64,000 nucleotides of DNA. It comes from Rhizobium sp. CC-YZS058. GTDB taxonomy: Bacteria; Pseudomonadota; Alphaproteobacteria; Rhizobiales; Rhizobiaceae. The notes under the pieces are model-generated. The model ran no database searches. It was not told where the DNA came from and was given only the letters and a program-made list of their open reading frames with translations. The stretch is from NCBI RefSeq assembly GCF_034720595.1, contig NZ_JAYESJ010000001.1, forward strand, positions 126,501 to 190,500, in the 5' to 3' direction. Made by a program: the position numbers and the translations under genes. Positions 1 through 64,000 of the stretch are shown here, piece by piece (the first letter of the stretch is position 1; the number at the start of each line of letters is the position of its first letter).

Positions 1-594
1 GTTGGTTGCGACAACGGAGTGGTTCCTAGCAATCACTGCAGCGGGAATGCCCACCATACCAAGTGCTGCCGTCGCAGTTGACGCCTGCTTCATTTTCAAT
101 CGGCTAGAGAGTGCAATCGAACGCGCGAGGTGTGGTCGGTAGTAGTCTAACCAAGCAATCTCATGCGGCGTAAAGCTGCCTGCCATTTGGCCGCGATCTA
201 CTGAAAAGACGGCAAGGTCCTCTCGGGCGCCGTTAATCACCGTAGCTGCTGTATAGAAGATATTACGGGGGCGCAAAAAGTCCGTGACAATTGGTAAACT
301 ATCGTAATCGCCGGCATACACATCGCTGTCTTGTATGAATCCAGGGTGAGCACGTCTAATAAGATCCTCTAGCCGCGGATTCCGTTTATTCCATCCCCCT
401 GCAGTGTACTCCTCCATTATTTCGCGCGTTGCAAACGGTGCGTCCCAGAACAGCTCGCCGTCTGCTAAAATGAAAAGCGACCCCCCGCGCGCGTTCATGT
501 GATCCGAGAACCTGTCGATAACACCGCTCCACTCATCTGGAATGAGCGCGGCGGTATAGATGCGATTTACGAGATCAGCGTCGTGTTCAAGCAT
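1..594 (-). CDS. LuxR-family regulator, N-terminal part (runs off window)
   Basis: The frame is open from an ATG at 594 to the window edge (198 codons), so the C-terminus is missing. The N-terminus (MLEHDADLVNRIYTAALIPD) and the later PHLARSIALSSRLKMK segment follow the pattern of rhizobial LuxR-type regulators, which have a PAS/GAF-like sensory half of about 200 residues followed by a C-terminal LuxR helix-turn-helix. The helix-turn-helix itself would lie beyond position 1, so DNA binding is inferred and not seen. No strong Shine-Dalgarno sequence precedes the ATG. Family membership rests on pattern recognition of the N-terminal half only. Confidence 0.6.
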   Translation of the reverse strand, partial: MLEHDADLVNRIYTAALIPDEWSGVIDRFSDHMNARGGSLFILADGELFWDAPFATREIMEEYTAGGWNKRNPRLEDLIRRAHPGFIQDSDVYAGDYDSLPIVTDFLRPRNIFYTAATVINGAREDLAVFSVDRGQMAGSFTPHEIAWLDYYRPHLARSIALSSRLKMKQASTATAALGMVGIPAAVIARNHSVVATN

Positions 595-878
595 ACTGGT
601 CACTTAAATTTGAAAAAAAGCGCAGCATGCCACATGCTGATCGATTCGCAATAAATTCAGAAGGTGCAAAACCTCACCTACTCACTTAGACCAGAATAGG
701 ACTGCGTTCAGCAGCTCCCTGAATGGATCGCCCCTAAGCGAACCGCAATTTTCAAGCCCACCTTTGGTAGTACGAGCAGGTACGGCAGGCGCATAAACCC
801 TCCTCCTCCCCAACATTGGGGAAGACTTGTAGCTTTCGCCGTATGCCAATGATCCCTAATTCATTACAGGGGGCAAAC

Positions 879-1241
879 TTGAAAAAGCTGATCGTATTAT
901 TCCTGACTATCGCGTCTCTTTCCGCATGTGTGCCAGGTGGGGGCACTCCGGCAAATGGCGGCGCTGCGCTATCTACCTCTGAACGCTCCTTCGCAGGTAC
1001 TTGGGACGGCAAGCTTCCAAGTGGGACGCCCGTTCGCGTCGTGGTCACTGATGCAGGGGGAGTGAGCTACTATTTCAAAGGCCGAATACAGACGCTCCAG
1101 AACGTGATGATCACGAGCTCCCGGGTTTCCGCGACCGTAGGTACGAACGGCAGTACATTTACCCTGTCGCAGAACGGCTCGTATGTCTTTACTTGGGGGC
1201 CAACGGGCGAAATAACCCGTGCAATGCTCTCAAAGGTTTGA
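879..1241 (+). CDS. small secreted lipoprotein of unknown function
   Basis: The TTG at 879 is chosen as start because an AGGGGG ribosome binding site lies just upstream and the resulting N-terminus is a textbook lipoprotein signal: KK, a hydrophobic stretch, then a lipobox ending SLSAC. An in-frame ATG at 816 would bury the signal behind 21 odd residues. The mature part is about 100 residues, Gly/Ser/Thr rich, with alternating polar/hydrophobic residues that suggest a beta-rich fold (SFAGTWDGKLPSGTPVRV). It is probably an outer-membrane or periplasmic lipoprotein. I do not recognise the family. Confidence 0.65.
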   Translation: MKKLIVLFLTIASLSACVPGGGTPANGGAALSTSERSFAGTWDGKLPSGTPVRVVVTDAGGVSYYFKGRIQTLQNVMITSSRVSATVGTNGSTFTLSQNGSYVFTWGPTGEITRAMLSKV

Positions 1242-1404
1242 GTCCGAAACCTGCTCGCTTCCGAGTAGCCGAAAGTTCGCCCGTGGAGCAGGCAGATTGA
1301 CACGTGATTCGCCGTTTGGGGTGCTCATGCTAGAGAGACAAGAAAGAGTGCTTCATCCTAGCGCCCTTCAGATTTAACATGTTATAATATAGATTGGTTT
1401 CAAA

Positions 1405-3393
1405 ATGGCTGTTGATATTTCCGGCACCCGATCAGGCACATATCAGCTTCGCAACATATCGAACGAGACAGTGAACTTTCTCAGTGGAGCGGTCATAAAT
1501 GCGAGCCGCGGTGCAGGCATTCTTGCGAGTTCGGTCACGAACCTAACATTAAATCTCGACGGATTTGTTGCAATTAGCGACACCTATGCACGCTCGTACG
1601 GTGTCCAAGTGAGTGGGAATGGAAACGCACTCAATGTCGGAACTAGCTTTGGGTTCTCCGAAGACAACCCAAACGTTGAGACCGGAGCGATATTCGTCAA
1701 CGGCTCCAATAACTTCATAAGCAATTACGCCAATCTTGATTACCGCGAGGATATCCGCATTAGCGGCCCAGGGAATCTAGTTTCAAATTTCGGCCTCATG
1801 TCGAAAATCGAGATGAGTGTTGAAATGAGCATAGCTAACAACGGCCAACTAGGCCAGGTCACGGTGATGGATGGGACGTTCCGAACCAGCAATCTGACTA
1901 CTGTGGTGAACGATGGGGAATGGGGAGGTTTTAATAACTCGGGTTCTTCAACCAAACTCAATGCGTTTGAAGGGAGCAGTGCAGCAGAGATAATTATCAA
2001 CAACCACATTATCGCCGACGACGTCCGCTTCGGCGCGGGCAACGATATTTTCCGCAACAATGGCGGATACATGGGTGGTCTTGTTTTCGGGGGAGCTGGC
2101 GACGACACCTTCATTCTGGATCGAGGCACGGTCCGCGGGATCGGAGGTCCGCTGACAGGCCTCTACAACGCAATCGAGTACGCAGGTGAGGGGGTCGATA
2201 CGGTAATCCTTACCGAGGATTTCATAAACGATTTGACCGGCGTATTTCAGATATTCGAAAACGTAGAAGATCTGATACTTATGGGTGTTTCTGCAGGAAA
2301 GGCGCGCGGCAACAGTCTCGATAACGCACTGTACGGTAGCGAGGGAAAGGATTTCCTGGACGGCGCAGATGGCAACGACCGGCTAGAGGGGGCGGGTGGA
2401 GCGGATACATTGATAGGTGGCGCCGGCATCGACACAGCGGTCTATTTAGGTAACCAAGCTAACTACGTCGTGACGCAGGACGCGAATGGTAGTGTGACAG
2501 TCCGCGGCATAGGCGAACGCGCCGAAGATGGCACCGACACCCTTTCTTCGATCGAAAAGCTCGCGTTTTCTGATGGCACAATCGACCTGAACACGTTCGT
2601 CAACGTGGCACCCGTGATTACCTCGAATGGTGGCGGTGCCACTGCACTCATCAGACTAGTGGAGGGTGGAACTTCCGTGACGAAGGTTCAAGCTAGAGCA
2701 GAGCAAGGTAAGCTTAGCTTTTCCCTTTCCAGCAGTGACGATGCGGCATTGTTTACAATCGATTCTGTAACTGGAGTGCTCGCATTTAAAAGGACAACTG
2801 ATTTCGAGACGCCACGCGACGGCGGACGAGATAACATTTACAACGTGACGGTCATCGCTAGCAATGGGGCGAAGAGTGATCAGCAGGACCTGAGTGTGCT
2901 TGTGAAAGACAAATCGGGTCTGACGCTTAGCGGTTCATCAAAGAATGATGTCCTCAGGGGCACTTCTGAAAGTGACGTGCTGTCCGGTGGTAAGGGGAAC
3001 GATAAACTTTTGGGAGGGGCGGGGAATGACAGACTGATTGGTGGTCTTAATTCTGATGTTCTAACCGGCGGCAGCGGAAAGGACACGTTTGTCTTCAATG
3101 CGAAGCTGGGTTCAACGAACATTGATAAGATAACGGATTTCACTGTCCGTAGCGACTCTATCCAGCTTGACGACGACATATTCAAAAAAGTCGGCAAAAT
3201 TGGCGACCTCGCTTCCTCAGCATTCTGGACAGGCGCAAAAGCGCATGATGCGAACGACCGCATCGTCTATGACAAAAAGTCTGGTACGCTATGGTACGAT
3301 CAAGACGGCAACGGAGCAGCGAGCGCCGTTCAGATTGCGCAGATGAGTAAGAATCTGACGTTGTCGGCGCTAGATTTCGAGATAGTCGCCTGA
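1405..3393 (+). CDS. RTX calcium-binding secreted protein with cadherin-like domain
   Basis: This 662-residue protein lacks a Sec signal. Residues 1-300 are Asn/Gly-rich, beta-helix-like repeats. Glycine/aspartate nonapeptide RTX repeats occur around 311-347 (DGADGNDRLEGAGGADTLIG) and again around 509-565 (GGKGNDKLLGGAGNDRLIGG). Residues 417-500 resemble a cadherin-like module (FTIDSVTGVLAF then YNVTVIASNG). The end (GTLWYDQDGNGAASAVQIAQ followed by a hydrophobic tail) matches the C-terminal secretion region of rhizobial RTX proteins exported by type I secretion. No ABC/HlyD/TolC secretion genes are adjacent, so export would rely on a system elsewhere. The exact role (adhesion or surface layer) is inferred. 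Confidence 0.85.
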   Translation: MAVDISGTRSGTYQLRNISNETVNFLSGAVINASRGAGILASSVTNLTLNLDGFVAISDTYARSYGVQVSGNGNALNVGTSFGFSEDNPNVETGAIFVNGSNNFISNYANLDYREDIRISGPGNLVSNFGLMSKIEMSVEMSIANNGQLGQVTVMDGTFRTSNLTTVVNDGEWGGFNNSGSSTKLNAFEGSSAAEIIINNHIIADDVRFGAGNDIFRNNGGYMGGLVFGGAGDDTFILDRGTVRGIGGPLTGLYNAIEYAGEGVDTVILTEDFINDLTGVFQIFENVEDLILMGVSAGKARGNSLDNALYGSEGKDFLDGADGNDRLEGAGGADTLIGGAGIDTAVYLGNQANYVVTQDANGSVTVRGIGERAEDGTDTLSSIEKLAFSDGTIDLNTFVNVAPVITSNGGGATALIRLVEGGTSVTKVQARAEQGKLSFSLSSSDDAALFTIDSVTGVLAFKRTTDFETPRDGGRDNIYNVTVIASNGAKSDQQDLSVLVKDKSGLTLSGSSKNDVLRGTSESDVLSGGKGNDKLLGGAGNDRLIGGLNSDVLTGGSGKDTFVFNAKLGSTNIDKITDFTVRSDSIQLDDDIFKKVGKIGDLASSAFWTGAKAHDANDRIVYDKKSGTLWYDQDGNGAASAVQIAQMSKNLTLSALDFEIVA

Positions 3394-3437
3394 AGATTCC
3401 AACTCAGTGAAGTGCGAGCCCTTCAATCAGCGACTGA

Positions 3438-3458
3438 TGACGCAAGGGAGTTGCGTCA
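3438..3458 (+). terminator. possible terminator hairpin after the RTX gene
   Basis: TGACGCAA and TTGCGTCA form a perfect 8-bp stem with a 5-base loop, 45 bases after the RTX stop codon. There is no real T-run after it, so intrinsic termination is uncertain. Confidence 0.35.
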
Positions 3459-3623
3459 TTCGAGTTGGCGACAGCCTAAGCAACTAATCTTCACAATGCC
3501 TTCGGGACCATCAGCGAGCTATAGTTCGTTGGAGCCTTAGCCGTAACAGAATGCGTTCCGAAAGAGGTGGTTCGGTTTGTCTGAACAGTTTCGGGCGTTT
3601 TGCTAAGTGGATTTCCGCCTCGA

Positions 3624-4454
3624 TTATGCCGCCACCATCATCGGTGCCAGCGCGTTAAAGTAGGCCTGATCCGGCGTCTGCCGGCCAAGGGATGAATGTG
3701 GGCGTCTGGTGTTGTAGAAGTTCAGATATCGGCCGATGCCAGCGCGTGCCTCGGACACAGTCTTGTAGGCATGGAGGTAGACTTCCTCGTATTTGATCGA
3801 ACGCCAGAGCCGCTCGACGAAGACATTGTCTCGCCAGGCACCCTTGCCATCCATCGAGACGGCGATCTGCGACCTCTTCAGCACGGCGGTGAAGTCGATG
3901 GAGGTGAACTGCGATCCCTGGTCGGTATTGAAGATTTCCGGCTTGCCATGACGGGCAAGTGCCTCCTCCACCGCCTCGATGCAGAAGGCTGCTTCCATCG
4001 TGATCGACAAGCGCCATGACAAGACCTTCCGGCTGAACCAGTCCACGACGGCGCACAGATAGACAAATCCCCGCGCCATGGGGATGTAGGTCAGGTCCAT
4101 TGCCCAGACCTGATTGGGCCGGGTGACTGCCAGCTTTCGTAGGAGGTAGGGATAAATCTTGTGCCCTGGCGCCGGTTTCGAGGTGTTCGGGCGGCGGTAG
4201 ATCGCCTCGATGCCCATCTTCTTCATCAGCGTGGCGACGTGTAGTCGCCCGGTCTCCAGACCTTCTCCTCTCAAGAGCCCCTGCAACATCCGACTTCCGG
4301 CAAAGGGGTAGTCGAGATGCAGTTCGTCAATCCGGCGCATAAGGGCCAGATCGCCGTCAGACACCGGACGTGGAGAATAGTAGACGCTGCCACGGCTGAA
4401 GCCGAGAAGCTTCGCCTGGCGCACGACGGATAGCTTGTGCTCGCGGTCGATCAT
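3624..4454 (-). CDS. IS3-family transposase OrfB (DDE integrase core)
   Basis: OrfB supplies the catalytic domain of the IS3-family transposase. The three acidic residues are visible in their usual settings: WAMDLTYI (first D), NTDQGSQFT (second D) and VERLWRSIKYEE (E). An N-terminal HTH_21-like segment precedes them (MRRIDELHLDYPFAGSRML). At 276 residues the length is normal and the frame is unbroken. It overlaps OrfA by the 4 bases ATGA. In this family OrfA and OrfB are often joined by programmed -1 frameshifting, but I see no clear A-rich slippery heptamer at the overlap, so translational coupling is also possible. Confidence 0.9.
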   Translation of the reverse strand: MIDREHKLSVVRQAKLLGFSRGSVYYSPRPVSDGDLALMRRIDELHLDYPFAGSRMLQGLLRGEGLETGRLHVATLMKKMGIEAIYRRPNTSKPAPGHKIYPYLLRKLAVTRPNQVWAMDLTYIPMARGFVYLCAVVDWFSRKVLSWRLSITMEAAFCIEAVEEALARHGKPEIFNTDQGSQFTSIDFTAVLKRSQIAVSMDGKGAWRDNVFVERLWRSIKYEEVYLHAYKTVSEARAGIGRYLNFYNTRRPHSSLGRQTPDQAYFNALAPMMVAA

Positions 4455-4783
4455 TTCTTTCCGCCCAGCAATCCCGCCTTGCCGAGCGCACCGGATAAAA
4501 AATCGTTCTCCAGTGTCAGTTCGCCGATTTTCGCGTGCAGCGTTTTGACATCGATGGTCGGACCCGACGGCTCCGCCTTCGTTTCATCGCCGAACACACC
4601 CGTCGCCCCCTCAAGGAGCTGGTCTTTCCATTGCTTGATCTGGTTGGCGTGCACATCGAACTGCTGGGACAACTCCACCAGCGTCTGCTCACCTCGGATG
4701 GCGGCAAGTGCCACCTTCGCCTTGAAAGCCGGGCTATGGTTCCGGCGCAGTCGTCTCGTCATGGTCTCTCCTGTTCCCGGCAT
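4451..4783 (-). CDS. IS3-family transposase OrfA (HTH)
   Basis: This 110-residue protein has the HTH_Tnp_1 pattern at its N-terminus (RRNHSPAFKAKVALAAIRGE and FDVHANQIKQWKDQLLEGA). A leucine-zipper-like heptad follows (KTLHAKIGELTLENDFLSGA), which serves OrfA/OrfAB multimerisation in the family. It recognises the element's terminal inverted repeats. An AGGAGAGA-type ribosome binding site precedes its ATG on the minus strand. Its stop overlaps the OrfB start. Confidence 0.9.
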   Translation of the reverse strand: MPGTGETMTRRLRRNHSPAFKAKVALAAIRGEQTLVELSQQFDVHANQIKQWKDQLLEGATGVFGDETKAEPSGPTIDVKTLHAKIGELTLENDFLSGALGKAGLLGGKK

Positions 4784-4814
4784 CTAAGCCGAAGTCAGGC
4801 AGAAACTCCACTCA

Positions 4815-5142
4815 TCCCCGATGTGCAGATTTCCCGAGCCAGCTCTATCATCGTATCTCACAATGCACGCAAGCTCTGGAAGCGGTCCATCAGCTCGTGG
4901 ACGAGGCTACCCTTGAGACACGTCGCAAGACTGTCGCGGTGGTTACTCCCATATCTTTCGAGCTGGCATCTGCCCTTATCCTTCTCGCAAAACTACGCTC
5001 GCTTGGTCAGGCTGATGTGAACGAAAACGCTGTATGGCAGGCAGCGCAGATGAGAATGGCCAGTGCGCGCCACGCGCTTTTCGTTGCACAAGACGATGGC
5101 GATTTGCCCTACTCCTTCCGCGGCTCGGCTTTGTCGATATAG
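4815..5142 (+). pseudogene. 3' remnant of an unknown gene cut by the IS3 element (possible)
   Basis: The frame is open from the IS boundary to a TAG at 5140-5142, about 109 codons. The only plausible start inside it is a GTG at 4897, which lacks a Shine-Dalgarno sequence. The protein text before that GTG (QLYHRISQCTQALEAVHQLV) has the same helical character as the text after it, which suggests that the true N-terminus lay across the insertion point. The remainder is helical (SFELASALILLAKLRSLGQA). I do not recognise the family. If the GTG is real this is an intact 81-residue gene instead. Confidence 0.4.
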
Positions 5143-5295
5143 GACCGAAATACAAGAACGGGACGACGCGGCCTCATCCAGCAGGGTTGACCACAATAGA
5201 TTCAGTCGTGGCCGCCACTAGCTTTTGCGCGGTATGGGACATACACCCACAGTCGTGGATGCGAACTGCAGCTCCTCGTGTCAAGGATTCTCGAT

Positions 5296-5649
5296 ATGCT
5301 GGACGAACTCAAGCAGGCTGTGAACGCGTTTGCGATCGAGATCCAGCTGGTGGAAGAAACGTCCGCACTTGGCATGGTTCAGGGCTATCATGTGATCCGG
5401 CCCGCCAAATCGATCGAAGAGCTCCAAGCGTTGAAGGTGACGCATGCTGAGGCGTTCCGCGCTCTTGCTGGGGAAGTTCACTCCCTCACCACGACGAGCG
5501 AGCTAGACGCCTTCCGTCGTCGTTTTGCAGCTTCAAGTGTTGCCCTCCGCCAGGTGCTCCCGCTGCCAACCCTAGCTGCTCAAAGATACGTAGATGCCGC
5601 TTTGGTAGGAGCAGCGTCGCATTTGTCCAGGATGAACAGCGTTACATAG
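5296..5649 (+). CDS. hypothetical helical protein
   Basis: The ATG at 5296 is preceded at 8 bases by AAGGA, which decides the start over an upstream in-frame GTG at 5278. The 117-residue product is predicted mostly helical (MLDELKQAVNAFAIEIQLVE, and LTTTSELDAFRRRFAASSVA), without signal peptide or membrane segment. No family is recognised. It stands alone between the IS-disrupted remnant and a tiny membrane protein gene. Confidence 0.5.
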   Translation: MLDELKQAVNAFAIEIQLVEETSALGMVQGYHVIRPAKSIEELQALKVTHAEAFRALAGEVHSLTTTSELDAFRRRFAASSVALRQVLPLPTLAAQRYVDAALVGAASHLSRMNSVT

Positions 5650-5732
5650 CTCAACCGCGAAACGCAGCGGCCCCACATCTTGACTACCGATGGCGCTTGG
5701 AAGAGCCTGTCAGACACGACCCGGAGACCATC

Positions 5733-5852
5733 ATGACCAATGACGCAAGCTACAGAACCGCTGATCGCGCTGGCTACATCCTCGGCGCGATTGTCAGCAT
5801 CTTGGTGTATGGGATCGTCCTATTCCCCATGCTCAAAGCATTACTGGCGTAG
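5733..5852 (+). CDS. 39-residue single-pass membrane protein
   Basis: The frame encodes MTNDASYRTADRAGYILGAI and then a hydrophobic segment (VSILVYGIVLFPMLKALLA) ending in TAG. A GGAGA ribosome binding site sits 5 bases before the ATG. The product is one polar N-terminal tail plus one transmembrane helix. It lies 175 bases upstream of the cobalamin riboswitch, so it is probably not under cobalamin control. Such small proteins are often missed in automatic annotation. Function unknown. Confidence 0.5.
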   Translation: MTNDASYRTADRAGYILGAIVSILVYGIVLFPMLKALLA

Positions 5853-6026
5853 GCCGCCAGCACCGCGCGTGGCCCTATCAGATCATTGTGGGGAGATTGG
5901 GTGCACGTCAGAGCACGAACAAGTCTAGCGTCCGCGTTGCATCCTGCATCAGTAGGCCTTGTGGATTGACAACACGTCCTGGGCGAGCCTACGTCTAGGC
6001 ATCGATCGGTACCGAGAGAGGCAGAC

Positions 6027-6250
6027 GCCTTCGAGGTGTAAATGGGAACGTGACGGGCGGACCAATATTCGGCGCCCATATCACGGCCGACCCCGCGACT
6101 GTAGAGTGGCGAGGAATTATCGAGCCGGCACCCCGGCTAAAGTCACTGCGTTGGAACGGCGAAGGCCTCAGATACGCGGGAAGACGAGAGTATTCCGAAG
6201 GCGAATGCATATCGCCCGACGCCATGAGCCAGGAAACCTGCCGAGCGATA
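6027..6250 (+). promoter_or_regulatory. cobalamin (B12) riboswitch upstream of cbtBA
   Basis: The conserved elements of the AdoCbl riboswitch are in order. GAGGTGTAAATGGGAACGTG is near the 5' end (6033-6052), CCGACCCCGCGACTGTA is the central core, GGCGAAGGC and GGGAAGACG follow, and the B12 box AGCCAGGAAACCTGCC lies at 6227-6242. A G/C hairpin (CCGGGGTTCATCCCCG) then lies between the aptamer and the cbtB ribosome binding site. In this class cobalamin binding turns expression off, which fits a cobalt importer as target. Confidence 0.9.
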
Positions 6251-6306
6251 GGAGCGTCGTGCTCCGACCGGGGTTCATCCCCGTACGCGCCATCACGGAG
6301 GTTGTT

Positions 6307-6483
6307 ATGGCTCATTCTCGTTCCAACGCTGCGGCTTTGCCGCTGAGCGACCGTCTTATCGCCGGCGTATTCTCCCTATTTCTCGGCGCTGCCCTCATCT
6401 TCGCGGCAGGATTGGCCAATTCATCGACGCTGCACGACACAGCGCATGATGTTCGCCATTCCTTCGGGTTTCCCTGCCACTAA
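6307..6483 (+). CDS. cbtB: CbtB, small subunit of the B12-regulated cobalt transporter
   Basis: This 58-residue protein has one transmembrane helix (VFSLFLGAALIFAAGLAN). Its short C-terminal tail is rich in histidine and ends in Cys-His (HDVRHSFGFPCH), the hallmark of CbtB, where the tail is thought to bind the metal. It follows directly on a cobalamin riboswitch, has a GGAGG ribosome binding site, and is followed by cbtA. CbtAB is predicted from comparative genomics to take up cobalt for cobalamin synthesis. Confidence 0.88.
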   Translation: MAHSRSNAAALPLSDRLIAGVFSLFLGAALIFAAGLANSSTLHDTAHDVRHSFGFPCH

Positions 6484-6576
6484 CGACAGCGTCCCTCTTC
6501 AGCGATAACCCAGCCCGCCACCTCAGCAGTGGCGGACGCGCTTTGGCTTGCGCTGCAGAGGGCAGAGGATCAAAAT

Positions 6577-7320
6577 ATGATTGTAAGAACTCTACTGGTC
6601 GCACTCGTGGCCGGGCTTATAGCAGGCGTCTTTATGACTGGCCTGCAACAACTGCGGCTCGTCCCGCTCATCCTGGAAGCTGAGACTTACGAAGGCGCTT
6701 CCGGTCCTCATGAAGACCATGCAGCTGTCTTCCAACACCCTGTCGAAGCCCTTGCGCAGTATCTGCTCGTGACGCCGGCTCACGCCCACAGTGACAATGC
6801 TGAGGAAGAAGCCGGCGGAACGCTGTTTGGCCTTGATCGGTTCTCTGGCACCCTTCTTGCCAACCTTGTGGCTGGGGCTGGGTTTGGCTTGCTGATGGCG
6901 GGCGTTAGCGTCGTTATTGGTCACCCTTTGACAGCTGCCAACGGCTTGATCTGGGGATCGCTTGGCTGGTTGGCAGTCCATCTTCTGCCGTCCCTAGGAC
7001 TACCACCCGAACTGCCGGGCTTCCCTGCAGCGGATCTGACGGCCCGCCAAATTTGGTGGATCGCAACTGTGTTCATCTCAGCCGTAGGTTTAGGCATGTT
7101 GGCGCTTCGGCGAGAGTCAGGCCTGCAGGTTGGTGGTCTACTGCTTATCGTTCTACCACACCTTTGGGGCGCGCCCCAGCCAAGTGATATTGCTAGCCCA
7201 GTGCCGGCTGTTCTTGGGGCGGAGTTCGCAGTAGCAGCCCTCGGAACGACTCTGGCTTTCTGGCTGGTGCTCGGCCTTGTCAGTGGTTGGATTAACGTCC
7301 GCTACGGCAAAGCAGCCTAG
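6577..7320 (+). CDS. cbtA: CbtA, membrane subunit of the cobalt transporter
   Basis: This 247-residue membrane protein has about five hydrophobic segments, starting with MIVRTLLVALVAGLIAGVF. A hydrophilic loop after the first helix carries many histidines and acids (HEDHAAVFQHP, then HAHSDNAEEE), which suits metal capture. It is the expected partner of cbtB, 93 bases upstream, and shares its riboswitch control. AGAGGA precedes the ATG. No cob biosynthesis genes are nearby, so the cobalamin pathway must lie elsewhere. Confidence 0.9.
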   Translation: MIVRTLLVALVAGLIAGVFMTGLQQLRLVPLILEAETYEGASGPHEDHAAVFQHPVEALAQYLLVTPAHAHSDNAEEEAGGTLFGLDRFSGTLLANLVAGAGFGLLMAGVSVVIGHPLTAANGLIWGSLGWLAVHLLPSLGLPPELPGFPAADLTARQIWWIATVFISAVGLGMLALRRESGLQVGGLLLIVLPHLWGAPQPSDIASPVPAVLGAEFAVAALGTTLAFWLVLGLVSGWINVRYGKAA

Positions 7321-7328
7321 GGCAACGA

Positions 7329-8102
7329 CTACGCTGGCGGCAGCGCATCGACGAAAGCCGCCAGTCTTTTCCTCTGAACGGCAGTCGGAAACAACCCGCA
7401 GTTATCGCATACGGTGCCGCCGGGAGCCTGGTAAGCGAGACAACATCCTGCCCTCCGAAGAAAATAGCGGTCTTGCTCGCTGCCTGACCTGCTCATACAG
7501 ATGAAGTCCGTGTCAAGCGAGTGAAACAGGGCCCGCTCGTCCCTTACGATGGCCAACCCCGCCTTCCGACCTTCATACCCACGCCCCACGGCATCACCCA
7601 TCTGCTGAAACGCCAAAGCGACGCTGTCCGCAACAAGCCGCCACTGCATGGTCGGTTCTAGGCCGGTTGTCTCCGCTATGGAGAATACGAACGGTTGCAT
7701 CCATCCGTTCAGTATCAGAGCAGCGTTGCTGGGTTCGACGATTGGGATGAGCATGGCTAAATGAAGTTTGATATGCGGCCCGTCAGCGCTGTTGCAGTTA
7801 CGCCATTCGATCGATGCTACGTAGGTGTCCAAAGGCGGTTCGCATTTGTTCGCCAAAGCCAGGATTGCAAGAACCTTTGCGAGTTGAAAACTAAGGATAG
7901 CCACAGCATGAGCACCTCTGGCTTTAGGAGTGAGACTCTCCTCGAAGCGGTCAGGGTGACCAAGCAAGGATGCCACGATCCGCTCGTCGGCTGCGGCGTC
8001 TTCGAACGGAAGGTACGGCTCACTTTCGGAGCCAAGCTCGACTTGAACGAAGGGTACATGCGTCGCGAGCAGGGAAACGATTTCGGAGTTTCTCATGGGC
8101 AT
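7329..8102 (-). CDS. FhuF-like siderophore-iron reductase with 2Fe-2S site
   Basis: The C-terminus carries the exact FhuF spacing of iron-sulfur cysteines: CC, ten residues, C, two residues, C (CCLAYQAPGGTVCDNC). FhuF reduces ferric hydroxamate siderophores in the cytoplasm and so releases iron. The start is placed at an ATG at 8102, giving 257 residues, close to the 262 of E. coli FhuF; an open frame continues to 8186 but without a ribosome binding site. The rest of the protein is only weakly FhuF-like. It is convergent with cbtA. The ferrichrome-type receptor at 24967 could supply its substrate, though it is far away. Confidence 0.75.
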   Translation of the reverse strand: MPMRNSEIVSLLATHVPFVQVELGSESEPYLPFEDAAADERIVASLLGHPDRFEESLTPKARGAHAVAILSFQLAKVLAILALANKCEPPLDTYVASIEWRNCNSADGPHIKLHLAMLIPIVEPSNAALILNGWMQPFVFSIAETTGLEPTMQWRLVADSVALAFQQMGDAVGRGYEGRKAGLAIVRDERALFHSLDTDFICMSRSGSEQDRYFLRRAGCCLAYQAPGGTVCDNCGLFPTAVQRKRLAAFVDALPPA

Positions 8103-8221
8103 GCAATCCAATTCGCACGAGAAACGGGTATGTGCCGAGACGCTCGCTCTCTGACAAGTGTGGACAACCGTTCCAGACGACGGCATCTAGTAGATGACCA
8201 CATCGAATGATGATGTGGCGG

Positions 8222-9106
8222 TCAGGCTCTAGGGTCCGCCCCGAGCAACTGATAGTCACGACGTGCTCGTGCCAGGTACGATACGACCGCAGCTAGCACG
8301 ATACTGCCGCCGATGATCGTGTTCGTCTCAACGCTTTCTGAGAAGAAGAGCCACACCCACAACGGACCAAGGGGAACATCGAGCAGGGAGATCAAGCCAG
8401 CTTCACCAGAGCGGATCATGCGTCCACCAACCATCGACATCACGTTTGCCACCCCGGTGGTTAGCGCGCCCAATAGTGCGCAGGCGAGAAGCTGAGATGC
8501 ATTTGGTGGCGCTGCCGACGATGTGAGCGGAAACGCTATCATTGCGCTAACGCCGGCGGCTGCCACCGTCACGAGCGTCATATCCAGTTCCGGGTATCGC
8601 TTGGCTTGCACGAGGGACGCTGCGAAACCAGCAGTCATCACGAAGGCAGCCAATATTCCGATAGAATCCTGAGTGGTCATAACGCCCATCATCATGACGG
8701 CCACCCCGACTGAAGCCACCAAACCGCAGATGACAAAGCGATAGGTAGCGCGTTCGTTGAAAGCGAAGAATGCTATAATCGCCGCGATGAACGGTAGCGC
8801 AGCGTATACCGTCATGACGTTTGCGACAGTGGTCAGCTGTAGCGACACGACGTAGCTGATACCGGACACAACGCCAATCGCGACTGCAAGGAAGCCTGGA
8901 GGCGAAAATGTAGCTTTGATGGCGGCGGGCTTGTCTCTCTCCACGACCAACCAAAAAAGCCCGAGCGTGATGAACGCGAACAAAGAACGCCACGCGACGA
9001 TTGACCATGTATCAAGAGCTGCTAACCGCACGAACAAGCCCGCTGTACTCCAAAGCACAGTTGCGATGAGCACGACGATGAAGCCGTTAAGGCGGGTTTG
9101 GGCCAT
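8222..9106 (-). CDS. DMT-superfamily (EamA) transporter
   Basis: This 294-residue protein is almost wholly hydrophobic, with about ten transmembrane helices in two five-helix halves, the EamA/RhaT architecture. Typical motifs are LWSTAGLFVRLAA in helix 1 and GLISLLDVPLGPLWVWLFF in the second half. Family members export small metabolites such as amino acids or purines; the substrate cannot be told from sequence. It stands alone, divergent from the diguanylate cyclase gene at 9287. Confidence 0.88.
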   Translation of the reverse strand: MAQTRLNGFIVVLIATVLWSTAGLFVRLAALDTWSIVAWRSLFAFITLGLFWLVVERDKPAAIKATFSPPGFLAVAIGVVSGISYVVSLQLTTVANVMTVYAALPFIAAIIAFFAFNERATYRFVICGLVASVGVAVMMMGVMTTQDSIGILAAFVMTAGFAASLVQAKRYPELDMTLVTVAAAGVSAMIAFPLTSSAAPPNASQLLACALLGALTTGVANVMSMVGGRMIRSGEAGLISLLDVPLGPLWVWLFFSESVETNTIIGGSIVLAAVVSYLARARRDYQLLGADPRA

Positions 9107-9286
9107 CTAAATCTCCCGAACAGACATGACTGGAGCGTAGGGACAATTAGCTCAGCCGGCAATCGGACGGATTTAGTTTTCGGCCTTGGATCGTCGTTGG
9201 AGACTTGTCGCTGACACCTAGATGCCTTCAAGGATTCCTTGATCCTTTGTGCGCTAAAAGAAGCCTTCTGCTTTTGGACACGTGCG

Positions 9287-11215
9287 ATGAATCTCTGGAA
9301 TGATCTCCTCGGCAACCTTGCTGTAGTCGCTATTGGGACGTCCTTGTGGACGTTCTGCAACCAATGGGCAGCTCGGCGGTCGTCATCATTATCGACAGTG
9401 CTGCTAAGCCTTTTCATGGCTCTCGGTTCTGTTGCCGTCATGCTGATGCCGTTTGAGCTGCAGCCTGGCGTCTATCTCGATCTGCGCTACACGTTCATTG
9501 CAGTAGCGGGGTATTTTGGAGGGCCGCTCGCAATTGCGATGCCTGTAGTGGCTGCGCTCGTTACTCGCTACTACATCGGTGGAACAGGTCTGTGGATCGG
9601 GGTTTTCCATATCCTGCTGACTGCCGTCAGCGTCCTGACGATCCGCTCCCTGTTCAGCAAACGGCGTTCGCTTGAACATGGGTTGTTTGCTCTCACCATC
9701 ACCGTGCCTTTCAGCGGCACTGTCGGTTTTGCATACATGATCGCTCCACAGCGTTGGCCAGTCGTCTTCGAATCAGTGGTCGCCCCGGTCGCCGTAGCCC
9801 TGATGGTCTCGACCCTTATCTCGTCCCTTGCCATCGTGCAGGAGCGTCGGCGCCGCGCGGTCACGAATGAGAATCTGATCTATCGTGCAATTATTGAAGC
9901 GCTCCCGGACTGCCTCAACGCGAAGGACCTGAACGGTCGTTTTATAGCAGCAAACCCAGCAACTGCAGAGCTTATGCACGCTGACACTATCACGCACTTA
10001 CTCGGTAAGACCGACGTTGATTTCTACCCGCCGGACACCGCGCGTGAATTTCGAAATGTGGAGCTTGAGTTTCTGAAACGCGCTGAGCCGATAACGATCG
10101 AGCAGAGATTCACTCTTCCGAGCGGAAACGAAACCTGGTTGTCGACACTGAAAGCACCCATTCGGGACGAAGCAGGCGCCGTCGTCGGCATTGTCACCCA
10201 CAACCGCGAGATTACAGCTCAGAAGCAGGTTGAAGCACAGTTGGCCCTTGCTCAGCAGCGGCTAAAGGAAGCCGTTTCCACGATGGCGAACGGCCTTGCA
10301 ATGTTCGATGCTGAAGGCAAACTCGCGTTCTGTAACCGTCAGTATCTGGAGATGTTTCCCCTCACAGCCGATGTCAGGCAAGTGGGCGTATCGCTTAGAA
10401 CTATAATCAAGGCTGCAATCGTTCGCGGTGAGGACCCGATGGTTCATGGCTGTGAAGACACGATGATCGAGCGAACGTTCGCCGCACTTCTCACGGTAGG
10501 TGTTCGCGAGATGCAATTGGCGGATGGTCGATGGATCGAGACCAGGACGCGTCAAACAGCTGAGAACGGTGCGCTGGTCGTGTTCACCGACATCACCCAC
10601 ATCAAGGATGCCGAGACAAAGCTGCAGTTGCAGAACTCAATTCTCACGAGGCTAGCCGCAACCGACGCATTAACAGGCTTGGCCAATCGTCGTGCATTTG
10701 ACGAGGCTCTCATTGAGAATACTCTTGAGTCGGGCAGAGGAGGGCACGATGTCGCCTTGCTCCTCATCGACGTGGATTGCTTCAAAGCCTATAACGACAC
10801 CTATGGGCATCAAGCCGGCGACGTGTGCCTGCAGAGCGTTGCATCATGCGTGAAGAACGTCGCGGCGGCCTTTCCGAAAGCGCATGTTGCGCGCTACGGT
10901 GGCGAGGAAATCGCTGTCATTTTGCCGAATTTGGATGCGGACGGCGCATTGCGCGCAGGTGAACGGATCTGCACTGCCATCCGGTCGGCTGGTCTCGTGC
11001 ATGAGACAAGCGAAAAAGGCATCGTCACGGCAAGCGTTGGCGTCGCGATGATGAGCCGCCGACAAGGCCGCCGCATCACTGACCTGATCGAAGATGCTGA
11101 CCGCGAGCTCTATCGCGCGAAGGCAGGAGGGCGTGATCAAGTAAGAATTGGGGGCATCCCGACCAGTGGCGAGATGGTTTCAGTAGGAGTCATAGCTGCG
11201 AACTCGGCAACCTGA
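9287..11215 (+). CDS. membrane diguanylate cyclase (5TM, two PAS, GGDEF)
   Basis: The 642-residue protein begins with a 5TMR-LYT-like membrane sensor (residues 1-190; LRYTFIAVAGYFGGPLAIAM is typical). A PAS domain follows (about 205-320, IEALPDCLNAKDLNGRFIAA), then a second PAS (about 330-445, MANGLAMFDAEGKLAFCN), and a GGDEF domain (about 455-620). The active-site loop reads GGEEI at 538-542, with a complete upstream DALTGLANRRAFD motif, so synthesis of cyclic di-GMP from GTP is expected. No RxxD inhibitory site precedes the loop. ATG 9287 is preferred over upstream non-ATG starts because it begins directly at the first membrane segment. Confidence 0.88.
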   Translation: MNLWNDLLGNLAVVAIGTSLWTFCNQWAARRSSSLSTVLLSLFMALGSVAVMLMPFELQPGVYLDLRYTFIAVAGYFGGPLAIAMPVVAALVTRYYIGGTGLWIGVFHILLTAVSVLTIRSLFSKRRSLEHGLFALTITVPFSGTVGFAYMIAPQRWPVVFESVVAPVAVALMVSTLISSLAIVQERRRRAVTNENLIYRAIIEALPDCLNAKDLNGRFIAANPATAELMHADTITHLLGKTDVDFYPPDTAREFRNVELEFLKRAEPITIEQRFTLPSGNETWLSTLKAPIRDEAGAVVGIVTHNREITAQKQVEAQLALAQQRLKEAVSTMANGLAMFDAEGKLAFCNRQYLEMFPLTADVRQVGVSLRTIIKAAIVRGEDPMVHGCEDTMIERTFAALLTVGVREMQLADGRWIETRTRQTAENGALVVFTDITHIKDAETKLQLQNSILTRLAATDALTGLANRRAFDEALIENTLESGRGGHDVALLLIDVDCFKAYNDTYGHQAGDVCLQSVASCVKNVAAAFPKAHVARYGGEEIAVILPNLDADGALRAGERICTAIRSAGLVHETSEKGIVTASVGVAMMSRRQGRRITDLIEDADRELYRAKAGGRDQVRIGGIPTSGEMVSVGVIAANSAT

Positions 11216-11272
11216 CTGGACCACTCTTCTTTTGTACCAGTCTAAAGACGCGCTTGCTCAAGGGCTCCCCGG

Positions 11273-11282
11273 CCCCCCCCCC
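11273..11282. repeat. homopolymeric C10 tract
   Basis: Ten consecutive C lie 58 bases after the diguanylate cyclase stop codon, outside any gene. Such tracts slip in replication and are also a common site of sequencing error. Confidence 0.9.
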
Positions 11283-11298
11283 TAGTGCAATGAATGAA

Positions 11299-11328
11299 GA
11301 GCCAGCTTTGGTGATCGGAAACTGGCTC
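11299..11328. terminator. hairpin between convergent genes
   Basis: GAGCCAG and CTGGCTC form a 7-bp stem around a 16-base loop between two convergent genes. No T-run follows on either strand, so terminator function is only suggested by position. Confidence 0.4.
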
Positions 11329-11345
11329 TCCTCTAGTTCAAGGCG

Positions 11346-12158
11346 CTAGAACTGTTTGTATAAGATCGAAACCAGGTTCTTCGGTTCTTCCGCTTCGACA
11401 AGGCCTGATGCACCGAAAATGTCGGGGGTCGGCGATTTAAATAGAGCCGACAGGAGAGCAAGTGACCGGGTCTCGCGTGAGGTTGCGAAAGCGCGGTCTC
11501 GCTCCAGTGCAGCCGCGTCCTTCGGTCCGGCGGCCGAACTTAGTCCATCACTTGTACTCTTTTCCGCCTTCGACCTCCTGGAAACATACTCGTATCGCAT
11601 TGCCTTGGCGGTGGCCCGAGAACGATCTAGGTCGGATAAGTCGTCCTCGTTAGAAAGGGACGATTGCTCGCTATGGCCCGCAATCTGAGTTGATTCTTGG
11701 CTGGGCCCTTTCTGCGCGGTCTCCGCCTTTTGCGAGCTGGCTGGCATTGCGCTGCTAGCAGGCTCAGGTCTTTGCTGCTCTTGTTTGGCGGCTGGTTGGT
11801 CGGTTGAGTTCTCAACCGGCGTGGATTGCTGTGGCTCGACTGCGGCATTCGACTGGGACGTCGAACCTGAACTTCCGTTCACGGTCGAAGAGTTGGAGGG
11901 TGTTGGCTGACCGCTTGGCTCGTACGTCCGCTCTGGCCCAGCCGGAGATTGCTCTTCAGCGGACACAGCAGATGGTGGCGGCGCTGACTGTGCTGGCTGC
12001 TCCGAAGAGGTGGTCTGAGTGGTAGAAGAGCTGGGCGAAGAGGCCGCGCTCGATCCCGAAGAGGAGGGTGCCGTCGATTGGGGAGTGCCTGCGATAGAGA
12101 TGCCTGAAATGATCATAAGTGCTGCCTTTAGTATGCCTGTCGCAGCTGTACCGGGCAT
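11346..12158 (-). CDS. Ser/Pro/Gln-rich low-complexity protein
   Basis: The 270-residue product begins with a short hydrophobic stretch (GILKAALMIISGISIAG) that may be a signal or anchor. About 130 residues follow that are dominated by Ser, Pro, Thr, Gln and Ala, as in disordered cell-surface linkers. From about residue 170 the composition changes to charged helical sequence with an Arg/Lys-rich segment (SRATAKAMRYEYVSRRSKAE), and the end is hydrophobic (NLVSILYKQF). I do not recognise the family. The start could also be the ATG fourteen codons downstream. The unbroken biased composition supports a real gene. Confidence 0.5.
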   Translation of the reverse strand: MPGTAATGILKAALMIISGISIAGTPQSTAPSSSGSSAASSPSSSTTQTTSSEQPAQSAPPPSAVSAEEQSPAGPERTYEPSGQPTPSNSSTVNGSSGSTSQSNAAVEPQQSTPVENSTDQPAAKQEQQRPEPASSAMPASSQKAETAQKGPSQESTQIAGHSEQSSLSNEDDLSDLDRSRATAKAMRYEYVSRRSKAEKSTSDGLSSAAGPKDAAALERDRAFATSRETRSLALLSALFKSPTPDIFGASGLVEAEEPKNLVSILYKQF

Positions 12159-12342
12159 ACCTGACCATTATGTTGAGGAAGAAGATGGTAATTGAGCAAT
12201 TTCGGTTTTCTTGCTAGCGTCACATATGCGCCGCTCCGAACAGCCTCGCAACCCTCTGGCGTCATCTATATCGTCACGTGCTTCTTGAAAGCACCAGTGA
12301 AGCCGCTAGCTTCTTTACACCTTAAGTAGGAGCAAGTGTGAG

Positions 12343-12528
12343 ATGACGCAGGAACTTCAGAGCTATAGGGTAAATGGTTACGACATCTTCGGAACCGAAA
12401 AAGCTATGTTGTGGCAGGTCTACGACTACGACCATCCAGTCGGCGGTGACTTTGAAACACTAGAGGAGGCAGAAGCCCACGCTCTCTCGCTGAGGCCTCG
12501 TGAGACGCCGAGTCACTTACCATTCTAG
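12343..12528 (+). CDS. 61-residue hypothetical protein
   Basis: An AGGAG sequence lies upstream of the ATG. The product is a small acidic soluble protein (YDIFGTEKAMLWQVYDYDHP, then GGDFETLEEAEAHALSL) that reads like a compact alpha/beta fold. It is flanked by genes on the other strand. Family and function unknown. Confidence 0.55.
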   Translation: MTQELQSYRVNGYDIFGTEKAMLWQVYDYDHPVGGDFETLEEAEAHALSLRPRETPSHLPF

Positions 12529-12585
12529 CGAACACAATTAAATTGTGCCGGCAGTCTTTGATCATGACGCTTCGTGTTCTTTCGC

Positions 12586-13227
12586 TCATTCCGCTGGCCG
12601 AACAAGGATCTCAACACGACGGTTTTTTTGCCTGCCATCTGGATCGTCTTTTCCCTCTGGCGTTTCGTTTGGTGCGACCGGATTACCTTCGCCGCGTCCT
12701 TCGGTATCAATTAACGCGGCTTCGAAACTCTCTTTCTTTGTCAGAAAGTCCTTCACCGCATCGGCGCGACGAAAGGAGAGCTTGAGATTGTAGCCGTCAC
12801 TGCCTTTGCTGTCGGTATATCCATCAACCAAGAAGCGAGCCTTGTCGAACCGCTCTCGAACATCCTTGGACATGGCTTCGAGGGCCTGTGTCGCCTTGGG
12901 GCGGAGAATCGCCTTATCGAAGTCGAAGAGGATATCGGCTGAAAGCGTATATCGCACGCCACCTTCGACCTCCTGAACATCAAGACCTTTCACTGCAGGT
13001 GGTGGCGGCGGAGCCGTCTTCGGCCCTAACGCTAATTCCTCCTCCGTCATCGCTGGAGACGTAAACTCAATCCGCGGCGACACGAAGCCGATCGACGGCG
13101 ATGAGAAACTGATGCTTGGCGACGACGCCGAGAAACCTGGCGGAACGGCTGACGGCGCTTCTTGTGCGATAGCGCCGACCGCCATTGACATCGCAAGTGC
13201 ACTCCCAAGTACGAGACGGCCAATCAT
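12586..13227 (-). CDS. OmpA-family peptidoglycan-binding secreted protein
   Basis: The ATG at 13227 overlaps the stop of the upstream gene and begins directly with a Sec signal (MIGRLVLGSALAMSMAVGAI, cleaved near AIAQ), which rules out longer open frames. Residues 30-85 form a Ser/Pro-rich linker with repeated SPSI/SPRI motifs and a PPPPP run. Residues 95-213 are an OmpA C-terminal domain with the peptidoglycan motif (FLVDGYTDSKGSDGYNLKLS then RRAD) and the closing NRRVEILV. There is no beta-barrel, so this is a periplasmic protein bound to the wall, probably acting with the secreted protein encoded just upstream. Confidence 0.82.
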   Translation of the reverse strand: MIGRLVLGSALAMSMAVGAIAQEAPSAVPPGFSASSPSISFSSPSIGFVSPRIEFTSPAMTEEELALGPKTAPPPPPAVKGLDVQEVEGGVRYTLSADILFDFDKAILRPKATQALEAMSKDVRERFDKARFLVDGYTDSKGSDGYNLKLSFRRADAVKDFLTKKESFEAALIDTEGRGEGNPVAPNETPEGKDDPDGRQKNRRVEILVRPAE

Positions 13228-13676
13228 TCGACAGGTACGTCCATTACGGGCAGTGTAGAACCGAACCTGACAGCGAACGGTCCAGGGTTGGTGACGGGTG
13301 GAGCAAACCAAGCCCAAGCCTTGAACGTCTCGCCTGGATTGAGCGGCGCTTCTGGCGGCTGAGTGCACAAGCATTCACTTGCCACACCAATCCTGAAGCT
13401 GATTTTGTTGGGAAAGTCGTAGAGCGTGATTTCGTTTAGGCCGTAGGCAGCGCGACCGATGCCAATTTCCGCCAGATTGACCGCCGCGCTGCTGTTGTTC
13501 GTTACCTCGTAGTCGAGCTGGACGATTTCCTGTCCCGGGACACGCTTGAGGTCTATGACCCGGGCACTTACGCCAGGCTGCAGCTCAACTATCTTAGGTG
13601 CGTCTTGTGCGAGCGCTGCCGGACCAGCAAGTAGTGTCATAGCGGTCAGAAGCGTTACGGCTAAACGACTCGGCAT
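13224..13676 (-). CDS. secreted beta-rich protein paired with the OmpA-like protein
   Basis: This 150-residue protein has a clear Sec signal (RLAVTLLTAMTLLAGPAALA, cleaved before QDAPK). The mature part alternates in a beta-sandwich manner (EIVQLDYEVTNNSSAAVNLA) and has two close cysteines in CLCTQ. A GGGAGGGGAG ribosome binding site lies just before the ATG. Its stop overlaps the start of the OmpA-like gene by 4 bases, so the two are translationally coupled and likely function together in the periplasm. No family name is claimed. Confidence 0.65.
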   Translation of the reverse strand: MPSRLAVTLLTAMTLLAGPAALAQDAPKIVELQPGVSARVIDLKRVPGQEIVQLDYEVTNNSSAAVNLAEIGIGRAAYGLNEITLYDFPNKISFRIGVASECLCTQPPEAPLNPGETFKAWAWFAPPVTNPGPFAVRFGSTLPVMDVPVE

Positions 13677-13810
13677 GGTTTCTCCCCTCCCACCGAACTT
13701 TTGGCAGCCTACACCTTTGCACTCTCCTCACAAGCTCCGTCGCGAGCTTTTCTTAGGAGAGTAATCGGCAGGATGGTGCCTCGAAGCAAAACAAAGCTTG
13801 CCGCTAGCTG

Positions 13811-14221
13811 TTAGTCTACGAGTCCCTTCTGTCTCGCGTCATTCATCAGCCGCGCATAATCCTTGCACTCAGTCATTTCGGGGCGCTTGCTGCAGAACTC
13901 AGCAGTCCTTTGCCTGTTCTTCGCCATCACAGCAGGCATAAGTCGCTGCATTTCCTGCATATCGGGCTGGGAGGCGGCCTGAACTGCGTTCTGAGACAGA
14001 CCTGTTGGATCAAGCGATGACGCCACGTAAGCTGGAGCCATCTTGCTCTGGCGTTCGCCCGCCGCCAGAAACCTTGCTTCTTCCTCCGCCGTGGCCGGCT
14101 TAGCATTTCTGTAGTCGGCCGCTGTAAGCTTCTGTACCTGGGCACTCGGCGGCATTGCCCCTTGGCACCCATATAGAAGCGCCTGCGCTATAACCAGTGC
14201 TGCAACTTTAAGGTTGCGCAT
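13811..14221 (-). CDS. hypothetical lipoprotein
   Basis: The 136-residue product has a lipoprotein signal (MRNLKVAALVIAQALLYGC, lipobox LYGC at residue 19) and a GGAGA ribosome binding site 6 bases before the ATG. The mature region is helical and charged, with two cysteines (EFCSKRPEMTECKDYARLMN). It sits upstream on the same strand as the secreted/OmpA pair and may belong to the same envelope group, but 134 bases separate them. No known family is recognised. Confidence 0.6.
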   Translation of the reverse strand: MRNLKVAALVIAQALLYGCQGAMPPSAQVQKLTAADYRNAKPATAEEEARFLAAGERQSKMAPAYVASSLDPTGLSQNAVQAASQPDMQEMQRLMPAVMAKNRQRTAEFCSKRPEMTECKDYARLMNDARQKGLVD

Positions 14222-14348
14222 AAGAAATCTCCGAAGTTAGCCTTTGCCCTGCCGAAGCAGTCGTGTTCGTCGATGAAGATACAATGCCGCGTTTACTGCG
14301 CCTGCTACCCTGGGAACACCCGCGCGCATCGCACCCGTGCCTGTGCTG

Positions 14349-14948
14349 TCATCGATCGAGCCTCTTAGCTCTAGGCCTCTTCGCTGCAGTCTGGACAGTT
14401 GAGATTGCAGCCTGGCCCGTCGTTGAGGCATCAGCATCGGCTTCTGCCAAATGCGAGTCTTCAAGCAGCTTCTCGACAGTTTCAACGTCTACTGCCCTGA
14501 TGCGAATGAGCTTACCGCCAAGCCGAAAGGAGGGAAGTTTGCCACTTTCTATAAGATTGCGAACGTGGCGCTCAGAGCACCCCCAGCGCTTCGCGACCAT
14601 GGCGGGCGTGAATACCTTCCTGGCCTCGTCATAGACCGGTTTTAGCGGTCTCGCTTCAGAGCCCATGTTTGCACGCTTGCTAGATAGATCGGAGTGAAGG
14701 TCTGAAGCTTGGCTTTTTTGTTGGCCTCTCGGCTTGGGGCGGGCATCTTCTAGAATGGCCTCCAGATCCTCTGGCATGAAGAACATCGACTTCCCGATGA
14801 CTCGGAATGCTCCGAGACGTCTGGCTATGTCACGAAGGGTCCGCTCCGAGATAATGATGCCGTTCGCGGCGAATCTCTCCACAAGTGCTTCCGGCGTGAT
14901 CAGTTCTGGAAACTGCCAATTTTGTCGGGTTTCCGGCGCGTCGTTCAT
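14349..14948 (-). CDS. protein with two excisionase/MerR-like helix-turn-helix domains
   Basis: The 199-residue protein has two copies of an HTH_17-like fold. The first, at about 15-65 (ITPEALVERFAANGIIISER then MFFMPEDLEAIL), is like the second, at about 112-162 (FTPAMVAKRWGCSERHVRNL then LRIRAVDVETVEKLL after GG). HTH_17 is the DNA-binding fold of phage and ICE excisionases, where it bends DNA at attachment sites or acts as a small regulator. Its gene is divergent from the 15100 gene with about 150 bases between, so it may regulate that module. The two-domain arrangement is unusual for plain excisionases. Confidence 0.7.
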   Translation of the reverse strand: MNDAPETRQNWQFPELITPEALVERFAANGIIISERTLRDIARRLGAFRVIGKSMFFMPEDLEAILEDARPKPRGQQKSQASDLHSDLSSKRANMGSEARPLKPVYDEARKVFTPAMVAKRWGCSERHVRNLIESGKLPSFRLGGKLIRIRAVDVETVEKLLEDSHLAEADADASTTGQAAISTVQTAAKRPRAKRLDR

Positions 14949-15099
14949 ACCACTTCGCCTTTCTGCTCATACAGACCGTAGGGTCACCCTTAGCACCTGA
15001 AGAGCACAAGTCTTTCAATCCTGCGGATTGATGTTTGCATCTAAGTCTGACTCGCCAAAAGCTAGAACATGGTGTCCAAACATAACCTAGGGAGGCCAT

Positions 15100-16209
15100 A
15101 TGATTCGGATTGACATTCACACTCGTCAGATATCGCCAGAAACGAAAGTTTTCGTAGCTCGGCCCGGTGGAAAGTATCGATTCTTCGAATTATTCGTGGA
15201 ACGAAATTTTGTTGGACCGGACTTGCCCGGGCTTGCGCTCCCGCACTTCGCTGACCTCTCAGAGGTTGAAGACTTGGAGGAGCGAGTTAAACGATCCTAC
15301 GATACGAGAAAGTACATCTTCCGTGGCGAGCGGGACATCGATCCGCCGGTAGAAGAACTTGAATATTATCGTGACCGCCCGAACAACCGCGCTATATCTC
15401 AGCTACTAGGCGTCGTTCGAGCGTACTTCCGGACAATGAAAGCCGGCGACCTAGTTATTGTCCCGCCGGCAGCTTTTCGTGGCCGCGCGATGATTGGAGA
15501 ACTTACCGGCCTGCCAAACGAAGTCGCCAGCGTCAGACCGGTCGAGTATGACGGTAAGCCGCTCGATGGGCGGAATGTGGTATGGCGGGCTGATATTGAG
15601 AAAAATAAGCTGCCGGCCCAAACCCTCGACGCGCTGCAGAAACCCTCACCACTTTTCTTGGTAACGAGAGAGGCTTGGCCGTCAATTTTCCGGCGTGCAT
15701 ACGGCTCGTACTCGATGCCGAACGAGTATGCCGCCCGGTTCGAAATCACCTCGGACGGCTTCCAAACAGTCGATGACTTCAGAATACAAGCGTTCTTTAG
15801 CTTCGTTACGAAGAACACAGAGCTGGTCGCTGACGGTGCAGGCCGGGTCCTTCCGCTGAAGGATGCCGCGTTTGCAAGCTCCCGCATTCCCCCTGAGCTC
15901 TATACGAACGTTAACTCTCCCGGCGGTCTCTCGTTGAAATCCAGCATAATCACGCCTATTGTAATCTCGGTGATGCTCACCCTGGCGATAGTTGTGGGAC
16001 CCGAGGCATATGCCCAAGCTGAAGCTGGCATGATCCTTTTCGGCAACTCGCAAGCACCAGCTAATGATGCGTGCACATTGGAAGTCAGCCAGCAAGTCAT
16101 TACTCAACTACAACTTCTCGGGTACGATCGGTGGGCCGAAGCCTGCGAAGTCGCCCGTGCTGCCTCGGAACGAACCGGGATATCAACTTCAGTCGGTGTC
16201 GAAAACTAA
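15100..16209 (+). CDS. Mrr-N/PUA-like reader domain fused to a transmembrane segment
   Basis: Residues 15-200 follow the layout of the N-terminal PUA-like domain found in Mrr-type modification-dependent restriction enzymes. The pattern is an FVARPGGKYRFFELF-like entry strand, FVGPDLPGL, then AYFRTMKAGDLVIVPP and RGRAMIGELTG, followed by VRPVEYDG. That domain is thought to read modified bases. No nuclease domain follows. Instead there is a soluble stretch, one strong transmembrane helix (about 280-303, ITPIVISVMLTLAIVVG), and a 65-residue tail with two cysteines. GGGAGG precedes the ATG. The next gene overlaps its stop by 1 base (TAATG). The domain call is by pattern only, and function is unknown. 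Confidence 0.55.
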   Translation: MIRIDIHTRQISPETKVFVARPGGKYRFFELFVERNFVGPDLPGLALPHFADLSEVEDLEERVKRSYDTRKYIFRGERDIDPPVEELEYYRDRPNNRAISQLLGVVRAYFRTMKAGDLVIVPPAAFRGRAMIGELTGLPNEVASVRPVEYDGKPLDGRNVVWRADIEKNKLPAQTLDALQKPSPLFLVTREAWPSIFRRAYGSYSMPNEYAARFEITSDGFQTVDDFRIQAFFSFVTKNTELVADGAGRVLPLKDAAFASSRIPPELYTNVNSPGGLSLKSSIITPIVISVMLTLAIVVGPEAYAQAEAGMILFGNSQAPANDACTLEVSQQVITQLQLLGYDRWAEACEVARAASERTGISTSVGVEN

Positions 16210-16688
16210 TGTTTAGATGGTTTTCAAGTCTACCTGAATGGTTGCGCAACGGCATCCTGGTGCTGGTGGGCAGTGTTGGTGGCTGGCTGGGTAGTCAGTG
16301 GATGGATTATCGCACAGCATACAAGGAAAGCCTTGGCGAGAATTATGAGCGCTTCGATACCGCTGCATCGGCGGTCCAGGAATCCCTGATCCGATTTGCA
16401 GACATCGCCAGTGGTGAAACGAAGAAGTCTGACGAGGACGTGAACACTATTCAGAATCGCTTAATTGCTGCCGTGAGTGCCGCAGAGGATCTGCAGCGCC
16501 GCCTGAAGGCGGACGAGAGAGTGATTGCCGGCTATCGATTGGCTACCGTTGAACTCAAGCATGAGTCCGATAAGGTAACCGGTCCTCTTGATGCCAAGCC
16601 GCTGGTGAGAGCGGTTAACTCCTACCTGGTTGCGGAAAAATCCCTGCGTGACCATGTGGTGGAGCAGCAAAACTCGTTCCTCTATTGA
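16209..16688 (+). CDS. membrane-anchored helical protein, partner of the Mrr-N-like gene
   Basis: The ATG at 16209 overlaps the preceding TAA (TAATG), so translation is coupled. The 159-residue product has one N-terminal transmembrane helix (NGILVLVGSVGGWLGSQWM). The rest is helical, probably coiled-coil, ending in about 120 soluble residues (AVSAAEDLQRRLKADERVIA). No enzyme motif is visible. Its coupling to the preceding gene suggests that the two form one membrane complex. Confidence 0.6.
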   Translation: MFRWFSSLPEWLRNGILVLVGSVGGWLGSQWMDYRTAYKESLGENYERFDTAASAVQESLIRFADIASGETKKSDEDVNTIQNRLIAAVSAAEDLQRRLKADERVIAGYRLATVELKHESDKVTGPLDAKPLVRAVNSYLVAEKSLRDHVVEQQNSFLY

Positions 16689-16696
16689 AGCTGCTG

Positions 16697-16966
16697 TCAG
16701 CCTTCCTGACGAGCGGTCGACGGCTCCGGAGCCCATCGAGAGCCACAGGCATAGCAAGCCATGCGGACGAGGACGAGAAAGGCCTTTTCTTCGCGGCTGA
16801 TGATCTCCTCCGATAAGCCGGCCGCGGTCAATTGCTTTCGTGCGGTCTGGCCGGTCTGCCTAATGATGTGTTCGGCCTCTCGCTGCGTCCTGGCTGCCTT
16901 GAGGCGCAAGGCGATCCGCAGGGCATGACCATGGCGGCGACTAGCTGGGAATGGGGTGACGGTCAC
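16697..16966 (-). CDS. DUF6074-like small protein
   Basis: A GTG at 16966 with AAAGGA six bases upstream gives an 89-residue protein starting VTVTPFPASRRHGHALRIA. This PFP..RR....R.IA opening with many Arg/Ala residues matches the small DUF6074-like proteins common on rhizobial islands and plasmids. An upstream in-frame ATG at 17008 would add 14 residues and lacks a ribosome binding site. Function unknown. It faces the end of the membrane module. Confidence 0.6.
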   Translation of the reverse strand: MTVTPFPASRRHGHALRIALRLKAARTQREAEHIIRQTGQTARKQLTAAGLSEEIISREEKAFLVLVRMACYACGSRWAPEPSTARQEG

Positions 16967-17089
16967 CGGCGGTCCTTTTTTGCGAGCGAGGACGCGATGA
17001 AAGAACACTCGAAGTGACTGAGGCAGTGGTTTAGATTAGCATGGGGCACGGCGGGGCCTCCGGTAGCCATATACATGGTAACTATAACT

Positions 17090-17236
17090 GTATGCCTAGA
17101 GCATACACTCAGAGTCTAAAAACAGGCTCTATCGTATGCCCTGGACATACACTTGGCGGTCTATGGTATGCTCTGGGCGTACCATGCTCTGTTTATCGTA
17201 TGCCCTAGGCACACCATTGGTATGCTCTGGGCATGC
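17090..17236. repeat. five phased copies of a 17-bp palindrome
   Basis: Five near-palindromes of the form GTATGC-N5-GCATAC (consensus GTATGCYCTRGGCATAC) start at 17090, 17134, 17166, 17198 and 17220. The first is perfect and the other four each have one arm mismatch. Start-to-start distances are 44, 32, 32 and 22 bases, all close to whole turns of the DNA helix, as for iterons or cooperative operators. Four copies lie inside the 3' coding part of the interrupted minus-strand gene at 17129..17662 and encode repeated PEHT-type text; the first lies beyond its stop. Confidence 0.8.
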
Positions 17237-17662
17237 CGGGTTTTCTTCTTCAGGCCTCCAGTTCATGAACTCTTTCGTGCCTCCGGTCAGCACTCGGAGC
17301 GGCAAATCGCGCGGCAGATCGGTCAGCTCCCAACGTGTCGAGCGACCGTAGTTGCTGCCCTGCTTCGCGACCTTCCAATCGAAAGAGCCTTTGACCCCTG
17401 GCTTTATAAAGCCTTTCTCCTGCAGGCCAGTGAAGGCAGCCGCAACGGGCTTGTTGCTGCAGTTCAGGAGCCGCTCGGCCTAGCGATGTGACACGGGAAT
17501 GTCGCCATTGTTCCGGCCGTTGTATCGGCGCTTGATGGCGATATAGAGCGCCTGCTCATAGACAGACGCAGCCTGCCAAGCGGCGCATTTGAAGAACCAT
17601 TCATGCATCTGGATATAGTGACCGTCGCCAACAGTTCGCCCGGTCGCGTTGTGTTTCGCCAT
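17129..17662 (-). pseudogene. winged-helix-like island protein interrupted by one amber codon
   Basis: The gene starts at an ATG that overlaps the stop of the upstream XRE gene (TAATG). It reads MAKHNATGRTVGDGHYIQMH, then ALYIAIKRRYNGRNNGDIP and SHR, reaches TAG at 17480-17482, and continues in the same frame for 116 codons (AERLLNCSNKPVAAAFTGLQ, EKGFIKPGVKGSFDWK, RWELTDLP) to a TAG at 17129. The joined text has the order known from rhizobial island proteins with a winged-helix fold, where the stop position normally carries Glu (REAERLL), so GAG to TAG is the likely change. The tail is repeat-encoded. The interruption, or readthrough or a sequencing error, is undecided. Confidence 0.75.
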
Positions 17663-17910
17663 TAATCACCCTTGGCCTTCGGCTTCGCCAGTCGCACCCC
17701 AGCACCGCCCCCATTCTCTGGAATGAAGACAACCCCTGCGGCTTCCAACGCTCGTTTGATTGCGTCCACATTGCCGGCCGCGCTGCGCTCCGTTCCAATG
17801 CTCTCCATGCGCTTGATTGTCTGAGCGGAGAGGCCAGTAGCCTTCGCCAGATCCTCCTGCGTCATACCGACGAGCGCCCTTGCGGCCTTCATTTGGTTTG
17901 CGTCGATCAC
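17662..17910 (-). CDS. XRE-family HTH transcriptional regulator
   Basis: The 82-residue protein is a single Cro/CI-type helix-turn-helix (MKAARALVGMTQEDLAKATG, LSAQTIKRMES). The C-terminal AGVVFIPENGGGAGVRL segment is typical of small rhizobial regulators. It is the first gene of a minus-strand pair and overlaps the next start by one base. It may act as autorepressor and could bind the palindromes at 17090..17236, but this is inference. Confidence 0.88.
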   Translation of the reverse strand: MIDANQMKAARALVGMTQEDLAKATGLSAQTIKRMESIGTERSAAGNVDAIKRALEAAGVVFIPENGGGAGVRLAKPKAKGD

Positions 17911-18026
17911 CTGATCATATCCTTCATGTCACTTTTTGTACATCCTCCGTATCCTGGCGGTTGACACCTAGCAATACGGCCATTATACCTAACGTACAAC
18001 GTGGTTAATGCCAAGGGACATTTGAG

Positions 18027-18359
18027 ATGTTCAACCGCTCTGAAATCATGAAGGACGCATGGGCGCGCTACCGTGACATTCGCGTGCGGTACTCGGCTAA
18101 GCAGATTGAGCGCGGCTTTGTGGATGGTTCGTTCTCGGCCTGCCTCGTCATCGCCTGGCGCGTTGCCAAAAAGCAGGCAGCCGCAAAGGCCCGTCAGGCT
18201 CGCATTGACGCGATGCTGACCACTGCCAACGGCGAACGCCTCCACGGCCTCCTCAACGCTCTGGAGTCCAGCAATTACCTCTCCTTCCGCTTCAGCCAGG
18301 GTGACGAGCGCGCCCGCATCGAACAGGCAATCAATCAACTCATCGGAGAAGCAGCATGA
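18027..18359 (+). CDS. hypothetical protein, first gene of a compact island operon
   Basis: The 110-residue product is helical and basic (MKDAWARYRDIRVRYSAKQI, then AWRVAKKQAAAKARQARIDA), with no signal or membrane segment. A TTTGAGATG context precedes the start without a strong ribosome binding site. The stop overlaps the next ATG by 4 bases. Similar short proteins are common on rhizobial plasmids and prophage-like islands, and their function is not known to me. Confidence 0.7.
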   Translation: MFNRSEIMKDAWARYRDIRVRYSAKQIERGFVDGSFSACLVIAWRVAKKQAAAKARQARIDAMLTTANGERLHGLLNALESSNYLSFRFSQGDERARIEQAINQLIGEAA

Positions 18360-18745
18360 ACATGGCACTGCACGCCTCGACGGTCCTTCCGTCGCTCGCC
18401 AGCCTCGGACAGCAGTTCGACCAGCTCTCGGCAGAGTATGACCACGCCTCCGCCCATTGCTCCGCTCTCATTGCTCAGAGCGAAAAGGAGATTGAGCAGG
18501 CCGGCATCGCGTACGGCTCGACGGCCTGGAGCTGCAGACGCTTTGCCACCTGCGGCGCTGCGATCCGCACGGCCGATAGCCTGAAGATGGACCTTGAAGA
18601 GCTGGCGCTGGAGATTGCCCGCCATCCGGTCGCGTCGATCGACGACCTTGCCGTGAAGGCCCGCGCGCATCTGGCATTGCAGGAGCCTCACGCGATCCTG
18701 ACCGACATTGCCAATCTTCGCAGTCTCGGCCCCGCAACAGCCTGA
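18356..18745 (+). CDS. hypothetical helical protein of the island operon
   Basis: This 129-residue soluble protein is predicted almost all helical, with heptad-like stretches (LASLGQQFDQLSAEYDHASA and ADSLKMDLEELALEIARHP). It overlaps the preceding gene by 4 bases and is followed by the next gene after 56 bases. Three cysteines are present (AHCSALI, WSCRRFATC). No family is recognised. Confidence 0.7.
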   Translation: MNMALHASTVLPSLASLGQQFDQLSAEYDHASAHCSALIAQSEKEIEQAGIAYGSTAWSCRRFATCGAAIRTADSLKMDLEELALEIARHPVASIDDLAVKARAHLALQEPHAILTDIANLRSLGPATA

Positions 18746-18801
18746 CACTCCGGGGGCTGACCGCCCCTTTCACACCTCGCAACACCACTGGAGAATGACC
18801 C

Positions 18802-19317
18802 ATGTCGAACGATACCGTTCCGGCCAATGTCGAAGCTATGGCCGCTATCGCCCGCCTCGCGGAGACTGACACCGTTGTGCGCCTCGCTCAGGACATGAGA
18901 AAAGCGGTGTCCGAATATGACCGCCTCTGCCACCTCGCGGCCAAGCACGAGAAGAATGCAGCCGGCCGCTACTATGCGGAAGGAATGGAGCAAGCTGGCG
19001 ACAAGCACGCAGCGCTTGAGACCGCATTGTCTCAGCACAAGGCCTGCACCGCGGAAGGGGCTTTGGTCCAAGCCTGCCTATTGATTGATAGCTTCATTCG
19101 CCTTGGCGAGTACGGCAACGACCGCGACCAGCAGCGCCAATTCGATGAGGACATTCGCGCCGCAAACCGGCTGGCGTTCTCCGTCATCGACTACCTGCGC
19201 AGCGTTTGCGCCTTCCAGCCGGAAGCTATCGGCTTCGAATACCAGCACCTCAATCCCTGGCTCTCCGCTGACGAGCGCCTTTCCCACGCCGGCATTGCTT
19301 TGGAGGAAGTACGATGA
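18802..19317 (+). CDS. hypothetical protein of the island operon
   Basis: The 171-residue product is soluble and helical (VEAMAAIARLAETDTVVRLA, DRLCHLAAKHEKNAAGRYYA). GGAG lies upstream of the ATG. It overlaps the following gene by 4 bases (ATGA), so it is translationally coupled. No catalytic motif or known domain is recognised. Confidence 0.7.
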   Translation: MSNDTVPANVEAMAAIARLAETDTVVRLAQDMRKAVSEYDRLCHLAAKHEKNAAGRYYAEGMEQAGDKHAALETALSQHKACTAEGALVQACLLIDSFIRLGEYGNDRDQQRQFDEDIRAANRLAFSVIDYLRSVCAFQPEAIGFEYQHLNPWLSADERLSHAGIALEEVR

Positions 19318-20066
19318 TCAAGGCACCTCATCCCGCACTCGACCTGTCTTTCATGCGCCGCAAAGGCAGGGGGCAGGGGATCGACCATTGGGACGTGACC
19401 ACGGCCGGCGATTATGTCGAGGACTGGAAACGCGGCGCTCGGCTCGGCTCCGAATACCTCGCCTACATTGGCCGGCATTCCACGACCTTCAATGCAACGT
19501 TGCTGGGCTGCATCGTTCAGGACATGGGCGCACCGAAAAACGGGCTTATGCTTGGCTTCCTTCGCGCTGTGAACGAACACGCGATGCTTGGCGCTCGTCT
19601 GGTCAACGGCGGCTCTGATGATGCGGCCGAGCCCGCCCCTTCGATTGCTGAACTATTCGGGATTTGGAAGCAGCACCGCGCTGCCGTCGCCATGGCAGAT
19701 GCTGCCGACGAGGCGGCGGTGAACACGGCCTCCGATGCGGCCTACGAGGTTGGGCAACGCCTCCTAAAGATGCCTGCCGTCACGGCGCGTGACTTCGCGA
19801 TGAAAGTCATCGTTAGCACAACGGCCGATGCATTCGAAATCGACGCGGACTTGATGAAAGAGGCTCTTGATCTCGCAGACTATCAGCGAGGGGGGCGAAT
19901 GATGCGCAACGCTGCCGCCATCGCTGCAGCTCATGCCAGGGCGTCACGCATCGCCCTGGCTACGCTCGCCAGCCTCACCGCCTTTGCTTTCGTAGTGACA
20001 GTCGCCACGGTCGCAGAACGCCATCAGGCCCGAACGGATCGGATTATGCAGGAGGTTCGCCCATGA
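19314..20066 (+). CDS. hypothetical protein with C-terminal membrane anchor, island operon
   Basis: This 250-residue protein is mainly helical and cytoplasmic (GIDHWDVTTAGDYVEDWKRG), with a single C-terminal transmembrane helix (about 216-238, ALATLASLTAFAFVVTVATV) and a short tail. It is therefore probably tail-anchored. It overlaps both neighbours by 4 bases, showing tight coupling. I recognise no family. Confidence 0.7.
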   Translation: MIKAPHPALDLSFMRRKGRGQGIDHWDVTTAGDYVEDWKRGARLGSEYLAYIGRHSTTFNATLLGCIVQDMGAPKNGLMLGFLRAVNEHAMLGARLVNGGSDDAAEPAPSIAELFGIWKQHRAAVAMADAADEAAVNTASDAAYEVGQRLLKMPAVTARDFAMKVIVSTTADAFEIDADLMKEALDLADYQRGGRMMRNAAAIAAAHARASRIALATLASLTAFAFVVTVATVAERHQARTDRIMQEVRP

Positions 20067-20197
20067 GGCTGCTGCAAATCTACACCGCCCATCAGCTCCT
20101 CCTCCTGTCCAAGTGGATCTTCGTCAAGGCAGAAAGGATGATGGACGACTACGAGCGGCACTATCGCCAGAGTCGACCTAACAAAACCTCACGTTGA
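20063..20197 (+). CDS. 44-residue hypothetical protein ending the island operon
   Basis: The ATG overlaps the TGA of the preceding gene (ATGA), with GGAGG eight bases upstream (20051-20055), so initiation is well supported. The product (MRLLQIYTAHQLLLLSKWIF, then VKAERMMDDYERHYRQSRPN) is basic with an amphipathic or weakly hydrophobic N-terminal helix. It is short enough to be missed by most gene finders. Function unknown. Confidence 0.6.
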   Translation: MRLLQIYTAHQLLLLSKWIFVKAERMMDDYERHYRQSRPNKTSR

Positions 20198-20285
20198 CCG
20201 TGAATATTCCCCTGCCGTGTGGTGAGTGTCGATCGATGCCACCGCGCGGCTTTTGCCAATATGAACGGCTCCGCTGTTGTATCGT

Positions 20286-20621
20286 TCAATGCAGCGTGAC
20301 ACCCTCTCTACCTCCTTCGCTCCCAAACAGCCTGACACGCCCCTTTTCGTAACAACGGCACGCTGCGATAAACCGACCTGCAACCTCATTAGCCGGCACT
20401 CCCTTTGCTGCCAAGGCTTCGAAGTCGCCGACGGCCTTCGACAGGTCTGCTAGTGCTCGCAGCAAGTGGACGTATGAATTCGTGCTGAGGTCATCCAGTG
20501 CACTTCGCTGCTGCCGTCGCACTTCATCGAGCAGCGCCCTGGCCGCGATCAGGTACTCATCGATCAGCATCTGTGAAACTTCACGTCTTTCCATCCATCC
20601 AGCCCGACAGTTCCGAATCAT
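20286..20621 (-). CDS. hypothetical helical protein
   Basis: The frame encodes up to 111 residues, mostly helical (MLIDEYLIAARALLDEVRRQ, NSYVHLLRALADLSKAVGDF). Starts at 20621, 20594 or 20570 are all possible and none has a clear ribosome binding site. The even distribution of helix-forming residues and absence of a better frame on the other strand support coding. No family is recognised. Confidence 0.5.
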   Translation of the reverse strand: MIRNCRAGWMERREVSQMLIDEYLIAARALLDEVRRQQRSALDDLSTNSYVHLLRALADLSKAVGDFEALAAKGVPANEVAGRFIAACRCYEKGRVRLFGSEGGREGVTLH

Positions 20622-20763
20622 AGTCTCAATTAGATTATTAGACTCGAATCATGATCAGAACTAAATTTGACAGGTATACGACAGCGTTCCTCGTTAACGA
20701 CTGCGGCCACGAGCGACCGCCCAATGCTATATCAGAGTTTTCGAATTTAGGGGTGAGTAGTTT

Positions 20764-21072
20764 ATGTCCGACGATCCCCTGTTGCAGTTGGCGCGCGATT
20801 TCAAACAACGTGCCGAGCTGCAGATCGAATGGCTGTCGTCTGTTGCGGATACCGCCGTGGCTGAGGGCGACGACTTCAGATTGCCCATCGCAATGAGCCT
20901 AGTTGCCGACTTTCGAACGGCGACTTTCCTGTTCCAAATAGCACTAACGCAACCATACGATCAGGAGCAGCGTGCTAAAGCCTGCGAAAAGGGCGTCAAT
21001 TGCTATCGGGACGCGGTGGACCGGCTCTTCAGCGCCCGAATGGCAGGGCTCGATCGGCGGATGAAGCCGTAG
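20764..21072 (+). CDS. hypothetical protein
   Basis: The 102-residue product is soluble and helical (MSDDPLLQLARDFKQRAELQ, then AMSLVADFRTATFLFQIAL) and acidic at its N-terminus. AGGGGTG is upstream at a somewhat long spacing. It stands alone, convergent with the DUF6894 gene. Function unknown. Confidence 0.6.
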   Translation: MSDDPLLQLARDFKQRAELQIEWLSSVADTAVAEGDDFRLPIAMSLVADFRTATFLFQIALTQPYDQEQRAKACEKGVNCYRDAVDRLFSARMAGLDRRMKP

Positions 21073-21103
21073 CTATTTCGGCAATCAAACAACCAGCACT
21101 TGG

Positions 21104-21379
21104 TTACCAGTCCTTCTTCCTTACCGCGAAAAATGCTTGGGCAAAATACGGGGAGATTGCCGCCTCCACATCAACGGAGCCTATGTCGCGCTTATCCTCG
21201 GAGTGTAATCTCACGCCGACTATGTCGACAACCTCTCCAGATTTCAGGATTTCCCCTACCATGCAACGAAGGTCAATTTTCGCCTTCGCATGGGCCGCGT
21301 CGTCATCAACACACTCGGTGCCTTCGACGTCCAGCAAATGGTCATTATCTGAAATAAGATCGAAATAATATTTCGGCAC
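21104..21379 (-). CDS. DUF6894-like protein (copy 1)
   Basis: A GTG start gives 91 residues beginning MPKYYFDLISDNDHLLDVEG, with acidic ECVDDDAAHAKAK next. This is the recognisable DUF6894 opening (M-P-x-Y-F-F-D..., D-x-x-G). The family is a set of small rhizobial proteins of unknown function, often in several copies. A second member follows upstream on the same strand at 21404. Confidence 0.7.
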   Translation of the reverse strand: MPKYYFDLISDNDHLLDVEGTECVDDDAAHAKAKIDLRCMVGEILKSGEVVDIVGVRLHSEDKRDIGSVDVEAAISPYFAQAFFAVRKKDW

Positions 21380-21403
21380 TGTAGGCAGTCCATCTGCTCG
21401 GCT

Positions 21404-21637
21404 TTATCGACTTACTGCTCTTTGAAAGCACACCTCGCCAACATGCTGCCGAGTGTTATCCCTGATGCGAACGGAGGTAATGGCAAAGGACTTCCCCTCA
21501 TCTGCGTAGGCGCTGGCAAGGTTGCGGAGGGAAGTGGCTGCCGCCGCCGACGCTTCAGCATCTCCCGGCAACACGACCCCGTGCCAATCCCGAAAGAGTA
21601 CGTTACCAACCTCGAAGTCGAAGAAGAATTTGCGCAT
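21404..21637 (-). CDS. DUF6894-like protein (copy 2)
   Basis: The ATG at 21637 begins MRKFFFDFEVGNVLFRDWHG, which again matches the DUF6894 opening; the longer open frame upstream to 21760 adds unrelated sequence. The product is 77 residues, ending VRIRDNTRQHVGEVCF. It is 24 bases from copy 1 on the same strand, so the two probably form one transcription unit and arose by duplication, though they have diverged strongly. Confidence 0.65.
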   Translation of the reverse strand: MRKFFFDFEVGNVLFRDWHGVVLPGDAEASAAAATSLRNLASAYADEGKSFAITSVRIRDNTRQHVGEVCFQRAVSR

Positions 21638-22147
21638 TCCGATAGACCCATTCGACCGACGCAGGACGCACGACACTGCTGCTGATTTGCGATGGGTTGA
21701 GGAATGCCGCACGTGTGTTCGGGCGGCAATCGCGAGGATTCGTGACCGGTACCGCACCAATCCTGACGATCCGTCGGGCTTTGATAGCTTGGCTTCTGTA
21801 GAGCGCGCTGATCATGAGAGCTGAGTGCGGTGTCCGCATCTTTTGACTCGGCGCTCAAGAGGTAGGGTTATCATAGCAGTACGCACGCCCGAGTGGACAA
21901 GTCAGCTCTGCAAGCCATTGCTGAAGCTAGAGGAATGAGTGGGGATCAGCCTCAGCAAGAACCACGTTTTCCCCAACACTAGTCCCTGCAGCCTAGGATG
22001 GTCCTTGATAGGTTTTCGTCCGGTCGAAATTCACTGCTGTTCGCACAAATTCGCACGTCACCAGAATATGAAGTGGGGAAGAAAATGGGGAGACGAGGGA
22101 ATTGACTTCGAATTTTGATGCGTAAACAAAGCGTTAAGCCAATTTAA
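21638..22147. other. 510-base stretch without a confident gene, beside tRNA-Ser
   Basis: Short overlapping open frames occur on both strands, but none has a ribosome binding site or recognisable protein character. The last 150 bases before the tRNA are A/T-rich (GAATTTTGATGCGTAAACAA near 22110). This is where an integrase gene or att core would be expected for an island at the tRNA 3' end, yet I see neither an integrase nor a copy of the tRNA end. Confidence 0.4.
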
Positions 22148-22237
22148 TGGCGGACAGGGAGGGATTCGAACCCTCGGTACGCTTTCACGTACACACGCGT
22201 TCCAGGCGTGCGCCTTAAACCACTCGGCCACCTGTCC
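22148..22237 (-). tRNA. tRNA-Ser(GGA)
   Basis: On the minus strand the sequence begins GGACAGGTGGCCGAGTGG and closes with CCTGTCCGCCA. This pairs the 7-bp acceptor stem and includes an encoded CCA. The anticodon loop is CTGGAAC between CACGC and GCGTG, giving anticodon GGA (serine). A long variable arm (GTGTACGTGAAAGCGTAC region) and the T-arm GGTTCGAATCC confirm the class II structure. Its 3' end points toward the low-GC accessory region. Confidence 0.97.
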
Positions 22238-22586
22238 TAAAAAGTCTTCACCGATGGTTTGAAGCGGTGAGGCGGCGCGAGCCGCGTCCGGCGCGATCGG
22301 TCGGACGGCGCGATATATACCGATGCGCTTTGCCGGATCAACTGGGCTGGCGCATTTTTTCGCAGAGGCGCTCGTTTGGTCGTTCAAACCAGGCAGGTGT
22401 GTGGGCTGCAGCCGCGCCGACAGAGGCTCCTTCCGCGGTTTACCGAACCGCGAAAGATTCACCGGGACGACCGGCCGCTGTCCTTGAGTTTCGGTCAGCT
22501 GAGGCCTACCTTTCTCGATAAGAAAAGCCCGGCGAGCGGCCTTGGGAACCAGGGCCTCGACCGGCTGTTGCAGGGAGGGTCGGAGC
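22238..22586. other. intergenic stretch upstream of tRNA-Ser and of a membrane protein gene
   Basis: This 349-base stretch separates the divergent tRNA-Ser gene and the gene at 22587 and should hold both promoters. I see no gene, clear hairpin terminator, or recognisable regulatory motif in it. Confidence 0.4.
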
Positions 22587-22898
22587 ATGGGATTCCTGGT
22601 GCGTTTTGCCAGCTTCATTGCGCTCGTGGCGGCCATCGTGGCTGGTACGGTCGATAGTATTCGCTCGATTTCGGAATCGACGCCGGTGCTGACCCCGCTC
22701 GGCACGGCGGTCGCGTCCTTCAGCGTTTCGGCTTTCGAGGCGATGGAAAAGCTGGAGAGCCCGGATGGTAGCTGGGCCGCCTTTGCCCCGGTGGCACGCT
22801 GGGTTCTCTCCCAGCCGGCCTTTGCGATCTTTCTGATGATGGCCCTGCTGTTCTGGATGATCGGCTATCGCCGCGGCTCCACCAACCGTTTTGCCTGA
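22587..22898 (+). CDS. small conserved-type membrane protein
   Basis: The ATG at 22587 follows a GGAGGG ribosome binding site; open frame upstream to 22542 is not needed. The 103-residue protein has a first transmembrane helix (FASFIALVAAIVAGTVDSI), a soluble loop (TAVASFSVSAFEAMEKLESP), a second helix (AIFLMMALLFWMIGYR), and a short basic tail. Similar two-helix proteins occur beside tRNA-Ser in rhizobial genomes as I remember them. Function unknown. Confidence 0.65.
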   Translation: MGFLVRFASFIALVAAIVAGTVDSIRSISESTPVLTPLGTAVASFSVSAFEAMEKLESPDGSWAAFAPVARWVLSQPAFAIFLMMALLFWMIGYRRGSTNRFA

Positions 22899-23108
22899 GT
22901 TGGTGCGGCATCGCCGCCGGCAAGGGTCGCTCTTTTGCGCGGCGCTCGCGCAATTGTGAGGCCCTGGCATGGCATGCCCCTTGGCGTTGCGGCCTGGAGC
23001 AACCATCTTTGGACAGGAGAGAGGCGAGACAGTCGCATTGGCCCATCCAGCGGCAAGCCGGGCGGACCTTTCGTCCTTGCATCTCGCCGTCCTTTAAGGA
23101 GATTGCCC

Positions 23109-23774
23109 ATGTTCCTGACCGAGCTTTTCGGCAAGAAGACCACGATGCCGTCGCCGGCCGATGCGCTGCCCGGCCGTGAGACGCCGCTCGCCACGTCCAC
23201 CCACCACGCCGTCAACGGCCATGCCCTCAAAGGACCTTATCCTGAAGGCATGAAGACCGTGCTCTTCGGCATGGGCTGTTTCTGGGGTGCCGAGCGGCTG
23301 TTCTGGCAGATGGATGGGGTCTATGTCACGGCCGTCGGCTATTCCGGCGGCTTCACGCCCAATCCCACCTATCGCGAAACCACCACGGGGCTGACCGGCC
23401 ATACCGAGGTGGTACTGGTCGTCTATGATCCGAAGGTCGTCAGTCTCGCAACGCTGCTCAAGGTGTTCTTCGAAGAGCACGACCCGACCCAGGGCATGCG
23501 CCAGGGCAATGATGTCGGCACGACCTATCGCTCTGCGATCTATGTGACCGACGAGGCCGATCTTGCCGAGGTCGAGGCTGCGCGCGATGCGTTCCAGACC
23601 GCGCTGAAGCGGGCCGGCCATGCTGCGCCGATCACCACCGAGATCGCACCTGCCGGACCCTTCTACTTTGCGGAGGCCGAGCACCAGCAATATCTGGAAA
23701 AGAACCCCGGCGGCTATTGCGGGCTGCGTGGCACCGGCGTTTCCTGCCCTGTGCCGAACCGCATCGCCTCCTGA
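23109..23774 (+). CDS. msrA: peptide methionine sulfoxide reductase MsrA
   Basis: MsrA reduces the S-epimer of methionine sulfoxide in proteins, repairing oxidative damage in the cytoplasm. The catalytic motif GCFWG is at residues 56-60 with Cys57 as nucleophile. Other family motifs are [28 protein letters not shown], and [15 protein letters not shown], whose cysteine can act as resolving thiol, plus a further Cys near the end (GVSCPVPN). AAGGAG precedes the ATG at 23109. At 221 residues it is the long MsrA form with a 45-residue N-terminal extension, common in rhizobia. Confidence 0.97.
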
Positions 23775-23912
23775 GCGATCCCCTCCGGTACAGAACTTTT
23801 TGGGCCGTCGATGGTGTGCCGTCGGCGGCCCTTGCCGTGTCGGCGGTCCGCCTCTATGAAACATAACTCTTAGATACAAGTTTCTCTTGCGCCGCTTGGC
23901 GCCGGGCCGGCC

Positions 23913-24800
23913 ATGACCTTCCAACCACGCATGACGAACAGCATTTCCGGCTTCGAGCGGATCGGCCATTGGACGCGGCGCGCGCTCGGTGGGGTGGTGG
24001 CGGATTTGTGGGATGTCTCCTGTTCGCCGCTCGCTGGCGGGCAGTATGTCGCCTCCGACCCCCGCCTGTTCATCGTTCTCGAAAGTGCCGGCGAGAGCGG
24101 GCGGCATATGGCGCTCAGCCCGCACGGTCGGCGGCGGTCGCCACCCCAGGCCGTGCTTCGCCATATGTCCTTCATTCCCGCCGGCATGACGCTCGATCTC
24201 GAGCTGAACGGCGTGCGCGCGCTTCGCCATCTCGATCTGCATATCGATGCAGCCGCACTCTCGCGCCGTCTCGGCTCCGCACTCGATCCGGCGGAACTCG
24301 AAGTGCCGCGCTTCTGCCGAATGGAGCCGCGTCTGCTGCAGCTTGCGGACCTGCTCGCCGCCGACTGCGCGGGCCCGGCGCCATTGCATGATCTCTACGC
24401 TGAGGGGCTGGCCCATGCCCTGCTTGCCGCCGTGCTCGAACTGCCGAGGGTCGAGCCGCCCAAGGCCGGCGCGCTGGCGCCGTGGCAAGTGCGGCGGGTG
24501 ACCGCGTTTCTGGAGGCGGAATGCCAGCGAGCCATTCGCCTGGACGAGCTGGCGGCGCTTGTGGGGCTTTCGCCCTCGCACTTCAGTCAGGCGTTCAAGA
24601 GCGCCACCGGGCTGCCGCCGCATCGCTATCAACTGGTTGCGCGTATCGAGCGCGCCAAGCGCCTGCTCGCCACCGGCAGGTTCAGCCTGTCGGATGTCGC
24701 GACCGAATGTGGCTTTGCCGATCAACCGCATTTCACCCGTGTCTTCCGCCAGCGGGTCGGTCTGGCACCCGGGCAGTGGCTGCGTCAGGAGCGCGGTTGA
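23913..24800 (+). CDS. AraC-family transcriptional regulator, likely of the adjacent siderophore receptor
   Basis: The 295-residue protein has a variable N-terminal sensing region and a C-terminal double helix-turn-helix (about 195-292). The latter has the signature elements AALVGLSPSHFSQAFKSATG, RIERAKRLLATGRFSLSDVA and CGFADQPHFTRVFRQRVG. It lies 166 bases upstream of a TonB-dependent receptor gene on the same strand, an arrangement known for siderophore-sensing AraC activators. An in-frame ATG at 23931 is an alternative start; neither has a strong ribosome binding site. Confidence 0.88.
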   Translation: MTFQPRMTNSISGFERIGHWTRRALGGVVADLWDVSCSPLAGGQYVASDPRLFIVLESAGESGRHMALSPHGRRRSPPQAVLRHMSFIPAGMTLDLELNGVRALRHLDLHIDAAALSRRLGSALDPAELEVPRFCRMEPRLLQLADLLAADCAGPAPLHDLYAEGLAHALLAAVLELPRVEPPKAGALAPWQVRRVTAFLEAECQRAIRLDELAALVGLSPSHFSQAFKSATGLPPHRYQLVARIERAKRLLATGRFSLSDVATECGFADQPHFTRVFRQRVGLAPGQWLRQERG

Positions 24801-24966
24801 TCCTGCGCGGCGATGGGGCAGGCGTTGCCGGAGTGCCGCACCGGACCTGCTTTCATGGCGGGAGCGGAAAAATCTTCAAAAAGCGCAGGAAGAGACAAGC
24901 CTCGGCGTTAAACTTGATTTATCGGGTCATCTTATAGCGACGGCCTATGAGAGACAGGGGATCGGG

Positions 24967-27141
24967 ATGAAGAGAGTTTGCACGGCGCGGATGATGGCGT
25001 GGTTGGCCGGCACGGCCGTGCTATCCGGCATGGCGGGCCTCGCTTCGGCCCAGGATGCCGCATCTCCCACCCAGCTCGAAGCCTTGACGGTGGATGGCGG
25101 CGGCGACAGCCAGTCGGCAACCGGCCCTGTCGAAGGCTATGTCGCGCGCGACACGGCCACCGGCTCCAAGGCAGCCTTGCCGGTGACAGCCGTCCCCCAA
25201 TCCGTCTCGGTCCTTGGCCGTGCCGAGCTCGACGATCGGGGCGTGGTGAGCAAGATCGACGAGGCGTTGCGCTATACGGCGGGTGTCTCCACCGAACCCT
25301 TCGGTGCCGATCCGGATACGGACTGGTTCTATATTCGCGGCTTCGACGCCACCCAGAACGGTGTCTTTCTGGATGGGCTCAACCTCTACTCCTACGGCTT
25401 CGGCGGATTTCAGGCGGATGCCTTCATGCTGGAGCGGGTCGAGGTGCTGAAAGGCCCGGCTTCGGTGCTCTATGGCGGCGCCAATCCCGGCGGCATCGTG
25501 GACCTGATCCGCAAGCGCCCGCAGGACGACGCGTCGCGCACGGTGGAGATCGGCATCAACAGCTTCGGCAATGCCTTTGCCGGTTTCGACGTCAACACGC
25601 CGCTCAGCGAGGCAGTGACAACACGGATCACCGGCAAGATCGCCGGTGGCGAGGCCGAGACCGACTATACCAATGATTTCCGCGGCTTCCTCATGCCGCA
25701 GGTGCGCTTCAAGCCCGATGACGCCACCAGCCTGACAGTCTATGCCATCGCTTCGGGGCTCGACCAGCGGCATACGGGCAATGGGTTCCTGCCCTATGTC
25801 GGCACGGTCGTCGATGCACCCTACGGCAAGATCGATCGCGACGGCTTCTTTTCCGAGCCGGATCTCGACACCGGCCGCTCCGATCAGCAGATGGTGGGCT
25901 ACGAGCTGGAGCATCGCCTCGACAGCGGCATCAAGCTCTCTCAGACGCTGCGCTACAGCCATCTCGACAAGCACGAGGTGCTCTTCTACCCCTATGGCTA
26001 TGTCAACACGACCGATCCTGCCGCGCCGAATTATTATGCGCTGAACCGGATCGGCTTCGAGCACACCACGGCCGTCAACAGCTTTGCGGTCGACAACCGG
26101 GCCGAGGCCACGTTCGACACGGGGCCGGTCGCCCATCAGGCGCTGGTCGGCCTGGACTACAAGCACTACAGGCTGGACCAGGTGCAGGCGGTGCCGCGCT
26201 TTCCGGCCACGGCAACGCCCATCTCGCCGACCGATCCTCTCTATGGCCTGCCGCAACCGCCGATCGACGGCGTCTACAGCGACCAGGTCCTGACCCTGCA
26301 GCAGCTCGGCCTTTATGCACAGGATCAACTGCGCTTCGGGGAAGGCTGGCTGGTGACGCTGAACGGCCGGTACGACTGGGTGCATACCGACAGCGATGCA
26401 AGGATCGGCACCAGCTATTCGGACAGCGATGGCGCGGCCAGCGGCCGTGCGGGGCTTGGCTATGAATTCGACAATGGGGTGACGCCCTATGTCAGCGTTG
26501 CGACGTTCTTCAACCCGCTGATCGGCACTGCCGCCAATGGCGGGGCGCTGGAGCCGGAAGAAGGCCACCAGCTGGAAGGCGGCGTCAAATATGCCCCCAC
26601 CGGTTTCGATGCCCTCCTCACCGCCTCGGTCTTCCGGATCGTCAAGCAGAACGTGGCGCTGACGCGGCCGGACTTTCTGCAGGAGCAACTGGGTGAGGTG
26701 ACCTCGACCGGCTTCGAGCTCGAGGGCAAGGTCAATCTGACGGAAAACTGGAAGCTCCTTGCCTCCTACTCCTATACCGACCTCGAAATCACCGAGGATC
26801 TCAATTCCGCGCTGATCGGCAAGCGGCCCTACCTCATTCCGAAGAGCCAGGCAGCGCTCTGGGTGGACTACACGCTGACGGAAGGCCGCCTCGAGGGCAT
26901 GAGCATCGGCGGCGGTGTGCGCTATCAGGGTTCGTCCTATGCCGACACTCTCAACACGCTGAAGGTTCCGGACGCGGTGCTCGCCGACGCCGCTATCCGC
27001 TATGAGAAGGACGGCTGGGGTGCGGCGCTCAATGTCGCCAACCTGTTCGACAAGGACTATGTTCAAGGTTGCCAAGGAGAATTTACCTGCGGCTACGGCG
27101 CAGGGCGAACCGTGACGCTGAAGCTGAGCAAGACATTCTAG
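24967..27141 (+). CDS. TonB-dependent ferrichrome-type siderophore receptor
   Basis: The 724-residue protein starts at an ATG with AGGGGA upstream and a signal peptide ending ASAQ at residue 29. A TonB-box-like LEALTV follows. The plug domain shows VTAVPQSVSVLGRAELDDRG, DWFYIRGFDATQNGVFLDGL and VEVLKGPASVLYGGANPGGI. The 22-strand barrel ends VTLKLSKTF. The C-terminal cysteine pair (VQGCQGEFTCGYGAGR) and overall pattern are typical of FhuA/FoxA-like hydroxamate receptors. It imports ferric siderophore with TonB-ExbBD energy. No siderophore synthesis or ABC importer gene is adjacent, so it may serve for xenosiderophores. Confidence 0.92.
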   Translation: MKRVCTARMMAWLAGTAVLSGMAGLASAQDAASPTQLEALTVDGGGDSQSATGPVEGYVARDTATGSKAALPVTAVPQSVSVLGRAELDDRGVVSKIDEALRYTAGVSTEPFGADPDTDWFYIRGFDATQNGVFLDGLNLYSYGFGGFQADAFMLERVEVLKGPASVLYGGANPGGIVDLIRKRPQDDASRTVEIGINSFGNAFAGFDVNTPLSEAVTTRITGKIAGGEAETDYTNDFRGFLMPQVRFKPDDATSLTVYAIASGLDQRHTGNGFLPYVGTVVDAPYGKIDRDGFFSEPDLDTGRSDQQMVGYELEHRLDSGIKLSQTLRYSHLDKHEVLFYPYGYVNTTDPAAPNYYALNRIGFEHTTAVNSFAVDNRAEATFDTGPVAHQALVGLDYKHYRLDQVQAVPRFPATATPISPTDPLYGLPQPPIDGVYSDQVLTLQQLGLYAQDQLRFGEGWLVTLNGRYDWVHTDSDARIGTSYSDSDGAASGRAGLGYEFDNGVTPYVSVATFFNPLIGTAANGGALEPEEGHQLEGGVKYAPTGFDALLTASVFRIVKQNVALTRPDFLQEQLGEVTSTGFELEGKVNLTENWKLLASYSYTDLEITEDLNSALIGKRPYLIPKSQAALWVDYTLTEGRLEGMSIGGGVRYQGSSYADTLNTLKVPDAVLADAAIRYEKDGWGAALNVANLFDKDYVQGCQGEFTCGYGAGRTVTLKLSKTF

Positions 27142-27367
27142 GCTTTGTGTCGGCAAAGCCTTACGATCCAAGGGCTTGGCCGACCTTCGCCCCCTCAAAA
27201 ATTTACCAGTTGAGAAAAATTTCGGGTGTACTTTTCAAATTGGCGTGCAAGGATGCGGCCCAGCCCGGCCACGCCTGTGCGGACGGCCGGGCCCGCAGAC
27301 ATGCTCCCGAAGAACGGAGCGTGCGGGAGGACCTAGAACAATCCGTGGCAACAAATAGGGCTGCACA

Positions 27368-28360
27368 ATGAAGAAAACTCTCCTTGGTCTCCTGGCCTTT
27401 TCGATGATGTCGGCGACGGCGCTGGCGGCCGATGTCAAGCCGGCACTCATCTACGATCTGGGCGGCAAATTCGATAAGTCGTTCAACGAAGCCGCCTTCA
27501 ACGGGGCGGAAAAGTTCAAGTCAGAGACTGGCATTGCCTACCGCGATTTCGAAATCGCCAATGATTCCCAGCGCGAGCAGGCGCTCCGCCGTTTCGCTGG
27601 CGATGGCAACAACCCGATCGTCATGGCCGGCTTCAACTGGGCGGCGGCGCTGGAAAAGGTCTCCGCGGAGTATCCGGACACCAAGTTCGCCATCATCGAC
27701 ATGGTCGTCGAAAAGCCGAATGTGAAGTCGATCGTCTTCAAGGAACAGGAAGGCTCCTACCTGGTCGGCGTCCTGGCCGGCATGGCGTCCAAGTCCAAGA
27801 CCGTCTCCTTCATCGGCGGCATGGATATCCCGCTCATCCATAAGTTTGCCTGTGGATACGCCGGTGGCGCCAAGTCCACCGGGGCGGATGTGAAGGTTCT
27901 CGAAGCCTTCACCGGCACCACGCCGGAAGCCTGGAACGATCCGGTCAAGGGCGGCGAAATCGCCAAGTCGCAGTTCGACCAGGGCTCGGATGTCGTCTAC
28001 CACGCAGCCGGCGGCACGGGTGTCGGCGTTCTGCAGGCGGCGGCCGATGCAGGCAAGCTCGGCATCGGCGTCGACAGCAACCAGAACGGCCTGCAGCCGG
28101 GCAAGGTGCTGACCTCGATGCTCAAGCGCGTGGATGTGGCCGTCTACGAAAGCTTCATGAGCGCCAAGAACGACACGTTCGCCTTCGGCGTCTCCAATCT
28201 GGGCTTGAAGGAAGACGGCGTCGGCTTCGCCTTGGACGACAACAACAAGGCGCTGATCACGCCGGACATGCAGGCCGCCGTCGATAAGGCGAAGGCCGAT
28301 ATCATCGCCGGGACCCTCCAGGTGCATGATTACATGGCCGACGAAGCCTGCCCCTACTGA
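27368..28360 (+). CDS. BMP-family nucleoside ABC transporter substrate-binding protein
   Basis: The 330-residue periplasmic protein has a signal peptide cleaved after ALA at residue 20. The BMP/PnrA-family segments are visible: LIYDLGGKFDKSFNEAAFNG, DSQREQALRRFAGDGNNPIV, FKEQEGSYLVGVLAGMASKS and FIGGMDIPLI. Family members bind purine or pyrimidine nucleosides. The gene leads the nucleoside uptake and salvage locus, though slyX on the opposite strand and about 500 bases separate it from the ATPase gene, so it probably has its own promoter and higher expression. Confidence 0.93.
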   Translation: MKKTLLGLLAFSMMSATALAADVKPALIYDLGGKFDKSFNEAAFNGAEKFKSETGIAYRDFEIANDSQREQALRRFAGDGNNPIVMAGFNWAAALEKVSAEYPDTKFAIIDMVVEKPNVKSIVFKEQEGSYLVGVLAGMASKSKTVSFIGGMDIPLIHKFACGYAGGAKSTGADVKVLEAFTGTTPEAWNDPVKGGEIAKSQFDQGSDVVYHAAGGTGVGVLQAAADAGKLGIGVDSNQNGLQPGKVLTSMLKRVDVAVYESFMSAKNDTFAFGVSNLGLKEDGVGFALDDNNKALITPDMQAAVDKAKADIIAGTLQVHDYMADEACPY

Positions 28361-28366
28361 TCGCGC

Positions 28367-28396
28367 AACGCGGGGGCCCTTGCCGGCTCCCGCGTT
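28367..28396. terminator. hairpin between bmp and slyX
   Basis: AACGCGGG and CCCGCGTT form a perfect 8-bp stem with a 14-base loop, 6 bases after the bmp stop codon and between convergent genes. No T-run follows, so it is only a possible terminator or mRNA-stabilising stem. Confidence 0.45.
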
Positions 28397-28430
28397 CGAG
28401 GGCCCGATGCGAAAAGCGCCGGGTCCTCGA

Positions 28431-28667
28431 TCAGTAATGCGGTGGTCGCGTGATGGCCGGCGCGTCGAGCGTCTGTTCCTCGAGCGTCAGGAATCGTTCG
28501 GTGAGGCGGTCGAGCTTGGCGCGCATCTGCGCCACGCTCGTCCACTGCTTGGCAAGTTCAGCGGACAGATCCTCGATGATGCGCGCCTGATGGGCCACCG
28601 TTTCCTCCAGCCGGATAATGCGCTCGGCCTCGCTGCTGGTCATGTCTTTGCCCTTCTGCTCGCTCAT
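28431..28667 (-). CDS. slyX: SlyX family protein
   Basis: The 78-residue product is an acidic coiled coil (RIIRLEETVAHQARIIEDLS, AELAKQWTSV) ending in ITRPPHY. The terminal PPHY and the E-T-x-A-x-Q-x-x-x-I-E-x-L-S pattern are the marks of SlyX. The cellular role of SlyX is not established. It sits alone, convergent with the bmp gene, and interrupts the nucleoside transport locus on the opposite strand. Confidence 0.88.
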   Translation of the reverse strand: MSEQKGKDMTSSEAERIIRLEETVAHQARIIEDLSAELAKQWTSVAQMRAKLDRLTERFLTLEEQTLDAPAITRPPHY

Positions 28668-28865
28668 TTCCCTGCTATAGAGGCAAAGAGAGGCGAAAGT
28701 TAAGGGCATGGCGACGGATCCGTCTGTGGTTCCTTGAAGGAATGCTTGGCCCGGTCGCAGATTGCCGAGCTGAAATGACAAGGCCGTTCGGGTGATTGCC
28801 CGAACAGGAAAGAGGCAGGCCCTGCGGACTGGTCCGGCAGGGCGAAGGGAGCAGGACGCGCCGTC

Positions 28866-30401
28866 ATGAGCGATTTTGCCATCGAGCTTCGCGGCATCGA
28901 CAAGAGCTTCGGCCTTGTCCACGCCAACAAGGCCATCAACTTGAAGGTCCGAAAGGGCACCATTCACGGCATTATCGGCGAGAACGGAGCCGGAAAATCG
29001 ACCCTGATGTCGATCCTCTACGGCTTCTACCAGGCAGACCGAGGCGAGATTCTGATCGACGGCAAGGTCCAGACGATCAAGGATCCGAACGCGGCCATTG
29101 CCGCCGGCATCGGCATGGTCCACCAGCACTTCATGCTGGTCGAGAACTTTACCGTGCTTGAGAATGTCATGCTCGGCGCCGAGGACAGCCAGATCCTCAC
29201 TGCTTCCATCTCGAAGGCGCGTGTCGAGCTCAAGCGGCTGGAGCGCGAATATGCGCTGGAGGTCAATCCCGATGCGTTGATCGAGGATCTGCCGGTCGGC
29301 CTGCAGCAGCGTGTGGAGATCCTCAAGGCGCTCTACCGCCGCGCCGATATCCTCATCCTGGACGAACCGACCGGCGTCTTGACCCCACCCGAGGCCGACC
29401 ACCTGTTCCGCATTCTCGAGCAGCTGAAGGCGCAGGGCAAAACCATCATTCTCATCACCCACAAGCTGCGCGAGATCATGGCGATCACCGACGACGTGTC
29501 CGTCATGCGCCGTGGCGAGATGGTGGCGACGCGGGTGACGAAGGAAACCTCCGTCGAGGAACTGGCCGAGCTCATGGTCGGCCGCCGTGTTCTCCTGCGG
29601 GTGGAAAAGGGCGAGGCGCATCCCGGCGCCGTCAAGCTGAAGGTGGATGGACTGACCGTCAAGGATGCGCGTGGGGTGACGATGGTCGACAACGTCTCCT
29701 TCGAGATCCGTGCCGGCGAGATCGTCGGCATTGCCGGCGTGGCGGGCAACGGACAGTCGGAGCTGCTCGAAACCATTGCCGGCATCCGCCGGGCGAGCGC
29801 CGGAACCGTGACGCTGAACGGCAGTGCGGTCGATGTCACCGGCCATGCCGATCCGGCCGAGCTGCGCCAGCGCGGGCTCGCCCACGTGCCGGAAGACCGC
29901 CACCATGTGGGCCTCGTGCTGAAATTCGAGGAAAGCGAGAACGCGATCCTCGGCTATCACCGGGATCCGCGCTTTTCCAAGGGGGCGCTCTTGGATGTCG
30001 GCGCCATTCGCCGCGATGCCGAAGAGAAGATTGGCCGCTACGATATCCGCCCGCCAAACCCGCGGCTGAAGACCGCCAATTTCTCCGGCGGCAACCAGCA
30101 GAAGATCGTTCTGGCGCGGGAAATGGAGCGCGGGCCGGAGGTGCTCATCATCGGCCAGCCGACGCGCGGCGTCGATGTCGGCGCCATCGAGTTCATTCAC
30201 AAGCGCATCATCGAAATGCGCGACCAGGGCAAGGCCGTGCTGCTCGTCTCCGTCGAGCTCGACGAGATCCGCGCCCTGTCCGACCGGATCCTCGTCATGT
30301 TCGCCGGCCGGATCGTCGGCGAGCGCGGCGCGGATGCCGGTGAAGGCGACCTCGGCCTGTTGATGGCCGGCATCGAAAACCGCATGGAGGCGGCCGAGTG
30401 A
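28866..30401 (+). CDS. nucleoside ABC transporter ATPase (two ATPase domains)
   Basis: The 511-residue protein contains two ABC domains. The first has Walker A GENGAGKSTL (about residues 38-47), Walker B ILILDEPTGVLTPPEA and switch ITHKLRE. The second has the degenerate Walker A GVAGNGQSEL and signature FSGGNQQKIVLAREM, the pattern of the sugar/nucleoside (RbsA, NupA-like) class. It energises import with the two permeases that follow and overlaps the first by 4 bases (GTGA). Confidence 0.94.
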   Translation: MSDFAIELRGIDKSFGLVHANKAINLKVRKGTIHGIIGENGAGKSTLMSILYGFYQADRGEILIDGKVQTIKDPNAAIAAGIGMVHQHFMLVENFTVLENVMLGAEDSQILTASISKARVELKRLEREYALEVNPDALIEDLPVGLQQRVEILKALYRRADILILDEPTGVLTPPEADHLFRILEQLKAQGKTIILITHKLREIMAITDDVSVMRRGEMVATRVTKETSVEELAELMVGRRVLLRVEKGEAHPGAVKLKVDGLTVKDARGVTMVDNVSFEIRAGEIVGIAGVAGNGQSELLETIAGIRRASAGTVTLNGSAVDVTGHADPAELRQRGLAHVPEDRHHVGLVLKFEESENAILGYHRDPRFSKGALLDVGAIRRDAEEKIGRYDIRPPNPRLKTANFSGGNQQKIVLAREMERGPEVLIIGQPTRGVDVGAIEFIHKRIIEMRDQGKAVLLVSVELDEIRALSDRILVMFAGRIVGERGADAGEGDLGLLMAGIENRMEAAE

Positions 30402-31534
30402 GCAACCCTTATGCCAAGCTGCCGGGATGGGCCGAATATGGGCTCATCCCCTTCATCAATCTGGTGGTCGCTTTCCTTGTTGCCGGCCTCGTGGTGCTGC
30501 TCGTCGGTGAAAATCCGCTGAACGCCGCCTATCACATGGTCAACGGCGCGTTCGGTCGCGGCGAATATATCGGCTTCACGCTCTATTACGCGACGACCTT
30601 CATCTTCACCGGGCTTGCCGTTGCCGTTGCCTTCCATGCCGGCCTGTTCAACATCGGCGGCGAGGGGCAGGCCTATATCGGGGGCATCGGCGTGGCGCTC
30701 GTCTGTCTCTGGTTCGACCGCACGCTGCCCTGGTTCGTGGTCTTTCCGCTGGCGATTCTCGGCTCGGCGCTGTTCGGCGCGCTCTGGGCCTTCCTGCCCG
30801 GCTGGCTGCAGGCCAAGCGCGGCAGCCACATCGTCATCACCACCATCATGTTCAATTTCATCGCCTCGAGCCTGATGGTCTATCTCCTGACCCGGGTCTT
30901 GAAGCCGCTCGGCTCCATGGCGCCGCAGACGCGGACCTTCGAGGCCGGCGGGCAACTGCCGAAGCTCGACTGGCTGCTCGCCCTTTTCGGTCTCGATGTC
31001 GGCAACGCGCCGTTCAACATTTCCTTCCTGCTGGCGCTCGTCGCCGCCTTCGGCTGCTGGCTGCTGATCTGGCGAACCCGGCTCGGCTACGAGATGCGCG
31101 TCATGGGCCACAGCCCCTCCGCGGCGCGCTATGCCGGCATCCGCGACCAGCGCATCACCGTGATCGCCATGATGATTTCGGGCGCGCTGGCCGGCATGAT
31201 GGCGCTGAACCCGATCATGGGCGAGCAGTTCCGCATGCAGCTCGACTTCGTTCAGGGTGCAGGCTTCGTCGGCATCGCCGTGGCGCTGATGGGGCGTTCG
31301 CATCCGGCCGGCATCATTCCGGCCGCCATCCTGTTCGGCATGCTCTACCAGGGCGGGGCGGAAATCGCCTTCGAAATGCCGACGATCTCGCGCGACATGA
31401 TCGTCATCATCCAAGGCCTCGTCATCCTGTTTGCCGGCGCGCTGGAAAACATGTTCCGCCCGGCGATCGGCCAGGCCTTTGCCCGTTTTTCCCGCCGCGA
31501 TGGCGCGGCCTCTGCCCAAACCAAGGGAGCCTGA
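30398..31534 (+). CDS. nucleoside ABC transporter permease 1
   Basis: The start is a GTG overlapping the ATPase stop. The 378-residue protein has eight to ten hydrophobic helices and the BPD_transp_2 pattern (AFHAGLFNIGGEGQAYIGGI, GYEMRVMGHSPSAARYAGI, AGFVGIAVALMGRSHPAGII), as in NupB/RbsC-like permeases. It pairs with the permease encoded 3 bases downstream to form the membrane channel. Confidence 0.93.
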   Translation: MSNPYAKLPGWAEYGLIPFINLVVAFLVAGLVVLLVGENPLNAAYHMVNGAFGRGEYIGFTLYYATTFIFTGLAVAVAFHAGLFNIGGEGQAYIGGIGVALVCLWFDRTLPWFVVFPLAILGSALFGALWAFLPGWLQAKRGSHIVITTIMFNFIASSLMVYLLTRVLKPLGSMAPQTRTFEAGGQLPKLDWLLALFGLDVGNAPFNISFLLALVAAFGCWLLIWRTRLGYEMRVMGHSPSAARYAGIRDQRITVIAMMISGALAGMMALNPIMGEQFRMQLDFVQGAGFVGIAVALMGRSHPAGIIPAAILFGMLYQGGAEIAFEMPTISRDMIVIIQGLVILFAGALENMFRPAIGQAFARFSRRDGAASAQTKGA

Positions 31535-31537
31535 GCC

Positions 31538-32509
31538 ATGGACCTGTTCCAAACGCTGATCGCGCTTCTGGAATCGACCATCCGCGTCTCCGTGCCGCTC
31601 ATTTTCGCGGCACTGGCAGGGCTCTTCACCGAGCGCGCGGGCGTCTTCGATATCGGGCTTGAAGGCAAGATGCTGGCCGGCGCCTTCGCAGCCGGCGCAG
31701 TCGCAGCCGTCACCGGTTCGGTCTGGATGGGGCTTTTGGCCGCCATCCTCATCTCGGTCGCTCTCTCGCTCGTCCACGGCTATGCCTCGATCACCCAGCG
31801 CGGCAGCCAGATCGTTTCGGGTGTTGCGATCAACTTCATCGTGGCCGGTGCCACGGTCATCCTGGGGGAAGCCTGGTTCCGCCAGGGCGGGCGGACGCCG
31901 GCCTTGAGCGCGGGCGCGCGCTTTCAGGTCATCGAGTTCCCCTTCGCCGCCGAGATCCGGCCGATCCCGATCATCGGGCCGATCTATGCCGACATTCTCT
32001 CCGGCCACTTCCTGCTGACCTACCTGGCCTTCGCCATGGTGCCCTTCAGCTGGTGGATCCTGTACCGCACCCGTTTTGGCCTGCGCCTGCGCGCTGTCGG
32101 GGAGAATCCGGGTGCCGTGGATACGGCCGGCATCTCGGTGATCTGGCTGCGCTATCGCGCCGTCATCTGCTGCGGCATCCTCACGGGGCTGGCCGGCGCC
32201 TATCTGTCGCTCGCCATGACCGCCGGCTTCGTGAAGGGCATGACGGCAGGCAAGGGCTATATCGCGCTCGCCGCGCTGATCTTCGCCAAGTGGAAGCCGG
32301 TCAATGTCATGCTGGCCTGCCTGCTGTTCGGCTTTCTCGATGCGCTCGCCATCCGCCTGCAGGGCAATCCCCTGCCGCTGATCGGCCAGGTGCCGGTGCA
32401 GCTCATGCAGGCGCTGCCCTATATCCTCACCGTCATCCTGCTTGCCGGCTTCATCGGCAAGGCCATCCCGCCCAAGGCCGGCGGCATCCCTTATGTGAAG
32501 GAGCGCTGA
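31538..32509 (+). CDS. nucleoside ABC transporter permease 2
   Basis: The 323-residue inner-membrane protein shows the second-permease pattern of the nucleoside class (PLIFAALAGLFTERAGVFDI, GLEGKMLAGAFAAG, then RTRFGLRLRAVGENPGAVDT and GMTAGKGYIALAALIFAKWK). AGGGAG lies upstream of the ATG. It is followed at 4 bases by cdd, tying transport directly to nucleoside catabolism. Confidence 0.93.
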   Translation: MDLFQTLIALLESTIRVSVPLIFAALAGLFTERAGVFDIGLEGKMLAGAFAAGAVAAVTGSVWMGLLAAILISVALSLVHGYASITQRGSQIVSGVAINFIVAGATVILGEAWFRQGGRTPALSAGARFQVIEFPFAAEIRPIPIIGPIYADILSGHFLLTYLAFAMVPFSWWILYRTRFGLRLRAVGENPGAVDTAGISVIWLRYRAVICCGILTGLAGAYLSLAMTAGFVKGMTAGKGYIALAALIFAKWKPVNVMLACLLFGFLDALAIRLQGNPLPLIGQVPVQLMQALPYILTVILLAGFIGKAIPPKAGGIPYVKER

Positions 32510-32513
32510 TCCC

Positions 32514-32903
32514 ATGCAGGATCTGTTCGAAGCCGCCCGCGGCGCCATGGCCAGGGCGCATGCGCCCTATTCGAAGTTCCCGGTCGGCGCGGCGATCCGC
32601 GCCGAGGATGGGGCGATCTATGCCGGCGCCAACATCGAGAACCTCTCTTTCCCCGAGGGCTGGTGCGCCGAGACGACGGCGATCAGCCATATGATCATGG
32701 GCGGCGCGAAAAGGATCGTCGAGGTCGCCGTCATTGCCGAGAAGCTGGCGCTCTGCCCGCCCTGCGGCGGCTGCCGTCAGCGGCTCGCGGAATTTTCCGA
32801 TGCGGGCACGAAGCTCTATCTCTGTGACGAAACGGGCGTGAAGAAGACCATGACGATCGCCGAGATCCTGCCGCACAGTTTTGCGACGGATGTGATCGGA
32901 TGA
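32514..32903 (+). CDS. cdd: cytidine deaminase
   Basis: Cdd converts cytidine and deoxycytidine to (deoxy)uridine. The 129-residue length is that of the homotetrameric type, which uses three zinc cysteines. They are visible in WCAETTAI (with the catalytic Glu) and PPCGGCRQR. Other motifs are AHAPYSKFPVGAAI and AGANIENLSFPEGWC. Its stop overlaps the next start by 4 bases. Uridine produced here can be split by the thymidine/pyrimidine phosphorylase of the same operon. Confidence 0.96.
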   Translation: MQDLFEAARGAMARAHAPYSKFPVGAAIRAEDGAIYAGANIENLSFPEGWCAETTAISHMIMGGAKRIVEVAVIAEKLALCPPCGGCRQRLAEFSDAGTKLYLCDETGVKKTMTIAEILPHSFATDVIG

Positions 32904-33703
32904 GCGCGGCGCAGGCCATGCTGCGCGAGGGGCTCGGCACGCTCGCGCCGAGGCTCGCCATCGTGCTCGGCTCCGGGCTCGGCACGCTGGTCGATGCCGT
33001 CGAGCCGGTGTTCCGGCGGTCCTATGCCGATATCCCCGGCTTCCCCGTCAGCGCCGTCTCCGGCCATGCGGGAGAGCTGGTGGCCGGAAGGCTCGCCGGC
33101 GTACCGGTCGTCATGCTGTCCGGCCGCGTGCATTATTACGAGCGGGGCGATGCAAAGGCGATGCAGGCGCCGATCGAAACCCTGAAGGCGCTCGGCATTA
33201 CGGACCTCTTCCTGACCAACTCCGCCGGATCGCTGCGCGAGGATCTGCCGCCCGGCTCGGTGATGTTGATCACCGACCATATCAACTATGCCGGCACCAG
33301 CCCGCTGATCGGCGTTGACAGCGACAGCCGCTTCGTCGGCCTGACCACTGCTTATGATGCTGGCCTGCGCGCGGCCATGACAGCCGCGGCCGGGCGTGCA
33401 GGGGTGCCCCTCGGCGCAGGGGTCTACATGTGGTTCTCCGGCCCCAATTTCGAAACGCCGGCCGAAATCCGCATGGCCCGGATCCTCGGCGCCGATGCGG
33501 TCGGCATGTCCACCGTGCCGGAGGTCATCCTGGCCCGCCATGCCGGGCTGAGGGTGGCGGCCGCTTCGGTGATCACCAATTTCGGTGCGGGCATGACAGG
33601 GGGCGAGCTCAGCCACGCGGAAACCAAGGACATGGCGCCGATTGGCGGCAAGCGCCTGGCCGCCATCCTGACCGAGTTGATCCGCAGCGGACTGCCCGAT
33701 TAG
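32900..33703 (+). CDS. purine nucleoside phosphorylase (trimeric type)
   Basis: The 267-residue enzyme cleaves purine (deoxy)nucleosides with phosphate to base and (deoxy)ribose-1-phosphate. Family motifs are IVLGSGLGTLVDAVE (phosphate loop), GHAGELVAGRLAGVPVVMLS, GRVHYYERGD, LTNSAGSLREDLPPG and FSGPNFETPAEIRM. This is the trimeric PunA/XapA/PNP class, distinct from hexameric DeoD. Asn in SVITNFGAGM is the usual 6-oxopurine-specifying residue, so guanosine/inosine are likely substrates. It overlaps cdd by 4 bases. Confidence 0.93.
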   Translation: MSAAQAMLREGLGTLAPRLAIVLGSGLGTLVDAVEPVFRRSYADIPGFPVSAVSGHAGELVAGRLAGVPVVMLSGRVHYYERGDAKAMQAPIETLKALGITDLFLTNSAGSLREDLPPGSVMLITDHINYAGTSPLIGVDSDSRFVGLTTAYDAGLRAAMTAAAGRAGVPLGAGVYMWFSGPNFETPAEIRMARILGADAVGMSTVPEVILARHAGLRVAAASVITNFGAGMTGGELSHAETKDMAPIGGKRLAAILTELIRSGLPD

Positions 33704-33794
33704 GTTCGCCTTTGCAGAGGCCGCGCAAACCGCTACACCCAAGGCCAAGGGGCAAAGGCAAAGACCGCCGCCGGAAGCTGCAAGAGGGACGCTC

Positions 33795-34571
33795 ATGACG
33801 CTGGAAGCCAACAACCGACAGATCGCCTCTCTTGCCCTGTCGCTGCTCGACCTCACCGACCTGACAGACGATTGCACGCCGGAAGCGATCGAGGCGCTGT
33901 GCGCCAAGGCGCGAACGAGCCATGGCCCTGTCGCCGCCATCTGCATCTGGCCGCGCTTCGTGCGCCAGGCGCGCGGAATCCTGGGGACCCAGAGCCCGGT
34001 TCGCATCGCCACCGTCGTCAATTTCCCCTCCGGCGATCTGCCTGTGGAGCAAGTGGTCGGGGAAACGCAGGCAGCTCTTGCCGATGGCGCCGACGAGATC
34101 GACCTTGTCATTCCCTACAAGGCCTTCAAGGCGGGGGATGAGGCCGCGGTGCGCAGCATGATCCGCGCCGTGCGCGCCGCCTGCCCGGCGCCGGCGCTTT
34201 TGAAAACCATTCTCGAAACCGGGCAGTTGCAGGACAAGGCGCTGATCCGCCGCGCCTGCGAAATCGCCATCGAGGAAGGCGCCGATTTCATCAAGACCTC
34301 GACCGGCAAGGTGACCGTCAATGCCACGCTCGAGGCGGCCGACGTCATGCTGACCACGATCCGCGGCAGCGGCAAGCGGGTCGGGTTCAAGCCGGCCGGC
34401 GGCGTGCGGACCGTGCCCGAAGCGAGGCTCTATCTGAACCTTGCCGCCACCATTCTCGGGCCGGACTGGCCCATGCCCTCGACCTTCCGGTTCGGTGCCT
34501 CCGGCCTGCTCGGCGATATTCTCGCGACGCTGGACGGGCGCGAATCCGCCACCCCTGCCGCGGCCTATTGA
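33795..34571 (+). CDS. deoC: deoxyribose-phosphate aldolase
   Basis: DeoC splits 2-deoxyribose-5-phosphate to glyceraldehyde-3-phosphate and acetaldehyde. The Schiff-base lysine is in DFIKTSTGKVT and the second active-site lysine in GFKPAGGVRT. CIWPRFV and IATVVNFPSGD near the N-terminus are also typical. The 258-residue length fits the longer E. coli-like class. It is followed by deoA after 2 bases, and the aldolase receives its substrate from DeoB. Confidence 0.96.
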   Translation: MTLEANNRQIASLALSLLDLTDLTDDCTPEAIEALCAKARTSHGPVAAICIWPRFVRQARGILGTQSPVRIATVVNFPSGDLPVEQVVGETQAALADGADEIDLVIPYKAFKAGDEAAVRSMIRAVRAACPAPALLKTILETGQLQDKALIRRACEIAIEEGADFIKTSTGKVTVNATLEAADVMLTTIRGSGKRVGFKPAGGVRTVPEARLYLNLAATILGPDWPMPSTFRFGASGLLGDILATLDGRESATPAAAY

Positions 34572-34573
34572 GC

Positions 34574-35887
34574 ATGCTGCCGCAGGAGATCATCCGCCGC
34601 AAACGGGATGGCGAGGCGCTGTCTTCGGCGGAGATCCGCGCGATCGTGTCCGGCATCGCCGACGGCAGCCTGGCCGAGGCGCAGGTCGCCGCCTTCGCCA
34701 TGGCCACCTGGTTTTCCGGCATGAGCCGCGAGGAGACCGTGGCCCTGACGCTGGCCATGCGCGACAGCGGCACCGTGCTCGACTGGAGGTCGCTCGGCCG
34801 CCCCGTGGCCGACAAGCATTCCACCGGGGGTATCGGGGACAATGTCTCGCTGATGCTCGCACCGATACTTGCCGCCTGCGGCCTGGCAGTGCCGATGATC
34901 TCCGGTCGCGGCCTCGGTCACACCGGCGGCACGCTGGACAAGCTGGAATCGATTGCCGGCTATCAGATCGCTCCGTCGGCGGAGAGACTTCGCCGAACCA
35001 TCGCCGAAGCAGGCTGCGCCATCATCGGTCAGACGGATGATCTCGCGCCCGCCGATCGGCGCCTCTACGCCATTCGCGATATCACCGCGACGGTCGACAG
35101 CGTCCCGCTGATCACGGCCTCGATCCTTTCCAAGAAGCTGGCCGCCGGGCTGCAGTCGCTGGTGCTCGACGTCAAGTTCGGCAGCGGCGCCTTCATGCAG
35201 AGCCAGACGGAAGCCGAGGGTCTGGCGCGCACCCTCGTCGATGTCGCCAACGGCGCCGGGCTGAAGACGACGGCGCTGGTGACGGATATGAACGAGCCGC
35301 TCGCCGATGCGGTCGGCAATGCCGTCGAGGTTGCAGCCTGCCTTGCTTTCCTGCGCGGGGAAAAGGCCGGGTCGCGGCTCGAACAGGTGGTCATGGCCCT
35401 GGCGGCAGAGAACCTGCTGGTGGCAGGACTCACCTCCGGGCCGATGGAATCGCAGGACAAGGCGCGTCGTGCACTGGAAAGCGGCGCGGCACTGGAGCGC
35501 TTTGCGCGCATGGTCGCCGGCCTCGGCGGACCGGCCGACATTACCGCATGGGCGAAAGACAGCCTGCCGCAGGCACCAGTCATCCGCGATGTTCCGGCAC
35601 TGGTCGGAGGGAAGCTTGTCGCCTGCGATGCCCGCGGTATCGGCCTTGCCGTGATCGCGCTCGGGGGCGGGCGCCTGCGCGCAACGGATGCGGTCGATCC
35701 CCGCGTCGGTTTTTCCGCGATCCTGCCGCTCGGAAGCCGGGTGGAGGAGGGGACGCCCATGGCAAGGATCCACGCGGCGGACGAGGCGCAGGCGGAGGCG
35801 GGGATCAGCGCTTTCCAGGCCTGCTACCGGATCGGCCCCGAGAGCCTTGCGCCCGCGCCTGTCATCGTCTCGCGGCTTACCGCCTGA
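34574..35887 (+). CDS. deoA: thymidine phosphorylase
   Basis: DeoA converts thymidine or deoxyuridine plus phosphate to base and deoxyribose-1-phosphate. The glycosyltransferase family 3 motifs are clear: MSREETVALTLAMRDSG, VADKHSTGGIGDNVSLMLAP, SGRGLGHTGGTLDKLESI and LDVKFGSGAFM. At 437 residues it is full length. The ATG 2 bases after the deoC stop is preferred over a TTG two codons earlier. Its 3' end overlaps the convergent protease gene by 11 bases. Confidence 0.96.
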   Translation: MLPQEIIRRKRDGEALSSAEIRAIVSGIADGSLAEAQVAAFAMATWFSGMSREETVALTLAMRDSGTVLDWRSLGRPVADKHSTGGIGDNVSLMLAPILAACGLAVPMISGRGLGHTGGTLDKLESIAGYQIAPSAERLRRTIAEAGCAIIGQTDDLAPADRRLYAIRDITATVDSVPLITASILSKKLAAGLQSLVLDVKFGSGAFMQSQTEAEGLARTLVDVANGAGLKTTALVTDMNEPLADAVGNAVEVAACLAFLRGEKAGSRLEQVVMALAAENLLVAGLTSGPMESQDKARRALESGAALERFARMVAGLGGPADITAWAKDSLPQAPVIRDVPALVGGKLVACDARGIGLAVIALGGGRLRATDAVDPRVGFSAILPLGSRVEEGTPMARIHAADEAQAEAGISAFQACYRIGPESLAPAPVIVSRLTA

Positions 35888-36419
35888 GCCGCAGCGCGCC
35901 CTGCTCCACGCCATAGCTCTTCAATTTGGAGAGAAAGCTCATGCCGATCAGGGCGCCGGAGAGCGCCGTATCCGGCAGGATCAGCGCCTCGACGCTGTCG
36001 ACCGCGATGCTGCCGAGCTTGACGCGCTCCAGCGTCACCGGGGCCGCCATCACCACGCCGTTCGCGGTCGTCACGCTCTGGCTGTAGGTCAGGCTGCCGG
36101 GCAGGATGCCGAGGCGCCGGGCGGTGCTGTCATTGAGTGCCACCGTCGAGGCGCCGGTATCGACCAGCCCTTCGACCGGCCGGCCGTTCATTTCGAACCG
36201 TGCGTAGAAATGACCGTCGGCCGCGGCGGGAACGACCACTTCACGGCCGGAGGCTTTGGCCGGACGCGGCGCGGATGGCGTGGATGATTGGTCAACCCGG
36301 GTGAGCATGGTCTGCGTCAGCGAGGGCATGGCCATGGCAAGCAGGCCGAGCACGGCGGCGAGAAACAGAAAGCGGTGCACCCGATCGGCTCCGGTCTTGG
36401 TCGGCGTTGCCCAAGACAT
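35877..36419 (-). CDS. membrane-anchored retroviral-like aspartic protease (clan AA)
   Basis: The ATG at 36419 gives 180 residues; upstream non-ATG codons overlap the upp terminator and are unlikely. An N-terminal transmembrane segment (FLFLAAVLGLLAMAMPSL) is followed by a protease-like domain with the catalytic motif VDTGASTVALN and the later GALIGMSFLSKL. This matches the TIGR02281-type family of single-domain proteases that would work as dimers in the periplasm. Substrate unknown. It overlaps the deoA end on the opposite strand. Confidence 0.85.
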   Translation of the reverse strand: MSWATPTKTGADRVHRFLFLAAVLGLLAMAMPSLTQTMLTRVDQSSTPSAPRPAKASGREVVVPAAADGHFYARFEMNGRPVEGLVDTGASTVALNDSTARRLGILPGSLTYSQSVTTANGVVMAAPVTLERVKLGSIAVDSVEALILPDTALSGALIGMSFLSKLKSYGVEQGALRLRR

Positions 36420-36444
36420 GCCGCAGAAGGGCTGAAGGAACAGC

Positions 36445-36471
36445 AAAAAGCGCGCCGACAGGGCGCGCTTT
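36445..36471 (-). terminator. rho-independent terminator of upp
   Basis: On the minus strand AAAGCGCGCCC-TGTC-GGCGCGCTTT folds into a strong G/C stem followed by TTTTT, 84 bases past the upp stop. It ends the deoB-add-upp transcription unit and separates it from the protease gene. Confidence 0.85.
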
Positions 36472-36554
36472 CTCGAGGTTCGGTTAATGGTCGGTGCGCT
36501 GATACGGTACCTCGCTGGTCGAGACCTGTCGGTTCCTGTCAGCGAGAGTCCCTC

Positions 36555-37184
36555 TTACTTGGTGCCGTACATCCGGTCGCCGGCGTCCCCAAGTCCGGGC
36601 ACGATATAGCCTTTCTCGTTCAGATGCCGGTCGATCGAGGCCGTAAAGATCGGCACATCCGGATGGGCATGCTGGAAATTGCGGATGCCTTCGGGCGCGG
36701 CGAGCAGGCAGAGGAAGCGCAGCGACTTGGCGCCGCGTTCCTTCAGCTTGTCGATGGCGGCAATGGCGGAATTGCCGGTGGCGAGCATGGGATCGACGAC
36801 GATCACCAGGCGCTCGGCCATGTTTTCCGGCGCCTTGAAGAAATATTCGACCGCTTCCAGCGTGTCATGATCGCGGTAGACACCGACATGCGAGACGCGG
36901 GCGGAGGGCACGAGCTCCAGCATGCCTTCCAGAAGGCCGTTGCCAGCGCGCAGGATCGAGGCGAAGACCAGCTTCTTGCCTTCCAGCACCGGCGCCTCGA
37001 TCTCTTCCAGCGGCGTTTCGATCCGTTCCTTGGTCAGCTCCAGATCACGCGTCACCTCGTAACAGAGCAGGACGGAGATCTCGCGCAGCAACCGCCGGAA
37101 GCCGGCAGTCGAGGTGTCCTTCTTGCGCATGATCGTCAGCTTGTGCTGAACGAGCGGGTGGTTGATGACAGTGACGCCGTCCAT
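36555..37184 (-). CDS. upp: uracil phosphoribosyltransferase
   Basis: Upp makes UMP from uracil and PRPP, salvaging the base freed by pyrimidine phosphorolysis. The 209-residue product starts [20 protein letters not shown] after an AAGGAG site. The PRPP loop reads [14 protein letters not shown], and the uracil-binding region includes [15 protein letters not shown] at the C-terminus. It is the last gene of a minus-strand unit with deoB and add and has its own terminator. Confidence 0.97.
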
Positions 37185-37274
37185 GCGGGGCTCCTTGCGC
37201 GTAAGGAAAGTGAGACCTCCTTGTTTCACAGTTCCGTCACGTCCCGCAAGGCCGGGCAGGGCCCGGTCCCCATC

Positions 37275-38249
37275 TCAGGCGTCGAGTGCGGCGAACAGAC
37301 GGGCGCGTGTCGTCTCGTCCACGAAGGCGGCGTCGATCGCCGTTCGGGTCATGGCGTCGATCTCCGCATCGGCAAAGCCCATGACCGCGCTGGCGATCTC
37401 ATATTCCTGGGCGAGCGAGGTGTTAAAGAAGGGCGGATCGTCGGAATTCAGCGTCACGCGGCAGCCGGCATCGCGCAGCGCCCGCAGCGGATGGGCGTCG
37501 AAGCTCGGAAAGACGCCAAGCGCGATGTTGGAGCCTGGGCAGGTCTCGAGCACGACCCCGGCCTCGGCCAGCTGGGCCACCAGCCCAGGATCCTCGATTG
37601 CGCGCACGCCATGGCTGATGCGGCTCGGCCGGACGATGGTCAGCGCATCGCGCACGCTGTCCGCACCGGCCATCTCACCGGCATGAATGGTGATGCCGAG
37701 AGCGGCGTCACGCGCAATGTCATAGGCGCGGGCAAAATCCGCGACACGGTGCATGCGCTCCTCGCCGGCAAGGTTGATGCCGGTGACCAGCGGGTGCGGT
37801 CGGGTGGCGGCATAGAGCGCCGTGCGTTCGGCCTGTTCGGGACCAAGGTGCCGGATGAGGGTGATGATCATCCGCCCTTCGATGCCGGTGCGCGCCCTGG
37901 CTGCCTCGATGCCGGCGCCGAGCCCGCGCAGATAGGCATCCGCGCCAAGACCGATCGTGTTTCCATGATCGGGCGAGACGATGATCTCGCTATAGATCGT
38001 TCCGGCCTCGGCAAGCGCGACCAGATAGGCCTCGGCCAAGGCGGCGTAATCCTCTTCGCTGCGAAACAGGCCGGCAATGCGGTCGTAGCAGAGGAGGAAA
38101 TCGGAGAAGGCCGTCCAGACATAGGCGCCGTCTTCGATCAGGCCGCCGACATCGACATTGTATTTCCGCGCCTGGGCGAGGGCGAGCGCCGGAGGCGCCG
38201 CGCCTTCGATATGGCAGTGCAGTTCGGCCTTCTTCAGGTGGCGGGTCAT
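37275..38249 (-). CDS. add: adenosine deaminase
   Basis: Add converts (deoxy)adenosine to (deoxy)inosine, the substrate of the purine nucleoside phosphorylase in the facing operon. The zinc and catalytic motifs are [12 protein letters not shown] (HxH), TIHAGEMAG (His and Glu), [10 protein letters not shown] and [10 protein letters not shown]. The 324-residue length is typical. Its start overlaps the deoB stop by 4 bases. Confidence 0.96.
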
Positions 38250-39463
38250 AGGAAGCTCCGTCCATGCGGACCCGGCCTGAGGCCGAGATGCGCCGCAATC
38301 GTCTCGCCGACCGCGGCAAAGCCCTGCAGGTGGCCGAGCGGCCGCGGCGACAGACGAGGGCCGAAGGCCAGAACCGGTACGCGCTCGCGCGTATGGTCCG
38401 TTCCCCGCCAGGTGGGGTCGCAGCCATGATCGGCGGTGAGGATGACGAGGTCGCCCGGCCGCAACAGGGGATCGAGCTCCGGCAGGCGTCGGTCGAAGGC
38501 CTCCAGCGCGGCGGCATAGCCCGCCACATCGCGGCGATGACCGTAGAGCTGGTCGAAATCGACGAAGTTCGTGAAGACGAGGTCGCCATCCTCCGCCTCG
38601 CGGATGGCGGTGAGGCTGGCGTCGAACAGCGCTTCATTGCCATTGGCCTTGATCATGCGACCGATGCCCTGGTGGGCGAAGATGTCGGCAATCTTGCCGA
38701 CCGCATGCACCTGCCCGCCGGCTTCGCTCAGCCGGTCGAGCAAGGTCGGCTCCGGAGGCAGCACGGAAAAGTCGCGGCGGTTGCCGGTGCGGGCAAAGGT
38801 CGAAGGGGAGGTTCCGAGGAAGGGCCTGGCGATGACGCGGCCGATATTGGCCTCGTCGAGCAGGCGGCGGACGGTGCGGCAGAGCTCCAGCAGGCGCTCG
38901 AGGCCGAAGGTCTCCTCATGCGCCGCGATCTGGAAGACGGAGTCGGTGGAGGTGTAGCAGATCGGCTTGCCGCTGCGCATATGCTCCTCGCCGAGGCGGG
39001 CGATGATCTCGGTGCCCGAGGCATGGCAATTGCCGAGAATGCCCGGCACCGCGCCCTCCCGGCAGATGGCCTCGACCAACGCAGGCGGGAAGGCGTCGCC
39101 CTCAGCGGGGAAGTAACCCCAATCGAACAGAACCGGCGTGCCGGCCAGTTCCCAGTGGCCGGAAGGCGTGTCCTTGCCTGCCGAAATCTCGGTCGCGGCG
39201 CCATAGAGGCCGGTCAGGCGATCCGGCTGCGCCATGCCCGGCGGCAGGCGGCCGCTGGCAAGGCGCGCGGCTTCCAGAAGCCCCAGCATGCTCATATTCG
39301 GCAGATGAAGGGGGCCGGACCGCACACCCTCCCGCTCCGCCGCGCCGGCCGCGCAGAACTCGGCGATGTGACCGAGCGTATCCGCGCCCAGATCCTGATA
39401 GGCCTGCGCATCCGGCGCGCCGCCGATGCCGAAGGAGTCGAGAACGAAGAGAATGGCTCTCAC
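38246..39463 (-). CDS. deoB: phosphopentomutase
   Basis: DeoB interconverts (deoxy)ribose-1- and 5-phosphate and so links nucleoside phosphorolysis to DeoC. The GTG at 39463 is chosen because it begins [20 protein letters not shown], the conserved N-terminus with the first metal-binding Asp; upstream codons add unrelated sequence. Further motifs are [26 protein letters not shown] and [11 protein letters not shown] near the C-terminus. The 405-residue length is normal. It is the promoter-proximal gene of deoB-add-upp. Confidence 0.95.
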
Positions 39464-39558
39464 GATGGACGGTGCACTCCCGGAGGCTGGTTGTCTGCTC
39501 TGATTATGGCCGACGCGGGCTTTTTGCAAATCGGCAATCGCGCCGTTTCAGCACCGCG

Positions 39559-40137
39559 TCAGCAATCCGGGCATTTGATGTCGTCGCCGACACGCTGGCG
39601 GAAGTAGTAGTCCTTGGACAGATTGATGATGCTGACCGAATTGGCAGCCGAGGGCATGGGGGTGAACAGGGACAGCTGGTAGGGGACAGTCAGCTCGGAA
39701 TGAACGAGGACACTGTTGATGGTGGACAGGTCGGTCGGCACCACCACGATCGCGCCCTTGGCATAGGGCTTGTTGCCCGCCTGGTCGCGCGACCAGAGCA
39801 CGGTGCCGACGCCGGCCGCCGTCACCTTGATGGCGGTCATCTTCAGCGTGTAGTTGGTAACGGTGAAGGGCGCCAGGATGCTCTCGGTCACCGTCTTCAT
39901 GCTGTCCAGCGTCGCCTTGTCGGTCTGGTCGCGCTGGGTCAGCAGATCGGCCACCGTGCTCGCGGCCCGTGCCGTGCGCCGATCGAGATCGAAGCCGATC
40001 GAAAGATTGAAGGCGCCGAGATAGATCATCAACAGGATCGGCGCCAGCATGGCGAATTCGATGGCGGCAACGCCCTTCGTGTCGGCCCGTAACCGGCGCC
40101 AGTGCCGCGTGAAAGCGATCCCTGTCCTCTCCATCAT
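39559..40137 (-). CDS. TadE-like pseudopilin (minor pilin) 1
   Basis: The 192-residue protein has a short basic cytoplasmic head followed by the TadE-type segment KGVAAIEFAMLAPILLMIYL, with the Gly-x-x-Ala-(x)-Glu pseudopilin processing context. The rest is periplasmic, ending with two cysteines (DIKCPDC). TadE/TadF proteins are processed by the prepilin peptidase and help Flp pilus assembly. The gene begins 7 bases after the stop of a second TadE-like gene, so they are co-transcribed, divergent from the pilin operon. Confidence 0.85.
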   Translation of the reverse strand: MMERTGIAFTRHWRRLRADTKGVAAIEFAMLAPILLMIYLGAFNLSIGFDLDRRTARAASTVADLLTQRDQTDKATLDSMKTVTESILAPFTVTNYTLKMTAIKVTAAGVGTVLWSRDQAGNKPYAKGAIVVVPTDLSTINSVLVHSELTVPYQLSLFTPMPSAANSVSIINLSKDYYFRQRVGDDIKCPDC

Positions 40138-40144
40138 GCGGATC

Positions 40145-40774
40145 CTAGAACTGCTCGTTGCGGAAGGTGGTCGTCGAGACCATCAGGAAGTCCGACGGCA
40201 TGGACGAACCGGCGGGACGGAGATTGGTGACATAGGGCCGCACCAGATCGGTAATCACCGTCCAGCGGTAATAGGCACGCACCACATTGATGGTGCCCGC
40301 GCCGCCCGGTGCATAGGCAAATCCGCTAGTGTCGAGATCCGAACTCGAGGCCGAGGTCTTGCGTGGGACGGCGACCGGAATATCGGCGAAACTCGTGAAG
40401 GAGCGGACATCGAGATAGAGCTTGCTCGGTGTCGAGAGTTCGGCCGCCGAGCAGGGCATCATCACCGAGATCTCGTTGCAGAACTGCTGGCGGAACTGCG
40501 CCTTGGTCATCACCTCGCCGGTGCGGATCCGCCGTGCCATGGTTTCCGTGGCATTGGCGAGCAGCTGCTCGCCGGTAAAGGCCACGAAGGTTTCGATCGA
40601 GGCGAAGATGACGGTGAGGAAGGGCAGGACGAGCAGCGCGAACTCGATCGCCGTTCCGCCCTGGCGCGCGCGGAGGAACCGCCGCAGCAGCAGCTGCGGA
40701 CGACGGGTACGCGTCTCGCCCCGGTCTGGCAGGACGGGCGAAGGGGAAGAGCGGGGAAGGTCGTCAGCCATCAT
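40145..40774 (-). CDS. TadE-like pseudopilin (minor pilin) 2
   Basis: This 209-residue protein has a 38-residue Arg/Pro-rich cytoplasmic N-terminus, then the TadE-type segment GGTAIEFALLVLPFLTVIFA. A periplasmic domain follows with two cysteines (QFCNEISVMMPCSAAEL), probably disulfide linked. It lies between the secretin-N-like gene at 40910 and the first TadE-like gene on the same strand. Confidence 0.85.
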   Translation of the reverse strand: MMADDLPRSSPSPVLPDRGETRTRRPQLLLRRFLRARQGGTAIEFALLVLPFLTVIFASIETFVAFTGEQLLANATETMARRIRTGEVMTKAQFRQQFCNEISVMMPCSAAELSTPSKLYLDVRSFTSFADIPVAVPRKTSASSSDLDTSGFAYAPGGAGTINVVRAYYRWTVITDLVRPYVTNLRPAGSSMPSDFLMVSTTTFRNEQF

Positions 40775-40853
40775 GGCACCGAGTGATTGTCGATGCGTAA
40801 GCCTATGCTGGCAACGGTTTAGATTTCGTGAGTGTGCTTCGCCGTCTTCGGCC

Positions 40854-40919
40854 TCAAGCCTCAGTTGGCCTCAAGCCTCAGTCGGCCCAAGCCTCAGTCG
40901 GCCCAAGCCTCAGTCGGCA
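40854..40919. repeat. four tandem copies of a 16/17-bp unit
   Basis: The unit (T)CAAGCCTCAGTCGGCC is repeated four times: 40854-40870, 40871-40887, 40888-40903 and 40904-40919. There is one C/T difference in the first copy and a loss of the leading T in the last two. The last copy covers the stop codon of the minus-strand gene at 40910, so copy number changes could alter the 3' end of that gene and the spacing to the next. Confidence 0.9.
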
Positions 40920-41326
40920 TGGGTTTCGCAGTCCGGCGTGCAGGTCAGGATGGCGCGGGAGGTCGAGCGGAAGACCCTGAGCGTCCGGCCTTCATCGGTG
41001 GAGACGAGAATGCGCTGGTCGAGGATCGGATTGTCCTGGCTATCCAGAATGACAAGATTGGTCGTTCCGAGCTTACGGCCAGTGAGCACGATCGTCTTCT
41101 GGTCCGCCACGGTGGCGTCCGCCACTTCGGCGCTGCCGACGATGACCTTGCTGATCGGCCGGTCGAGCCTCAGCACCCGCGCGTGGTTGAGATAGACATG
41201 CATCAGGTCTTCCTCCTCCTGCGCTGCGGCCGGCGCAGCCAGGCCGAAGACCGTAAGGAGGCACGAAGCCGAAAGCACCAGCAAGGCGGGCTTGAGAGCC
41301 ATGCTCGGGAGTTTCGATAGCGACAT
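40910..41326 (-). CDS. pilus assembly protein with secretin-N-like domain
   Basis: The 138-residue exported protein has a signal peptide (ALLVLSASCLLTVFGLAAPA, cleaved near AAAQ). It has one domain resembling the N-terminal domain of CpaC secretins (VLRLDRPISKVIVGSAEVAD, then KTIVLTGRKLGTTNLVILDS). This is the same pattern seen at residues 60-130 of the CpaC at 43456, but without the secretin pore. It may dock to the Tad secretin. The first gene of the minus-strand TadE unit, it ends within a tandem repeat. Confidence 0.85.
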   Translation of the reverse strand: MSLSKLPSMALKPALLVLSASCLLTVFGLAAPAAAQEEEDLMHVYLNHARVLRLDRPISKVIVGSAEVADATVADQKTIVLTGRKLGTTNLVILDSQDNPILDQRILVSTDEGRTLRVFRSTSRAILTCTPDCETHAD

Positions 41327-41599
41327 GATGACAGGACCTCGTAAGCCGATGGCCGACAGTGCACGGTTTTGGTGAATGAAGCGTTAAATCCGTCCTGGCA
41401 AGCCGGAGTAGAGTCGAATCTAGCCAATGCTTTAAGTCACTGATCACCATCCCAGAAGCGGACGGTCATTAAGTTCGCGGTAACTCAAACCTTTAAGCGG
41501 ATTGAAATGGAGGGCCGTTTAGTTTCGCGTCAACCGATGGACGGGAACACGCCGCGGTGATGCTGAACACCTCACAGGTCTTTAACTAGGAGAGACACC

Positions 41600-41782
41600 A
41601 TGACTACGATCCTCGCTCGCTTCATGAAGGATGAGTCCGGCGCGACCGCCATCGAATACGGTCTGATCGCCTCGCTGATCGCCGTTGCCATCATCGGCGG
41701 CGCATCTGCCCTCGGCAACCAGATCGGCAACACCTTCAACGCCATCTCCACCAAGCTCTCGAACAGCACGCCGAAGCCCTGA
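41600..41782 (+). CDS. Flp-type type IVb major pilin
   Basis: The 60-residue prepilin has a short leader ending in Gly (FMKDESG) followed by ATAIEYGLIASLIAVAIIGG, the Flp signature with Glu5 of the mature pilin. CpaA would cleave after the Gly. AGGAGAGA precedes the ATG. A strong terminator follows 28 bases after the stop, so pilin is made in excess over the assembly machinery. Its promoter should be in the 270-base gap upstream. Confidence 0.95.
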   Translation: MTTILARFMKDESGATAIEYGLIASLIAVAIIGGASALGNQIGNTFNAISTKLSNSTPKP

Positions 41783-41810
41783 ACCCCTTCGCTTCGTTCG
41801 ACCAATAAAG

Positions 41811-41841
41811 GAGCCGCTTCCCGACGGGAGGCGGCTCTTTT
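41811..41841 (+). terminator. rho-independent terminator after the pilin gene
   Basis: GAGCCGCTTCCCG and CGGGAGGCGGCTC form a 13-bp stem with one T-G wobble, followed by TTTTG. Readthrough past it would give lower expression of cpaA and downstream genes. Confidence 0.9.
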
Positions 41842-41931
41842 GATGTGAACCGCACCGTCGCTGGCGACACCGGCTTCGCCTTTCCTTAACAGGCCTGCGT
41901 TAGGCTTGCCGGAGTCCAAGGGAGTTTCGCG

Positions 41932-42435
41932 ATGATCCAGGCTGCCATCTTCGTCATCTTTCCGCTCTGCATGGCGCTGGCCGCCTGCACGGATTTCCTG
42001 ACGATGACGATCCCGAACCGCGTCTCGGCGATCTTGATCGCGAGCTTCCTCGTCATCGCGCCGCTGGCGGGCATGGACTGGATCACCATCGGGGAGCACC
42101 TGGCGGCGGGGCTCGCTGTCTTTGCCGTCTGCTTCGTGCTGTTCGCCACGAACACGATGGGCGGCGGCGATGCGAAGCTCTTGACCGCAAGCGCCGTCTG
42201 GTTCGGCCTCAACACCTCGCTTCTTCTGTTTCTGGTTGCCGTGTCGTTCTTCGGCGGGATCCTGGTCTTCGCCATCCTGTTTCTGCGCTCGAAAAGCGAT
42301 CTGATCGTCGCCTATCGCCTGCCCGTTCCCTTCGTGCTCCTGCAGACACGCAAGGTGCCCTATGCGCTGGCCATCGCCTCCGGCGGCTTCCTGGCTTTCC
42401 CCGAGTCGCCGCTCATGCATCTGGCGCTCGGCTGA
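41932..42435 (+). CDS. cpaA: prepilin peptidase CpaA/TadV
   Basis: The 167-residue integral membrane aspartic peptidase removes the leader of the Flp pilin and pseudopilins. The two catalytic aspartates are in ACTDFLTMTIPNRVS and MGGGDAKLLTASAVW, the GxGD-type motif. It has about five or six transmembrane helices and lacks the N-terminal methylase part of PilD, as usual for the Tad class. Confidence 0.93.
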   Translation: MIQAAIFVIFPLCMALAACTDFLTMTIPNRVSAILIASFLVIAPLAGMDWITIGEHLAAGLAVFAVCFVLFATNTMGGGDAKLLTASAVWFGLNTSLLLFLVAVSFFGGILVFAILFLRSKSDLIVAYRLPVPFVLLQTRKVPYALAIASGGFLAFPESPLMHLALG

Positions 42436-42637
42436 CAGACGCCGCGCAACCGTCGATCCAACCCACCTGCTCGGGCTCTGTGCAGGTTTCGGCACGGCTG
42501 CGTTACAGGACGCATCCTCCGCAATCCGTAAATTTATTGATTTTTAAGGTCGTCCGTTAGTGCCTCGTTAACCTTAATTATACCTTTGCGCCTCATTCTC
42601 GCCTCAACAACAGCAAGGCAAGGATGCGGGAAAGACG

Positions 42638-43456
42638 ATGAAGCCGGCGCGCGTTCTCATTCTGACGGTGGCCGTGGTCTCGGCCGGGCTCGCGGGCCTC
42701 CTGGCACTCAACCTGACCGGCACGACCGTGGTTCAGGCGGATCGGCCGGTGGTCGAGCGTGAGCCGACGCTGAACGTTCTCGTCGCCGCCAAGAGCCTCT
42801 CGGTCGGATCGCGGATCACCGCCGATGCTCTGCGCTGGATGGCCTGGCCGAAGGACGGCATCGTCGACGGCTTCATCACCGACGAGGCCCGGCCCGAGGC
42901 GATGACCGAGCTTGCCAATGCCGTCGTCCGCCTGCCGCTGCTCGACGGCGAACCGATCCGGCCTGAAAAGATCGCCGATGCGTCCAGCAAGATCCTCTCC
43001 TCGCTGCTGCCCTCCGGCAAGCGCGCCGTCGCGACCGAAATCACCGTGGCTACCAGCGCCGGCGGCTTCGTTCTGCCCAATGACCGTGTCGACGTCATCA
43101 TGGTCCGCCGGGGTGCAGAAGATCAGTATCTGACCGAAACCGTGCTCTCCAACGTGCGGGTGCTGGCGATCGACCAGCAGATCGAGGAAAGCCCCGAGGG
43201 CGGCAAGACGGTGGTCGGCGCCACGGCGACGCTCGAACTGACACCCGATCAGGCCCAGGTCATCACCGTGGCCCAGCAGATGGCGGCGCGGCTGTCGCTC
43301 GCGCTGCGCAGCGTCGCCGATGCCCAGGAGCCCGATACGAATGCCGCGGACTATCTGCTGAAGGGTGATGGGCGCGGCCAGATCCAGGTCATCAAGTCCG
43401 GCTCGATCGTCAGGGACAGCGGGACATCCACCTCCATGAGCGGTGCGGCTCAGTGA
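42638..43456 (+). CDS. cpaB: Flp pilus assembly protein CpaB/RcpC
   Basis: The 272-residue protein is anchored by an N-terminal helix (LILTVAVVSAGLAGLLALNL). It contains an SAF/RcpC domain (NVLVAAKSLSVGSRITADAL, then LPLLDGEPIRPEKI and GGFVLPNDRVDVIMVRR), which in this family stabilises the secretin or modifies pilus assembly. It starts the main assembly operon and overlaps the cpaC start. Confidence 0.93.
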   Translation: MKPARVLILTVAVVSAGLAGLLALNLTGTTVVQADRPVVEREPTLNVLVAAKSLSVGSRITADALRWMAWPKDGIVDGFITDEARPEAMTELANAVVRLPLLDGEPIRPEKIADASSKILSSLLPSGKRAVATEITVATSAGGFVLPNDRVDVIMVRRGAEDQYLTETVLSNVRVLAIDQQIEESPEGGKTVVGATATLELTPDQAQVITVAQQMAARLSLALRSVADAQEPDTNAADYLLKGDGRGQIQVIKSGSIVRDSGTSTSMSGAAQ

Positions 43457-45021
43457 TGCACGAACGGGAGCAGACGGTGAACCGTATTCGCAAGACAATC
43501 CGGAGCCTGCTGGCCAGCAGCATGGGGCTCGTCATCGCCATCTCCGGCCTGCCGATGGTTCCGACTCCGGCGCGGGCCGCCGACACGATCGTCCGCATCG
43601 CCGATATCGGGCCGGGCGCCAAGAAGGTGGTCAAGCTCGGGCTGAACAAGGCCGTGGTCGTCGACCTGCCGGACGATGCACGCGACATTCTGGTCGCCGA
43701 TCCGAGCGTCGCGGATGCCGTGACCCGCACCTCCCGGCGTATCTATCTGTTCGGCAAGACCGTCGGGCAGACCAACATCTTCATCTTCGGCGAAGGCGGA
43801 CGCGAGATCGTCAGCCTCGATCTCGAGATCGAGCGCGATATCTCGAACCTCGAAGCCAATCTGCGCCGGTTCCTGCCCGATTCAAACATCAAGGTGGAGA
43901 TCGTTTCGGACAACATCGTGCTGACCGGGACGGTGCGCACGCCGCTCGATTCCACCCGCGTGGTCGAACTGGCCCAGGCCTTCCTCAAAGGCGGTGAAGC
44001 GACCACCCGCAACATCACCGCCCAGGGCAACAATGGCGATGCCGATATCTTCGCCGAAACCCGCCAGCGTTCGCAGATCGTCAATCTGTTGAAGATCGAG
44101 GGCGAAGACCAGGTGATGCTGAAGGTGACGGTGGCGGAGGTCTCACGCCAGATCCTCAAGCAGCTCGGCTTCTCCGGCGCCATCTCCAAGGGCACGGATC
44201 AGATCCTCTTCTCCAATCCCGCCAATCTCGGCAACGCGGTCAACCCCTTCTCCTCGGTCATCACCTCGTCCATTTCCGACGGCTCGATCGGCATTGCGAA
44301 CTATATCAACGCCATGGAGCAGGCCGGCGTCATGCGCACGCTGGCCGAGCCGAGCCTGACCGCCATTTCCGGCAAGAAGGCCGAGTTCTTCGTCGGCGGC
44401 GAGTATCGCCTTCCCTCCAACCAGCAGATCGAGGACGGCGTGGTCACGCGCGAGACCGAGACGGTCGAATATGGCATCGGCCTCGATTTCACCCCCGTCG
44501 TGCTCAGCCCCGGCCGCATCAGCCTCGAGATCGCCACCAAGGTCTCCGAGCCGACCTATGAAGGCAATGATGTCAGCGGCAACCTTGCCACCCGCAAGGC
44601 GCCGCGCAGCCGCAGCACGCCCATCGGCATTCCCGGCCAGACCTATATGTCGATCCGCAAGCGCGAGGCATCCACCAGCGTCGAACTGCCCTCCGGCGGC
44701 TCGATCGTCATTGCCGGTCTCGTGCAGGACAATATTCGCCAGGCCATGTCGGGCGTGCCCGGCGCTTCGAAGATCCCGGTCATCGGCACGCTGTTCCGCT
44801 CGCGCGATTTCCAGCGCAACGAGACCGAGCTGGTGATCATCGCGACACCCTATCTGGTGCGGCCCGTCTCGCGCAGCGAGCTGTCGCGACCCGACGACAA
44901 TTTCAATCCCGCCGACGACCTGTCCGGTTTCTTCCTCGGCGAGGTCAACCGCATCTATGGCAACCGCGCTGCCGCGCCCACCGGGCAATATCACGGCAAT
45001 GTCGGCTTCATCTACAAGTGA
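43456..45021 (+). CDS. cpaC: Flp pilus outer-membrane secretin CpaC
   Basis: This secretin has a signal sequence (about 15-42), an N-terminal pilus domain (GLNKAVVVDLPDDARDILVA), a BON-like segment (EIVSDNIVLTGTVRTPLDST) and a C-terminal secretin domain. The last shows QVMLKVTVAEVSRQILKQLG, GGEYRLPSN and KIPVIGTLFRSRDFQRNETE. The ATG at 43456 overlaps the cpaB TGA (TGATG). A GTG at 43477 with GGGAG upstream is an equally plausible start. It forms the pilus exit channel. Confidence 0.93.
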   Translation: MHEREQTVNRIRKTIRSLLASSMGLVIAISGLPMVPTPARAADTIVRIADIGPGAKKVVKLGLNKAVVVDLPDDARDILVADPSVADAVTRTSRRIYLFGKTVGQTNIFIFGEGGREIVSLDLEIERDISNLEANLRRFLPDSNIKVEIVSDNIVLTGTVRTPLDSTRVVELAQAFLKGGEATTRNITAQGNNGDADIFAETRQRSQIVNLLKIEGEDQVMLKVTVAEVSRQILKQLGFSGAISKGTDQILFSNPANLGNAVNPFSSVITSSISDGSIGIANYINAMEQAGVMRTLAEPSLTAISGKKAEFFVGGEYRLPSNQQIEDGVVTRETETVEYGIGLDFTPVVLSPGRISLEIATKVSEPTYEGNDVSGNLATRKAPRSRSTPIGIPGQTYMSIRKREASTSVELPSGGSIVIAGLVQDNIRQAMSGVPGASKIPVIGTLFRSRDFQRNETELVIIATPYLVRPVSRSELSRPDDNFNPADDLSGFFLGEVNRIYGNRAAAPTGQYHGNVGFIYK

Positions 45022-45034
45022 GGACGGCCAAACC

Positions 45035-45766
45035 ATGACCCTCCCGATCCGTCGCACCGAAAGGCCCGTCGCCATGTCGACATCGAAATTCGCCGCTTCG
45101 CTCGGCGGTCTGCGTCTCGCGGCACTCAGCCTCGTCATCGCGGCGACGGCAAGCGGATGTGCGCGCGACGCGACACAGACCGGTGCCCTGCCGGATGATT
45201 ACCGCACCCGCCATCCGGTGGTGGTGGGCGAGACCGAAAAGGCGATCGACCTGCCGATCGCTGTCGGTGAGCGGCGGCTGACCACACCAACGCGCGAGGT
45301 GGTGCGGGGTTTCGGCCAGAAATATGCCAGCGCCTCGACCGGCGTCGTCCAGATCATGCTGCCCTCCGGCTCACCGAATGCGGCAGCGGCCAACGGCGTG
45401 CGGCCTGAAATCCGTCGGGCGCTCGTCGAAGGCGGCGTGCCGGCCAACCGCATCCTCGAGACCCATTACCAGGCCGACAGCAGCGGCGATGCGGCGCCGG
45501 TGCGTCTCTCCTTCACGGCGATCGCCGCCAGCACGGCGCCCTGCGGCAACTGGCCTTCGGACCTCGCCAAGAACACGATCGACAACAAGAACTACGAGAA
45601 TTTCGGCTGCGCGACGCAGTCGAACCTCGCCGCACAGATCGCAAATCCGACCGACCTGCTCGGGCCGCGCGCGGAAACGCCGATCGATGCCTTCCAGCGC
45701 GGCAAGGTCATCGACGACTATCGCGGCGTGAAGAGCGGGACGACGATCACCATCGGCACGAACTGA
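45035..45766 (+). CDS. cpaD: Flp pilus assembly lipoprotein CpaD
   Basis: The 243-residue CpaD-family protein has an N-terminal signal with a lipobox-like ATASGCAR, and the family segments SSGDAAPVRLSFTAIAAST and CGNWPSDL followed by NYENFGCATQSNLAAQIANP. In Caulobacter-type systems CpaD is an outer-membrane lipoprotein needed for secretin localisation. ATG 45074 is an alternative start closer to the signal core. It lies 13 bases after cpaC. Confidence 0.92.
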   Translation: MTLPIRRTERPVAMSTSKFAASLGGLRLAALSLVIAATASGCARDATQTGALPDDYRTRHPVVVGETEKAIDLPIAVGERRLTTPTREVVRGFGQKYASASTGVVQIMLPSGSPNAAAANGVRPEIRRALVEGGVPANRILETHYQADSSGDAAPVRLSFTAIAASTAPCGNWPSDLAKNTIDNKNYENFGCATQSNLAAQIANPTDLLGPRAETPIDAFQRGKVIDDYRGVKSGTTITIGTN

Positions 45767-45810
45767 CGACAGCCTTCCGGCGGGCGGAAGGGCTTCGGGG
45801 GACAAAGGCA

Positions 45811-47100
45811 ATGAGCGCGATTGACTATAAGATCGACGGGATGGGCAGCGAGCCGGCGCGCCTGGCGGAGCCGGTCGGCTCGCAGGATGTCGAGCATCTG
45901 CGCCCGCTGCCGCGCATCTCGATCCATGCCTTCTGCGAATCCGAAAGCGTGCTACGCACCTTGGAACGCTGCGGCCAGGACCGGCGGATGGGCAAGGTCA
46001 ATCTCAGGATCAACAGCGGCACGATCGCTGCTGCCGCCAATATGTTTGCGACCACGCCGACGCCGAACCTGATCATCCTGGAAACCGCCGTCGAACCGAA
46101 GGCGATGATGGACGAGCTGGCGCCGCTCGCCGCCGTCTGCGATCCGAGCACCAAGGTCATCATCATCGGCCGCTACAACGATATCGGCCTTTATCGCGAG
46201 CTGATCCGCAACGGCATTTCCGAATATATGGTGGCGCCCGTCGCCATGCCGGACATTCTCTCGGCCATCGCGGCGATCTTCGTCGATCCCGAAGCCGCGC
46301 CGCTCGGCCGCAGCATCGCCTTCATCGGTGCCAAGGGCGGGGTCGGCTCCTCGACGCTCGCGCATAATTGCGCCTGGGGCATCTCCCATCTTTTCTCGAC
46401 GGAGACCGTGCTGGCCGATCTCGACCTGCCCTATGGCACGGCCAACATCAATTTCGACCAGGATCCGCCGCAGGGCATGTCCGAGGCGGTGTTCTCTCCG
46501 GAGCGTCTGGACGAGGTCTTCCTCGACCGCTTGCTTGCCAAATGCTCCGAGCACCTTTCGCTTCTGGCCGCGCCTTCCATGCTCGACCGTGCCTTCGATT
46601 TCGACGCCGGCGCCTTCCAGCCGCTGCTCGATATCCTGCAGCGCAATGCGCCGATTTCGGTGCTCGATGTTCCCCATGCCTGGAACGACTGGACCCGTCG
46701 GGTGCTGGCCGATGCCGACGAGCTGGTGATCACCGCCGTGCCGGACCTCGCCAATCTGCGCAATGCCAAGAACATGCTCGACGTCCTGAAGAAGCTGCGG
46801 CCGAACGACAAGCCGCCGCATCTGATCCTCAACCAGGTCGGCCTGCCGAAGCGGCCCGAGATCGCCACGACCGACTTCTGCGAATCGCTCGAAATCGAGC
46901 CCGCCGCCATCATTCCTTTCGATGCGGTGCTGTTCGGTACCGCTGCCAACAGCGGCCGCATGATCGCGGAAACCGACAAGAAGGCGCCGACCGCCGAAAT
47001 CATCGCCCAGCTTGCCCATCTCCTGACCGGCCGAGTGACTGCCAAGAAGGCCAAGCGCGCCGGTCTGGCCAAGGTGCTCGGCAAGCTCGGCCGCAAGTAA
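45811..47100 (+). CDS. cpaE: pilus localisation ATPase CpaE/TadZ
   Basis: The 429-residue protein has an N-terminal receiver-like domain (about 35-165; ILETAVEPKAMMDELAPLAA) and a C-terminal MinD/ParA-type ATPase domain. The Walker A is IAFIGAKGGVGSSTLAHN, a deviant motif with Ser replacing the usual Lys-Thr pair after GG-V-G, as often in TadZ. Later motifs are LADLDLPYGTANINFDQDPP. It places the Tad machine at the pole. Confidence 0.93.
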   Translation: MSAIDYKIDGMGSEPARLAEPVGSQDVEHLRPLPRISIHAFCESESVLRTLERCGQDRRMGKVNLRINSGTIAAAANMFATTPTPNLIILETAVEPKAMMDELAPLAAVCDPSTKVIIIGRYNDIGLYRELIRNGISEYMVAPVAMPDILSAIAAIFVDPEAAPLGRSIAFIGAKGGVGSSTLAHNCAWGISHLFSTETVLADLDLPYGTANINFDQDPPQGMSEAVFSPERLDEVFLDRLLAKCSEHLSLLAAPSMLDRAFDFDAGAFQPLLDILQRNAPISVLDVPHAWNDWTRRVLADADELVITAVPDLANLRNAKNMLDVLKKLRPNDKPPHLILNQVGLPKRPEIATTDFCESLEIEPAAIIPFDAVLFGTAANSGRMIAETDKKAPTAEIIAQLAHLLTGRVTAKKAKRAGLAKVLGKLGRK

Positions 47101-47136
47101 ACGCGTCTTTCAAGCCAGCAAAGCAGGTGGATCAGC

Positions 47137-48618
47137 ATGTTTGGGAAACGTGGAAATGAAGGCTTCGGCAAGGCGGGCGGCGGGATTGCCGCGCCGCCGC
47201 CGGCCTCGCTCGTCCCCGCACCGCAGCCGGACCTTGCCGTGGCCGAGCGTCCGTCTACGCCCGTCTTGCCCGAGCCGGTGCGATCGACCGCGGTTCCCCC
47301 GCGTGTCGCCCCCGTCGCGCCGAAGAAGCGTGCGGCGCGTGACGAGGGCTATTACGACACGAAATCCCAGGTCTTCTCGGCGTTGATCGACACGATCGAT
47401 CTCTCGCAGCTCGCCAAGCTCGACAATGAGAGCGCGCGCGAGGAAATCCGCGACATCGTCAACGACATCATCACCATCAAGAACTTTGCGATGTCGATCG
47501 CCGAGCAGGAGGAACTGCTCGAGGACATTTGCAACGACGTGCTCGGCTATGGGCCGCTCGAGCCGTTGCTGGCGCGCGACGATATCGCCGACATCATGGT
47601 CAACGGCGCCGGCCGCACCTATATCGAAGTCGGCGGCAAGACGATCGAATCCGAGGTCCGCTTCCGCGACAATGCCCAGCTCCTCTCCATCTGCCAGCGC
47701 ATCGTCAGCCAGGTTGGCCGGCGGGTGGATGAAAGCTCGCCGATCTGCGATGCGCGCCTGCCCGACGGATCGCGCGTCAACGTCATCGCGCCGCCGCTCG
47801 CCATCGATGGCACCGCGCTCACCATCCGCAAGTTCAAGAAGGACAAGCTGAAGCTCGACCAGCTCGTCAAGTTCGGGGCGATCACGCCGGAGGGCGCGGT
47901 CCTCCTGCAGATCATCGGCCGCGTGCGCTGCAACCTGGTCATCTCGGGCGGTACCGGCTCGGGCAAGACGACGCTGCTCAACTGCCTGACCGGCTATATC
48001 GACACGGACGAGCGGGTCATCACCTGCGAGGACACGGCCGAACTGCAGCTGCAGCAGCCGCATGTGGTGCGGCTTGAAACCCGCCCGCCGAACATCGAGG
48101 GCGAGGGCGAGATCACCATGCGCGATCTCATCAAGAACTGCCTGCGTATGCGGCCCGAACGCATCATCGTCGGCGAAGTGCGCGGCCCGGAGGTGTTCGA
48201 CCTCCTCCAGGCCATGAACACCGGCCATGACGGCTCCATGGGCACGATCCACGCCAACACGCCGCGCGAATGCCTGGCGCGTATGGAATCGATGATCGCG
48301 ATGGGCGGCTATACCCTGCCGGCCAAGACCGTGCGCGAGATCATCGCCGGCTCGATCGACGTCATCATCCAGGCGGCCCGCCTGCGCGACGGCTCGCGCC
48401 GCATCACACACATCACCGAAGTGATCGGCATGGAAGGCGATGTCATCATCACCCAGGATCTGATGCGCTTCGAGATCGAGGGCGAGGACGCCAACGGCCG
48501 CATCATCGGCAAGCACAAGCCAACCGGTATCGGCCGCCCGCATTTCTGGGATCGCGCCCGCTACTTCAACGAGGACAAGCGCCTGGCGGCCACGCTCGAC
48601 GCGATGGAAAAGATGTGA
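47137..48618 (+). CDS. cpaF: Flp pilus secretion ATPase CpaF/TadA
   Basis: CpaF is the hexameric type II/IV secretion ATPase that drives pilin polymerisation. The 493-residue protein has a Pro/Ala-rich N-terminal tail, a linker domain ([20 protein letters not shown]), Walker [20 protein letters not shown], the Asp box [19 protein letters not shown], Walker [18 protein letters not shown] and His box [19 protein letters not shown]. All key residues are present. It is followed by tadB after 10 bases. Confidence 0.96.
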
Positions 48619-48628
48619 GGCGGCGCCC

Positions 48629-49633
48629 ATGTTCGGCATCGATGTGAGCATTCTCGCCGTCATCCTGCTGGCCGGCATTTCCGCCGCCGGCCTTGCCTAT
48701 GTCATCCTCTTTCCCAAGATCGAGGCCGAGAAGAAGGCAGAGACCCGTTTCCGCAAGGTCAAAGCTTCCGAAAGCGACCGCACCAAGGTCAAGGCGGCGC
48801 GCGACCGCATGGCGGAAATGTCGAAGCGGCGCAAATCCGTGCAGGATTCGCTGAAGGATTTCGAGAAGAAGCAGGAAGAGCGCAACACCAAGCCATCGAT
48901 GAAGGTGCGGTTGACGCAGGCGGGCCTGCGTATCTCGCCAACCCAGCTCCATATCTATTCGACGCTCTTTGCAATCCTCGCCGGCACGGTCGTCTTCATC
49001 CTGACCGCCAATCTCTTCGCCATGGTGGGCGTCATCATCGTTTGCGCGCTGGGTCTTCCGCGCTGGGTCGTGTCCTTCCTCACCAAGCGGCGCTGCGAGA
49101 AATTTCTGGAGGAATTCCCGAACGCGCTGGATACGATGGTCCGCTCGATCAAGTCCGGCCTGCCGCTGGCGGACGCCATGCGGCTGATCGCGTCCGATGG
49201 CCAGGAGCCGGTCAAGTCCGAGTTCCGCCGGGTCATCGATTCCCAAGGGGTCGGGCTCAGCATTGCCGAGGCCTGCGGCCGCATGATCGCCACCGTGCCG
49301 CGGCCCGAGGTGAACTTCTTCGCCATCGTCATCGCCATCCAGTCGCAATCCGGCGGCAACCTGTCGGAAGCGATCGGCAACCTCTCCAAGGTGCTGCGCG
49401 ACCGGCGCAAGATGAAGGCCAAGATCAAGGCCCTGTCGATGGAAGCCAAGGCCTCCGCCTGGATCATCGGCGCCTTGCCCTTCATCGTCGCCACGCTCGT
49501 CTATCTCACCTCGCCCGATTACATGATGGTGCTGTTCACCGATCCGCGTGGGCACATGATCATGGCCATCTCCGCCGTCGTCATGGCCGTCGGCGTCTTC
49601 GTCATGCGCCAGATGATCAATTTCGATATCTGA
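48629..49633 (+). CDS. tadB: Flp pilus inner-membrane platform protein TadB
   Basis: The 334-residue GspF/T2SF-domain protein has an N-terminal helix, a charged coiled segment (KVKAARDRMAEMSKRRKSVQ), two central helices and two C-terminal ones. The T2SF pattern is clear in FLEEFPNALDTMVRSIKSGL, PLADAM and FFAIVIAIQSQSGGNLSEAI. With TadC it forms the platform on which CpaF acts. It is 15 bases from tadC. Confidence 0.93.
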   Translation: MFGIDVSILAVILLAGISAAGLAYVILFPKIEAEKKAETRFRKVKASESDRTKVKAARDRMAEMSKRRKSVQDSLKDFEKKQEERNTKPSMKVRLTQAGLRISPTQLHIYSTLFAILAGTVVFILTANLFAMVGVIIVCALGLPRWVVSFLTKRRCEKFLEEFPNALDTMVRSIKSGLPLADAMRLIASDGQEPVKSEFRRVIDSQGVGLSIAEACGRMIATVPRPEVNFFAIVIAIQSQSGGNLSEAIGNLSKVLRDRRKMKAKIKALSMEAKASAWIIGALPFIVATLVYLTSPDYMMVLFTDPRGHMIMAISAVVMAVGVFVMRQMINFDI

Positions 49634-49647
49634 GGAGGAAGCGCAGC

Positions 49648-50616
49648 GTGCAGGCTCTTGTCCATCCGCAGGTCATCTTCGCCTGCCTCGTCGCCCTTGC
49701 GGTGCTGGCGACCTTCTACACGATCGCGGCGCCCTTTCTGGAACGGGGCGATCTCGACAAGCGCATGAAGGCGGTCGCCACCGAGCGCGAGGTCATCCGC
49801 GCTCGCGAGCGCGCCCGGCTGCACAGCGAAACCTCCAGCAAGGCGAGCCTGCGCACGCAGAACAACTCCTCCGTCCGCCAGGTGGTCGAACGGCTGAACC
49901 TGCGTCAGGCGCTGGTGGACGAGAACACGGTCAACAAGCTCAAACGTGCCGGCTATCGGTCGCAGAACGCGTTGAACCTGTTTCTTTTCGCCCGCTTCTG
50001 CCTGCCCTTCCTGTTTCTGGCGCTCGCTGTCGTCTATGTCTTCGTGCTCGGCAATTTCGCCGATCGCCCCTTCGGCGTGCGGCTGTTCGGCGTGGTGCTG
50101 GCCGGCTATTTCGGCTTCTACCTGCCGAATATTCTCGTCACCAACCAGATGAAGAAGCGCCAGGCCTCGATCCGCCGCGCCTGGCCCGATGCGCTCGACC
50201 TGCTGCTGATCTGCGTCGAATCGGGCATCTCCATGGAGCTCGGCATGCGCCGCGTGGCGGATGAAATCGCCGTCTCCTCGCCGGCTTTGGCGGAAGAACT
50301 GGTGCTGACCACCGCCGAGCTCTCCTATCTGCCCGATCGGCGCCAGGCGATCGAAAATCTCGGCATCCGCATCGGCATCGAAGATGTGCGCGCCGTCTGC
50401 CAGGCTCTCATCCAGGCCGACCGCTACGGCACGCCGATCGGCCAGGCGTTGCGCGTGCTTGCGCAGGAAAGCCGCGACCAGCGGATGAATGCCGCGGAGA
50501 AGAAGGCCGCCGCCCTGCCGCCGAAGCTGACCGTGCCGATGATCATCTTCTTCCTGCCGGTGCTGATCCTGGTCATTCTCGGCCCCGCCGGCATCCAGGT
50601 GGCCGATCGATTCTAG
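49648..50616 (+). CDS. tadC: Flp pilus inner-membrane platform protein TadC
   Basis: The start is a GTG at 49648 with GAGGAGGAAG upstream, overlapping the tail of the tadB untranslated region; the open frame upstream runs inside tadB and is not coding. The 322-residue product is a second T2SF-domain protein (AWPDALDLLLICVESGISME, then LGMRRVADEIAVSSPALAEE) and ends with a helix LTVPMIIFFLPVLILVILGP. It completes the platform complex and the plus-strand operon. Confidence 0.93.
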   Translation: MQALVHPQVIFACLVALAVLATFYTIAAPFLERGDLDKRMKAVATEREVIRARERARLHSETSSKASLRTQNNSSVRQVVERLNLRQALVDENTVNKLKRAGYRSQNALNLFLFARFCLPFLFLALAVVYVFVLGNFADRPFGVRLFGVVLAGYFGFYLPNILVTNQMKKRQASIRRAWPDALDLLLICVESGISMELGMRRVADEIAVSSPALAEELVLTTAELSYLPDRRQAIENLGIRIGIEDVRAVCQALIQADRYGTPIGQALRVLAQESRDQRMNAAEKKAAALPPKLTVPMIIFFLPVLILVILGPAGIQVADRF

Positions 50617-50685
50617 GGTCGGTCTAACATCGGAGCGATCGGCCTCGGTTGAAACGGCTCTGCGATCCTCGGCGCTCCCATGGAA

Positions 50686-50715
50686 AAAGCCGCGGCGGAG
50701 TTCCGTCGCGGCTTT
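50686..50715 (-). terminator. terminator between tadC and tadD
   Basis: AAAGCCGCGGCGGA and TCCGTCGCGGCTTT form a long stem. On the minus strand it is followed by TTTTT and so ends tadD; on the plus strand TTTCC TTT follows, so it may also serve tadC. Confidence 0.85.
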
Positions 50716-50738
50716 CCTTTGATCCTCGGCAGGGGCTG

Positions 50739-51575
50739 TCAGTTGGTGTTGGCGTCGTTGCCGGCGGGCTTGTCGGTCTTGGCGAGCTTCTGCCAGGCGT
50801 TCTGCTGGGAGAGAACCGAGCGGAGATAGGCGACATTGGCCGTGGCCTGCACTTCGGACAGCTCGGCCTTAGCGATCGCCTCCGCCTCCTGGAACCGACC
50901 CTGCAAGCCGACGGCGAGCGCCAGGTTCTGCCGGACACCACTATCGGCACCCGGCTGGCGCGCGGCGGTGCGCAGGTAGGATTCCGCCGTCTTCAAATCC
51001 TTGGCGAGCAGATAGGACATGCCGAGGTTGGAGAGCACCGACGGTTCGTTCGGGGCGATATCGAGCGCATCGCGATAGCGAAGACGGGCTTCGCCCGAGC
51101 GCCCCAGCTGGTCGAGGATCGCGCCTTCCGCCGATTTCAGCCGCCAGTCGGGCCGGTCCGGTGTCTGGGCGCGGCCGATCGTGGTCAGCGCCTGCTCCAA
51201 CTGACCCGCCGCCGCCTGCGCCTTGCCATAGGCGGCCAGAACGTCCCGGTCCGTCGGGTAGTTGATCGCCACCTGCTGCATCACCGCCAGCGCCTGGTCG
51301 TTGCGCCCGTTCATGCGCAGGACATTGGCATAGTTCAGTCCGGCATTGCGGTCCTTCGGATTTGCCTCATAAGCCTTTCCGTAGCGCTCGGCCGCGGCGT
51401 GCAACTCGGTGGCATTCAGCCCGGCCATGCGATCCGGCGAAACGGCGGCGGAGCCCGCGGGGACCGATCCGGTCGTCAGCTCCTTCTTCGGCCCGGCGCA
51501 CCCCGTCAATGCCAGCGCCACGGAGGCGGCGAGGAGGCCGGATCTCAAGGAAAGGGAAGGTTTGCATGCCGCCAT
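50739..51575 (-). CDS. tadD: Flp pilus assembly TPR lipoprotein TadD
   Basis: The ATG at 51575 gives a 278-residue lipoprotein with signal LRSGLLAASVALALTGCAG (lipobox LTGC); upstream open frame adds unrelated sequence. Several TPR repeats follow (AERYGKAYEANPKDRNAGLN, RYRDALDIAPNEPSVLSNLG, TAESYLRTAARQPGADSGVR). TadD is thought to assist secretin assembly as a pilotin. It is convergent to the main tad operon and separately controlled. Confidence 0.9.
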   Translation of the reverse strand: MAACKPSLSLRSGLLAASVALALTGCAGPKKELTTGSVPAGSAAVSPDRMAGLNATELHAAAERYGKAYEANPKDRNAGLNYANVLRMNGRNDQALAVMQQVAINYPTDRDVLAAYGKAQAAAGQLEQALTTIGRAQTPDRPDWRLKSAEGAILDQLGRSGEARLRYRDALDIAPNEPSVLSNLGMSYLLAKDLKTAESYLRTAARQPGADSGVRQNLALAVGLQGRFQEAEAIAKAELSEVQATANVAYLRSVLSQQNAWQKLAKTDKPAGNDANTN

Positions 51576-51714
51576 GGCCAGGGCTCCGGGAAGGAATGGG
51601 CAGCACCGGCACGAGAGACTGGAAAACGGCGCATCGTCTCGCCATGAATAATCTGTTAACCCTAACAGAGTGTTAATTCCTCCTTCCGTCAGACCTTTCC
51701 GAAAGTGTTCCGCC

Positions 51715-53115
51715 ATGGCGCCCTTTGCCACCATCGATCGCCCTTCTCCCTTCGCGCGTGGAGGGGAGGGCTTGCCCGTTCATGTCCTGACGCCGGATCT
51801 CCTCGAGGCGGGCGGTCTCGAACCGCAGGTCGCAGCCTTTGCCCAAGCGGCCGGCTTCAAGGCCGAAAGCGGCGGCCTGCTGCTGCTGCCCGGCGTGGAC
51901 GGAGCCCTCAAGGGCGCACTCTTCGGCCTTGGTGCCGACCCGGCGCCGTTTGCCACGGGCAAGCTCGCCCGCAGCCTGCCGAAGGGTCGCTGGCGGCTGG
52001 TGGGAGAGGCCGTGCCGGCCGATGCCGCTGCGCTTGGCTTCGGTCTCGGCAGCTATCGCTTCGATCGCTACAAGGCAAACGGGGCCGAACAGCCGGTCCT
52101 GGCGCTTCCCGAAGGCGTGGACGAGGCCGATCTCGCCCGGCGGCTGGCCGGCGTCACCCTGGCCCGCGACCTGATCAACACGCCCACGAACGATATGGGG
52201 CCTGAGGCGCTCGAAGCCGTGGTCCGGGGCCTTGCCCATCACTATGGCGCCACCGTCACCACGATTGCAGGCGACGATCTGCTGTCGCAGAACTTTCCGC
52301 TGATCCACACGGTCGGCCGGGCGGCGGCCGAGGCGCCGCGCCTGCTCGATCTGCGCTGGCGCGGTGGGCGCAGCGGCGGGCTGGGCGGCGGGCGGCGCAT
52401 CACCCTGGTCGGCAAAGGCGTCTGCTTCGATACCGGCGGGCTCGACATCAAGCCCGCGGCCTCCATGCTGCTGATGAAGAAGGACATGGGCGGTGCTGCC
52501 AATGTCATGGGGCTGGCCCTGATGATCATGGATGCCGGGCTTGATGTGGATCTCCGCGTGCTGCTGCCGATCGTTGAAAACTCCATTGCCGGCAATGCCT
52601 TCCGCCCGGGCGATATCTACCGGTCGCGCAAGGGCCTGACGGTGCAGATCGACAATACGGATGCGGAAGGGCGTCTCATCCTGGCCGATGCGCTGGCGCT
52701 GGCCGATGAAGAGGAGACCGATCTCATCGTTGACATGGCGACCCTGACCGGGGCGGCGCGCGTGGCGCTGGGGCCGGATCTTCCGCCCTTCTTCACCGAT
52801 GACGAGGCGCTCGCTGTCCGCCTGACGGAGGCGAGCCTCAGCGTCGCCGATCCGCTCTGGCGGCTGCCGCTCTTCAAGGGATATGAGAAGGATGTCACCG
52901 CCAAGGTGGCCGATCTCACCAATGCGCCGGCAGGCGGCATGGCGGGCGCGATCACCGCGGCGCTGTTCCTCAAGCGCTTCGTCGAGCGGGCGCCGCGCTG
53001 GGTGCATCTCGACATCTTCGGCTGGTCGCCCTCCGAGCGCGCGCATGCGCCTGTCGTCGGCGGCGAGGGGCAGGGAATCCGCGCGCTCTACCAGCTGATC
53101 CGTAACGGCCTCTGA
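51715..53115 (+). CDS. M17 leucyl aminopeptidase family protein
   Basis: The 466-residue protein starts [13 protein letters not shown] and carries the M17 active-site motifs: [20 protein letters not shown] (metal-binding Lys and Asp), the conserved [20 protein letters not shown] (NTDAEGRL signature) and [18 protein letters not shown]. It would remove N-terminal residues from peptides in the cytoplasm with two metal ions. It is the shorter, PepB-like or second M17 paralogue of alphaproteobacteria rather than clearly PepA, so no symbol is given. Confidence 0.92.
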
Positions 53116-53127
53116 GCTGCGGACACG

Positions 53128-53160
53128 CAAAAAAGGGCGCCGGATCGCTCCGACGCCCTT
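53128..53160 (-). terminator. rho-independent terminator of dnaA
   Basis: On the minus strand AAGGGCGTCGGA-GCGA-TCCGGCGCCCTT forms a strong stem followed by TTTT, 23 bases past the dnaA stop. On the plus strand it could also act behind the aminopeptidase, but without a T-run. Confidence 0.88.
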
Positions 53161-53182
53161 GCGCAGTCAGCGGCTTGGCCGC

Positions 53183-54817
53183 CTATTCGTTGATCAGCCG
53201 CTTCAGAAGCTCGATTTCGTGGCTGAGCTTGGTGTCGCCGGCGATCAGATCCTCGATCTTGCGCACGGCATGCAGAACGGTCGTGTGGTCGCGGCCGCCG
53301 AAGCGACGGCCGATTTCCGGGAAGGAGCGGGGCGTGAGCGTCTTCGCCAGATACATGGCGATCTGGCGCGGCTTGACGATGACCCGCGTCCGCCGGTTGG
53401 AGACGAGCTCCTGGCGCGAGACATTGTAATGCTTAGCCACGACACGCTGGATATCCTCGATGCGCACGCGGCGCGGCTCGCCGGCATTGACGAGGTGACC
53501 CAGCAGCTCGTCGACCCGTTCCAGCGTCAGGTCGGGCTCGAAGGAGCGGCGGAACAGGAGCTGGTTGAACGCGCCTTCCAGTTCGCGGCCGCTGGCCGTG
53601 ATGGCGCGGGCAACATGGGTGAGGATTTCGGCGGGAATGTCGATGCTCGGATCTTCCTCGCGCACGACATCAAGGCGGCGCTTGAGGATTTCGAGGCGCA
53701 TCTCGTAATCCGGGCCTTCCATCTCGATTGCCACGCCGCCCTGTAGGCGCGAGCGGACGCGGGGATCGAGCGATTCCAGTTCCCACGGCGCGCGGTCGGC
53801 GGCAACGACGACCTGCTTGGCGCTGTCGAGCAGCATGTTGAGCAGGTGACAGAATTCATGCTGGATCGACTTGCCTTGCAGGAACTGCATGTCGTCGATG
53901 ATCAGGAGATCGATGTTGCGCAGCGTTTCCTTCAACGACAGGGCATCGTTGTCGCGGATGGCGGTGGCGAAGCGCCACATGAAATATTCGGCCGTCAGAT
54001 AGACGACGCGCGGATTGCGCGGGCTGCGAATGGCCGCCGTGGCGATCGCCTGCAGCAGATGGGTCTTGCCGAGCCCGACCGAAGAGTGGACGAAGAGCGG
54101 GTTGAAGCGCACGGCGCCGGCACCGGCCTCGGCGATCGTGCGGCCGGCAGCAAGCGCCACGCGGTTGGACGAGCCTTCCACGAAGCTTGCGAAGGTGTAG
54201 CGCGGATCGAGCGGCGAGCCGAACAGCGGCGCTGCGGCCGGCTGCTGCGGGCGGGCGGGCTGCTGCGCGGCAGCGATGGCCGCACTCTGCTGGCCGATCG
54301 CCTGGGCACCGGCCCGGCGGGTCTGCGGTGCGGGCGCCGGGGTCTCGGCGGCGACGACGGCATCGGCCTCGCTGCCCGGACGCGCGCCGCGGGTGGCGCT
54401 GCGCACGACGATCTCGACCTTCAAGATATCGGCATCTTCCTGCTGGAAGAGCGTGGTGATCAGATCGAGATAGCGGTTGTTGATCCAGGACTTCAGGAAG
54501 GTCGTGGGCACGGAGAGGCGCACGACGCTCTTGGAGATCGAATGCAGCTTCAGCCGACCGAACCAGCTGGCATAGACGTCCGGACCAACCTGGGCTTTCA
54601 GAAGCGCGCTCACCCGTTCGAACAGAGCGCCCTGCTTCATGATGACCCGATCTCCTGCTGTCTCGCTCTGGCGTTCGTCATCCATGGACGCCGTCAGTTC
54701 GCCCTTTGCGAATGCGGTTTCCCGTGTCCCCGAATTCATCAGCATGTGCCGCCTTCCATCACTCGCGTCCCCTGTCACCGCCGTTTCCGGCGGCAGTCCT
54801 TGCTCCGTCCTGTCCAT
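53183..54817 (-). CDS. dnaA: chromosomal replication initiator DnaA
   Basis: DnaA binds DnaA boxes at the origin and opens it in an ATP-dependent way. Domain I begins near residue 62 ([20 protein letters not shown]). Domain II is an Ala/Gln/Pro-rich linker (about 145-200). The AAA+ domain has Walker [14 protein letters not shown] (about 243-255) and Walker [17 protein letters not shown]. Domain IV has the signature [18 protein letters not shown] (about 500-520). The 544-residue frame is longer than usual at its N-terminus; ATGs at 54745, 54739 or even 54640 are alternative starts. Confidence 0.96.
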
Positions 54818-55590
54818 GGGACGGTTTTCCCGAAGCGTCGCCCTCTCTGGTCGGCGCCCCGGTCATCAGCCTCGCTTCGCCGCCGCCTTATCGGCCAGCG
54901 GCTCTGCGTTGCCTGCCTCCGGCGACCTCTGAGGATCGCCGGCCGCCTGTCATTCGGCCGTCGGCGGAGGAACCCCGTTTTCCTCCGGCCATCGGTGCCT
55001 TGCCCGGCTGCCTCCCCTGTCGGTCGGTTCAGCCCAGTTGCAGCCGTGTCGGTGGATCGTCTCCCGCAATTCAACCTCAGAGCGCGAAAAATCGTCCGCG
55101 CACCAAGGGTGGCACGGGCGAAAACGCTGAAACTGAGAGGATGAAGCCGTTCGACATCCACCTGTCGACATGCCCGGACGAGGAATGCCCTGCTGGAAGC
55201 AGCGCGCTCCCCGAGGGACGAAGGGTCGTCACCCGGGCCTGTCGTGGAGGGCATTTAGGCAGGATCAGTCCCCAAGATCAATCGCCATTTTTCGCGCTCG
55301 CAGGCGCTCGGGCGTTGACTCAATGGCCGCCTTTTGTATGGACCGAGAGGGGTGATTTGAGAATCGCAGTCGAATCAATCACTTTGTTTTTAGCGATTGA
55401 AAGCGGGCTGCGAAATGCCAAAAAAATAAAAATTCGCTTGACTCTGAATTGTCATCTTCCGCCGACCTAGGGCTCGGCAAGAAATGGCAACCCCTGCTTA
55501 AGGCGCTGATTATATGTAAAAAATTCTGTCACTTTGCTGACATGGTCTTGTCGTCGCGTGCGACTCGCCTAGGTCTCACGCCCCGGAATC
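54818..55590. other. long leader region between rpsT and dnaA
   Basis: About 770 bases lie between the rpsT terminator and the dnaA frame. I find no convincing gene. On the minus strand a TATAAT lies at 55514-55509 in an A/T-rich patch and could be the -10 of a dnaA promoter with a very long leader. An A/T-rich patch also lies near 55425-55445. No clear DnaA box of the TTATCCACA type is seen, so I do not call an origin here. Confidence 0.45.
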
Positions 55591-55617
55591 AAAAAGCCCG
55601 GCTAAAGGCCGGGCTTT
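55591..55617 (-). terminator. rho-independent terminator of rpsT
   Basis: On the minus strand AAAGCCCGGC-CTTTA-GCCGGGCTTTTT forms a 10-bp stem followed by a T-run, 39 bases past the rpsT stop. Confidence 0.93.
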
Positions 55618-55655
55618 CGAAAAGAAGCGATGCGGGATGAAGCGTCGCGCCCTGA

Positions 55656-55922
55656 TCAGGCGGAGATCGACTTCACGCGGCTTGCCAGGCGGGAAACCTT
55701 CCGCGATGCCGTGTTGGCGTGCATGACGCCCTTGGTGGCAGCACGTGCCAGTTCCGGCTGGGCGGCCTTCAGAGCGGCCTGAGCAGCAGCCTGATCGCCG
55801 GAAGCAATCGCTTCCTCGACCTTGCGGATGAAGCTGCGAACGCGCGACCGGCGGGACTTGTTGATTTCCGTGCGGCGGGCGATCTTGCGGGTCGCCTTCT
55901 TCGCAGAAGTTGTATTGGCCAT
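55656..55922 (-). CDS. rpsT: 30S ribosomal protein S20
   Basis: The 88-residue basic helical protein starts [20 protein letters not shown] and contains [20 protein letters not shown] and [20 protein letters not shown], the S20 pattern. S20 binds 16S rRNA at the base of the 30S body. GAGAG is upstream. It has its own terminator, and its position upstream of dnaA is the usual one in Rhizobiales. Confidence 0.98.
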
Positions 55923-56140
55923 CGGGTGTCTCTCTGTTCAAACTGACAAAACACCCCCGCTGCGCCGTGTCGGGTCGCTAAGACCTGTCATCCAAGCTCA
56001 TCGGGGGCAATTGACAGGTCCGATCAAGCGGCCCGCCAAACTGTGGGCGCCCGTATAGCCTCGATCGGGCTTTTCGTCAACGCGCTATTTCACGGCCCTG
56101 TCATGCTGCGGCTCTGCGGGGGCTGGGGCGGCGGCGGTTG

Positions 56141-57034
56141 TCAAAGCTGGCAGCGGCGGCAATGAAAGGTGGAGCGGCCGGCCTGGACCGAGCGCTCGAC
56201 CGTGCCGTCGCAGCCCGGCCGCGGGCAGGGGACGCCCTCCCGGTCGTAGACGGCGAAACTGTGCTGGAAATAGCCGAGCGAGCCATCCGTCTGGATATGG
56301 TCGCGCAGCGACGAGCCGCCGGCCTCGATCGCGTCGGCGATCACCGCGCGGATCGCCTCGGTCAGCACCACGAGCTGCGGCTGCGGGCCTCCCGCCTCGT
56401 CTGTCAGCGTGCCGGCCGCGCGCATGGGCGAGAGCCGCGATCGCCAGAGCGCCTCGCACACATAGATATTGCCGAGCCCGGCAATGACGCGCTGGTCGAG
56501 CAGCGCCGACTTCAAGGGCTGGGCCCGGCCCCTGAACCGGGAAGCCAGACGATGGGCGTCGAGCCCGTTGCCGGTCGGCTCTTCTCCAAGCCCCTTGAAG
56601 AAGGGGTGGTCGGCAAGCGTCTCGCGACGGGCAAGATCCATGAAGCCGAAGCGGCGCGGGTCATTATAGACGATGCGGTATCGCCCCTGCGGCTTTCGAA
56701 GATGGAAGATCACATGGTCGTGGCGGCTGTCCTTGGAACGGGGATGGTGGAAGTCGCCCGGCGTTTCCGCCGGCTCCTCGTCGGTCTCGATCCGGAAGGA
56801 GCCCGACATGCCGAGATGGGCGATGATGACCGCCCCATCCTCGAGCTCGATCAGCAGATATTTCGCCCGGCGCGACAGCGCGACAATATGCCCGCCTCTG
56901 AGCGCCGCCGCGAAATCCGGCGGAAACGGAAAGCGCAGGTCGCCCCGCCGCAGCTCCGCCTCCTCGATCGTGGCGCCCTCCATGGTGGGGGCGAGGCCGC
57001 GGCGAACGGTTTCGACCTCGGGCAGTTCGGGCAT
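56141..57034 (-). CDS. mutM: formamidopyrimidine-DNA glycosylase
   Basis: MutM removes 8-oxoguanine and formamidopyrimidines from DNA and cuts the abasic site. The start is fixed by the N-terminal [16 protein letters not shown], in which Pro2 and Glu3 are catalytic after Met removal. The H2TH region contains [20 protein letters not shown], a lysine lies in [11 protein letters not shown], and the C-terminal zinc finger is CPRPGC with STFHCRRCQ. The 297-residue length is typical. It is divergent from ubiE. Confidence 0.97.
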
Positions 57035-57248
57035 GAGTGCGATCCTGACTGAACGGTGGAATAGATCGGGGTGGTGCTGGGAGCGGGCGGCCGCCGCCCT
57101 ATCTCCCTCGCATGCCTCTTGCATCGGCGGGCGATGCACCAGAGATAGTGTCCGAAGGCGGGATTCGCTATGGTCCCCCCGGCAAGACCGATGCAGCCTT
57201 CGTTCTGAATGAGAGCGGGGCGCCGGCATGAAGGCAAGGAGACGGTGA

Positions 57249-58025
57249 ATGGCGGACGAGCGGACCTCGGCGGATGGCGGCATGGAGACCTCGTACGGCT
57301 TTCGCGATGTGGGAGTCGGCGAGAAACAGGGTCTCGTCAACACCGTCTTCCACAAGGTCGCCAAGCGCTATGACGTGATGAACGACGTCATGTCTGTCGG
57401 CCTGCACCGTGTCTGGAAGGATTCCATGGTGGCCGCGCTCAATCCGCGCCGCAGCGAGACCTACCGCGTGCTGGATGTGGCGGGCGGCACCGGCGATATC
57501 GCCTTCCGCATCATCGAGGCCTCGGATCGCAAGGCGCATGCGACCGTGCTCGATATCAATGGCTCCATGCTGGCCGTCGGTGCCGAGCGGGCGGAAAAGC
57601 GCGGGCTTTCCTCCCATCTCGATTTCGTGGAAGCCAATGCCGAAGCCCTGCCGTTCCCCGACCGGCATTTCGATGCCTATACGATCGCGTTTGGCATCCG
57701 AAACGTGCCCCGCATCGACGTCGCGCTGGGCGAAGCCTATCGGGTGCTCAAGCGTGGCGGTCGGTTGCTGGTGCTGGAATTCGCCGCGGTCGACATGCCG
57801 GTGCTGGACCAGGTCTATGATGCCTGGTCTTTCAACGCCATTCCCCGCTTCGGCCAGATGATCACCGGCGAGGCCGAGCCCTATCAATATCTCGTGGAAT
57901 CCATCCGCAAGTTCCCGGCGCAGGCCGAGTTCGCCCGGATGATCGAGGCGGCCGGTTTTTCCCGCGTGACCTACACCAATTATACCGGCGGCATCGCGGC
58001 GCTGCACTCCGGCTGGAAGATCTGA
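57249..58025 (+). CDS. ubiE: ubiquinone biosynthesis C-methyltransferase UbiE
   Basis: UbiE methylates the demethoxy ring in ubiquinone (and menaquinone) synthesis using S-adenosylmethionine. The 258-residue protein has the family opening [20 protein letters not shown] and HRVWKD, the SAM motif [36 protein letters not shown] with IAFGIRNV, and the C-terminal [15 protein letters not shown]. It is followed by ubiB after 45 bases, the usual rhizobial pair. Confidence 0.97.
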
Positions 58026-58070
58026 GCGGATGCCTTCGACACGACAGACACCTTGCGGGGGTGCCGCGCG

Positions 58071-59645
58071 ATGAATTCGCCCGCCACCTATCTCCGGCTC
58101 CTGCGCATCGGCTGGGTGTTGGCGCGCGAAGGCGTCATCACCGCCATTCCGCCGGAAAACCTGCCCCCCATGGCGCGGCTCTTCCAGCGTGCGGCCGGAC
58201 TTCTGGAACGTCGCCATGCACAGTTCGAGGTGCGGGCCGACCGCCTGTCGCGCGCGATCGGGCGGCTTGGTCCGTCCTATGTGAAGATCGGCCAGTTCCT
58301 CGCCACGCGGCCGGATGTGGTGGGCGCGGAGTTCGCCGCCGATCTCGCCTTCCTTCAGGACCGCATGTCCACCTTCCCGATCAGCGAGGCGCGCGCCTCG
58401 ATCGAAGGATCGCTCGGCCGGCCGATGGACGCGCTCTTCGTGCGCTTCGAGGATCCGATCGCAGCGGCCTCGATCGCCCAGGTCCACCCGGCCATGGTGG
58501 AGCGCAACGGCCAGCTGGAAAAGGTGGCGGTGAAAGTGGTGCGGCCCGGCGTGCGCCAGCGCTTCGCCCATGACCTTCAGGCCATGTATCTCGTCGCCCG
58601 CATGCAGGAGCGGTTCCTGCCCCATACGCGCCGGCTTCGCCCTGTCGAGGTGACGAAGACGCTCGAGCAGACCACCAAGGTCGAGATGGACCTCAGGCTC
58701 GAGGCCGCGGCGCTTTCCGAGATCGCCGAGAACACCGCGCAGGACGAAGGCTTTCGCGTGCCGAAGGTCGACTGGGAGCGCACCGGGCGCGATGTCGTGA
58801 CCATGGAGTGGATCGACGGCACCCGCATGGCCGATATCGAGGCGCTGCGGGCGGCAGGCCATGATTTGAACCGGCTCGCCGAAACGCTGATCCAGTCCTT
58901 TCTGCGCCACACGCTGCGCGACGGGTTCTTCCATGCCGACATGCACCAGGGCAATCTGCTGGTCGATCGCCAGGGCATGATCGTTGCGGTCGATTTCGGC
59001 ATTGTCGGGCGGCTCGGCAAGAAGGAGCGTCGCTTCCTGGCCGAAATCCTGTTCGGCTTCATCACGCGCGATTATCGCCGGGTGGCGGATGTGCATTTCG
59101 AAGCCGGCTATGTTCCCGCGCATCATGATGTGGCGAGCTTTGCTCAGGCGATCCGCGCCATCGGTGAACCGATCCATGGCCAGCCCGCCGAAACCATCTC
59201 CATGGCGAAGCTCCTGACGCTGCTCTTCGAGGTGACCGAGCTCTTCGACATGGAAACCCGCCCCGAGCTGGTCATGCTGCAAAAGACCATGGTGGTGGTG
59301 GAGGGCGTGTCCCGGTCGCTCAATCCGCGCTTCAACATGTGGAAGGCGTCCGAGCCTGTCGTCGGCGCCTGGATCCGCGACAATCTCGGTCCGAAGCGGA
59401 TCGCGGTCGATCTGCGCGACGGGTTGCACGCGGCGCTGCGCTTTGCCGAGGCGGCGCCCGATATCGTCGCCAAGTCCGAGCGCTTCTCGCGCGATCTGAC
59501 GGATATGGCCGAACACGGGTTGAAGTTCGATTCGGCGACGGCCGAGGCGATCGGCCGGGCGGAAGCCCGCCACAGCCGCTCCGGTCGTCTGGCGCTCTGG
59601 GTCATCGCGCTCTGCCTGGTGGTGATCACCTGGCACCTTCTCTAG
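58071..59645 (+). CDS. ubiB: ubiquinone biosynthesis accessory ATPase UbiB
   Basis: UbiB belongs to the ABC1/ADCK atypical kinase family and supports ubiquinone synthesis at the membrane. Key motifs are LGPSYVKIGQFLATRPD (KxGQ), PIAAASIAQVHPA (Ala-rich loop replacing the P-loop), VEMDLRLEAAALSEIAEN and FFHADMHQGNLLV with VDFGIVGRL. A C-terminal helix (LALWVIALCLVVITWHLL) anchors it. The ATG at 58071 gives 524 residues, the normal length. Confidence 0.96.
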   Translation: MNSPATYLRLLRIGWVLAREGVITAIPPENLPPMARLFQRAAGLLERRHAQFEVRADRLSRAIGRLGPSYVKIGQFLATRPDVVGAEFAADLAFLQDRMSTFPISEARASIEGSLGRPMDALFVRFEDPIAAASIAQVHPAMVERNGQLEKVAVKVVRPGVRQRFAHDLQAMYLVARMQERFLPHTRRLRPVEVTKTLEQTTKVEMDLRLEAAALSEIAENTAQDEGFRVPKVDWERTGRDVVTMEWIDGTRMADIEALRAAGHDLNRLAETLIQSFLRHTLRDGFFHADMHQGNLLVDRQGMIVAVDFGIVGRLGKKERRFLAEILFGFITRDYRRVADVHFEAGYVPAHHDVASFAQAIRAIGEPIHGQPAETISMAKLLTLLFEVTELFDMETRPELVMLQKTMVVVEGVSRSLNPRFNMWKASEPVVGAWIRDNLGPKRIAVDLRDGLHAALRFAEAAPDIVAKSERFSRDLTDMAEHGLKFDSATAEAIGRAEARHSRSGRLALWVIALCLVVITWHLL

Positions 59646-59759
59646 AAGCCGGCGGAAACATCGGGAAACGAAAAAGCGGCAAGATGACAAAGATGTAATG
59701 CCGCGCGACTTCAATTGACCGCAGTTGGCCCTTAGCTTTCGAGGCAGACGAGACCCTCG

Positions 59760-61070
59760 ATGGCAAGCAAGGGAGCGCTGATGGCGGACGCCTATCCCAA
59801 GATCGTTGAACCAGCGGAGCCTGCAGAGCCCGCCCGGCCAGAGCCCCCTCGGCCGGAGCCGGCGCCGCCCGTGCCGGCCCGCCGGCGGCGGCGCGGGCGT
59901 GGTCGGTGGATCGGCCTTCTGGTTCTTCTTCTGCTTGTTGCAGGGGGCGGTGTGCTTGCCTGGCAGCGCTACGGCGCGACACCGGCGGCTGAGGCCGTGG
60001 TGACGGACGCGGTGATCCGCGGCGATATCGAAAACAGCGTCACCGCCTCCGGTCTGTTGAGCCCGATCCAGGATGTCGATGTCGGCGCGCAGGTGTCCGG
60101 CCAGTTGAAAAGCGTGAAGGTCGAGATCGGCGACAGGGTGAAGGCCGGCGACCTCGTCGCCGAGATCGATTCCGCCTCGATCGAGACGCAGATCGAGATC
60201 GCCGAGGCCGAACTTGCCAATCTCGACGCGCAGATGATCGACAAGAAGGCGCAGGTCGTGCTGGCGGAGGCCAATCTCCAGCGCCAGCAGAACCTGGTGG
60301 CCGGCAACAGCGCCGCGCGCTCGGCGCTCGACGAAGCGGTGGCGGCCCGCGCTACGGCGGATGCCAGCGTCGCGGGGCTGGAGGCACAGATCCGCAAGCA
60401 GCAGGCAACACTGAAAGACGCGCGCATCTCGCTCGGCTACACGAAGATCTATGCGCCCATGGCCGGCACGATCGTCGATGTGGTGGCGAAGGAAGGCCAG
60501 ACGCTCAACGCCAATCAATCCGCCCCCACCATCGTCACCATTGCCGATCTCTCCACCATGACGGTGGAAGCGGAGGTGTCGGAGGCCGATATCGGCAAGC
60601 TGAAGCTCGGCATGGAGGCCTATTTTACGCTGCTCGGTCAGCCGGGCGAGCGCTATGAGGGCACGCTGCGGCAGATCAAGCCGACGCCGTCGACCGAGAA
60701 CAATGTCGTTCTCTATTATGCCCTCTTCGATGTGCCCAACCCGGATGGGCGGCTGATGATGAACATGACGGCGCAGGTCTTCTTCGTGCGCGGCGCGGCG
60801 CGCGATGTGTTGACCGTGCCGGTAGCAGCCCTCAAGGGCAGCGGTGAGGCCGGCAAGGCCGAGGTGACCGTTCTGACTGCGGATGGCCGGCGCGAGAGCC
60901 GCAGCGTCGAGACCGGTATCCGCAACCGCGTGCGCGCCGAAATCCGCTCCGGTCTTTCCGAAGGCGACCGCGTCGTGGTTGCCTCCGGCGCCGACGATCA
61001 GGCTTCCGGCTCGTCCCGCGGCAGCGGCCGCAACGGCAACCGCATGCGCGGCATGCCGCCGATGTTCTAA
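59760..61070 (+). CDS. MacA-like periplasmic adaptor of an ABC exporter
   Basis: The protein (436 residues, or 429 from ATG 59781) has a Pro/Glu- then Arg-rich cytoplasmic tail and one transmembrane helix (WIGLLVLLLLVAGGGVLAW). Membrane fusion segments follow: SGLLSPIQDVDVGAQVSGQL, a coiled-coil hairpin (about 140-225), YTKIYAPMAGTIVDVVAKEG and TIVTIADLSTMTVEAEVSEA. The C-terminal tail is Gly/Ser/Arg/Asn rich. It precedes the MacB-like gene by 9 bases; an outer-membrane TolC partner is not in the window. MacAB-type pumps export macrolides, peptides or siderophores; the substrate here is unknown. Confidence 0.9.
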   Translation: MASKGALMADAYPKIVEPAEPAEPARPEPPRPEPAPPVPARRRRRGRGRWIGLLVLLLLVAGGGVLAWQRYGATPAAEAVVTDAVIRGDIENSVTASGLLSPIQDVDVGAQVSGQLKSVKVEIGDRVKAGDLVAEIDSASIETQIEIAEAELANLDAQMIDKKAQVVLAEANLQRQQNLVAGNSAARSALDEAVAARATADASVAGLEAQIRKQQATLKDARISLGYTKIYAPMAGTIVDVVAKEGQTLNANQSAPTIVTIADLSTMTVEAEVSEADIGKLKLGMEAYFTLLGQPGERYEGTLRQIKPTPSTENNVVLYYALFDVPNPDGRLMMNMTAQVFFVRGAARDVLTVPVAALKGSGEAGKAEVTVLTADGRRESRSVETGIRNRVRAEIRSGLSEGDRVVVASGADDQASGSSRGSGRNGNRMRGMPPMF

Positions 61071-61079
61071 GGCCGCGCC

Positions 61080-63023
<1,944 letters not shown>

Positions 63024-63121
63024 CCGGAAATGACACCTTTGGCTGACGGAACAACTTGCCTTCCTTTGCATTTGGTGCTGTTTGGGGCGCCTTCTAAGAT
63101 TTTACGGCAGTGGATACAGGT

Positions 63122-63679
63122 ATGAACGATCGGTCCCGGAGGGCCATTTTGCGCGATCGCACCGCCGCGGCGCATGCCTCGCTCGACGGGACGATCGGCG
63201 GTTTCGACGACCTTCAAGCCTACAAGACCTATCTCTTCGGCATGAGCGCCTTCCGCTTGCCGGTCGAGCAGGCCATGGCTGCTGCGCCCTGGCCCGCGCG
63301 GCTTGCGCCTTTCGGTTCCGACAGTATCGGCGCCCTGATCCTGAGAGATTGCGCGGATCTCGGCATGGCCCCCGCCACGCCGGTGGCGGCGCCGACGATT
63401 GCCGAAACGCCGGAGGCCATGCTGGGCATGCTCTATGTGCTGGAAGGCTCGGCGCTCGGCGCCCGTCTTCTCTACCGCCGCGCCAAGGCTCTCGGTCTGA
63501 CCGAAAGCTTCGGCGCGCGGCATCTGGCGGCGCAGGCCGCCGTCACCGATCGGTGGCCTCGCTTTCTCGCGCTTCTCGAAGCGACCGAGGCCATCGAGAT
63601 CGATCGCGTCGCCGAGGCCTCGACGGCAGCTTTCACCGTTGCCGAAAAGGCCTTCAAGAGAGCGTTTCATGCAGCCTGA
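63122..63679 (+). CDS. heme oxygenase, biliverdin-producing (BphO-like)
   Basis: The 185-residue protein matches bacterial heme oxygenases associated with phytochromes. The proximal-histidine segment is LRDRTAAAHASLDGTIGGF, and the distal-helix region is MLGMLYVLEGSALGARLLYR, with a conserved Gly-Ser-x-x-Gly pattern. It opens heme to biliverdin, the chromophore of bacteriophytochromes. Its 3' end overlaps the start of the phytochrome gene by 11 bases, so supply of chromophore is coupled to the receptor. A GTG at 63110 is an alternative start. Confidence 0.9.
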   Translation: MNDRSRRAILRDRTAAAHASLDGTIGGFDDLQAYKTYLFGMSAFRLPVEQAMAAAPWPARLAPFGSDSIGALILRDCADLGMAPATPVAAPTIAETPEAMLGMLYVLEGSALGARLLYRRAKALGLTESFGARHLAAQAAVTDRWPRFLALLEATEAIEIDRVAEASTAAFTVAEKAFKRAFHAA

Positions 63680-64000
63680 CCAGACGGTCGATCTGACCAA
63701 TTGCGATCGCGAGCCGATCCACATTCCGGGCAGCGTGCAGCCGCACGGCTGCCTGATCGCCTGCGATGCACGCGCCGGCCAGGTGCTGCGCCATTCGCGC
63801 AACACGGCCGAAATGCTGGGGCTGAGCGGCGAAATCAACGGCGTCCCGCTCGAATCCCTGATCGGCTACGAGGCAACCCATACGCTGCGCAATGCGGTCG
63901 CTTCGCTGAAGGATGGCGGGCGGCCGGCGCTCCTCACCGGTTTCACGCTGCCGACCGGCCGGTTCGATATCGCGATCCACATCTACAAGGCCACCGTCAT
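63669..64000 (+). CDS. bacteriophytochrome, N-terminal part (runs off window)
   Basis: The 110 visible codons begin MQPDQTVDLTNCDREPIHIP and continue GSVQPHGCLIACD, the N-terminal PAS domain of bacteriophytochromes. Cys12 in NCDREPIHIPG is the biliverdin-binding cysteine. SRNTAEMLGL and TGFTLPTGRFDIAIH follow. GAF, PHY and kinase domains would lie beyond 64000, so the output type is unknown. It overlaps the heme oxygenase gene. Confidence 0.93.
   Translation, partial: MQPDQTVDLTNCDREPIHIPGSVQPHGCLIACDARAGQVLRHSRNTAEMLGLSGEINGVPLESLIGYEATHTLRNAVASLKDGGRPALLTGFTLPTGRFDIAIHIYKATV

Follow-up and report, generated by a model that had tools for sequence, protein, structure and literature searches.

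Two adjacent genes on mobile elements appear to link a nuclease-free EVE/YTH-like reader to the membrane, possibly as a sensor-effector module

We describe here two adjacent genes, A and B, of Rhizobium sp. CC-YZS058, which lie in a stretch of 64 kb that was analysed as a whole and is called the window. The features on which the argument rests, in window coordinates, are these:

15100..16209, + strand: gene A, 369 aa, with an EVE/YTH-like reader, then an alpha/beta part, a hydrophobic helix and a tail that has two cysteines
15142..15702, + strand: residues 15-201 of A, with a predicted EVE/YTH (PUA-superfamily) fold
15943..15999, + strand: hydrophobic helix, probable transmembrane segment, residues 282-300 of A, KD19 2.40
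16000..16206, + strand: tail of A, residues 301-369, with C325 at 16072-16074 and C349 at 16144-16146
16209..16688, + strand: gene B, 159 aa, predicted as a hydrophobic helix at the N-terminus that continues into a four-helix bundle
16251..16304, + strand: glycine-rich hydrophobic helix, residues 15-32 of B
14349-14948, - strand: divergent regulator upstream of gene A, containing two HTH_17/excisionase-like stretches
17086-17237: array of imperfect palindromes of the GTATGC type, flanked by gene B and an XRE-type gene
22148..22237, - strand: tRNA-Ser (GGA), which bounds the island of the pair on the right

The stop codon of A (TAA) and the start codon of B (ATG) overlap by one base in a TAATG junction, where the preliminary description of this DNA had seen two translationally coupled genes, and the whole unit takes up just 1.6 kb. 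The family of A comprises 49 proteins including the query, with 30-70% identity across 82-100% of the length of A, and that of B comprises 6 proteins including the query; judged from sequence, both are conserved coding genes, and the window's own A and B have no meaningful match among the Pfam or NCBIfam families. The surroundings had been described as an accessory island with a divergent, double excisionase-like regulator upstream, and both points hold: in all six other genomes of the genus that were compared, conserved DNA starts only at the tRNA-Ser gene (at about window position 22146) and extends rightward, no match covers the pair in any of the six among the best 40 candidates per genome, and the remaining congener matches to the window query are weak and scattered. 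BLAST found no relative of the regulator beside the other A/B pairs examined, and it is therefore not counted in the module. The palindrome array downstream of B is built of repeats of 20-27 bases at spacings of 44, 32, 32 and 22 bases and looks like operator or iteron repeats. Two further stretches of the island resemble parts of other loci that carry the pair: window 19314-20066 resembles positions 1302-2201 of locus L011, and the XRE gene at 17662-17910 resembles positions 826-1089 of locus L063.

The N-terminal part of A had been read as a PUA-like reader of the Mrr type, and this is borne out by several comparisons: an AlphaFold2 model assigns approximately residues 12-202 to the EVE/YTH fold with high confidence (VIA-align), residues 14-202 are homologous to the N-terminal reader of the PDC-S02 proteins (hhalign probability 97.8, E 7e-13), and 33 of 56 A-family members match the PADLOC profile PDC-S02 (PDLC04819) at E<=1, the best at 9.8e-8 and the window's own A weakly, at E 0.009. 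A PUA/EVE-like fold is thus predicted for the N-terminal half, and the reading is not refuted on this account. The PADLOC match of A spans only profile positions 50-150, the nuclease part of the profile lying at about 164-309, and the C-terminus was Mrr_cat in all four PDC-S02 proteins scanned; Mrr_cat has no match in A or among the 56 A-family members, NCBIfam gives none in A, and family profile scans including PADLOC and NCBIfam matched gene A to no nuclease family, in keeping with the earlier remark that it lacks a nuclease motif. The PDC-S02 or Mrr-type enzymes and A therefore have the N-terminal reader in common, whereas A has, in place of the C-terminal Mrr_cat of the former, an alpha/beta part followed by a hydrophobic helix and the tail with its two cysteines, and is accompanied by a second, membrane gene. 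The genome of the window also holds, at a separate place (G000 C1:2919091-2920083, L021), a full-length match to the PDC-S02 profile at positions 1-330.

The relation to the EVE family proper is more distant in terms of profiles: Pfam EVE (PF01878) is matched at E<=1 by none of the 56 members of the A4 alignment, and the alignment of A with EVE has an hhalign probability of 1.3. EVE domains have an aromatic residue that stacks on the base, in a pocket that takes up a flipped modified base, according to the available part of PMC7897488, and at the corresponding tyrosine position, assigned by the GD motif, A seems to have a proline, Pro122; by our reading the position of W82 in VcaM4I, the EVE-HNH endonuclease treated with the EVE/YTH domains in the same source, is also equivalent to Pro122, and A differs from that enzyme in having no nuclease. 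The profile of A also reaches a McrB-like GTPase (L016, E 7e-5) at its inserted reader, and in the Pfam scan, which covered L016 as the one reader-bearing GTPase of this kind, the same reader matches EVE on an overlapping stretch, below the EVE cut-off. L016, L040, L041 and L042 are McrB-like GTPases in which an apparent reader domain is inserted after the P-loop and ahead of the later AAA motifs. McrB GTPases that bear EVE or YTH domains, as far as the accessible text of PMC7641849 and PMC11090510 goes, carry the same broad kind of reader, with the similarity detectable in L016, and the pair differs from them in having a membrane link in place of the GTPase: Pfam gives no AAA/GTPase match in A or B, and no McrB-type gene recurs beside the pair in 22 loci.

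The probable membrane link lies in the remainder of A and in B. A hydrophobic segment is present in the same region of A in all 58 rows of the family alignment, starting at reference residue 277-287 with KD19 values of 1.47-2.76; C325 and C349 are the sole cysteines of the window's A, both lie in the tail, and they are kept in 58 of 58 and 57 of 58 rows, respectively (the remaining row being truncated), the pair of tail cysteines being found in 20 of 21 loci. The hydrophobic segment, probably the single transmembrane helix of the preliminary description, and the cysteine-containing tail recur across the family, and the membrane-anchored helical second protein is recognizable in B, which is modelled as helical and has a single hydrophobic segment at its N-terminus (weak in the window's copy, KD19 0.99). 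Across the B family a single main hydrophobic segment, N-terminal in position, occurs in 18 of 19 rows; P0055, a row that starts later, shows no clear one. The bundle of B can be likened to the sensor domains of QseE or of chemoreceptors, which would allow sensing from the outside inward, with a periplasmic B bundle detecting some event and the reader of A serving as an output that sequesters nucleic acid; we consider this very improbable, given that bundles as unrelated as TLNRD1, designed proteins and apolipoprotein E score equally well and that the lysines and arginines flanking the hydrophobic helix of B (52 before and 39 after it, over 21 loci) do not fix its direction.

The two genes recur together. 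Our set of non-redundant loci with a complete A numbers 21 (the window, L002-L013, L057-L059 and L061-L065), and a B-like gene directly follows A in all of them, which answers the question of co-occurrence that the preliminary description had raised, even as identity to the window falls to 18-70% for A and 12-67% for B. The spacing between the genes ranges from -4 to +71 bases, with overlap in 11 of the 21 loci, on start codons that we chose ourselves; the record of L012 places its own B start 6 bases downstream of the one chosen here. BLAST (E<=1e-6, 484 called ORFs, 22 loci including L060, with L059 and L060 near-copies) sorts the B genes into groups of 11 (the window and L002-L011), 6 (L058-L063) and 2 (L057 and L065), leaving those of L012, L013 and L064 ungrouped. 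The B profile A3, built with L012, L013 and L015 (the last from the genome of L065), reaches L057, L058 and L061-L064 at 16-42 bits; each of these searches spanned a few dozen ORFs, so position, length and architecture also serve to link the B groups. The pairwise distances among the A proteins correlate with those among the B proteins (Spearman rho 0.72), a value reached in 0 of 2000 permutations. At the same BLAST threshold no third family recurs in three or more of the 22 loci save tyrosine integrases, which are found near the pair in six (L003, L008, L011, L059, L060 and L063). A truncated copy of A (193 aa; L017 / L066) stands without B and merges into an unrelated gene.

The distribution of A is patchy and rare. 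Full-length A was found in at least 2 of the 397 genomes from the order (where one of 3 matches was a McrB), in at least 2 of 385 genomes of the class, together with one truncated copy, and in at least 10 of 394 genomes of the family (12 matched, two over the reader only), these counts including the window's genome, being drawn from partly overlapping sets and resting on the best five candidates per genome. A 336-aa phage protein, A0A8S5NVT7 (Myoviridae sp. ctEBR14, in BFVD), has a predicted structure that aligns with that of A over 379 columns (E 2.3e-15, TM 0.53-0.58, 16% identity), and the architecture of A may on this evidence occur beyond the alpha-proteobacterial set. As for the setting, L009-L011 are IMG/VR viral contigs; L012 and L013 are plasmid loci; L008, L011, L059 and L063 adjoin integrases confirmed by Pfam; and L062 lies near a Phage-tail_3 protein (Pfam), with L057 and L061 assigned to the side of phage tails by eye, the assignment of element types leaving out several loci (L004, L006, L007, L064 and L065). 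The preliminary description had named a conserved housekeeping context as what would count against it; the pair sits in prophages, plasmids and integrase islands, and the reading is not refuted. GC content points the same way in all 21 loci, the pair lying below its locus, with the reservation that the yardstick for the window is the entire 64 kb (0.539 against 0.617) and that the island itself ranges from 0.53 to 0.62 per kb.

This setting is also what two of the alternatives draw upon. The pair might serve the mobile element in a role other than defence, with A tethering nucleic acid to the membrane and B acting as anchor or regulator, in plasmid or prophage maintenance, in segregation or in entry exclusion between elements; it accounts for two of the five genes annotated on L012, a Methylobacterium plasmid of 6.3 kb, it occurs on several kinds of element, and neither an enzyme nor a third gene recurs with it. 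We nevertheless regard such a role as unlikely, seeing that the pair also occurs next to phage tail genes and in chromosomal islands located at tRNA genes, settings that do not call for segregation, and that the nearest relatives of the reader are restriction-type enzymes. Alternatively, the pair could be an accessory of phage lysis or morphogenesis, B being holin- or spanin-like and under the control of A, as would fit the three IMG/VR contigs, the structural likeness of A0A8S5NVT7 to A, and the matches in PHROG, where B hits holin and Rz-like spanin families (phrog_35009, E 0.0014; phrog_1152, E 0.0042) and A hits a phage family that has no name (E 0.0014). This we judge improbable: all of these PHROG scores are weak, the pair is present on plasmids and in integrase islands as well, and in L061 and L062 it is oriented opposite to the adjacent tail-like genes (mostly by eye).

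The preliminary description had suggested looking for defence islands, and in some loci genes of CBASS, PifA, CARF or KAP type do lie near the pair. Ten neighbours chosen by eye for a PADLOC scan gave six strong matches, one weak match and three without a match, the strong ones being a CBASS cyclase (E 4e-206), a SAVED-HNH effector (6e-134) and an IetA-type AAA protein (1e-27) in L013, PifA in L005 (E 2e-171), a PDC-S20 KAP ATPase in L058 (E 4e-78) and CARF6 in L059 (E 4e-42). In an unpicked scan of proteins of at least 120 aa from eight genomes, with one control region per genome (123 neighbours of 38,499 residues and 123 controls of 45,911 residues), 51 PADLOC families were reached at E<=1e-10 around the pair and 5 in the controls, many of the 51 being redundant profiles of one system (RmrA or RmrT make up 14 of 25 among the matches listed) and the control hits mad3, PycC and Csa3 looking generic. 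The surroundings of the pair are, in this small sample, richer in PADLOC families than the control regions. In L059, alongside the pair, the stretch 1729-6503 holds an adenine methylase-like gene (by eye), a calcineurin-wHTH gene, an ORC-CDC6-like ATPase and CARF6, which possibly form a separate conflict system; and in L061 the gene at 10410-11720, which adjoins the pair and has a FWSWQSDTPG motif near its start, matches nothing in Pfam or PADLOC at E<=1e-3. A hipBA-like pair also stands beside A/B in L059 (by eye), its HipA-like protein having no PADLOC match, and together with the adjacent, often overlapping genes on mobile elements and the small membrane protein in second place it recalls a toxin-antitoxin system, in which B would be a membrane toxin restrained by A and freed upon loss of the element. 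We rate this as quite improbable: no toxin family was matched in Pfam, PADLOC or PHROG, and an antitoxin that is the larger gene, probably membrane-bound, and conserved in its reader would be unusual.

Our preferred, if tentative, reading, to which we give a little short of an even chance, is that the two genes encode a sensor-effector module of the membrane, which prophages and other mobile elements carry and which acts by exclusion or abortive infection in the manner of RexAB. Computation gave the predicted reader fold, the hydrophobic stretches, the conservation of the two cysteines, the recurrence of the pair and its mobile setting; the ligand, the topology of the tails, the contact between A and B, the effect on the membrane and the role in defence are what we infer within this reading. 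RexAB, according to the portions of PMC12894663 and PMC11077077 at hand, consists of two prophage proteins, a sensor that binds DNA and a membrane protein that it triggers, with membrane damage and growth arrest as the outcome, and such a combination of prophage DNA sensor and membrane-damaging effector supports the sensor-effector reading (PMC12894663). Both are two-gene units that occur in prophages, the present one elsewhere as well, and A and B would correspond to the DNA-type sensor and the small membrane protein; they differ in that A is itself membrane-linked and EVE-like, and in that the RexB-type protein has four predicted transmembrane domains where B shows a single hydrophobic segment plus the bundle, and two-hybrid tests of RexAB, in the same available text (PMC12894663), did not prove binding between both proteins. 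By analogy, RexAB is the nearest precedent for the pair. Kiwa (KwaA/KwaB) likewise has a membrane protein acting with a DNA-binding partner, and neither A nor B matched it in the PADLOC scan.

In the sensor-effector module as we conceive it, A would be a cytoplasmic EVE/YTH-like reader with a single membrane pass and a short tail probably pinned by a disulfide, and B a protein of a single membrane pass that ends in a four-helix bundle. The reader would bind nucleic acid of foreign origin, possibly modified, close to the inner membrane, ligand binding would change its contact with B, and B would then either block DNA entry or let the membrane leak, resulting in exclusion or abortive infection. 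The core of the preliminary description, a reader joined to the membrane and not to a nuclease, finds its counterpart in the EVE-like fold, the hydrophobic helix and the recurring membrane-anchored partner. For prokaryotes, the accessible part of PMC7641849 describes EVE/PUA-type readers of modified bases as parts of nucleases, GTPases and toxin-like fusions, and in the main text of this survey of EVE contexts the word 'transmembrane' is absent and 'membrane' appears five times, in mitochondrial and immunoglobulin terms and in references. A single-component modified-cytosine nuclease is described in what could be accessed of PMC12923530, and the available part of a McrBC census reports fusions of GTPases with an FtsB-like part that has a transmembrane helix, an arrangement unlike that of A. 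Full-text literature joining 'EVE domain' and 'transmembrane', at the level of titles, the starts of abstracts and PMC11090510, describes no such protein, and the literature searched, which excluded subscription papers and outside preprints, yielded no description of a membrane-linked EVE-like reader. That these are the first recognised membrane-spanning EVE-like readers, standing as a nuclease-free sentinel at the inner membrane for incoming nucleic acid, with a disulfide-pinned tail and a four-helix partner, is a wider claim that we hold to be somewhat doubtful.

A unit of two genes and 1.6 kb is directly testable in laboratory strains. If the sensor-effector reading is true, the recognition of foreign nucleic acid would be tied to the site at which phage DNA enters, and the reader family would gain a new output; the pair is a candidate for a new way of sensing phage attack.
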